Program-made: the position numbers and the translations under genes | DNA from: Deltaproteobacteria bacterium | GTDB taxonomy: Bacteria; Desulfobacterota; Binatia; UBA9968 | DNA length: 33,834 bases | Assembly (NCBI GenBank): GCA_016180805.1 | Contig: JACPAM010000030.1 | Coordinates: forward strand, 1-33,834 | Reading direction: 5' to 3' | Shown here: positions 1-33,834 of the stretch, in pieces | Position numbering within the stretch: position 1 is the first letter of the stretch | Layout: each line of letters starts with the position of its first letter | Notes under the pieces: generated by a model | The model's input: only the letters and a program-made list of their open reading frames with translations | The model's database searches: none | What the model was told of the DNA's origin: nothing

Positions 1-236
1 ATAATCGCGGCCATAAGCAACCAGGCATACTGGCCGACCCTTTTTTGCCTGGTCACAGCTTGCCTTCTCTGTAAATCAAAGAATCTGCGGTAATCTTCCT
101 TTTCCGCCGCCGCTCTCTTTGCCGGATCCTGCTCCGATGAACTTGGAGGTTGATCGAATGAGAGTCCAATACTGTTCAACACCATGCCCACGATCACCAA
201 CACTAATGGGATTGCAACCACCAATAGAGGATGCAT
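1..236 (-). CDS. Membrane protein of unknown function (partial, C-terminus beyond window)
   Basis: An open frame runs on the minus strand from an ATG at 236 to the window edge, giving 78 codons. A good ribosome-binding sequence (AAGGAGAG) lies just upstream of the ATG. The N-terminus (MHPLLVVAIPLVLVIVGMVL) is a clear transmembrane segment. A charged linker rich in Glu, Lys and Arg follows, and a second hydrophobic stretch (QYAWLLMAAI) begins at the edge. This suggests a small protein with at least two membrane spans. No family is recognised. It lies downstream of the cbpM/dnaJ pair on the same strand, about 230 bases away, and may belong to the same stress-related block. Confidence 0.6.
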   Translation of the reverse strand, partial: MHPLLVVAIPLVLVIVGMVLNSIGLSFDQPPSSSEQDPAKRAAAEKEDYRRFFDLQRRQAVTRQKRVGQYAWLLMAAI

Positions 237-466
237 AACTCTCTCCTTGTTCAGGCTCTTGATAGCCCTTGGATTTTGGAAGAGGGAGGGGGTAAGAACT
301 GGGAATACATTCGCCGTGAAACCAGAGCCGAAGTCCTTGCTACCGTTCAGCTTGTGGCCTGGCCTCCTTCCCCTTACGCGCCATAAGACGAAGCAATGAT
401 CTCTAAATAAACTGTATAGGATCGCGGGTGTCCCGGCAAGGGCTATTTTAGGGACAGATGTCTCTC

Positions 467-760
467 CTACTTCTTCAACTCCCGACCAAGCAGGCGTAGT
501 ATTTCGTTAAATTGACGCTGCATGGCGATCATCTGCTCGCGCATGTGGAGGGCCACCTCGACCCCCTCCAGATTCACTCCCATTTCTTCGATGAGGAGGT
601 GCGCCACACGAACACGATCGACCTGATCTAAGGGATAGAGTTTTCGCTCTCGCCGGATAATCGGGGAGATTACGTTCTCCTGTTCCAAGCGCAGGACGAA
701 CTCCTCACCAACGCCGCAGATTTTAATGACCTCTGTAATTCGCAGATACTTTCGTGTCAT
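467..760 (-). CDS. cbpM: CbpM/MerR-like chaperone modulator
   Basis: A 97-residue protein with a MerR-like helix-turn-helix N-terminus (MTRKYLRITEVIKICGVGEE, then the RKLYPLDQVDRVRV wing region) and a helical C-terminus. Size and layout fit CbpM, which binds the J-domain of CbpA/DnaJ-type co-chaperones and modulates them. The gene starts 15 bases after the dnaJ stop, with a strong GGAG-type ribosome-binding site in the gap, so the two are almost certainly cotranscribed. This dnaJ-cbpM order is the usual one for the family. A plain MerR-type transcription regulator is the alternative, but the conserved position behind dnaJ favours the chaperone modulator. Confidence 0.75.
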   Translation of the reverse strand: MTRKYLRITEVIKICGVGEEFVLRLEQENVISPIIRRERKLYPLDQVDRVRVAHLLIEEMGVNLEGVEVALHMREQMIAMQRQFNEILRLLGRELKK

Positions 761-775
761 CGCTCCGCTCTCCTG

Positions 776-1897
776 CTACAGGCGCACGTCTTTGCGCACG
801 TCTTCGCTGTAGGCCTCGTCGATTTTCTCGATGACTTCGTGCGAGACCTTTTCCTTTGGCACGCGAACCATGAGCCGCAGATACAAGTCTCCGGCCGGGG
901 TTTGCCCGTGAGCGGGAACTCCCTTGCCCTTGACGCGAAGGCGCTGGCCGCTCTGCGCGCCCGCCGGAATCTTTACCTTAATCGTCCCGACCGGCGTCGG
1001 TACGTCCACGGTTGCGCCACGGACAGCCTCTCCCACGGTAATCGGCAGCTCCATGGTCAGGTCTCCACCGGATCGCGTGAGTAAGGGGTGCGGTCGGATT
1101 CGTGGCACAATGTAGAGGTCCCCGGCCGGCCCTCCTTGAACACCCGCCTCCCCCTTTCCGCGCAGGCGAATCCGCTTTCCCGGATCGGCTCCAGCCGGGA
1201 TATTGACCCGAATCGTCGCTGGCCGCAGAACCTGGCCCGTGCCCCCGCAGGCAGCGCAGGGATCACCCGGCAGTCGTCCGCTTCCCATGCATCGTGGGCA
1301 GGTCTGACGGAACTGAAGCGGTCCCTGGACCACTGACTTGCTGCCGGTCCCCCGGCACTCGGGGCACGTAGTCGGAGTGGATCCCGGTTTGGTCCCAGCA
1401 CCATGACAGATCTCGCAGGAGACGGGCCGCTGGAGCTTTATCGATGTCTGAAAGCCGCGTACGGCGTCGAGGAAGTCGATATCCATGACCGCCTCGATAT
1501 CCTCGCCGTGCATTGGACCCGGCCGCGTTTGGCGACCTGCCCCGAACAAATGACCCAGACCACCGAAGAGGTCGCCGAGATCGCCCACATCGAATTCGTG
1601 GCCGCCGCCCGCCCGCGCCGACTGCTCCTGCCACTGCCGGTAGCTGCGCGCCTTCTCGGCGTCAAACCCGGCGGCGAGCCCTGCCTCGCCGAATTCGTCG
1701 TAGAGTTTACGCTTCTCCGGATCACTCAGGATATCGTAGGCGACCGAGATCTCTTTGAACTTATTTTCGGCTTCCTTATTGCCCGGGTTGATGTCCGGAT
1801 GATACTTTCGAGCGAGTTTGCGGTACACCTTACGGATTTCTTCGTGGGAGGCGCTGCGGTCGACGCCGAGGATCTGGTAATAATTGCGTTCGGCCAT
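776..1897 (-). CDS. dnaJ: DnaJ-type co-chaperone (Hsp40)
   Basis: A 373-residue Hsp40 that would deliver unfolded clients to DnaK and stimulate its ATPase in the cytoplasm. The J-domain occupies residues 1-70 with the HPD motif at 33-35. A Gly/Phe-containing linker follows. The zinc domain shows all four CxxCxGxG modules ([32 protein letters not shown]), then the two C-terminal client-binding beta domains. The four intact zinc modules make this a class I DnaJ rather than a CbpA-like protein, even though its partner looks like CbpM. No dnaK or grpE is in the window, so this is probably an accessory copy. The ATG at 1897 is placed by the J-domain start ([12 protein letters not shown]). Confidence 0.9.
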
Positions 1898-1906
1898 TGT
1901 GAGGGT

Positions 1907-1934
1907 AGAATAGCGCCGGTGCGGGAAGTTGCAA
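1907..1934 (-). promoter_or_regulatory. Candidate promoter for dnaJ-cbpM
   Basis: Read on the minus strand, TTGCAA (1934-1929) and TATTCT (1912-1907) are separated by 16 bases and lie about 10 bases upstream of the dnaJ ATG. Each matches the sigma-70 consensus at four of six positions. The short distance to the start codon makes this tentative. No convincing heat-shock (RpoH) promoter was seen. Confidence 0.3.
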
Positions 1935-1970
1935 TAGCCAAAAAGAGCGGCCGCGCATGTCTGCGGGCCT

Positions 1971-2032
1971 CGCGATAATTCTTTTCCAAATCGTCCAATA
2001 TTAGACAGAAACCCCCTGCCGAGTCAGCGTAC
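1971..2032. repeat. Dispersed repeat, copy 1, in the dnaJ / 210-aa gene divergent region
   Basis: Bases 1971-2011 match bases 6360-6400 with a single mismatch over 41 positions. The similarity continues more weakly (GAGTCAGCGTACC against GAGTCAGGCTACC) to about 2032. The repeat contains the near-palindrome at 1993-2006. It sits between the divergently transcribed dnaJ and the gene at 2113, where a shared regulatory region is expected. Confidence 0.75.
1993..2006. promoter_or_regulatory. Near-palindrome GTCCAATATTAGAC, candidate operator (copy 1)
   Basis: The 14-base sequence is self-complementary except for one base pair (C4/A11). It lies about 60 bases upstream of the candidate dnaJ -35 box and about 107 bases before the start of the gene at 2113. 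An identical copy occurs at 6382-6395. A shorter related element, CCAATATT, occurs at 2927-2934 upstream of ftsH. The binding protein is unknown; the Crp/Fnr-type regulator at 5535 is one local candidate. Confidence 0.45.
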
Positions 2033-2112
2033 CATTAAATCGAAAACGAAGGAGATTGCCGTTCAAGCGATCAAAATTGGGTCTTTAGTCTTTGTAAAGA
2101 GGAGGAAGTACG

Positions 2113-2745
2113 ATGGAAATTCCCAGGGATATTAGTGGAAAAACCACCGCCCTGATTGTGATAGGCTTGGTCCTGGTCTTATTCTTTGGTTATCGGGCTT
2201 ATGTCAACTCCCGACAGGCCTTACAAATTCTCGAAATCCAGGTGCCGAATATCACACGGGTCGCCTTCGATACTCAGGTCGTTGCCCTTACTCCTGCGAA
2301 TCTTGAGCCCATCTTAACCCGCGTTGCAGGGCAGTTCGCAGGGCCAGAGGGCAAGGGGGAAATGGAAAAGTTTAAGAAGGAATTTGAATCCCACTTGTGG
2401 ATTGCGGTGATGACCCGGAATAAAGGATTGCAATCCGCAACGGAGGTGGTGACTCGAGTTCAACTCACAACACCGATCACGGCCCTTCAAGGGTTCAGCT
2501 CAACTGGCTATGCCAGGATGGAGGTAAAAGAGGGAGGAAAAGGAAAGGAAATGGCATCAGTCAACTGGAATTACATAGAGCCCGCCATCACTGCGGTTAC
2601 CCTTATTGGTGTCCAGCCAAAAGACTTTGCAGGCAAGCCCCCTTACTCGAAGAAAAACATGAGCATCTGGTCCAGAGACTTCAGGTTATACTTTGAATTA
2701 GCTGAAGTGAAATCAAAAGAAGGGGTGATTGCTTACGCTTATTAA
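2113..2745 (+). CDS. Membrane-anchored protein of unknown function (210 aa)
   Basis: A strong ribosome-binding site (GAGGAGG) precedes the ATG at 2113. The protein has a short cytoplasmic N-terminus, one transmembrane segment at about residues 11-29 (TALIVIGLVLVLFFGYRAYV), and a soluble domain of about 180 residues that should face the periplasm. No family is recognised. The soluble part has no cysteines, no signal peptidase site and no obvious catalytic motif. It lies upstream of ftsH on the same strand with a 262-base gap, and downstream of the duplicated regulatory repeat. A role as a membrane-side partner of the FtsH protease is possible from position alone. Confidence 0.75.
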   Translation: MEIPRDISGKTTALIVIGLVLVLFFGYRAYVNSRQALQILEIQVPNITRVAFDTQVVALTPANLEPILTRVAGQFAGPEGKGEMEKFKKEFESHLWIAVMTRNKGLQSATEVVTRVQLTTPITALQGFSSTGYARMEVKEGGKGKEMASVNWNYIEPAITAVTLIGVQPKDFAGKPPYSKKNMSIWSRDFRLYFELAEVKSKEGVIAYAY

Positions 2746-2820
2746 TGGGCGTTAGATGAGAAACAAGAGGTTCGTAAGAATTTTCAGCTTGAGCCGGAAA
2801 GTCTAGCCATAGAGTTCTCT

Positions 2821-2850
2821 AGACCGGAGTTTGCCGGTTTTATCCGGTCT
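2821..2850. other. Stem-loop downstream of the 210-aa gene
   Basis: AGACCGG at 2821-2827 pairs with CCGGTCT at 2844-2850 around a 16-base loop that holds a further CCGG. No run of T follows, so it is not a classical intrinsic terminator. It could still protect the 3' end of the upstream message or separate it from ftsH. Confidence 0.3.
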
Positions 2851-3007
2851 GCTGCCTACAAAGGGCCACCTCCTTTAGCGAAAAAGACTGACAGCTATTT
2901 CCAGCTCGGGTGCCGTAGTCGCTTGCCCAATATTTTCTCGTGCTTCAAAACACAGTCGAAACTCCGGCTTAAATGGAAACGTGGCGAGAAAGAAAAAAGG
3001 AATATCT

Positions 3008-4936
3008 ATGGAGAAAAAACACCAGCAGTTTTCTATTTGGTACTTCATCGCGGCTGTCTTGATCATCCTGATAATCCAAAACTACCTCGGCAGACCCCAT
3101 GTCGAGATCATCAGTTACAGCCAATTTAAATCCCTACTTAAAATCGGCCTCATTGCCGATCTTGCGATTGGCGAGAAGACTATTGAAGGAAACATGAAGG
3201 GAGCGGCAGTTAAGGAGATTCTCTCGGCGGAGAGACTCAAGAATATCCCTCAGGATGTAAAGGAAGGGAAGAAACCTTATCCCTTTTCAGCGGTGCGAGT
3301 GGAGGATCCTGCTTTGACTGCCGAACTAGAAGAGGCAAGCGTGCCGTTCCGGGGGGAAGTAACCAGCACTTGGCTACCGACCATTTTATCCTGGGTGGTT
3401 CCAGTTGCCCTGTTTTTTCTGCTGTGGAGCTATCTGCTCAAGAAGATGGGACCGGGAAGCGGCTTGATGCAGATCGGCAAGAGCAAGGCGAAGGTCTACA
3501 TTGAGAAAAAAACCGGAGTCACATTTGCCGACGTTGCGGGAATCGACGAGGCTGAGGAGGAACTCGTCGAGGTGGTCGGATTCCTGAAAAACCCGGAGAA
3601 GTATCAAAGGTTGGGAGGCCGCATTCCCAAGGGTGTTTTGATTGTCGGGGCGCCGGGCACAGGAAAGACCCTGCTTGCCCGCGCAGTCGCCGGCGAGGCG
3701 GGGGTTCCCTTCTTCAGCCTCTCCGGTTCTGACTTCGTCGAGATGTTCGTCGGAGTAGGGGCGGCTCGGGTGAGGGATCTCTTTGCCCAAGCGGTACAGC
3801 AAGCCCCCAGCATCATATTCATCGACGAGTTGGACGCGTTGGGAAAGGCAAGGGGGACGAGCATCCTTTCAAGCAATGATGAGCGCGAACAGACCCTGAA
3901 TCAACTTTTGTCGGAAATGGATGGGTTCAATCCGAACCAAGGGGTTATCATCATGGCTGCCACCAACCGGCCGGAGATCCTGGATCCTGCGCTGTTACGT
4001 CCCGGCAGATTTGATCGGCAGATCCTGGTGGATCGTCCCGACATCAAGGGACGCACAGAGATCCTCCAACTGCACGCGAAGAAGGTGAAGCTCTCACCTG
4101 ATCTCGATCTCGGTGTAGTGGCGGCCAGGACACCCGGCTTTGTTGGCGCCGACCTTGCCAACATCGTCAATGAGGCTGCTCTGCTGGCGGCGCGTCAGGG
4201 CAAGGAAGCCGTAGAGATGGCAGACTTCGACGAGGCGATCGAACGAGTAGTCGCGGCACAACAAAAAAAGAGCCATGTCATGAACCCCAAGGAAAAGAGA
4301 ACCGTCGCCTATCACGAGTCCGGCCATGCTCTAGTGGCGGAGCTCGTGCCTGGCGCTGACCCCGTTTCCAAGATTTCTATTATTCCGAGGGGGATCGCTG
4401 CCCTGGGTTACACACAGCAACTGCCAACGGAGGACCGCTATCTCATGACTCGTTCTGAACTGCTCGCGCGAATCCACGTCCTTTTGGGGGGGAGGGTCGC
4501 GGAGGAGATTGTCTTCGGTGATATCTCTACCGGCGCTCAGAACGATCTCCAGCGAGCCACCGAGATCGCCAGGACGATGGTTACACAATTCGGTATGAGT
4601 GAGAAGCTGGGCTTAGTATCTCTCGAGGGGCCCCGGACTTCCCTATTCTTGCCTGTGCCGACTTACAGCCCTAAGCAGTACAGCGAGGAAACCGCCCGGG
4701 TCATTGACGAGGAGCTTAAGAAAATACTGTCAGAAGCCCATGTCAAAGTTCGAGACATCCTAGCCTCTCGCCGCTCGGCGCTGGAGGAGTTGGCGAAGCT
4801 GCTTCTGGAAAAGGAAGTTGTTGACAGGCCCGAACTGCAAGCTATTCTAAAAGTGAGGAGCATTGACAGCATCAAGGAGAAAAAGGGATCTGTAGAAACG
4901 CATGGGACCGAGAACTTTGAGGGGAAAAGGGAGTAG
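3008..4936 (+). CDS. ftsH: ATP-dependent zinc metalloprotease FtsH
   Basis: A 642-residue membrane-anchored AAA+ protease that extracts and degrades membrane and short-lived regulatory proteins. Two transmembrane segments flank a short periplasmic domain (about residues 8-28 and 119-142). The AAA domain has Walker A GAPGTGKT at 214-221, Walker B IIFIDELD and the second region of homology ([19 protein letters not shown]). The protease domain has the zinc motif HESGH at 436-440 (the usual form is HEAGH) and the third-ligand region TGAQNDL. The ATG at 3008 is preferred over a GTG at 2981 because AAGG lies at good spacing before it. Its setting next to dnaJ/cbpM-like genes and a zf-TFIIB protein suggests an accessory, stress-linked FtsH. 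Length and motifs are complete. Confidence 0.93.
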
Positions 4937-4965
4937 AGCGGGAAAAAGTTCAGGAGATGAAAGCT

Positions 4966-5310
4966 ATGGAAAACGAAAAGGATCGCTTCGGGGAAAAGTT
5001 CGTGGAGCGAGCCAAAGAGGATTTCTATTTTGCCGCGAAAGATCGTGAACTGGTTGAAGAGATGAAGGCCCATTTGCAGAAGGTTGAAGCGGCCACGCGG
5101 GAAAAACACGCCCAGACCTGCCCGAAGTGTTCGGGAAAGCTTGAGAGCTATAGGTTTATGGAATTTGTCCTAGATCGCTGTGAGGGGTGTGAAGGGATTT
5201 GGCTGGATAAAGGCGAGTTGGAAGGGATTTTGAGAAAGGCGGCGCGCGGTCCGCTGGGAGCCTTCCTTGACCGATGTTTTTCCAAAGAGGAAACAGGAAA
5301 GAAGAGTTAG
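4966..5310 (+). CDS. Small zf-TFIIB-type zinc-binding protein
   Basis: A 114-residue protein with a charged, helical N-terminus of about 48 residues. A zinc ribbon of the zf-TFIIB type follows: CPKC at 52-55 and CEGC at 72-75, then the family's typical GIWLDKGEL signature. Such proteins are common in bacteria but their function is not established; metal binding is expected. The ATG at 4966 is preferred over that at 4957 because AGGAG directly abuts the earlier one and is well spaced for the later one. It begins 29 bases after ftsH and is very likely cotranscribed with it, which suggests a role linked to the protease. Confidence 0.8.
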   Translation: MENEKDRFGEKFVERAKEDFYFAAKDRELVEEMKAHLQKVEAATREKHAQTCPKCSGKLESYRFMEFVLDRCEGCEGIWLDKGELEGILRKAARGPLGAFLDRCFSKEETGKKS

Positions 5311-5499
5311 ATTTAGCCCCATCGCATCTATCTGTACAGTGCTCGGACTGGAACCGGAGTGCATCCCGACGAGGCTTAAGGATTGGCGCCGATCTCGCCT
5401 GGACAAATCACGGGGAAAACGATATATGGTGCTATAAAAATAGGATCCGCCGAGGTACGCCGCCGAGTAAAGAACCACCGACCAAGCAACTAGCCGCAT

Positions 5500-5505
5500 T
5501 ATAAT
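5500..5505 (+). promoter_or_regulatory. Candidate -10 box (TATAAT) for the Crp/Fnr-type gene
   Basis: A perfect TATAAT lies 29 bases upstream of the ATG at 5535. No good -35 hexamer is present at 16-18 base spacing, so an activator-dependent promoter, or no promoter at all, is possible. Confidence 0.3.
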
Positions 5506-5534
5506 CATGGTTGGATTCAAAAGGAGACACGATC

Positions 5535-6215
5535 ATGATTCAACAGACTCCTCAAGCCGACGAGTTCAAACAGCAATTGCGTGATTCGTTGCAGCGCGAG
5601 ACCCTGAATTCTCGCCCTGTCAAGATTGCGAGACACGCCAACGTCTACACTTGTGGCGATCAAGGTGAGATGGTCTACTTCATCGAGAGCGGACAGATCA
5701 AACTTCTCATGCTCTCGTCCGAAGGAAGAGAGTGCATCCTTGCCATTCACAGCGCGGGAGATATTTTCGGCGAGCTATGCCTGTCCCGGTTGGGCGCGCG
5801 CCTTGAAACGGCGACGGCGATGACACAAACGATGTTAAAGCAAATACCTTGCTCTCAATTCTTGGAGCGTCTAAGCCGCGACTCGCTGATTGAGGGCTTC
5901 GTGCGCTATCTTGCGGTGCGCATCGCCGACCAACAGCAGGTCATCGCCAACCTGGTGACGGTCGATAGCGAGCAGCGGCTGGGCAAGACATTGTTACAGT
6001 TGGCCCGCACAATGGGCAAGAAAGATCCGCGCAGCATTCGCATCGAGCTGAAGATTTCCCATGAAGAACTCTCCGAAATGGTGGGCACGACGCGACCAAG
6101 GATCAGCTTGTTTATGCAACGATTTCATAACCTTGGGCTGATCGAGACAAATAGAGATCGCTTTCTCATCATCAAAGAAAAGAAACTTACCGATTATCTA
6201 ACTCAGATCGCCTAG
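5535..6215 (+). CDS. Crp/Fnr-family transcription regulator
   Basis: A 226-residue regulator. An N-terminal cyclic-nucleotide-binding fold (about residues 33-115, with the GDIFGELCL turn) is joined by a long dimer helix to a Crp-type winged helix (about 175-202, ISHEELSEMVGTTRPRISLF). The cysteines are scattered and do not form the N-terminal cluster of oxygen-sensing FNR, so an iron-sulfur sensor is unlikely. The ligand is unknown. The ATG at 5535 is chosen over one at 5511 because AAGGAG lies eight bases before it. It lies 225 bases after the ftsH/zf-TFIIB pair. It may control the stress block or the repeat-associated genes, but this is inference. Confidence 0.87.
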   Translation: MIQQTPQADEFKQQLRDSLQRETLNSRPVKIARHANVYTCGDQGEMVYFIESGQIKLLMLSSEGRECILAIHSAGDIFGELCLSRLGARLETATAMTQTMLKQIPCSQFLERLSRDSLIEGFVRYLAVRIADQQQVIANLVTVDSEQRLGKTLLQLARTMGKKDPRSIRIELKISHEELSEMVGTTRPRISLFMQRFHNLGLIETNRDRFLIIKEKKLTDYLTQIA

Positions 6216-6359
6216 AGCGTCATCGGGATCATCGCCGGCCTGAAGGCGAGACTTGCAATTACATAACACCAATGCCCGAACTGCGAATACGCCCCCAAAG
6301 ATCCCGCAGTTTCCGTCACCGGCCCAAATCCATAGACTTTTCATACGTCTTGGTAAGTG

Positions 6360-6420
6360 CGCGATAATTCTTTTCAAAATCGTCCAATATTAGACAGAAA
6401 ACCTTCCCGAGTCAGGCTAC
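6360..6420. repeat. Dispersed repeat, copy 2, upstream of the 68-aa gene
   Basis: This is the second copy of the 41-base segment also found at 1971-2011, with one mismatch, followed by a weaker matching tail. It lies in the 320-base gap between the Crp/Fnr-type gene and the small gene at 6537. Read on the minus strand, both copies could encode DD(L/F)EKNYR after a TTG codon, so a shared remnant of coding sequence is an alternative to a regulatory element. Confidence 0.75.
6382..6395. promoter_or_regulatory. Near-palindrome GTCCAATATTAGAC, candidate operator (copy 2)
   Basis: Identical to the 14-base near-palindrome at 1993-2006. It lies 141 bases upstream of the small gene at 6537 and about 170 bases downstream of the Crp/Fnr-type gene. 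Just after it, CCGAGTCA (6407-6414) and TGACTCGG (6431-6438) form an 8-bp inverted repeat that copy 1 lacks. Confidence 0.45.
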
Positions 6421-6536
6421 CGTCGATATGTGACTCGGAGTCGAGTCAGGGCGTTGGCGCGCGTGACTGGAGCTGTAAGCAGGCTATGTGAGGAGCTTAC
6501 AATCGTTCCTGTTTTTTAAGTGAAAGGACAAGTAGC

Positions 6537-6743
6537 ATGAAAACAGACCGTAATGACAACAGGATCGATACCACCCTGGGGGAGCTTGTAGCGACCATCA
6601 GCGAGGTGGCCTATGAATATTCCCATGACACGAAAGAGGCCTATAACCTCGCCCGTCTGGTTTTGGTCGATATTCTGAAAAAGGCATCCCCCAGAAGTAA
6701 AAGCGTTGACCGGCACTTTGCTGGAAGTAAGCACCTGCATTAG
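6537..6743 (+). CDS. Small protein of unknown function (68 aa)
   Basis: The ATG at 6537 is preceded by GAAAGGACAAG, a plausible ribosome-binding site. The product is hydrophilic and probably helical, with no cysteines, membrane segment or recognised domain (MKTDRNDNRIDTTLGELVAT at its start). It ends 58 bases before the preferred start of the radical SAM gene and may be cotranscribed with it. It follows the second copy of the dispersed repeat. Coding is likely but not certain given the short length. Confidence 0.5.
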   Translation: MKTDRNDNRIDTTLGELVATISEVAYEYSHDTKEAYNLARLVLVDILKKASPRSKSVDRHFAGSKHLH

Positions 6744-6801
6744 TACGTTTCAATCCAGCTTTTTCCCCATGACAGGCTCTGGCGCAATAGTTGCTTCGAA
6801 G

Positions 6802-9015
6802 ATGCCGTTTAAAAAACTCCGCATCGTCTTGATCAAACCCTCCAAATACGACGACGACGGTTATGTGATTCGCTTTTGGAAGGGCGTGCTGCCGAGCAAC
6901 ACGCTCAATGTCCTCAACGGTTTGACCGAAGAGGTGAAAAACAGTCGCGTATTCGGCGACCTTACCATTGAGATCGTCACCTTTGACGAGACTGCAGAAA
7001 AACTCCCGGTAAGAAAAATTATCGGTTGGAGCCGGCATCCTGCGACCAAGCTCGTCGTGGGCCTGGTCGGCGTCCAAACCAACCAGTTTCCAAGGGCCGT
7101 CGACCTGGGTCGCCGGTTCCGGGCCGCCGGGATCGATGTCATCATGGGCGGATTCCACACCAGCGGCACCATCAACATGTTGGGCGAGCGGGAACCGGAG
7201 ATCCAGGCGCTGGTTAACGAATCCATCTCGATCGTGTCCGGTGAAGTCGAGGAGAAGTGGGCCGAGATCCTGGCGGACGCGCTCCACGGCCAACTAAAGC
7301 CCATTTACTCATTCGCCCAGAACCTGCAAAACCTCGTTGATATCGGCAAGGCGCCGCTCCCCCGGATCAGTCCCAAGACCATGCGCCACTTTGCCAAACC
7401 CTCATTCGGCACCGCGGACACTTCCCGGGGCTGTCCGTTCGCGTGCTCCTTTTGCACCATCATCAATGTCCAAGGCCGTAAAATGCGCGAGCGCAGCCCG
7501 GAGAGCATCGCCGAGCTGATGCGCAGGAACTTTCGCGAACACGGAGTCTCCTTCTACTTCTTTACGGACGATAATTTTGCCCGCAAGAAACTCTGGCGTG
7601 AGACCTTCGAAGAAATCATTAAGGTCAAGAAAGAGGGCATCAAGATCTCATTCATGATGCAGGTAGACCTCGCCCGCAAACCGACGGATTTCGTGCGACT
7701 TGCAGCCGAAGCGGGCTGCACCCAGGTCTTTATCGGAATGGAGAGCGTCAACCCCGAAAATCTCAAGGCTGAAGGAAAGGGGCAAAATAAAGTCGAGGAG
7801 TATCAAAAGATTATCGAGGAGTGGCACGACGCGGGAATCGTCGTCCACACCGGATACATTATCGGCCTCCCCTTTGACACCAAGGAACAGGTGCCGCGCG
7901 ATATTCGCTACCTCATGGATGCGATCCAACCGGATCAGGCGTCGTTCTTCATGCTGACCCCTCTACCCGGATCCCACGACCACCGGGAGATGAAGAGGCG
8001 CGGCGAATGGATGGACCCCGATTTCAACAAGCGCGACTCTTTCCACGCCACTATCAAACACCCCAATATGACCGCGGAGGAGTGGTTCCATGCCTACGAA
8101 GAGGCGTGGCGATCCTTCTATAGCAAAGAGAACATGATCGAGATCCTGTCGCGGTGGAACCAAAAGCCCAGGGCTTATTGGAATCTCATGTCTTGCTTTT
8201 TCTGGTATAAAAACGCAGCCCTCATCGAAAGGGAGCACCCGATGATCGCCGGCTTCTTTCGATTAAAGGACCGGCTGTCGCGCAGGCCGGGATTCGCTAT
8301 CGATTCGTTGCCTGTCCATCTCTGGAAGCGGACCAAAGAGGTCACCCGCCTCCTTATCGCCTGGGTCAAATTCATCAAGGAAATGGAAGAAGTCTGGCTG
8401 CAGACGCGCAAGAAAAGCGAAAAAGAGGAAAAATGGCTCGTGGAGATTCAAAGGATTCAGGGAGAGATCTGGCAAGTCCTCAAGATCGGAGAATGGCAAA
8501 AAGTCTACACCAACGCCAGGGCAACCCTCCCCGCAAAGGCCAAGGCCTTACTGGATCCCTTTGAAGAGCTATCCTCGAAGATACTGTTCACCCGCAAAGA
8601 CCTGAACAAGTTTCTGGAACAATGGGAACGCCTCCAGTCTAGGATTGACGATTTGCGCAATCATCTCAGCCAAGAGGGAGTGGCCGCCCGCCGATGGCTC
8701 GATCAGATGTATCACATTCACACGAGCGTCCGGCCCGGAAGCAGGATACAAAAATGGCAAGAGGCCTACTCCCGCCTGAGGCAGAGCCTCCCGTCAACAT
8801 TCCACCTCTCTCATCTCAAATTCGATGCCTTGAACAATCAGGCGCTCTACTCGCGCGAGCCGCTCGATCGGTTCTGGGGCAACACGCTGGAACAGCTAAG
8901 ACGCCTGAGGATCTGGAATATCGACCTCGGAAAACTCACCACCAACCTGATCAAGGACTTTTTCCTGACCGCCTCTTTCGCCTTTACCTACCGCTCTGCC
9001 TCCCGGGGTGAATAG
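6802..9015 (+). CDS. B12-binding-type radical SAM protein with long C-terminal extension
   Basis: A protein of about 737 residues. Residues 1-200 resemble the cobalamin-binding Rossmann domain of class B radical SAM enzymes (VGLVGVQTNQF, then GIDVIMGGFHTSG). The radical SAM core follows, with cluster cysteines CPFACSFC at 211, 215 and 218, and later core strands (FFTDDNF, VFIGMESVNPE, HTGYIIGLPFDT). About 260 charged, probably helical residues make up the C-terminus and match nothing I recognise. Such enzymes often catalyse methyl transfer or ring chemistry on lipids, cofactors or natural products; the substrate here is unknown. The ATG at 6802 starts MPFKKLRIVLIKPS and fits the family, but its ribosome-binding site is weak. 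Alternatives are an ATG at 6769 and a TTG at 6706. Confidence 0.85.
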   Translation: MPFKKLRIVLIKPSKYDDDGYVIRFWKGVLPSNTLNVLNGLTEEVKNSRVFGDLTIEIVTFDETAEKLPVRKIIGWSRHPATKLVVGLVGVQTNQFPRAVDLGRRFRAAGIDVIMGGFHTSGTINMLGEREPEIQALVNESISIVSGEVEEKWAEILADALHGQLKPIYSFAQNLQNLVDIGKAPLPRISPKTMRHFAKPSFGTADTSRGCPFACSFCTIINVQGRKMRERSPESIAELMRRNFREHGVSFYFFTDDNFARKKLWRETFEEIIKVKKEGIKISFMMQVDLARKPTDFVRLAAEAGCTQVFIGMESVNPENLKAEGKGQNKVEEYQKIIEEWHDAGIVVHTGYIIGLPFDTKEQVPRDIRYLMDAIQPDQASFFMLTPLPGSHDHREMKRRGEWMDPDFNKRDSFHATIKHPNMTAEEWFHAYEEAWRSFYSKENMIEILSRWNQKPRAYWNLMSCFFWYKNAALIEREHPMIAGFFRLKDRLSRRPGFAIDSLPVHLWKRTKEVTRLLIAWVKFIKEMEEVWLQTRKKSEKEEKWLVEIQRIQGEIWQVLKIGEWQKVYTNARATLPAKAKALLDPFEELSSKILFTRKDLNKFLEQWERLQSRIDDLRNHLSQEGVAARRWLDQMYHIHTSVRPGSRIQKWQEAYSRLRQSLPSTFHLSHLKFDALNNQALYSREPLDRFWGNTLEQLRRLRIWNIDLGKLTTNLIKDFFLTASFAFTYRSASRGE

Positions 9016-9127
9016 CTTTCCTTACCCATGCCCATGTGTCTTAGGCGAAAGGCTGATTGTGTCTCCGGAACCCTATAAGTCCGATTCCGATTCTCGGCGG
9101 GCGCACCACCTTCCCTGGCCAAATCGC

Positions 9128-10795
9128 TCATCGGCCAGCTTTCCTGCGCTCCTCATCGCGGATCTCCCGCCTGAGAAGTTTTCCTACTTTTGATTTCGGC
9201 AGCATGTCCCTGAACTCGATGTAATCCGGAACTTCGTAGGGAAGAAGCCTCGCCCGGCAGTGCCGGCTCAAATCATATGCGGTCACGCCGCGCGCATCCT
9301 CTTTGAGGATGACAAAAGCCTTAACTCTCTCCCCTGCGGTAGGGTCTGGAGTGCCGACGACACAAGCGGACACCACAGCGGGATGATCCTGGAGCGCGGA
9401 CTCGACCCGAGAAGCGGAAACCCTGTAACCCTTGTGTTTAATCAAGTCAGGCCTTCGATCGATGAACTGAATTTCGCCGTCAGCCGAGAGCTTCACGTAG
9501 TCCCCGGTTCGACACCACGGTTGGCCCTCGAGCCGGATGTAGGTTTCCTTGGTCTCAGTGGGATTATCCAGATAACCTCCGGCTGCATAGGAATAGTCGG
9601 AGCTAACCAGTAGCTCCCCCGCCTCGCCGACAGGCAGCGGGCCCAGGGTCTCGGGGTCGATTACTTTCGCGATTCTCGTGGGTATCAAACGGCCTACCCC
9701 TTGGGGCGACGGTTCCCTAGCGGGCGGAGTAACGGATATGCAAACGGTTTCCGTCGATCCGTAGACCTGATAAACGGAAATCCCAAACCTTTCCTTCCAG
9801 CGCGCGGCGACCTCCGCGGGAAGCGTGTCTCCCGCGCTCCAGCAGCACCGAAGGGAGCGCAGACGGTAGAACTCCAAGCGGTCGCTTTCCAAAATCTGGC
9901 GATAAAGGCTTGGCACCCCGGCCAGGAGCGTCCCTTCGTAGTCTTGAATCGCCGCCAGGACCGCGTCCGTGCTCGGCTTGGGGTTCACGACCACCGTATT
10001 CCCGAGATGGAACCCCAAAGCAAGGACCATGTCCTGGGAGAACATATGAAACAACGGCAGGGGCATGATGAGAGTTTCCCCGCCCTCTCTGACAAAATGG
10101 CGATACACCTCCCGTATGCCGACGATCCCGCTGAGGAGCTCGAGATGGGTGTGCGGCACGCCTTTGGGAAACCCCGTGGTCCCGCCGGTATAGAGGATGT
10201 GCGCCAAGGAAGTGGCAGGATCGAGCTGTATCGCGGGAGACTTGGGCGAGCTCTTGCGCAAAAGCTCGGTGAAAAAATAAACCCGACCATCGCGGCTAAC
10301 GGCCCCCTCGATCAGCTTGTCAAAAATTTTGCCAAAAACTCTCTTCCACCGCGGGAGCAGATCCGCCAGGCGAGTTACGATGATCCCCTCAAGCTGCGTT
10401 TTGAGCAGCACCTCTTTCACGTAGCCAAAATTCGTATCCGCGCAGAGAACCAATTTCGCTCGGGAGTGATTGATCAGATAAAGCAGCTCGTACGGTGTGT
10501 AGATGGGCGAGACCGGAACGGGCACGGCGCCGATCTGTTGCAGCGCGAGGTAGGCCACCACCCATTGCGGCGAGTTGGGAAGGTAAATGAGCACCCGGTC
10601 GGCGGGCTTGACGCCCAGCTCATGGCAGGCGGCGGCAAAGCGGTGGATTAAATCGCGCAATACCCGATAGCTGAACCGGGTGCCCAGAAAAATCAGTGCG
10701 CTCCGATCGGGATACCTCGCTGAGCTCTCCTCGAAAGCCGCAAGGATCGTCTGTTCTTTCTCCAATCGCTCTTTAAGCGGCGCCGCCAGCTCCAC
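9128..10795 (-). CDS. AMP-forming acyl-CoA synthetase (acid-CoA ligase)
   Basis: A protein of about 555 residues of the ANL superfamily that would activate a carboxylic acid with ATP and CoA. Visible motifs in order: the ATP loop YTGGTTGFPKG, the VYQVYGSTET motif, the RTGDYVKLSADG hinge region, IDRRPDLIKHKGYRVS, and the C-terminal catalytic lysine in PKSKVGKLLRRE. All are intact. It starts immediately after the livF stop, either at a GTG (10795) or a TTG (10807) that overlaps livF by 11 bases, so it is translationally linked to the transporter. The likely job is trapping the imported acid as its CoA thioester. Chain-length or aromatic specificity cannot be read with confidence. Confidence 0.87.
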   Translation of the reverse strand: MELAAPLKERLEKEQTILAAFEESSARYPDRSALIFLGTRFSYRVLRDLIHRFAAACHELGVKPADRVLIYLPNSPQWVVAYLALQQIGAVPVPVSPIYTPYELLYLINHSRAKLVLCADTNFGYVKEVLLKTQLEGIIVTRLADLLPRWKRVFGKIFDKLIEGAVSRDGRVYFFTELLRKSSPKSPAIQLDPATSLAHILYTGGTTGFPKGVPHTHLELLSGIVGIREVYRHFVREGGETLIMPLPLFHMFSQDMVLALGFHLGNTVVVNPKPSTDAVLAAIQDYEGTLLAGVPSLYRQILESDRLEFYRLRSLRCCWSAGDTLPAEVAARWKERFGISVYQVYGSTETVCISVTPPAREPSPQGVGRLIPTRIAKVIDPETLGPLPVGEAGELLVSSDYSYAAGGYLDNPTETKETYIRLEGQPWCRTGDYVKLSADGEIQFIDRRPDLIKHKGYRVSASRVESALQDHPAVVSACVVGTPDPTAGERVKAFVILKEDARGVTAYDLSRHCRARLLPYEVPDYIEFRDMLPKSKVGKLLRREIRDEERRKAGR

Positions 10796-10796
10796 C

Positions 10797-11540
10797 CTAA
10801 ACCCCAAAGTAGGCTGCCCGCACGTCGGGATTTTCTCTGAGCTCCGCTCCCGTTCCCGCCAAAGTTATCGAGCCGCTCTCCAGGACATAACCGCGGTCGA
10901 TGATCGGGAGCAGCGGCCGCGCGTACTGATCGGCGACCAGGACCGTGATGCCGATCTCCCGGATGTGCCGAATCGCCTCAATGACCTTGACCTGGACCGC
11001 AGGCGCAAGCCCAAGCAGAGGCTCATCCAAGAGGAGCAAGTCGGGTTTGGCCATCAACGCTCTGCCGATGGCAAGCATTTGCTGCTCGCCGCCGCTCAAA
11101 AACCCGGCGGCTCGGCTCCGGAGTTGAAAGAGATTCGGGAACAGCCTCCAGATATACTTGAGCATCTCGCGTTGCTCCGATCGGTCTCTCAGATAGGCGC
11201 CGATTTTTAGATTCTCCAGGACGCTGCTTTCGGGAAAGACCCGCCGGCGCTCCGGACACAGAACGATCCCTCTTCTGACGCGCATGCTGGCCTTGAGCCC
11301 GGTGATCTTCTCGCCGCGATGCACGACCTCGCCGAAGACCGTAATCCTCTCCCCGCCGCGCCGCTGCTCTTTCAATTTGCGGTCGAGGATGATCCCCGAG
11401 ATCGTGTACATGAGCGTAGATTTCCCGGCGCCATTGGAGCCCAACACGCCGACAATCTCGCCTCGCTCGACGGCCAGGGTCACGTTGTTGATGGCCATGC
11501 CGTTCTCGTAAAAAACCATGAGCTCCCTGACCTCGAGCAC
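10797..11540 (-). CDS. livF: Branched-chain/HAAT-type ABC transporter ATP-binding protein (LivF-like)
   Basis: A 247-residue ATPase of the hydrophobic amino acid/amide transporter class, cytoplasmic and paired with the livG product. Walker A is GSNGAGKST, the signature LSGGEQQMLAIGRALM, and Walker B LLLLDEPLLGLAP. The GTG at 11540 is preferred: it begins VLEVRELMVFYENG, the normal family N-terminus, and lies two bases after the livG stop. The longer frame from 11588 would add 16 residues that look like shadow sequence inside livG. It carries an insert relative to E. coli LivF (around SGIILDRKLKEQRRGGE, then GEKITG). Confidence 0.88.
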   Translation of the reverse strand: MLEVRELMVFYENGMAINNVTLAVERGEIVGVLGSNGAGKSTLMYTISGIILDRKLKEQRRGGERITVFGEVVHRGEKITGLKASMRVRRGIVLCPERRRVFPESSVLENLKIGAYLRDRSEQREMLKYIWRLFPNLFQLRSRAAGFLSGGEQQMLAIGRALMAKPDLLLLDEPLLGLAPAVQVKVIEAIRHIREIGITVLVADQYARPLLPIIDRGYVLESGSITLAGTGAELRENPDVRAAYFGV

Positions 11541-11541
11541 G

Positions 11542-12294
11542 TCAGAGCTCCGCCCCCAGGTAGGTCTCGCGCACCGCGTTGTCCGCAACGATCGCCTGCG
11601 GGGGGCCTTCGGCTATTTTTCTTCCCTGCTCCATGACGATAACTCGCCGGGCCAGCCGGAAAAGCTCGCGCAGTCGATGCTCAACCATCACGAGCGTGAT
11701 TCCCCGCTCGCGGAGCTTCTCCATCAAAGGCATCAAGCTACTGACCTCGGAGCTGCTGAGCCCGGAAAAGAGTTCGTCGGTGATGATGACCTCAGGCCGC
11801 AGAGCCAGACAGCGGGCAAGCTCGAGGCGCCGCAGATAGCCGTGAGGCAGCGCGGCCGCGGGCTTGTAAGGAACCGAAGAGTCCCGCTCGAATCCAACCT
11901 CTTCGAGAAGATCGAGAGCGACGGCGTCGCGGTCACCCCAGCGCCCGCCTCCCGCAGCCGACCGGATCCTCGAAGAATAGAGCGGCACGATAAGGTTTTT
12001 AAACGCCGGCAGATGATGAAAGGGCCGGACCGTCTGAAAAGTGCGCGCAATACCCAGTCCGGCGATTTTTTCGGGCGCAAGCCCGGTGATCTCTTTCCCC
12101 CGCAACCAAACGTGGCCCGAATCCGGGCGGATAAAACCCGTGATGACGTTGACCAGCGTGGTCTTCCCCGAGCCGTTAAGGCCGATAATTCCCAGAACCT
12201 CGCCCTGAGCAACCGAAAAGCCAACTCGATCCAGCGCCTTCACGCCTCCGAAGCTCTTCGACAACTCATCAACAACCAGAAAATCCGTCGTCAT
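11542..12294 (-). CDS. livG: Branched-chain/HAAT-type ABC transporter ATP-binding protein (LivG-like)
   Basis: A 250-residue ATPase. Walker A is GLNGSGKTT; the family feature ITGLAPEKIAGLGIARTFQ and the signature region LPHGYLRRLELARCLAL are present. Walker B reads VIITDELFSGLS, with Leu where the family normally has Pro after the DE pair. The catalytic Glu is kept. The start is an ATG at 12294, separated from livM by a 95-base gap that holds two REP-like palindromes. It works with LivF on the LivH/LivM permease pair. The imported substrate is unknown but probably an amino acid, amide or small (possibly aromatic) carboxylate. Confidence 0.88.
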   Translation of the reverse strand: MTTDFLVVDELSKSFGGVKALDRVGFSVAQGEVLGIIGLNGSGKTTLVNVITGFIRPDSGHVWLRGKEITGLAPEKIAGLGIARTFQTVRPFHHLPAFKNLIVPLYSSRIRSAAGGGRWGDRDAVALDLLEEVGFERDSSVPYKPAAALPHGYLRRLELARCLALRPEVIITDELFSGLSSSEVSSLMPLMEKLRERGITLVMVEHRLRELFRLARRVIVMEQGRKIAEGPPQAIVADNAVRETYLGAEL

Positions 12295-12312
12295 CTCAAG
12301 CGCTCTTCATAA

Positions 12313-12348
12313 GGGGACAGTCCCCTTTTCCCAGGGGGACTGTCCCCC
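12313..12348. repeat. Pair of REP-like palindromes between livM and livG
   Basis: GGGGACAGTCCCC at 12313-12325 and GGGGGACTGTCCCCC at 12334-12348 are each palindromic around the centre base and are inverted copies of each other. They can form two small hairpins or one longer one in the transcript. The same element recurs at 21633-21647. Such GGGGACAGTCCCC palindromes are known as scattered extragenic elements in many environmental bacteria. Here they may tune the relative expression of permease and ATPase genes. Confidence 0.8.
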
Positions 12349-12389
12349 TTCCAAGTCCGAACTATTTGAACCGTTCAAACCGTTCAATC

Positions 12390-13394
12390 TTATACCTGAA
12401 CCCACCGCTCGATCTGCCGGTATTTACGCTCGAGAAAGCTCATCAGCCCCTCCGGCTTGAACAGCACGAGCGCTACGAGAAGCAGGCTGTAAAAGACGAC
12501 CCGCAAGGTTCCGAGGTCCCGCACCATCTCCGCCAGGGGAACGAGAACGAAAGCGCCGATTACGGGCCCGACGAGCGTCCCCATGCCGCCGACCACCGCG
12601 CAGGCGATCGGAAGAATGGAAAGATCGAGCGAAAAGGCCGAGAGCCCCACGAACATGTATAAATGGGTAAAATAGGCGCCGGCGAAGCAACCCAGAGCCG
12701 AAGCCAGGTAGATCGCGACGAGCTTGTAGACCGTGATGTTGATCGCCGAGGCCCTCACCGCCTGATCGTTGTCGCTGATCGAGCGCATCACGAGACCGAA
12801 GTCCGTGCGCAGGAGCCTCCTTAAGGCGAAAGTCGCACCGAGAACGAACGCGAGCACGAGATACCTTTCCACCCAGACGTTGGGGAACGAGGCGATGCCC
12901 ACCAGACCGTCCGTACCTCCCAGTACCGCTGTCGCCTCGATCGTCCTGGCCAGGAGCAAAGGGTAAACGAGCGTCGTCATGGCGAAATAAACCCCTCGCA
13001 GCGGCAGACACGGAGCCACCAGCGCGGTCGCAATCGCGGCGCCGGCGAACGTGCTCACCAGCAGCGTCACCATCGGGGGCAAACCGAAATGCAGATTCAG
13101 GATCGCAGCCAAATAGGCGCCCACGCCGAAAAAGAGCGCCTGTCCGAGGGAGACCAGGCCGGTGGCCACGGCGATAAAATCCCAGCTCAGCGCCAGAAGC
13201 GCGTAGACTGCGGTCAGGATCAGAACTCTCTGCATGTACAGGCTGGGGGTAAAAAGCGGCAGAAGGAGAAGAAAAAGGACCGGAAACACGCTGGGCGCGG
13301 CGACGTAAATCATGCGGGAGAGCGACTCGAGCGCATAGATGTCTTCGGTGAGCACCCTGATCGGCCGGTCGATTCTCTCCCTGCGCTTCGCCAT
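12390..13394 (-). CDS. livM: Branched-chain/HAAT-type ABC transporter permease (LivM-like)
   Basis: A 334-residue integral membrane permease with many hydrophobic spans. It carries the family features TAVYALLALSWDFIAVATGL near the N-terminus and the EAA-like loop LLRTDFGLVMRSISDNDQAV, where it contacts the ATPases. The ATG at 13394 lies four bases after the livH stop with an AAGAAAGGG ribosome-binding site; the longer frame to 13433 overlaps livH and adds an atypical basic tail. It forms the membrane channel with LivH. Confidence 0.87.
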   Translation of the reverse strand: MAKRRERIDRPIRVLTEDIYALESLSRMIYVAAPSVFPVLFLLLLPLFTPSLYMQRVLILTAVYALLALSWDFIAVATGLVSLGQALFFGVGAYLAAILNLHFGLPPMVTLLVSTFAGAAIATALVAPCLPLRGVYFAMTTLVYPLLLARTIEATAVLGGTDGLVGIASFPNVWVERYLVLAFVLGATFALRRLLRTDFGLVMRSISDNDQAVRASAINITVYKLVAIYLASALGCFAGAYFTHLYMFVGLSAFSLDLSILPIACAVVGGMGTLVGPVIGAFVLVPLAEMVRDLGTLRVVFYSLLLVALVLFKPEGLMSFLERKYRQIERWVQV

Positions 13395-13398
13395 GAAT

Positions 13399-14271
13399 TT
13401 AAACCCTTTCTTCCAACTCCTTTTGCTTTCCAAAAAGGCCGGACGGCCTAAAGACGAGCGTCACCAGAATGGCCAGAAGGGCAACGATCATCTGATAATG
13501 CGGGCCGAAATAGGCGACGCTGAGAATCTGCGCGTAACCGATGAGCAGGCTCGCCACGATCACTCCAGCCGGACTCTCCAGTCCTCCCAGGATGCAGACG
13601 GCGATGGCAAAAACCAGGATGTTCGAGCCCGACTCCGCGGCAATGTAGCCGAGCGGCAAGACCACCACCGCGGCGACGGCGGCCAGCGCGGAACCCAGAG
13701 CCAGGCTTAGGGTGGCCATGTGGTCAGGGTCGATTCCCACCATCATGGCCGCCTGCTCGTCCTGGGCAATCGCCCGGAATGCGAGACCGATCTTCGTGTA
13801 ATGGGTGAAGAGCCACAACGCCAGGATCAGGACAGCGCCGATCACGACCAGCGCAACCCGCTGAAAATCGACCGGCACCCCCAAAAGCTGTAGCGTCGCC
13901 CGCCTGAGCGGCGGTAGACCGTAGGCGGAGCCAAACAAGCCGAAGAAGCGAAGCAGCTCGACCAGCGCGGTGCCGAGGGCGAAGGTGACGATGATCTCCG
14001 AGATCGGCATGCCGCGCACGCGGATCAACGCGAAGCGGTAGAGCGCCGCGCCGACCAGCGCGACGAACACGACGGCGAGAAACAAGGCAAGATAGTAGTT
14101 GAGAGCCAGGCGGTGAAGGAGCACCCACGCGGCAAAACCCGCCAACACGTAGAGGGCGCCATAGGCGAAGTTGGCCACGCGGCTGATGCCGTAAGTCAGC
14201 GAGAAGCCAACCGCCGTAAGCGCCAGGATAATGCTGTTGATCAGCCCATAGATGAATATGGACCGGAGCAT
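13399..14271 (-). CDS. livH: Branched-chain/HAAT-type ABC transporter permease (LivH-like)
   Basis: A 290-residue integral membrane permease of the LivH class. It starts MLRSIFIYGLINSIILALTA, typical of the family, and has the cytoplasmic coupling loop KIGLAFRAIAQDEQAAMMVG followed by further spans. The ATG at 14271 lies seven bases after the stop of the substrate-binding protein gene. Length and hydrophobic pattern are complete. Confidence 0.88.
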   Translation of the reverse strand: MLRSIFIYGLINSIILALTAVGFSLTYGISRVANFAYGALYVLAGFAAWVLLHRLALNYYLALFLAVVFVALVGAALYRFALIRVRGMPISEIIVTFALGTALVELLRFFGLFGSAYGLPPLRRATLQLLGVPVDFQRVALVVIGAVLILALWLFTHYTKIGLAFRAIAQDEQAAMMVGIDPDHMATLSLALGSALAAVAAVVVLPLGYIAAESGSNILVFAIAVCILGGLESPAGVIVASLLIGYAQILSVAYFGPHYQMIVALLAILVTLVFRPSGLFGKQKELEERV

Positions 14272-14278
14272 GAAGGCA

Positions 14279-15574
14279 TTACTTAGAAGGCGCCAGCCAA
14301 GGAGGTACCTGGATCTTGCCCGTGGCGATAGCCGTTGGAAAGACGACGACCCGCTTGCGGTCCTGCCATTGGAACCAGGTGCTGACCGCCCCCTCCTTCG
14401 GATCGTAGCTGGGTATAATCTGGTGGCTCTTCGGATCGAACCGGACCCTCCCGTAGACGCCTACCATGTCCGTTTTTTCCAAGGCCGCAACCACGCGCTC
14501 CGCATCCAGGGAGCCGGCGCGCTTGATCGCGTCCGTAAGGACGTAAACGCCCGTGTAGCTGGTCGAAGCCCCGTACCCCTCCGGCTCCACGAGCCAGCGG
14601 TCAGTGTAGGCTTTATAGAACTTCATGGTGAGCGGGGTCGCATTGGAAGGAGCGTTGCCCGCGTTGGCCGGGCAGGCAAGCCAGTAGGCGACCGCGCCGC
14701 CGGTCGACGCCCAGGCGCCGGGCTGTTCCACGGCGCTCGAGATCCCCGCGACCGGCAACACCGGTATCTTCAAGTCGAACCATTGCTTGACCAGGATGGC
14801 CGTTTCCGGGTGGTCCATCCAGACAAAGAGGATCTGCGCTTTCTGATCTCGGGCTTTGAGCAGCCCCGTGGAATAATCCAGCGCTCCCGTCGGGTAGACC
14901 TCGCTGCCGAGGACGGCCCAGCCTTTCTGCTCGAGGCCCTTGCCGACCAGCCCCGCGATGGCGCGCGCGTGGGCGACATCCTGGACCATGATGAAGATGC
15001 GGTCGAAACCGTTGGCCTGCCTGATGCTTTCAAAAAGGTCGATCGCTTCCTTCGCGAGCTGTCCGGCCTCGCTCGTGATTCTAAAAAGATACTTGTACTT
15101 AGAATAGTTCTCGGCAATCCTTCTGTGATAGGCGGGCGTCAAGGCGCCGGTGGTGAGCATGGATACTTTTCGGTACTTCGCGATCAGGTCCATCGCGGCC
15201 ATCGCCGCCTCGGAGCGAACCGGGCCTCCCATCAGCACATCGGCCTTCTTCTCCAGGATGAGCTTCTCCACCACGAGCAGCGCTTCCGAGAGTGGCACAC
15301 CGGGTTCGAGATCTCGGGTGTCCAGCACCTCAAGCTTTAGCGGCCTGCGAACGCCCGCGACATCCACACCGCCCTTAGCGTTGATCTCCTCCGCAGCCAG
15401 GAGCATGCCGCGCTGCGCGTCCCAGCCATACAAATACTGGGTGGAAAGGGGCGCCCCGATGACAATGGGCTGCCCTTTACGCGGCGCCTGAGCGGCAAAG
15501 CCCGAAGAAGAGGCAACACCGAAGATTAAGACAGCGACGAGCCAAGAGACGACGCCGACAGATTTAGTTTGCAT
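14279..15574 (-). CDS. Periplasmic substrate-binding protein of the HAAT (LivK-like) ABC transporter
   Basis: A 431-residue precursor. The start is the ATG at 15574: it follows an AGGAGG-type ribosome-binding site and gives a normal signal peptide (MQTKSVGVVSWLVAVLIFGV, cleavage expected after GFAAQA). The longer frame from 15763 lacks these features. The mature part has the two-lobed type I fold: PIVIGAPLS near the N-terminus, the typical MLLAAEEINAKGG segment, and EGYGASTSYTGVYVLTDAIK near the end. It is the first gene of a liv-type operon ending in an acyl-CoA ligase, so a carboxylic acid ligand is a reasonable guess. The ligand cannot be named from sequence. Confidence 0.87.
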   Translation of the reverse strand: MQTKSVGVVSWLVAVLIFGVASSSGFAAQAPRKGQPIVIGAPLSTQYLYGWDAQRGMLLAAEEINAKGGVDVAGVRRPLKLEVLDTRDLEPGVPLSEALLVVEKLILEKKADVLMGGPVRSEAAMAAMDLIAKYRKVSMLTTGALTPAYHRRIAENYSKYKYLFRITSEAGQLAKEAIDLFESIRQANGFDRIFIMVQDVAHARAIAGLVGKGLEQKGWAVLGSEVYPTGALDYSTGLLKARDQKAQILFVWMDHPETAILVKQWFDLKIPVLPVAGISSAVEQPGAWASTGGAVAYWLACPANAGNAPSNATPLTMKFYKAYTDRWLVEPEGYGASTSYTGVYVLTDAIKRAGSLDAERVVAALEKTDMVGVYGRVRFDPKSHQIIPSYDPKEGAVSTWFQWQDRKRVVVFPTAIATGKIQVPPWLAPSK

Positions 15575-15597
15575 CCGAGTTCCCTCCTCTGGATGCG

Positions 15598-15627
15598 ATA
15601 ATGGGCCGCTTTGCGAGGAGATGTCAA
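15598..15627 (-). promoter_or_regulatory. Sigma-70-like promoter of the liv-type operon
   Basis: On the minus strand a perfect TTGACA (15627-15622) is followed after 18 bases by CATTAT (15603-15598, four of six consensus bases), 23 bases upstream of the ATG at 15574. Confidence 0.55.
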
Positions 15628-15662
15628 GCAAGAAAGAGACCCATTCCCCAAAGCTTCGTCGT

Positions 15663-15678
15663 TTCGGGAATTCCCGAA
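15663..15678. promoter_or_regulatory. Perfect palindrome TTCGGGAATTCCCGAA, candidate operator
   Basis: A 16-base perfect palindrome centred about 45 bases upstream of the TTGACA box of the liv-type operon. The position suits an activator that would switch on the transporter and acyl-CoA ligase genes. No regulator gene is adjacent. Confidence 0.5.
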
Positions 15679-15702
15679 CGCCGGGGATAGTCTGTCTTGT
15701 CT

Positions 15703-15739
15703 CGCGTCGAAGCATGAAAAGCCCTTTTTCAGCAGAGTC
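15703..15739. repeat. Half copy of REP-like element
   Basis: The 37 bases match 30031-30067 at 34 positions (CGCGTCGAAGCATGAAA, then GCCCTTTTTCAG). Only the right half of the element at 29931-30076 is present, without its palindromic partner. Confidence 0.7.
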
Positions 15740-16069
15740 TTTTCTCACCTGCACACTTTTCAAGTCTGCTCAATTGCGCAAATCTGCAAATGCCGTATCC
15801 TCACATAAGCGCTCCGGCAATCGGGTTCGCGTTGAACGCCTGTATGAGAGCAAAAGAGTGGGGGGCAGGTTTTCCAATGCTACATTTTCCCTCGGAAGGA
15901 AAAGCGCGTTTTTCGCTGTTTAGTTTCGCGCGCTGGCAAAGAAGCAGGATGGGGGAATCCGTGGGATTGCGCACGGAAACCACCTGCAGAAGACATGTCT
16001 GAGGACCGGAGCGCACCTGGAGGTATCGACAAGCCTGTGTAATTCCAAATAGCAGAAAGGTGGTGGCCG

Positions 16070-16618
16070 ATGATAGCGACTGACATTTTGGTGGACGCGT
16101 TCACGCGGGTCGACGAATCCCTGCACCGCACACTCGCAGACCTCACCGAGATGGAGCTCATCCAGGAGCCGCACCCGCCCATAGGCTGGCTCGCCTGGCG
16201 GCTCACCCGAATTATGGACAGCAACGTGTCGCGGCTTGCCGGCCGGGAGCAGCTATGGATCGGAGAGGGTTGGGCCGCTCGCTTTGGCATGCCGCCCGAG
16301 CCAGCCGACTTTGGGCGATCGGCCACTCACACGCGAGAGCAAGTGCGAGCCTTTCGCGCCTCCTCGGAGCTGCTTCTGGCGTACCACGACGCAACCTATG
16401 AGCGAACGAAGGGGTACCTCAAGACGCTAACGGCCGGGGACCTTGCGCGGCAGCTCGACGAGCCGCAGTATCAACCGCTCCCAACCGTAGCCGTCCGCCT
16501 CGTGAGCGTGTTGGAGAACGCGATGACCAACCAGGGGCAGATCAGCTACTTGAAAGCTTACCACCGGCTCGGCGGCTGGTTCCCGCGCGAGGCCAAGGAT
16601 CCGGCCAGCTTCCGCTAG
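16070..16618 (+). CDS. DinB-like four-helix protein
   Basis: A 182-residue soluble protein resembling the DinB/YfiT-like four-helix bundle superfamily. It shows an early helix (TDILVDAFTRVDESLHRTLA), the loop PPIGWLAWRLTRIMDSNVSRL with the usual conserved aromatic, and a late AMTNQGQISYLKAYHRLGGW segment. In many members three His residues bind a metal. Here the first helix-2 His is replaced (WLAWRLTRI where HxxH-type motifs are common), so metal binding is uncertain. Members include thiol-dependent transferases and DNA-damage-induced proteins. AAAGGTGGTGG precedes the ATG. It stands alone, divergent from the liv-type operon. Confidence 0.65.
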   Translation: MIATDILVDAFTRVDESLHRTLADLTEMELIQEPHPPIGWLAWRLTRIMDSNVSRLAGREQLWIGEGWAARFGMPPEPADFGRSATHTREQVRAFRASSELLLAYHDATYERTKGYLKTLTAGDLARQLDEPQYQPLPTVAVRLVSVLENAMTNQGQISYLKAYHRLGGWFPREAKDPASFR

Positions 16619-16840
16619 GGCGTTTAAAGACTCTGTCCCACTGGACGGATGCAGAGCCATATCCGGCTGCGACTGAAAAAGGAGGGGGGCTTGGGGTCCC
16701 GCTTTCTATTCTGGACGATCCCCTTCAATGCGTTCTATTGCTGCCCGCGTGCTACAGGGATGAGGGGAAAGGTGCCTGGACCGCAACCCACTTGAACCAT
16801 GGTCCAAGCGGGAGGCGAGTACCGTCGCCGGAGCCGGCGC

Positions 16841-17212
16841 TTATTCTCTGACGGCCTTGACAGCTAGATTGTAGAACTCTGGATCGTTATTTAACTTCGC
16901 GAGAGCTTCCACGGCGGACAAAAAGGCCTCAACTGCTGGCTTCTCGCCCCCTTTGATTCTAGCAACCTCATCCATAATCGTGGGCACATCCAAGCCTGTT
17001 TTCTTGGCAAGCTCGCTTAAGGAGGCCTTTTCTTCCAGGTATTCTCCAGCGGCGTAATTGAGAAGTTCTCTCTTGGCCTGGTCTTTAGCGAGGCGAGCAA
17101 GGTATCCAGTCTTACTGGTCTTTTTAAGCATGCAGAGACGCCTCAGGACCTGATCTTCCTCGTCCGTTAATCTTACGGTGACAGTGGTTTTCTCGTGTTT
17201 TTCCTTTTTCAT
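16841..17212 (-). CDS. Putative antitoxin with ribbon-helix-helix-like N-terminus
   Basis: A 123-residue protein. The N-terminal part (TTVTVRLTDEEDQVLRRLC) looks like a ribbon-helix-helix DNA-binding strand-helix. The middle (EYLEEKASLSELAKKTGLDV, then PTIMDEVA) resembles UPF0175-type antitoxins. The ATG at 17212 overlaps the stop of the upstream PIN-like gene (TGATG), so the two are translationally coupled. Inference: it neutralises the PIN-like product and represses the operon through the inverted repeat at 17716-17740. The longer frame to 17269 would overlap the toxin gene and is not preferred. Confidence 0.65.
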   Translation of the reverse strand: MKKEKHEKTTVTVRLTDEEDQVLRRLCMLKKTSKTGYLARLAKDQAKRELLNYAAGEYLEEKASLSELAKKTGLDVPTIMDEVARIKGGEKPAVEAFLSAVEALAKLNNDPEFYNLAVKAVRE

Positions 17213-17703
17213 CAATTTTCTCCTTTCCGTCGGATTGCCGATACGATCCTCACCGCAGACTGTATCCATTCGGGTCTCAGAGTTCCGCGGCGCGTTATCC
17301 TAACCAAAGCGCTTAACGCGCGCTCTGGCGTGACGCGTTTCTGTTGATAAAGCCCGACCAGATAGGCGAGAGAGTTAACGACCTCGACTCCGGCTGCCTG
17401 TGCCGCCTCATAGGGTCTCCAGTCATCAATGAGCAAAAGGAGCTTTCGCTCCAGAGCCAGGTTAATGGCAGATCTTTCCCCATCTCCATACAATCTAATC
17501 TTCTCGGATTTTGGCGCAGCTTGTTTGATGCCTCTCTCTGCCAGTAACGCTTTGAGTCGGAGGCTCGTTGGGTTATCGCGCCCCAGCTCTTTTTCCACTG
17601 CCCTAGCGCAGAATAGCTCAAAATCCGAAAGCAGAAAGTCGACAAGATCCAGGTAAACCGCATGAACCCAAAAGGAGCTGTCAAAAGTGGCCCCTTTTTT
17701 CAT
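17212..17703 (-). CDS. PIN-like (DUF3368-type) putative toxin nuclease
   Basis: A 163-residue protein with the acidic pattern of PIN-fold nucleases: Asp8 in TFDSSFW, Glu37/Glu39 in ARAVEKELG, Asp74/Glu76 in YGDGERSAI, and Asp93/Asp94 in LLIDDWRPYEAA. The GDGERSAINLAL and IDDWRPYEAAQ stretches are characteristic of DUF3368-type toxins paired with UPF0175-type antitoxins. An RNase activity is expected from the family. The gene comes before its antitoxin, the reverse of most VapBC loci. The ATG at 17703 has no good ribosome-binding site and lies 12 bases after a strong inverted repeat, which suggests tight control of expression. Confidence 0.7.
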   Translation of the reverse strand: MKKGATFDSSFWVHAVYLDLVDFLLSDFELFCARAVEKELGRDNPTSLRLKALLAERGIKQAAPKSEKIRLYGDGERSAINLALERKLLLLIDDWRPYEAAQAAGVEVVNSLAYLVGLYQQKRVTPERALSALVRITRRGTLRPEWIQSAVRIVSAIRRKGEN

Positions 17704-18040
17704 TGATTAAGTCTAGCTTGCTTTCAAAGTGAAAGCAAGCCGTGAATCGGGATCTGCCAAGATGAACCTACGGGGCTTGCAGTGCCGGGGGAGGGGGGGG
17801 AAGGACGTCGGCTGTCTTTTACTGGCCTGAGCTAAGGACATCGGAGTGTCTTAGTCCGATCCGTGTCTGCCGTGTCGCACAGCCAGGCCGGTTTTCCCAC
17901 GAAGCAGCCGCGGGCCGCCCCGCGCATCTTGGATTGGCCGCTGGCTTATATTGCGGACTTCCTACCCACCGGGATAGATATAGGAACGTCGCGCGAGACG
18001 CTGCGAAATCGCACAGCGACGGCGCGCGCCGGTGGTCCAA
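17704..18040. other. 337-base intergenic region upstream of the toxin gene and the DCC protein
   Basis: Apart from the inverted repeat at 17716-17740, the only notable feature is a G-rich run at about 17785-17802 (GGGGGAGGGGGGGG). No coding frame with a credible ribosome-binding site was found here. Confidence 0.4.
17716..17740. promoter_or_regulatory. Perfect 11-bp inverted repeat, candidate toxin-antitoxin operator
   Basis: GCTTGCTTTCA at 17716-17726 and TGAAAGCAAGC at 17730-17740 are perfect complements around AAG. The repeat lies 12 bases before the toxin ATG, a typical place for the autoregulatory operator of a toxin-antitoxin operon. A message hairpin that hides the toxin start is the alternative. 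Confidence 0.6.
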
Positions 18041-18403
18041 ATGAACGGCAAGCACTGGGTCCTGTGGGATGGGGCATGCGCCTTTTGTCGCCGCGCCGCT
18101 TTGTGGGTGAAGCGGAAAGATCTTGAGCACCGCTTTGAGATCGTCGCCTACCAGGAGGCCCCTTCTCCGCCGATGACTCCCGCGCTTTATAGCGCGTGTC
18201 AGGAAGCCCTTCACGTCGTCACCATGGAAGGGAAAGTCCTTCGGAGCGGTCGCGCCTGCCTTTTTATTCTCGAGGGACTGGGTTGGCGATCTCTCGCTCG
18301 TTTCCTGAGATGGCCGCCGCTCGTCTGGATCGTCGAACTGTGCTACCGACTCGTAGCAGCTAACCGTTGGCTGTTTTCCCGAATCGTATTTCGAAGGGAT
18401 TGA
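18041..18403 (+). CDS. DCC-family (DUF393) thiol-disulfide oxidoreductase-like protein
   Basis: A 120-residue thioredoxin-like protein. The family hallmark is seen at the N-terminus as WDGACAFCRRAALWVKRKD, with CxxC at Cys13 and Cys16 after the conserved DG. A helical, partly hydrophobic C-terminus follows (WRSLARFLRWPPLVWIVEL). A disulfide redox role is assigned from the family name; substrates are unknown. The ATG at 18041 is used; a GTG at 18032 is possible and neither has a clear ribosome-binding site. It is convergent with the zinc-ribbon/ubiD pair, ending 18 bases before it. Confidence 0.75.
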   Translation: MNGKHWVLWDGACAFCRRAALWVKRKDLEHRFEIVAYQEAPSPPMTPALYSACQEALHVVTMEGKVLRSGRACLFILEGLGWRSLARFLRWPPLVWIVELCYRLVAANRWLFSRIVFRRD

Positions 18404-18421
18404 AGGAACCTGCGCTCCATT

Positions 18422-18571
18422 TCACTCGACAATCTTCGGACTCTCTTCGTCCAAGAACCGATGGCCGCAGTAAGGACAGAGAAGCTGGATCTTCTTGTGC
18501 CTGAGCTCCTGCCAATGGCAATAAAATTCACCGCCACACTGCGGACAGGTCACCCAGAAAATCTTCGTCAT
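18422..18571 (-). CDS. 49-residue zinc-ribbon protein, likely partner of UbiD-family decarboxylase
   Basis: A very short gene on the minus strand, from an ATG at 18571 to a TGA at 18422. It encodes two zinc knuckles: CPQC at Cys9/Cys12 and CPYC at Cys32/Cys35, plus Cys18 (sequence near the start MTKIFWVTCPQCGGEF). It starts 20 bases after the UbiD-family stop codon and reads in the same direction, so cotranscription is very likely. Established parallel: non-oxidative hydroxyarylic acid decarboxylases (BsdBCD, VdcBCD) have a third, small cysteine-containing subunit D encoded beside the UbiD-like C subunit. This protein is shorter than those D subunits, so a similar role is inference. Confidence 0.75.
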   Translation of the reverse strand: MTKIFWVTCPQCGGEFYCHWQELRHKKIQLLCPYCGHRFLDEESPKIVE

Positions 18572-18591
18572 GGGCAGTTTTTCGCCATCCT

Positions 18592-20055
18592 TTAACCCTT
18601 GGGGAGCCGCTCGAGGATCGCGCGCGGAATGAAATCCTCGAGCCTGGTTTTCTCCATCGCTTTCTTCGGCACCTCCACGCGCGCCTCAAATGGCCGCTGG
18701 AGCGGCCGGGTGGCATCGATGATCATCTTGGCCGTCATGATGTTGTCGGTCTGGGAGGGATCCAGCGTGTTTCCTTTTACGTTCTTGATGATGTCGATAT
18801 CCTGGTCCGCTTGCACGCGTGTGGCCACGGCCCACATGACCTCTTCCTCGTTGTAGATATTGATATCGGCATCGACGACCACCACATGCTTGACGAAATC
18901 GCAGCCTCCGAGCGCTGCCAGAGCGGCCTGCTTGGTCTCGCCGTCCACTTTCTTATCGATTGAGATGTAGCAGTTAAAGCGGCAGCCGCCCGACATCGGG
19001 AAATGAACGGCCCTGGCGGTCGGGACAACGCCCCGGATCAGGTTGAAAAGGCTCCCTTCTTTGGGAATCCCGCCGAGCACCCAGGTATCGCGGTGGCCGG
19101 TGAAGATGTGCTGAAAGACCGCATCGTGCCGGTGGGTGATCGCGGTCACCTCGATCACCGGGCGAAGCCGCTGCGGCCCGTAGTAGCCGGTGAATTCCCC
19201 GAAGGGGCCCTCGACCTCTCTGACCCGCGGCAGGACATGCCCCTCGATCACGATCTCGGCGTCCGCGGGCACCATGAAATCCTCTCTCCAAGTCTCCGAA
19301 GCCGTAAGCCGAAGCGCCTCTCCCATGATCGCTCCGACTCGCGCGTAGTCGTCGACGCCGAAGGGAGAGACGTTCAGGGCCCCGAGGTAAAACGCCGGGT
19401 GATGGCTCACAACGATCGCCACCGGAGTCGGCCGGTTCTTCTCCTCGTTCTTCCGGTGGATCTGCCAGTTGTGGCGTGGCGACATGTGCACCCCGAGCTT
19501 TCGCGGCCCCTTCACCATGTTGCGCAGAAACGCGATGTTGTAGAAGCCCCCTTCGGGATCCTTCATGACGGGAGTCATGTCGAGATACGGAGCCGGGTCC
19601 ATCGCGTGGTGGCGCACCACCGGGAAATCATAGACATCGGCCTCCTCGCCGCGCTTGACGACCGCTTTGACCGGCGCCTCCCGCGGTGGGATCACTACAG
19701 GCGGAATGAGTTTCTCCTCCCGCGCCGCATATTCGAGGCTCAACGCGAGGCCCTCATCGGCAGGATCCATGCCCAAGGCCAAAGCGCAGCGGCGCCGCGT
19801 GGCAAAGACGTTGCTCAAGAGCGGAAAAGAAGAAGGCTCGCCCTTGAGGTTACGCGGCCGGGTAAAAAGGAGCGTGGGGAACTTGCGGTCGTTCTCCAGG
19901 TGCTGCAAGAGAGCCGTCACTTCAAAGTCGGCCGGAGCGACATCACGCTCCACGCGAACGAGATCCTGGGGCAGCCGCTCTTCCAGCTCGCGAAGAAAGC
20001 TTCGCAGGTCCTTGCTGGCTTTGCGGACGGCTTTGGGGCTAACGGAAGTTTTCAT
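18592..20055 (-). CDS. UbiD-family prenyl-FMN-dependent (de)carboxylase
   Basis: A 487-residue member of the UbiD family, cytoplasmic enzymes that reversibly decarboxylate aromatic or unsaturated acids with prenylated FMN. Family segments are clear: YDFPVVRHHAMDPAPYLDM, FYNIAFLRNM with the probable catalytic Arg178, GVHMSPRHNWQIH, and VEGPFGEFTGYYGP with the two catalytic-site glutamates 282 and 287. The C-terminal part (VVVVDADINIYNEEEVMWAV, then TRVQADQDI) is also typical. All key residues are present. No ubiX-type flavin prenyltransferase is in the window, so the cofactor must be supplied elsewhere. The start is the ATG at 20055. It follows a 369-base gap after the M24 genes and may have its own promoter. 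Substrate unknown. Confidence 0.9.
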   Translation of the reverse strand: MKTSVSPKAVRKASKDLRSFLRELEERLPQDLVRVERDVAPADFEVTALLQHLENDRKFPTLLFTRPRNLKGEPSSFPLLSNVFATRRRCALALGMDPADEGLALSLEYAAREEKLIPPVVIPPREAPVKAVVKRGEEADVYDFPVVRHHAMDPAPYLDMTPVMKDPEGGFYNIAFLRNMVKGPRKLGVHMSPRHNWQIHRKNEEKNRPTPVAIVVSHHPAFYLGALNVSPFGVDDYARVGAIMGEALRLTASETWREDFMVPADAEIVIEGHVLPRVREVEGPFGEFTGYYGPQRLRPVIEVTAITHRHDAVFQHIFTGHRDTWVLGGIPKEGSLFNLIRGVVPTARAVHFPMSGGCRFNCYISIDKKVDGETKQAALAALGGCDFVKHVVVVDADINIYNEEEVMWAVATRVQADQDIDIIKNVKGNTLDPSQTDNIMTAKMIIDATRPLQRPFEARVEVPKKAMEKTRLEDFIPRAILERLPKG

Positions 20056-20424
20056 CGCTTCTCTAACGCGGATTCCCTCGAAAGGTCTTCGGGGCCCGAT
20101 CCGCCTCAGGCGGACGCGGCCGATGGACTAAGCTCCCTCGGGAAGTGCGCTCTCGGCTGCGGCCGCTGGGTTCGTGCCATGAGTCGTACCGTCTGTAATC
20201 GGACATCCGCAGCCTCGCTCGCGCTCCCCTCGGTCGCGGACAAAGAGGTCCGTGGCGTTCCGCCCCGTCCCCTTCCGGCTTCGAAGTAAAAGTGAGCCGG
20301 CCGAGGGGGCGAGCCGCGATTTTTATTTTTTTTTGCCCTCGCCCGGAGAGGTTTGCCCCCGAGATCGGCGCACGGTCGCGCGGCCTTGAGGAGCGGGTCC
20401 TAGCTTTCAGCAGCGAGAGCGACG
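20056..20424. other. 369-base intergenic region between the M24 genes and ubiD
   Basis: GC-rich DNA without a credible gene on either strand. It holds TCCGCCTCAGGCGGA (20100-20114, 7-bp stem around one base) and a 15-base T-rich tract (20320-20334) bracketed by GGGCGAG (20307-20313) and CTCGCCC (20338-20344). The bracketing could form a hairpin with an A/T-rich loop. The geometry does not fit an intrinsic terminator on either strand. Confidence 0.4.
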
Positions 20425-21600
20425 CTAAACCTCGATCGAAATCAACTTCTCCTCAGAGCGCACTAACGGCTCAACGCCCGACTGCGTTACCAGGTAAGGC
20501 CGCGAGATCAACGCGCTGCCGCACTCTTTACCCGTAAAGCACGCGCGCAGCGTCAGGACCATCCCGGGCTTGATCTCCACTGCGCCTTCGGTCCCGAGAT
20601 AGGGCTCTTCGGTCAGGTCCAATCCCACACCGTTTCCCAGACCGTAGGCCTGAAGGGAATCGCGCGCAGCCGGTGAGGGAACTTCTCTCAGCCAGCCAGC
20701 CGCCGCCTGCGGCGAAACACCAACCTTCGTCCTCTCGACGAGCTGGCGGAACACATGAGCCGCCAGACCATGGCTTTTTACGACCTCCTCTGGCACGCTG
20801 CCCAAACAAAACGTCTGTCCCAGCTCCGCCCAGCAGCGCTGGCACGAAGCGGCAAGCAAAACCAAAATCGCCTCGCCTTTTGTCAAGACCGAATCTCCCG
20901 CAGGCCTGAGCCCGATCTGCGGCGCGCCGGACCGCGCCAGCAACAGACGGACATCCTCCGCTCCTTGGCGGCGCGCCTCGCGCTCCAGGACGGCGAAGAT
21001 TTCATATTCCTTGCGCCCGGGGCGCGCCTCTTCGGCGAACAGAGCGAGGGCGTCGGTTAAAATCCGGCTGGTCTCTTTGAGGAGCGAAAGCTCGGCCGGG
21101 GACTTGACGAGTCGAAGCGTGGTCAAAAGATCGTTGCAATCGCCAAGCTCGGTCCCCTCAAGCAGCTTCACGATCTCCCCCCACTCGCGGATATTGAGCT
21201 GCTCTCTGACCGTGACCAGTCCGACCCGCTTCGGTTTGAGACTTCGCGCTTCGAGCGCCCCGCTCAACCCTTGCGCGAACCGCGCCACGGAGCGGACCTC
21301 ATCGATCCAGGTGAGGGTTTTGGAAAAGGGGTTGTTGCGGCTCGGCTCCTGCACGACCAATGCCGGCTCGCCCTCCAAGGGGATCATCGCAAGGGCGCCG
21401 CGGTTCTTCGGCATGAAGTGGCTGACGAAGGCCAGATGGCCAAAGCGCCAGGAGTCGCCATAAACTAAAAGCAGACCCACGCCCCGCGCGCGCATCCCCT
21501 CACGGATGCGGTCCAGGCGATGGTGAAATTCCTCTTTGGGCAGCCGTCCTTGATCCCAGAGGCTACAGCCGCGGTTCAATACGGTGTGAAGTGTGTCCAT
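20425..21600 (-). CDS. Creatinase/aminopeptidase P-fold (M24-like) protein lacking metal ligands
   Basis: A 391-residue protein with the two-domain layout of the creatinase/prolidase family: an N-terminal domain (about 1-150) and a pita-bread C-terminal domain. The segment that normally carries the two metal-binding Asp residues reads ILVLLAASCQRCWAELGQTF, the usual GHGIG motif is GLGNGVGLDL, and the first C-terminal Glu region reads GMVLTLRACF. At least four of the five metal ligands are therefore replaced. The His that creatinase uses for catalysis is also not visible. It may be a non-catalytic or altered relative. The ATG at 21600 lies just after a relict M24 tail. A paralogue follows upstream on the same strand (21661-22806). 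Confidence 0.75.
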   Translation of the reverse strand: MDTLHTVLNRGCSLWDQGRLPKEEFHHRLDRIREGMRARGVGLLLVYGDSWRFGHLAFVSHFMPKNRGALAMIPLEGEPALVVQEPSRNNPFSKTLTWIDEVRSVARFAQGLSGALEARSLKPKRVGLVTVREQLNIREWGEIVKLLEGTELGDCNDLLTTLRLVKSPAELSLLKETSRILTDALALFAEEARPGRKEYEIFAVLEREARRQGAEDVRLLLARSGAPQIGLRPAGDSVLTKGEAILVLLAASCQRCWAELGQTFCLGSVPEEVVKSHGLAAHVFRQLVERTKVGVSPQAAAGWLREVPSPAARDSLQAYGLGNGVGLDLTEEPYLGTEGAVEIKPGMVLTLRACFTGKECGSALISRPYLVTQSGVEPLVRSEEKLISIEV

Positions 21601-21605
21601 AGTCC

Positions 21606-21632
21606 TCAAACCTCGATCGTAAAAAGCTTCAA
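21606..21632 (-). pseudogene. Relict C-terminal tail of a third M24-like gene
   Basis: Minus-strand bases 21632-21606 read LKLFTIEV then stop, almost the same as the true C-terminus of the neighbouring gene (LKLFTVEV then stop at 21661). The DNA around it is similar as well: 21601-21633 against 21654-21687. The fragment is separated from that gene by a REP-like palindrome and ends eight bases before the ATG of the next M24 gene. It looks like what remains after a tandem duplication and deletion, or after an insertion-linked rearrangement. Confidence 0.6.
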
Positions 21633-21655
21633 GGGGGACTGTCCCCCTTTTTCAG
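21633..21655. repeat. REP-like palindrome between the two M24 genes
   Basis: GGGGGACTGTCCCCC at 21633-21647 is identical to the palindrome at 12334-12348. It is followed by TTTTT and the half element CAGTCCCC. This is the same two-part arrangement as at 12313-12348 but with the second part truncated. Confidence 0.75.
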
Positions 21656-21660
21656 TCCCC

Positions 21661-22806
21661 TCAGACCTCGACAGTGAAAAGTTTAAGCGGCGTTGTGGTG
21701 AGGCGTCGTGGACCGCTTGCTTCCACCCAGACTGTGTCGCCGAGCATCAGATAACCGGTCTCGGGAAGATACTGGTTGGGATGGACCACGAAACACATCC
21801 CTTCTTCGATCACCGCCTCATTTTCGTCGACGATCTCGGGGAAGGGCATGGACAGAAAACCGAGACCGTGTCCCCTGACCCGCATATAAGGAGGCCGGCA
21901 GTATTTCTCGTAGCCGTAGGCCGAAAACACCTGATTCATCACCTGCGCGACCTCGCCAACCTTGTTGCCCACCCGTACGCGCTCCAGGCTCTTTGCCATC
22001 GCCTCTTCAAGAATGGCGAACTTCTCGCGCAGAAGAGGCGAAGCGGAGCCCATGACGGCCGTCCGGCAGAGCTGGATGAAATGACCTTCACAGGCCGGGG
22101 TGATCTCGGCGATGATGATATCTCCCGGCTCTATCCTTCGGTCCTGAGGCGGGTGGGTGCAATGGCCGTGGTCGGAGGCCGTGACCATACCGAAATTATC
22201 CTCGGCTCCGCGAGCGCGCATCGCATACTCGACCTCCGCCGCCAACTCGTGCTCCGGCATCCCGACTCTCGCCTTCTTAAGAATCGCGCCAAAGCCAATA
22301 TCCGCCATCTCGGCGGCCTGCTGGATCGCCGCCCGCGCCTCCTCTCCTGGAAAGCGGGCGAGGGTGCTCAGGATTTTATCGGCGGGTCTAAGCTTGATGG
22401 CCGGGATTTTTTCCAAACCTAAATAGACGGCGGCCGGCATAAAAGCCCAACCGACGATGCCCACCTCTCCCCTGATCCCTTGCTGCCGCAGGAGCCCACT
22501 CACGCCATCGATAAATCGATCGACGACGCACGCGTCCTGAATCCACGTCTTCTCCCTTACTCTTCCCAGGTCCCATGAGAGGCTGATCAGGATCGTGGCC
22601 TCACCCGATTCGCTGAGAACAACCCCCGTGTGCGGCCCCATCGGCAAAACCCCGGAGATCCACAGCACCGGATTGATCTCCAACATGCTCAACTGCCCGC
22701 TGGAGTAAAAAAGCACCGCCGAAAGCCCTTCCCGCCTCATCGCCTCCCGCATCGAAGCCACTTTTTTGCGAAAGACGCCGGATTCATTGGCCACTCTAGT
22801 TTCCAT
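21661..22806 (-). CDS. Creatinase-like (M24-fold) hydrolase without canonical metal site
   Basis: A 381-residue creatinase/prolidase-fold protein. The region of the two metal-binding Asp residues reads IIIAEITPACEGHFIQLCRT (Asp to Glu and Gln). The GHGLG motif is kept, but the Glu-containing motif reads GMCFVVHPNQYL (Glu to His), and the last Glu position is Leu (GYLMLGDTV). Creatinase is the known non-metal member of this fold and uses a His; the segment DHGHCTHPPQDR keeps a candidate equivalent. Amidinohydrolase, ectoine-hydrolase-like or other C-N hydrolase activity is possible. Its ATG overlaps the ABC ATPase stop by 11 bases, so it is coupled to that transporter. Confidence 0.78.
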   Translation of the reverse strand: METRVANESGVFRKKVASMREAMRREGLSAVLFYSSGQLSMLEINPVLWISGVLPMGPHTGVVLSESGEATILISLSWDLGRVREKTWIQDACVVDRFIDGVSGLLRQQGIRGEVGIVGWAFMPAAVYLGLEKIPAIKLRPADKILSTLARFPGEEARAAIQQAAEMADIGFGAILKKARVGMPEHELAAEVEYAMRARGAEDNFGMVTASDHGHCTHPPQDRRIEPGDIIIAEITPACEGHFIQLCRTAVMGSASPLLREKFAILEEAMAKSLERVRVGNKVGEVAQVMNQVFSAYGYEKYCRPPYMRVRGHGLGFLSMPFPEIVDENEAVIEEGMCFVVHPNQYLPETGYLMLGDTVWVEASGPRRLTTTPLKLFTVEV

Positions 22807-23569
22807 GGCGTTCCTCCATTTTCACAAACAGCCGGCTCACCCCTTTGGTCATTTCGAAAAGCCGGTCGTCATCATAGTCTCTGGGATATCCCACATCGAT
22901 CGAGACTGTGTCAAAGACCCGGGTGGGCCTTTCGGTCACCACGAGCAACCGGTTCGATAGATAGACGGCCTCGCTGATGTCGTGGGTAACGAAGATAATC
23001 GTTTTCTTGGTCTCTTGCCAGATCCGAATCAGCTCCGCCCTCATCTTGCGTGCGGTGATCTCATCGAGGCTGCTGAACGGCTCATCCATCAGTAAGATCT
23101 CAGGCTCTACCGCCAAGGCCCGGGCGATGGCGACCCTTTGCTGCATGCCTCCAGAAAGCTGCTGGGGAAAGTAGTCCTCAAACCCTTTGAGCCCCACCAG
23201 TTCGAGATAACGTTGCGCGAAATGCCACTGCTCCTCGTTCGAGAGGGCCCCATGTTCCAAAGGAAACTTCACATTCTCTCGGATGGAGCGCCAGTTGAGC
23301 AAGCGCGGCTGTTGAAACACAAACCCCAGCCTCATCCCATCCTCGCTTTCCAGCAATGGCCTTTCATTCAGCAGAATCTCGCCGCCGCTGAGAGTTTCAA
23401 TTCCGGCGAGGATATTGAGCAGGGTGGACTTGCCGCAGCCCGAAGGCCCCAATATTGAAACGAACTCTCCTTCCTTAACATCGAAAGTCAGCCCCCCAAT
23501 GACATCGAGCCGGCTTTCATCCGGGCGGAGGAAGTGCTTGGTCAGATCCCTGACAACGATCTTTTTCAC
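22796..23569 (-). CDS. NitT/TauT-family ABC transporter ATP-binding protein
   Basis: A 257-residue ATPase of the nitrate/sulfonate/taurine class. Walker A is GPSGCGKST, the Q-loop region FVFQQPRLLNW, the signature LSGGMQQRVAIARALA, and Walker B ILLMDEPFSSLD with the switch His in FVTHDISEA. The GTG start at 23569 follows the permease stop by 18 bases. It powers the neighbouring permease (23588-24337) and serves the binding protein at 24321-25307. Complete. Confidence 0.9.
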   Translation of the reverse strand: MKKIVVRDLTKHFLRPDESRLDVIGGLTFDVKEGEFVSILGPSGCGKSTLLNILAGIETLSGGEILLNERPLLESEDGMRLGFVFQQPRLLNWRSIRENVKFPLEHGALSNEEQWHFAQRYLELVGLKGFEDYFPQQLSGGMQQRVAIARALAVEPEILLMDEPFSSLDEITARKMRAELIRIWQETKKTIIFVTHDISEAVYLSNRLLVVTERPTRVFDTVSIDVGYPRDYDDDRLFEMTKGVSRLFVKMEERHGN

Positions 23570-23587
23570 TTGCCGTCGATCCTTGGC

Positions 23588-24337
23588 TTAGACTTGCACA
23601 ACCACCCGCCAGGCCGTAATCCGTTTTTCAAACGGATTGATCAAGAGAAATTCAATTCCCAAAAGCACAATGGTGAAGCTGAGTGCCCAAGCGAGCACCT
23701 GAGTCATAGAGAAAAGGCCAAACCAGTAATTCAGCATGTAGCCCACCCCGCTGCTCATCCCGATCAGCTCCACTGTGGTAGCTATTTTCCAAGAGATGCC
23801 GAGCGCGTAGCGAGTGGCCGCAAGGATATAAGGCACCGTCTGCGGAAGGACCACCTTGCGGATGAGATCGCGGCGAGGGACTTGAAAGGCCCTAGCCATG
23901 GTGACGAGTTGCATATCGATGTCTTTAACCCCCTGCCACATATTAATGGCGACTGCCGGAAAAGCGGTGATTCCGATGGCGATCACCGCGGCAAAATCGT
24001 TAAGCCCGAACCACAACAGCGTGATGATGGCGTACACCACTGCTGGTATGGTGAGTCCGACCATGACCCAGCTCTCCAAGAACTTTTCCCCTTTGGGTGA
24101 GATCCCCATCACAATACCGAAGGCGCTGCCAATGATCATGGCGAGGAAAAGACCTAAGAGGACTCGAAAGATGGTCTTGTAGAGATGAAAAAAACCGTCG
24201 CCCGAGGTGAGATTCTCCCAGATTGCCTCGAAGACCGGAATGGGCCCGGGGAGAATTTGCGGCGAAAAAACGAAAGAGAGAACGACCCAGGCAGCCAGCA
24301 GAACCAAAACGGAATAAATCTTAAGGGTTGTATGCAT
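23588..24337 (-). CDS. NitT/TauT-family ABC transporter permease
   Basis: A 249-residue inner-membrane permease with about six spans. The coupling-loop motif reads MARAFQVPRRDLIRKVVLPQ, close to the EAA loop of SsuC/TauC proteins, and the segment YALGISWKIATTVELIGMSS is also typical. The ATG overlaps the end of the binding-protein gene by 17 bases, so the pair is translationally coupled. Confidence 0.89.
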   Translation of the reverse strand: MHTTLKIYSVLVLLAAWVVLSFVFSPQILPGPIPVFEAIWENLTSGDGFFHLYKTIFRVLLGLFLAMIIGSAFGIVMGISPKGEKFLESWVMVGLTIPAVVYAIITLLWFGLNDFAAVIAIGITAFPAVAINMWQGVKDIDMQLVTMARAFQVPRRDLIRKVVLPQTVPYILAATRYALGISWKIATTVELIGMSSGVGYMLNYWFGLFSMTQVLAWALSFTIVLLGIEFLLINPFEKRITAWRVVVQV

Positions 24338-25307
24338 CGGTCATTAAATCCTCTGGAACCGCCTTAAGCACCTTGGGTCCCAAAATCTCTTTGACCGCTT
24401 CCAGGAAGTCTCTCTGAACCTCCATCTGCTGCCGGTCCCACTTCTCCAGAATTCTCGGTCCCCACGTCTTCTGTAACGCGGCGACCCCTTCCTTAGTGGT
24501 TATCCCTACGCTCTCCCCATAGCTCTTCCATATCTCGGAATGTGTACGGATATACCGCACCGCATCCACGTAGGCCCTGAGGTATCTCCTGAGAAGGTCC
24601 GGATTGGCCTTGGCAAACTCTTCGTTGGTGGCCAGCGTCACAGTAGCAGGAGCCCTACCGGCTCTTTTCTCCCACTCCTCGCTCATGTCAAGGAGAACAC
24701 GGTATTTACCCGTAAGGGGAAGCGTCACGGATTCCTGATTTCCAACTAGGGCAGCGGCCAGTTGGTCCTTGTCCAAGAGGCCTGCCAGGGCCGGCCCCGG
24801 CGCGGTGATCAGCTCCGTTTCTCTTTGGAGATCCATACCGTACCACTTTTTTGAGATTGCCATCAGCATGCTCGTGGTAGCGGACCCGGGACCCCCGAAA
24901 TTGCCAATTCTCTTTCCCTTAAGGGCGGCAAACGACTGGATCGAAGATTCTTTCTTTACGAGCACCGCATTGACAGGAGAAAAAATGCCGTAAATGATTA
25001 CCATATCCTTTCCTTCGGCTCGCGCTCTTGCCATCGCGGTGACCCCGCCGTAGCCGATGTCGACCCTTTTCTCCGCAAGGAAGAGATGAAGTGGAGCCGG
25101 ATTGAGGACCTTAATTCTCTCGTAGGGAACATTGTATTTGTCCAGGAGCTTCTGACGCTCCATGACGTTATGGATAAGATCCTGCGAGCCGCTCGTAAGT
25201 ATTCCGAGCCGCACTTTTTTCGTTTCTGCCGCGGCCGCAGGCGAGGCCCACGACAGCGCCCAGAGAACGGAGAAGACCAGCGTCCCCTTTAGCATCAAAG
25301 CCAGCAT
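24321..25307 (-). CDS. NitT/TauT-family periplasmic substrate-binding protein
   Basis: A 328-residue type II binding protein. A signal peptide is evident (LKGTLVFSVLWALSWASPA, cleavage near AAAAET). The mature part has an N-terminal VRLGILTSGS strand, the LAEKRVDIGYGGV segment and the LKGKRIGNFGGPGSATTSML hinge, all typical of NMT1/SsuA-like proteins. AGGAGG precedes the ATG at 25307. The ligand is unknown: the family binds sulfonates, nitrate, pyrimidine precursors, aromatic acids and others. Given the hydantoinase and creatinase-like genes around it, a nitrogen-containing organic compound is a fair guess. Confidence 0.88.
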   Translation of the reverse strand: MLALMLKGTLVFSVLWALSWASPAAAAETKKVRLGILTSGSQDLIHNVMERQKLLDKYNVPYERIKVLNPAPLHLFLAEKRVDIGYGGVTAMARARAEGKDMVIIYGIFSPVNAVLVKKESSIQSFAALKGKRIGNFGGPGSATTSMLMAISKKWYGMDLQRETELITAPGPALAGLLDKDQLAAALVGNQESVTLPLTGKYRVLLDMSEEWEKRAGRAPATVTLATNEEFAKANPDLLRRYLRAYVDAVRYIRTHSEIWKSYGESVGITTKEGVAALQKTWGPRILEKWDRQQMEVQRDFLEAVKEILGPKVLKAVPEDLMTDAYNP

Positions 25308-25367
25308 AAAATCCTCCTGCCTATTTTTCCGCGCATCATCGCGGCTCCTTGTTCGACGTCTTCCCTA

Positions 25368-26459
25368 CTACTTTTTCGCAAGCTCGCGCAGGTAACGCAC
25401 GCCCCCTTGATAATCCTCGAACAGTCTTTTAACCGCGGTTTTGACCACCCGGTCCGCCGACTCACCGAACAACGCATCCGCAGGCTGCCCCAAAACCTTC
25501 TGATGCTCTTCCCGATAAGGCGGATCCTGCGTCATCATTTCAAGGGCGCGGGTCAAGATCGCGATCCGGTCGGGCGGCACGCCCGCCGGAAGGCTGACCA
25601 TGCCTTGAAACGCTTGCGGGACTACCAGTGCCTTCCAGCCCTCCCACGCGGGACCCGCTTTCTTCTCCTTGGGCAAGACCTCGTCCAAGGTTGGTATATC
25701 CGGGATGAACTCCGAGCGTTTAAAGGTTTCCTCTAAAGTCAGGATTCCCGTTTGCCAGAGAACTACTATGGTCCCGTCCTTCTCCCTGGGCTGGATAATG
25801 GGTTTATAGCCGGCCATGGGCTCTTCGAACAGGTGGATTTCCCCGCGCTCGAGAGCTACCAGCAAGTCCGCCGATCCCCTGTAGCCCGTCACCCAGGTGT
25901 GGTCCACACCAAACAGCTCCAGTGCCAGCTTGGGCCTGAGGCTTCGGGGGCTCGAGGCTCCAGAACCGCCGATCCGCAACTTTCCTGGCGCACGCAGGAT
26001 GTCTTCTGCCCTCTTGATTTTGGTCGCCTTAGCATTGAAGGCGGTCAGCCAACTGTCCTCTTGGACCCAAAGGACAGACATGCGCCGAACGTCATACTTG
26101 ACGCTTTCGGGCTGAAGAAAGGTATTCATGACCGGGCCGGTTGGAGAGTGAAGCATGGTCAGCCCGTCGGGTGTGGCAACACCGAACACGTAGTTGGCTG
26201 CTATCTGGCCGCCGGCGCCGGTCATATTCTGCACAACGATGGTTGGATTGCCGGCAAGCCATTTGGGCAGGTAGCGCGCGATGAGCCTTGCTCTCAAGTC
26301 GATCGTGCCGCCGGCGGCAAAACCGGCAATGATGCGAATGGTTTTTCCCGCATAGAAGGGCTGCTCTTGAGCCGACGCGATCTGCCCCGAGTGCGCCACG
26401 ACCAGCGCAAGTCCAAGCACAGCATGGATCACTGGGAGCTGACAACTTGCCCTCTTCAT
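25368..26459 (-). CDS. TTT-family (Bug-type) periplasmic solute-binding protein, orphan
   Basis: A 363-residue protein of the tripartite tricarboxylate transporter receptor class. It has a signal peptide (HAVLGLALVVAHSGQIASAQ) and the family N-terminus FYAGKTIRIIAGFAAGGTID, followed by NMTGAGGQIAANYVFG. The ATG at 26459 is chosen for the signal peptide and the GGGGGGTAGG purine run before it; a longer frame to 26537 has no such support. No TctA or TctB membrane subunit lies in the window, so it is an orphan receptor, as is common in organisms with many Bug proteins. It sits inside the catabolic operon between the dehydratase genes and the ABC transporter. Confidence 0.85.
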   Translation of the reverse strand: MKRASCQLPVIHAVLGLALVVAHSGQIASAQEQPFYAGKTIRIIAGFAAGGTIDLRARLIARYLPKWLAGNPTIVVQNMTGAGGQIAANYVFGVATPDGLTMLHSPTGPVMNTFLQPESVKYDVRRMSVLWVQEDSWLTAFNAKATKIKRAEDILRAPGKLRIGGSGASSPRSLRPKLALELFGVDHTWVTGYRGSADLLVALERGEIHLFEEPMAGYKPIIQPREKDGTIVVLWQTGILTLEETFKRSEFIPDIPTLDEVLPKEKKAGPAWEGWKALVVPQAFQGMVSLPAGVPPDRIAILTRALEMMTQDPPYREEHQKVLGQPADALFGESADRVVKTAVKRLFEDYQGGVRYLRELAKK

Positions 26460-26544
26460 ACACCTACCCCCCTTCACCTTTGCGATTGACGCAAAACCCG
26501 GGGAGGGATTCCCCCCACATCGAGCTGTTCGTGTCATGGAGCTG

Positions 26545-27807
26545 CTAAGACAGAAATTCTCTGGGATCCGTGATGGCTCCTCGGATCGCGGTCGCCGCCG
26601 CCACAGCAGGACTTCCCAGATAGATCTCAGCGTTGTAGCTCCCCATGCGCCCCTGGAAGTTGCGGTTGGCGGTCGAGAGCGTGACCTCGCCGTCGGCCAT
26701 CACGCCGCCGTCCCCCGCGCACGCGCTGCAGCCCGGGTTCGTGATCAGCGCGCCCGCCTCGAGAAGGATCGAGTACGTCCCGTCCTTCACGGTGCGCGCC
26801 ACGATCTCTTTGGAGGCCGGGCTGACGAGCAGCCTCACACCCGGGGCCACCTTGTGTCCTTTGAGAATCCGCGCCGCCTCCACCAGGTCCTCGTACTTGG
26901 CGTTCGCGCAGGAACCGATGAAGACCTGGTCCACCTTGGTGCCTGCGACCTGGTCGATTGGCTTCACGTTGTCGACCGCGTGAGGGCAGGCGATCTGCGG
27001 CGCCAGGCTTCGCCCGTCGACGGTCGCGCTCTTCACGTAGACCGCATCGGCGTCCGGGTGAACCTCGGCGTAATGCCCCGAAGGCACGCCGCGCTCGGCC
27101 AGGTAGCTTCTCGTGGTCTCGTCCGCACAAACGACCGCGTTCTTCGCGCCGACCTCCATGGCGAGGTTACAGAGCGTCATTCGATCGGAGATCGAAAGCC
27201 CTTGCGTGTAGCTACCATGAAACTCGACGGAGAGATACGTGGCGCCATCAGCCGTGAGAGTGCCGATCAGTTTGAGCATGACGTCTTTGGAGCTGGTGCC
27301 GCGCGCCAGCGGGCCTTCGATCGTGACCTTGATCGAGTCCGGCACCTTCATCCAGAGCTTTCCCGTGACCCAGGCAGCCGTGATCTCACTAAAGCCGACG
27401 CCGGTGCCGAAAGCGCCGAGGGCGCCGTAGATCGTCGAGTGGGAATCAGTCCCGATCACGACCATGCCGGGGCGGATGTACCCTTCCTCCATCAGCACGA
27501 CGTGAGCGATGCCGGCTTCGACGTCATAAAACTTCTTGATGCCTTTGCGCACGGCGAACTCACGGCACATCCGCTGGTCGTCGGCAGTCTTGGGGATCCG
27601 GGCCGGGGAGATGTGATCCATGACCATCGCGATGCGGTCCGGATCGTAGAGTTTATCCGTCCCGAGCTTCTCCAGTGTGCGGATGCAGCGCCAGCTCGCC
27701 ATGTGGCTCATGTAGAGATCAGGATAAACATCGACGATCTCACCGGGGCGGGCTTCCGACAGCCCGGCGGCTCTGGCGAGGACTTTCTCAGCAAACGCTC
27801 TTCCCAC
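26545..27807 (-). CDS. Aconitase-family large subunit (LeuC-like hydro-lyase), Fe-S cysteines intact
   Basis: A 420-residue large subunit of the isopropylmalate/homoaconitate dehydratase type, a [4Fe-4S] hydro-lyase that moves a hydroxyl group on a di- or tricarboxylate. The three cluster ligands are visible: Cys300 in FIGSCANAKYEDL, and Cys360/Cys363 in NPGCSACAGDGG. Active-site segments DHISPA, GTDSHSTIYGALGAFGTG and GRMGSYNAEIYLGSP are present. The start is a GTG at 27807, six bases after the small-subunit stop (27814-28326). The small subunit precedes it in the operon, the reverse of the usual order. It is probably a catabolic paralogue, not the leucine-pathway enzyme, since no other leu genes are near. 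Confidence 0.87.
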   Translation of the reverse strand: MGRAFAEKVLARAAGLSEARPGEIVDVYPDLYMSHMASWRCIRTLEKLGTDKLYDPDRIAMVMDHISPARIPKTADDQRMCREFAVRKGIKKFYDVEAGIAHVVLMEEGYIRPGMVVIGTDSHSTIYGALGAFGTGVGFSEITAAWVTGKLWMKVPDSIKVTIEGPLARGTSSKDVMLKLIGTLTADGATYLSVEFHGSYTQGLSISDRMTLCNLAMEVGAKNAVVCADETTRSYLAERGVPSGHYAEVHPDADAVYVKSATVDGRSLAPQIACPHAVDNVKPIDQVAGTKVDQVFIGSCANAKYEDLVEAARILKGHKVAPGVRLLVSPASKEIVARTVKDGTYSILLEAGALITNPGCSACAGDGGVMADGEVTLSTANRNFQGRMGSYNAEIYLGSPAVAAATAIRGAITDPREFLS

Positions 27808-27813
27808 TGACCT

Positions 27814-28326
27814 TCACCCTTTCAGCGCTTTCTCTTGGGGCAAAACATACTTGGCCAGGTAGGGGATCAAACCTCCCGCCTCGAGGATCTGCCTGAGGCT
27901 CTCAGGATATGAGGCAAAGCCGAATTCCTTTCCATGAACAACGGCAATCCCGCTCGCGTAGTCGATCCAAAGTTCGCCGTCATCGGCGACGGCCTCTGCC
28001 GCCTCAGGGCATTCGACCACGAGCAGTCCGGTATTGATGCAATTCCGAAAGAACACCCTGGCGAAAGACTTCGCGACCACAGCTTTGATCCCGGCGCCGA
28101 TCAGGCAACTAGCTGCCTGCTCGCGCGCGCTCCCGCAGCCGAAGTTTCTCCCGCCCACCACCACTTGAGAAGACCAGAGGCGTTTCTGGACCTCCGGCCC
28201 CAGCGGCTCGAAGGCATGCTTGGCCAGCTCCTGCGGGTCGATGCTTACGAGATAGCGGCCGGGTATGATCACGTCGGTATTGACGTTGTCCCCGAACTTT
28301 ATAACCTTCCCGCCAACCTTTTCCAT
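27814..28326 (-). CDS. Aconitase-family small subunit (LeuD-like), pairs with the intact large subunit
   Basis: A 170-residue swivelling-domain subunit. It shows the typical KFGDNVNTDVIIPGRYL segment and the catalytic loop NFGCGSAREQAA, in which the active-site Ser and Arg of the GSSRE motif are kept (Ser-Ala-Arg for Ser-Ser-Arg). Near the C-terminus, EAGGLIPYLAKYVL is also typical. The ATG at 28326 overlaps the stop of the OCD-family gene (TAATG), so it is translationally coupled to it. It forms the dehydratase with the product of 26545-27807. Confidence 0.87.
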   Translation of the reverse strand: MEKVGGKVIKFGDNVNTDVIIPGRYLVSIDPQELAKHAFEPLGPEVQKRLWSSQVVVGGRNFGCGSAREQAASCLIGAGIKAVVAKSFARVFFRNCINTGLLVVECPEAAEAVADDGELWIDYASGIAVVHGKEFGFASYPESLRQILEAGGLIPYLAKYVLPQEKALKG

Positions 28327-29405
28327 TACGGCGTCGTATCCTCCAGGAACCATTCGGTCGGCACCTCGCGCCCCAAACCTTTCGCCTTCGCCAGCTCAAG
28401 CGCGCGCGCGCCGACCGCGGCGAACTGAAGCCCCATCCCCGTATTGTTGGCAAAGACTGTGATTTGCTCTTTGCGGCTTCGCCCGGGAAAGCGACCGACC
28501 AGGAGATCGCCGAGCTCGCCGATTTGCTCCCACGTTTTTAATCCCCGCTTTACCGGGCCCATGATGTCGATCTGGTTGTCGTACTCAATCTGTTCTTTCG
28601 AGAGCACAATCAGGACGTCGGCGCGATCGAACGTCGTGTCATCCAGCTCGCGCCGTATAGTCGTGCGATCAGGCGACGTGATCGCAGTAATGTGGGTACC
28701 GGGCTCGACCCAGCTCCCGTCGAAGCACGGATCCATGGCCGCCGTGGCGCAGGTCACGATCGGGCAGCCCTTGACCGCATCTCGCGGATGGTCCACCGCA
28801 ATGATTCGCTTGCCAAGCTTATCGCTCCACTCACCGGCGAAGGCTTTGCGGTGGGATGAGGTCGGGCTATAGACGCGGACCTCCTCGATCTCGGGGCGCA
28901 CCATGAAAAGATACTTGAGGTGAGCCTCCGCCTGCCAGCCCGCTCCGAAGAGCCCCGCAACCCTCGCGCCGGGGTTGGAAAGCTCGCGGATTCCCACCGC
29001 TGAGGTGGCGCCGACCCTGAGCTTCTGGATAAAGCTATCGTGCATGACGGCGAGCGGCTCCAGGGTCTCGAGACTGTAAAGGGTAATGAGCCCGACAAAA
29101 GTGTTGCCGGGCGCTGCCGGGATCAACCGGCGCCGCTTGACGCCCCCCTCGAGCGTCTCCACACCGGCCATATCTGAGGTGATGCGCAAGGCCCAAACCC
29201 CGGAGGAGGGGTTTCCGCCTTCCTGGGACTTGAACCTGAAATGAAAGCCCGGATAGCGCTTATCCTCCACCGGAAGCATCGTGTGGTTGCGTGGGCGGTT
29301 GGCAGCCTTCCCCAGAGCGTACTCTTTGTAGGCAACCTCTAGAACTTCCAAACAGCCCTCAAGGGTAAGGACCTGCTCGATGTCGTTGTTGGAGAGAATG
29401 CGCAT
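28326..29405 (-). CDS. Ornithine cyclodeaminase/mu-crystallin-family enzyme
   Basis: A 359-residue NAD(P)-dependent family member. The nucleotide-binding fold shows GLFGAGWQAEAHLKYLFMV, and the substrate-side N-terminal segments (FHFRFKSQEGG, VMHDSFIQKLRVGATSAVG) fit the family. The active-site region after the fold reads HITAITSPDRTTIRRELDD, without the D-x-PGKTEL pattern of true ornithine cyclodeaminases. Another amino or imino acid substrate (ketimine reductase or amino acid dehydrogenase type) is therefore more likely. GAGGAG precedes the ATG at 29405. It lies between two aconitase-type small subunits, an unusual arrangement that ties it to the same pathway. Confidence 0.83.
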   Translation of the reverse strand: MRILSNNDIEQVLTLEGCLEVLEVAYKEYALGKAANRPRNHTMLPVEDKRYPGFHFRFKSQEGGNPSSGVWALRITSDMAGVETLEGGVKRRRLIPAAPGNTFVGLITLYSLETLEPLAVMHDSFIQKLRVGATSAVGIRELSNPGARVAGLFGAGWQAEAHLKYLFMVRPEIEEVRVYSPTSSHRKAFAGEWSDKLGKRIIAVDHPRDAVKGCPIVTCATAAMDPCFDGSWVEPGTHITAITSPDRTTIRRELDDTTFDRADVLIVLSKEQIEYDNQIDIMGPVKRGLKTWEQIGELGDLLVGRFPGRSRKEQITVFANNTGMGLQFAAVGARALELAKAKGLGREVPTEWFLEDTTP

Positions 29406-29423
29406 GGTGGCTCCTCGGGGATA

Positions 29424-29918
29424 TTATCCTTCGCCGGCAAGCCGCTCAGCCATCGGAATGAGCCCGCCTGCCTTCAGCATATCGAGGAGGAAGGGAGGCG
29501 TGGGCCTGGCCTGAAGCTCACGGCCGGTGGTCTCGTTGACAATCCTGCCGCTGTCGATCTCCACCAGGAGAATGTCGCCGTCACTGACCTGGGCCGTGAT
29601 CCCCGGGCACTCGAGCGCCGGCATTCCGATCTCAAAGCCGTTCCGATAAAAGGTGCGGGCGAAGCTCTCGGCGATGACGCAGCCGATCCCGGTCTGCTTC
29701 AGCGCTTTGGCGGCGATCGCACGACCGGAGGACTGGCCGAAGTGCTTCCCGGCAACCACAATTTCGCCGGGCTTTACCTTCAGCGGGAACTCAGGGTTAC
29801 AGGTCTCCAGAACGTGCTTCAGAATTTCCGAGAAGGGGCGGAAAACCAGATCCGTTCTGACGATCCGGTCCGTGGGAATGTTGTCTCCGAACTTCCAGCA
29901 GCGGCCTCGTGCCTGCAT
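29424..29918 (-). CDS. Aconitase-family small subunit (second, divergent)
   Basis: A 164-residue LeuD-like swivelling subunit. It begins with CWKFGDNIPTDRIVRTDLVF and carries the loop HFGQSSGRAIAAKALKQTG in place of the usual FGCGSSREHA. The catalytic Ser and Arg positions can be aligned, but the Glu after Arg is lost. ESFARTFYRNGFEIGMPALE and the LKAGGLIPMAERL end are typical. An AAGGAG ribosome-binding site precedes the ATG at 29918; the longer frame to 29963 runs into a REP-like element. It pairs with the cysteine-less large subunit at 30080-31327, separated from it by that element. Confidence 0.82.
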   Translation of the reverse strand: MQARGRCWKFGDNIPTDRIVRTDLVFRPFSEILKHVLETCNPEFPLKVKPGEIVVAGKHFGQSSGRAIAAKALKQTGIGCVIAESFARTFYRNGFEIGMPALECPGITAQVSDGDILLVEIDSGRIVNETTGRELQARPTPPFLLDMLKAGGLIPMAERLAGEG

Positions 29919-29930
29919 GGGTTTCTCCTT

Positions 29931-30076
29931 AAAAACGGTTTTGCTGAAAAACCCTCCGTTCATCCTTCGAGAGCCTCAGGACGAACGGAGGCACGCCTGA
30001 AATCATTGGAGATTTTCCGTTCATGCTGAGCGCGTCGAAGCATGAAATGCCCTTTTTCAGTAGAATCAAAAACGGT
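29931..30076. repeat. Composite REP-like element between the divergent aconitase-type subunit genes
   Basis: Two hairpins lie side by side. CCTCCGTTCATCCT/AGGACGAACGGAGG (29953-29991) is a 14-bp stem with one mismatch. TTCATGCT/AGCATGAA (30020-30046) is a perfect 8-bp stem. The whole is bounded by inverted CTGAAAAA (29944-29951) and TTTTTCAG (30053-30060). A 9-base direct repeat, AAAAACGGT, flanks it at 29931-29939 and 30068-30076 and could be a target-site duplication. The right half recurs at 15703-15739. Confidence 0.75.
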
Positions 30077-30079
30077 CTT

Positions 30080-31327
30080 TCATAAATATTGTCTTGGATC
30101 CGCTATCGCACCGGCCACGGCCGAGGCGGCCACGGTCAGAGCTGAGGCAAGATACATCTTGGCCTCAGGGCTTCCGTTGCGGCCAGGGAAGTTCCGGGCG
30201 TGGGTAGAAATCATCGCCTCCTCGGCAGTCATCGCCCCCATGTTGTACGCTTGATTCGATCCGGTGCTGGGTGGAAACCAGGTGGCTCCGGCCTCGTGCA
30301 GCTTCTCCACCAACCCCTCGCGCACCGCTTGCCTGAAGACAGCCCGGCTGGACGGGACAAGATTGAACCTCAAGTCGGGGTGCACGCGCCGTCCTGTCAG
30401 AATCTGGGCTGCGAGCCGGAAGTCCTCGATGCGTCCACCGCCGTGCCCGCCCAGCTCGGACCACTGGACCGGCGCCCCCAGCACCGCGGTGACGGGCTTG
30501 ACGTTTCCAACCGTCGGCGGGCACGCCACCTGGGGCTCAAGATCGCTCAAGTCCCATTCCCAGACCGCCTCAAATGCTCGCTGCGGATCGCCCTTCAGCA
30601 CGTCAAACGGTTTATCCGTCACGCTGCGCACAAAGCTAAGGGTCTTCTCGTCAGGCTCGATGTAGCCGCACTTGGCCCCCAGGTCCACCACGATCAGGGG
30701 AAAGAGCCAACGGTCCCAGAAATCAAGCTGCTCGACGTACGGCCCGGCGAACTCCAGCGCCTTGTAGATCGCGCCGCCCTCGCCGATCGTGCCGGTAAGC
30801 CAAAGCGCCGCATCGCGCGGCGTGGCTCCGCGCTTGTGGGTTCCGCTGAGCCTGACCTGGATCGCGTCGGGGACCTTGAACCATGCCTTGCCAAACGGCA
30901 TGACGGTTCCCGCGTGCGAGTCGTTGCCGATGCCAGTTGCGAAGCATCCCAGCGTTCCGTGCACGGGCGTGTGGCTGTCCGAGCCGACGACCACGGTGCC
31001 GGGCCGGATGAAGCCGTTCTGCACCCCGACGTGGTGCGTGTTTCCGTTGCCGCAGTCGAAGAGGTTGATCCCCCAGCGCCGGGCGAAGCTTCGGTTCTCC
31101 TGGAGAATACGGGCCCCCTCTTCAGTCGGCGGACAGAAGTGATGGTCGAAGATCATCACCACGCGCTCCGGGTAGCGCATCGGCCGGCGCACCTCGCGCT
31201 CGAAAACACGGCCGGTCAAATAGCCGCTGAGATCGTGCAACAGCAGGCAGTCCACATTGGCGACCACTACCTCGCCCGGCGTGACCGTCTTGCGCCCGCT
31301 GGCTCGGGCCAGAATCTTCTCGATCAT
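30080..31327 (-). CDS. Aconitase-family large subunit homologue lacking all three Fe-S cysteines
   Basis: A 415-residue LeuC-like protein. General family segments are kept: IFDHHFCPP, VVGSDSHTPVHGTLGCFATG, ARNFPGRNGSPEAKMYLASA. The cluster ligands are not. The GSCTNSRIEDL motif reads LGGHGGGRIEDF (Cys to His295), and the PGCGPC motif reads PPSTGSNQAYN (Cys to Thr355 and Asn358). A normal [4Fe-4S] cluster therefore cannot be bound in the usual way. The rest is full length and undisturbed, arguing against decay. It may use another metal, another chemistry, or act as an inactive partner. The ATG at 31327 is used; GTG at 31333 is possible. It follows hyuB by 58 bases. Confidence 0.85.
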   Translation of the reverse strand: MIEKILARASGRKTVTPGEVVVANVDCLLLHDLSGYLTGRVFEREVRRPMRYPERVVMIFDHHFCPPTEEGARILQENRSFARRWGINLFDCGNGNTHHVGVQNGFIRPGTVVVGSDSHTPVHGTLGCFATGIGNDSHAGTVMPFGKAWFKVPDAIQVRLSGTHKRGATPRDAALWLTGTIGEGGAIYKALEFAGPYVEQLDFWDRWLFPLIVVDLGAKCGYIEPDEKTLSFVRSVTDKPFDVLKGDPQRAFEAVWEWDLSDLEPQVACPPTVGNVKPVTAVLGAPVQWSELGGHGGGRIEDFRLAAQILTGRRVHPDLRFNLVPSSRAVFRQAVREGLVEKLHEAGATWFPPSTGSNQAYNMGAMTAEEAMISTHARNFPGRNGSPEAKMYLASALTVAASAVAGAIADPRQYL

Positions 31328-31385
31328 ATTCACGGAACTAAGCGTTATCTCGGCCCACCAGTAGTGTCAAGGGTGGTGTCGTCCT

Positions 31386-33158
31386 TCACGGCGCGTCGTT
31401 CCCCGATGTGTCGTCTCGAGACCTGAGCGCTTTCGTCTCCGCTTCCAAAAGCTCCAGCGTCGCAGGATCGAGCGCCACCTTGTAAACGTCGCGGGCCTTC
31501 TCCACGCTCACATACCCCTCGAAGACGTCCCATTGAACGGCGCGAGGATCGCGCTCTTCTGGCTTGCCGACTCCCGCGCCGCCGCCGGTGACTTTCAGGA
31601 TCACGTCCCCGGGCTTGAGTTGGTAGAGCCGGTGCCCGCGGATCGTGCTCTTCTCACCATCGCGTATCAAATAGGCCCTGGAGTTCGGCGTCGGCTCACC
31701 ACCGAGGGCGCCGGGGCCGCGCACGATCTCCCCGTCAGAGCTGCCGGTAGCGATACCTGCCTCCCTGCCCACGTTCTGGACTTCCCAGTGGAGGCCGGAG
31801 CCGCCGCGCCACGTGCCGCTGCCGGCCGTATCCGTGGCGAACTCCCAGCGCGCGATCCGCCATGGGAAGCGCATCTCCAGCTCTTCGGCGTTCCCCTTGG
31901 CCACCGTCCCGAGCGAGCCCAGCGAGCAAGAACCGTCAAAGCCATCGAATCCTTTAACCGCTCCGGTCCCGCCGTCCATGTCGAAAGTCGTGACCACGTA
32001 CCGTTCATTGGTACGCGGGTCGTGGCCGAAGATGTAGTGGCCATGGCGCATCCCCCAGCAGGCGATGGCTCGGTCGGGCATCGCCTTGGACATGGCGTTG
32101 ATGATCGACTGCGTGATCTGCGTCCCAAGACTCACCGGGGAGGCGCCCACCGTGGCGGGATACTGGGCGTTGAGCGCCGATCCCGGCGGAGCGTATACGC
32201 TGATCGGGAGCAAGCTCCCCTCGTTGTGAAACTCCCCCAGTTCAGGATCCATGAACATGCACAGGGCGAACAGGGCGCCACTGTAGGTGGTGTTGTAGAC
32301 GCAATTTACGAACCCTTTTCGTTGCTTGTCGCTCTTGGAGAAGTCCACCGCGAGGCTGTCGCCCTTTACGGTGATCTCGCAGCGCACCCAGACCGGCTCG
32401 TCCAGCACCGTGCCGTCGTCGTCGGTTGCAGCCTCGCCGTAGTAAGTCCCGTCGGGGATCTTTGCGATTGTCGCCCGCACCGCCCGCTGGGTGCGGTCCA
32501 TCATCTCATCCACGCACTCGAGCACGGTTTCCTTGCCGTATTTGTCCAGCAGCGTGGTGATCCGCTGCTCACAGAGTTTGGTGGCGGCGATCTGGGCGTA
32601 GTTGTCGATCCTGACCCCCTGAGGCCAGCGCACGTTGTTAAGGATCAGCTCCATCACGTCCTCGCGCTCCCGATCCCCTTCCATCACCTTGATCCCGGGA
32701 ATGCAAAACCCCTCGGCGTGGATGTCGTAGGCATTGGGGAAATAGCCGCCGGGATATGCCCCGCCGGTGTCCATCTGGTGGGCGCGGCACAGCGTGATGA
32801 ACAGCAGCTCGCCCTTGTAGAAGATCGGCCGGTAAAAGCCCCAGTCGGGAAGATGGCAGCAGTAGCCGTTGTACGGGTCGTTGACCAGAATGACATCCCC
32901 TGGATTCAGGTTCCCCTTAAACTTGTCGAGGACGTACTGGATCGAAAGCTTTCCGCCGAAGTATTGCACCGAGAGACCAATGGGGATGGCTACCGTACGC
33001 GCCTTGGCATCCCAGATGCCGATGGAGACGTCATGAAGCTGGGCGATCAGATAGTTCTGGGAGGTGCGATCGATCACGTGGCGCATCTCCTTACAGATGC
33101 TCTGGAAGGAGTGCCACACGGTGGAGAGCGTGATGGGATCGACGCGATCTTGGCCCAT
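31386..33158 (-). CDS. hyuB: Hydantoinase B/oxoprolinase-family subunit
   Basis: A 590-residue HyuB-type subunit of ATP-dependent hydantoinase/5-oxoprolinase or related acetone-carboxylase-like enzymes. Family features include the early QNYLIAQLHDVSIGIWDAKA, the NDPYNGYCCHLPDWGFYRPI segment, the HQMDTGGAYPGGY stretch and the C-terminal TRGG-like region GTWRGGSGLHWE with GGGAGVGKPEERDP. GGAGG precedes the ATG at 33158, five bases after the hyuA stop. It works with HyuA to open a lactam or hydantoin ring at the cost of ATP. The exact ring substrate is not readable. It is the first complete gene of the long minus-strand catabolic series. Confidence 0.88.
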   Translation of the reverse strand: MGQDRVDPITLSTVWHSFQSICKEMRHVIDRTSQNYLIAQLHDVSIGIWDAKARTVAIPIGLSVQYFGGKLSIQYVLDKFKGNLNPGDVILVNDPYNGYCCHLPDWGFYRPIFYKGELLFITLCRAHQMDTGGAYPGGYFPNAYDIHAEGFCIPGIKVMEGDREREDVMELILNNVRWPQGVRIDNYAQIAATKLCEQRITTLLDKYGKETVLECVDEMMDRTQRAVRATIAKIPDGTYYGEAATDDDGTVLDEPVWVRCEITVKGDSLAVDFSKSDKQRKGFVNCVYNTTYSGALFALCMFMDPELGEFHNEGSLLPISVYAPPGSALNAQYPATVGASPVSLGTQITQSIINAMSKAMPDRAIACWGMRHGHYIFGHDPRTNERYVVTTFDMDGGTGAVKGFDGFDGSCSLGSLGTVAKGNAEELEMRFPWRIARWEFATDTAGSGTWRGGSGLHWEVQNVGREAGIATGSSDGEIVRGPGALGGEPTPNSRAYLIRDGEKSTIRGHRLYQLKPGDVILKVTGGGAGVGKPEERDPRAVQWDVFEGYVSVEKARDVYKVALDPATLELLEAETKALRSRDDTSGNDAP

Positions 33159-33163
33159 GGAAC

Positions 33164-33834
33164 TTACCTCCGGGAGAGAATGTAGTTTCTTACGCCGTCG
33201 ACGCGGCAGCGGTAGGCGGCGGGAATCACCACGGTCGTCGTTTTCTCCTCGATGATCGCCGGGCCATCGAGGACGTGCCCCGCTGCCAGACGGTCACCAT
33301 CGTAAACGGGCGTCTCTGCGTACCCGTTCCCCTTACTCCACAGCACGGGCCGGCTGCGCTTCAGCGCCTGGCTCGCCGGGCCCTCAGCCTCGGGCACTTC
33401 GGCCAGCCGCAACGGCTCGCGGCGCGCGGTGGCCTTCAGGCGCGCATTGAGCATCTCGACCTCGCGATCGGGCATGTCGAAAGTGTAAAGCTCTTTGTGG
33501 CGGCGGTGGAAGGCCTTGACGATTGCCTCCAGCTCTTCGGCGCCGATTTTTCCCAGCGGGACTGCAACCACCTCCACCTCGTGGAATTGGCCCACGTAGC
33601 GCATCTCGACGGAGCGCCGTCTGACGACCTCCCCGGGAGGGACGCCGATCTCGCCCAGGACCCGGCGGGCCTCGGCTTCCATCTCCGAGAAGAGCCCGTC
33701 GAGGTGAGCCAAATTCAGAAGCTTCACGCGGCTCACGATCGACCGGGCGAAGTCCCGCCCCACCTCCATGTTGAGCATCCCGAAGGCGCTGTAGGTGGCG
33801 GCGTAGCGCGGGATCACCACGGTGGGAATCTCCA
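33164..33834 (-). CDS. hyuA: Hydantoinase A/oxoprolinase-family subunit (partial, N-terminus beyond window)
   Basis: The C-terminal 223 residues of a HyuA-type subunit; the frame is open to the window edge. PRYAATYSAFGMLNMEVGRDF and the end segment DGPAIIEEKTTTVVIPAAYR are characteristic. The ATP-binding N-terminal domains lie outside the window. It is directly followed by hyuB with a five-base gap, as usual for this enzyme pair. Confidence 0.88.
   Translation of the reverse strand, partial: EIPTVVIPRYAATYSAFGMLNMEVGRDFARSIVSRVKLLNLAHLDGLFSEMEAEARRVLGEIGVPPGEVVRRRSVEMRYVGQFHEVEVVAVPLGKIGAEELEAIVKAFHRRHKELYTFDMPDREVEMLNARLKATARREPLRLAEVPEAEGPASQALKRSRPVLWSKGNGYAETPVYDGDRLAAGHVLDGPAIIEEKTTTVVIPAAYRCRVDGVRNYILSRR

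Follow-up and report, generated by a model that had tools for sequence, protein, structure and literature searches.

Aconitase is the textbook case of iron-sulfur chemistry, and a clade of its relatives that spans phyla, is held under selection and is devoid of the cluster cysteines therefore raises the question of what this scaffold does without iron. The locus that poses this question lies in a stretch of 33,834 nucleotides assigned to a Deltaproteobacteria bacterium (contig JACPAM010000030.1), referred to here as the window, in which a LeuC/HacA-type large subunit without cluster cysteines, LC2 (30080..31333, minus strand), is encoded together with its cognate LeuD-type small subunit, LD2 (29424..29918, minus strand). 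Three cluster cysteines are typical of the characterised members of the superfamily (PMC10040528), and all characterised members that we found in the open literature, aconitase X included, carry a cysteine-held Fe-S cluster. A cysteine-free aconitase clade or the operon of LC2 was not described in the open-licence PMC literature, although accounts elsewhere are possible.

Loss of the cluster site in LC2

The reading frame of LC2 is open and of full length on the minus strand and matches PF00330 with E=3e-65, which bears out the original prediction of a complete aconitase-type large subunit. Translation most likely starts at a GTG at 31333, judging from the orthologous proteins, which begin with MN(M/L)(I/V)EK; the residues previously named His295, Thr355 and Asn358 are H297, T357 and N360 here, since the earlier count began at an ATG two codons further in. 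Both subunits exceed the cut-offs of the aconitase superfamily profiles, LC2 with 221 bits (cut-off 28.7, PF00330) and LD2 with 47 bits (cut-off 22.8, PF00694). LC2 barely passes the broad subfamily model NF001614 (386.8 bits, cut-off 385) and stays below the equivalog cut-offs of TIGR02083 (307.5 versus 610.65) and NF040615 (300 versus 550), as does the cysteine-intact large subunit LC1 of the same operon for both equivalogs. The AlphaFold model of LC2 has a mean pLDDT of 93.7, and in a comparison of this predicted model with solved structures the large subunit of Methanocaldococcus jannaschii isopropylmalate isomerase was the closest fold (TM 0.92). As judged from sequence and model, LC2 is thus a member of the aconitase superfamily by descent and predicted fold that fails the defining cofactor feature of the family, and LC2 proteins annotated under the name given to NF001614, "3-isopropylmalate dehydratase large subunit", would be wrongly labelled as Fe-S dehydratases.

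Pairwise alignment to mitochondrial aconitase placed H297 (codon 30443..30445, minus strand) at Cys358 and T357 (30263..30265, minus strand) at Cys421, and the family alignment placed N360 (30254..30256, minus strand) at the third cysteine column, Cys424. The proposed replacement of the three cluster cysteines by His, Thr and Asn was therefore recovered in the alignments to aconitase and to the family. In the family alignment, the first and third columns hold Cys in 31/31 Cys-type sequences and in no LC2; Cys-type relatives sampled from outside the operon have all three cysteines, and the three cluster-holding cysteines are found in 0 of 28 LC2 orthologues. H297 and N360 are invariant in the 27 intact LC2 sequences and the second column is T, S or A. 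The divergent 28th orthologue, L072, likewise has none of the three cysteines and shows a threonine at the position of H297; N360 is invariant in 28/28.

The positions altered in all 28 orthologues are C358, C421, C424, N258 and N446 in aconitase numbering, the two asparagines of which we take to touch the cluster in aconitase. Among the residues chosen for comparison, those of the cluster shell were changed in 5/5 cases versus 2/12 for the other catalytic residues (p=0.003, indicative only, as the list was picked by hand). A further change in 28/28 affects the SCTN motif, whose asparagine corresponds to G299 in LC2. On these alignments, the canonical three-cysteine cluster site is lost clade-wide and under selection, and the loss is limited to the cluster shell.

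Residues retained in LC2 and LD2

Nine residues of LC2, namely D63, H64, H100, D119, S120, H121, D217 (E in Cys-type sequences), R380 and R385, are kept in 28/28 orthologues and correspond in this order to D100, H101, H147, D165, S166, H167, E262, R447 and R452 of aconitase; D63 and H64 were matched by the FDH motif and the others by alignment to aconitase. The set thus includes the acid and His residues around the substrate as well as the arginines that bind its carboxylates. Residues that are new throughout the clade in this neighbourhood include N98, H125 and N137. H125, which is specific to the clade, does not vary, and H140 is almost invariant, with isoleucine in L072.

LD2 matches PF00694 and scores 145 bits against TIGR02087 (cut-off 108.95), its model has a mean pLDDT of 91.7, and its fold match is the small subunit of M. 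jannaschii (3vba, TM 0.85). Its orthologues begin with MQARGRC, and residue numbers are counted here from the ATG at 29963. In an alignment with LD1, the small subunit paired with LC1, and with small subunits of the PDB, the loop FGQSSGRA (29718..29741, minus strand) pairs F-G-Q-S-S-G-R with F-G-C-G-S-A-R, which sets S79 on Ser642 and R81 on Arg644 of aconitase. The loop is invariant in 26 aligned LD2 sequences and reads FACSSGRA in L072, and the S79 and R81 positions are invariant across both LD1 and LD2. The original prediction of an altered catalytic loop (GQSSGRA for GCGSSREHA) holds for the motif as such, but the loop has retained both its serine base and the arginine that binds substrate. 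In aconitase, Ser642 abstracts the proton and the cluster serves as Lewis acid (PMC8184944). Since S79 is kept and the cluster site is lost, LC2/LD2 still has the serine base while the holder of the Lewis acid is gone. Taken from conservation, the acid-base and carboxylate-binding apparatus of the pair is under selection, although the retained residues could act in binding instead of catalysis.

The two-subunit layout and the fold are shared with archaeal LeuCD/HacAB (M. jannaschii MJ0499, 4kp1/4nqy; MJ1003, 4kp2; 3vba), with 38% and 45% identity in the fold alignments of the large and the small subunit, respectively, and so are the acid/His residues, the serine base and the equivalents of R447, R452 and R644. 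In contrast to the archaeal enzymes, three cysteines and two cluster-contacting asparagines are replaced in LC2/LD2, E262 has become D and the SSRE loop SSGRA. Aconitase X, a phosphomevalonate dehydratase of the same superfamily (fold match to LC2 with TM 0.46-0.60), differs from aconitase in its cluster ligands but still holds a [2Fe-2S] or [4Fe-4S] cluster by three cysteines, which lie at sites A and B and at either C or 1 (PMC8184944, PMC10040528). LC2, in contrast, has cysteines neither at sites 1-3 nor at site A of aconitase X; sites 1-3 are H/T/N and site A is the invariant H100. The fold of LC2 also matches the iron regulatory proteins 3snp and 6vcd. Iron regulatory proteins 1 (in the apo form) and 2 use the aconitase fold without a cluster, but they are eukaryotic, single-chain, RNA-binding proteins that have kept the cysteines, and unlike LC2/LD2 they form no heterodimer and belong to no operon. 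Another relative, 2,3-dimethylmalate dehydratase DmdAB, whose family is named by TIGR02087, is a LeuCD-type pair recruited to catabolism and is taken as an ordinary cluster enzyme; it is LC1/LD1 rather than LC2/LD2 that represents the pair type expected to resemble DmdAB.

Distribution and selection of LC2

LC2 orthologues with 80-100% identity were present in 9 of 40 close genomes searched (the own genome counted), which belong to several genera, and 30 LC2 loci with 60-94% identity emerged when 84,980 species genomes were scanned. Their hosts are metagenome-assembled genomes labelled Deltaproteobacteria, Burkholderiales, Alicyclobacillus and other Bacillota, Acidimicrobiia, Pseudonocardiaceae, Geodermatophilus and Spirochaetes. 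The 27 intact orthologues cover at least four phyla. L072, from the phylum of the window but a different class, encodes an LC2 with 59% identity and an apparent N-terminal frameshift. Cultured carriers belong to Alicyclobacillus, Amycolatopsis, Pseudonocardia and Geodermatophilus and make the question of a cluster-free function testable. With a dN/dS of 0.075-0.13, LC2 is under strong purifying selection similar to that on LC1, and in a quick tree that includes Cys-type relatives all LC2 sequences fall into a single branch (support 100). In a plasmid collection, no match reached 60% identity to LC2, and the two records inspected were ordinary Cys-type LeuC.

The operon is rare: among the genomes sampled, it was present in 3 of 247 from the phylum of the window and in 1-2 of about 350 from each of three further phyla, with the genome at the centre of each search included in the count. 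As expected, this rarity fits a catabolic cassette that moves among lineages. The LC2 proteins of two genomes from the same family as the window (L029 and L031) are only 80-81% identical to that of the window, whereas LC1 of L029 shows 90% identity; the LC2 proteins of both genomes group with other phyla in the quick tree, which hints at exchange inside the operon. Four orthologues are interrupted (L058, L064, L065 and L067), and LC2 of the Treponema metagenome-assembled genome L058 (G290:C132:17484-18737) contains one in-frame TAG, which may stem from an error in the assembly, mark a pseudogene or be read through.

Operon context

The second, cysteine-intact pair that had been noted nearby is real (26545-28353), and one gene lies between it and LC2/LD2. 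It consists of LC1 (26545..27807, minus strand; NF001614 521.5 bits), a LeuC/HacA-type large subunit with the motifs GSCANAKYE and NPGCSACAG, and LD1 (27814..28353, minus strand), which by profile matches and alignment is an ordinary LeuD-type small subunit with the loop FGCGSAREQ. The gene between the pairs, OCD (28326..29405, minus strand), encodes an oxidoreductase of the ornithine cyclodeaminase/mu-crystallin family (PF02423, E=5e-40), the nearest solved structure of which is a Delta1-pyrroline-2-carboxylate reductase. On its other side, LC2 adjoins a HyuB-type hydantoinase B/oxoprolinase subunit (31386..33158, minus strand; PF02538, E=2e-137), followed near the contig end by the C-terminal part of a HyuA-type hydantoinase A subunit (33164..33820, minus strand; PF19278). 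HyuAB genes are found near LC2 also in L047, L048 and L060, and genes of the MmgE/PrpD family in L047 and L048.

Two further genes encode proteins of the M24 family. M24b (21661..22806, minus strand) has the creatinase/prolidase fold with replaced metal ligands: in 17/17 full-length copies, including the orthologues of L047-L068, it shows E, Q, H, H and G where prolidase has the metal ligands D, D, H, E and E, and the histidine is the sole ligand kept. It matches ectoine hydrolase and creatinase weakly, and its sequence suggests a metal-free creatinase-type enzyme. M24a (20425..21609, minus strand; PF00557, E=2e-16) is a second, more degenerate member that has also lost the metal ligands. Its gene usually lies beside M24b near LC2, and both proteins possibly form one heteromeric enzyme.

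In Proteobacteria, Bacillota and Actinomycetota the gene order is, with minor variations, M24b - M24a - OCD - LD1 - LC1 - LC2 - LD2, often together with NMT1-type ABC genes. A second version occurs in Clostridia, Peptococcaceae and Spirochaetes, in which OCD is absent and a LeuC/LeuD pair of another clade replaces LC1/LD1 next to LC2 - LD2; where the flank was long enough (L050, L058 and L061), it comprises TRAP genes, a flavoprotein resembling PreA/dihydroorotate dehydrogenase and two copies of LD2. These LD2-type genes stand in tandem after a single LC2 (L050 11269-12330; L058 11304-12330; L061 11308-12299). The LC1 of the Spirochaete and Clostridia operons is from a different LeuC clade with 38-43% identity, whereas LC2 is 65-72% identical. 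LC2 thus persists in both versions, whereas LC1 and the redox enzyme have been exchanged. Wherever the contig was long enough, LC2 is accompanied by an LC1-type gene, and in all nine genomes checked a single LC2 occurs together with an LC1-type copy.

Proposed function and alternative explanations

We give an even chance to LC2/LD2 being a catalytically active heteromer of the aconitase superfamily that has no need of an Fe-S cluster, and we infer that it would act as an acid-base enzyme in the catabolism of a nitrogen-containing carboxylic acid. The serine of LD2 would take the alpha-proton beside a carboxylate, and His and Asp residues of LC2 would assume the protonation of the leaving group. 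No Lewis-acid iron would be required if this leaving group were not an unactivated hydroxyl; as hydroxy-acid dehydration of the aconitase type needs the iron as Lewis acid, a cluster-free version would have to perform a chemically different reaction. Acting on a di- or tricarboxylic acid, the pair would most likely eliminate or add a nitrogen group (as a C-N lyase), shift a double bond or epimerise its substrate, and if it is such an enzyme, a reaction at a C-N bond has a probability of about one half. Because the constant neighbours in the operon may themselves carry out C-N chemistry, our first guess, loosely held, is that LC2/LD2 catalyses a C-N lyase step with an amino di- or tricarboxylate as substrate; candidates for chemistry at nitrogen bonds are OCD, HyuAB, the M24 proteins and an isochorismatase-family hydrolase in L072. 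LC2/LD2 would then share one catabolic pathway with the cluster-bearing LC1/LD1, the OCD oxidoreductase and the putative creatinase-fold hydrolases. More tentatively, and with the balance tilting against it, the pair may found an Fe-S-independent branch of the superfamily in which only a serine base and His/acid residues carry out a non-hydroxyl reaction, probably as a C-N lyase, in an undescribed catabolic pathway where the M24 fold also gave up its metal centre.

The original prediction had left a different reaction, another metal and mere substrate binding side by side; the sequences favour catalysis without a cluster, and the other two are retained as rivals. Zn, Fe, Mn or Mg might have taken the place of the [4Fe-4S] cluster as a single ion, held by H297 and further residues of the pocket, for instance H125, H100, H121 or D119, and might still serve as Lewis acid for a dehydration. 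This is possible, though we regard it as rather unlikely: Cys358 has become His in 27/28 orthologues, the invariant H125 and the nearly invariant H140 line up with such a site and the residues around the fourth iron of aconitase (H147, D165 and H167) are all retained, but L072 has threonine for H297 and isoleucine for H140 in an otherwise conserved pocket, so that a site built on His297 is not universal. Somewhat more doubtful is a non-catalytic role of LC2/LD2 as partner of LC1/LD1, i.e. a pseudoenzyme that regulates or stabilises LC1/LD1 or binds the substrate. The constant company of an LC1-type gene would agree with this role, whereas the dedicated small subunit with its invariant serine base and arginine and the invariant catalytic residues of LC2 speak against it, and the exchange of the LC1 clade in the Spirochaete and Clostridia operons makes it less likely that LC2 depends on a complex with a single type of LC1.

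We consider it very improbable that an Fe-S cluster is still bound through displaced cysteines. Aconitase X demonstrates that ligands can move within the superfamily (PMC8184944), and the clade-specific C94 and C222 are present in 27/28 orthologues, but these are S and A in L072. As no cysteine column is universal across the 28 LC2 orthologues and both sites 1-3 and site A of aconitase X are free of cysteine, the cluster cysteines were most likely lost rather than shifted nearby. A sequence error, an isolated mutation or a decaying pseudogene has next to no probability. Readings from single metagenome bins can contain errors and a few orthologues are interrupted, but 28 orthologues, including those of cultured strains, agree in having no cysteines at these columns, and the dN/dS of about 0.1 and the conserved operon refute this explanation.

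Uptake genes and a neighbouring hydrolase

In the window, a block of uptake genes found by profile search (22796..26537, minus strand) separates M24b from LC1 and comprises an ABC ATPase (22796-23569), an ABC permease (23588-24337), an NMT1-type binding protein (24321-25307) and a TctC-type binding protein (25368-26537), all on the minus strand. Matching ABC genes adjoin the LC2 operon in L057, L062, L063, L067 and L068. The transporters vary by host and include NMT1 ABC, tricarboxylate TTT, TRAP, branched-chain ABC and MFS types, a variety that suggests just a small acid as substrate. In L072, the gene right after LD2 (6589-7170, plus strand) encodes the isochorismatase-family hydrolase, which is nearest to biuret amidohydrolase with a score under the cut-off.
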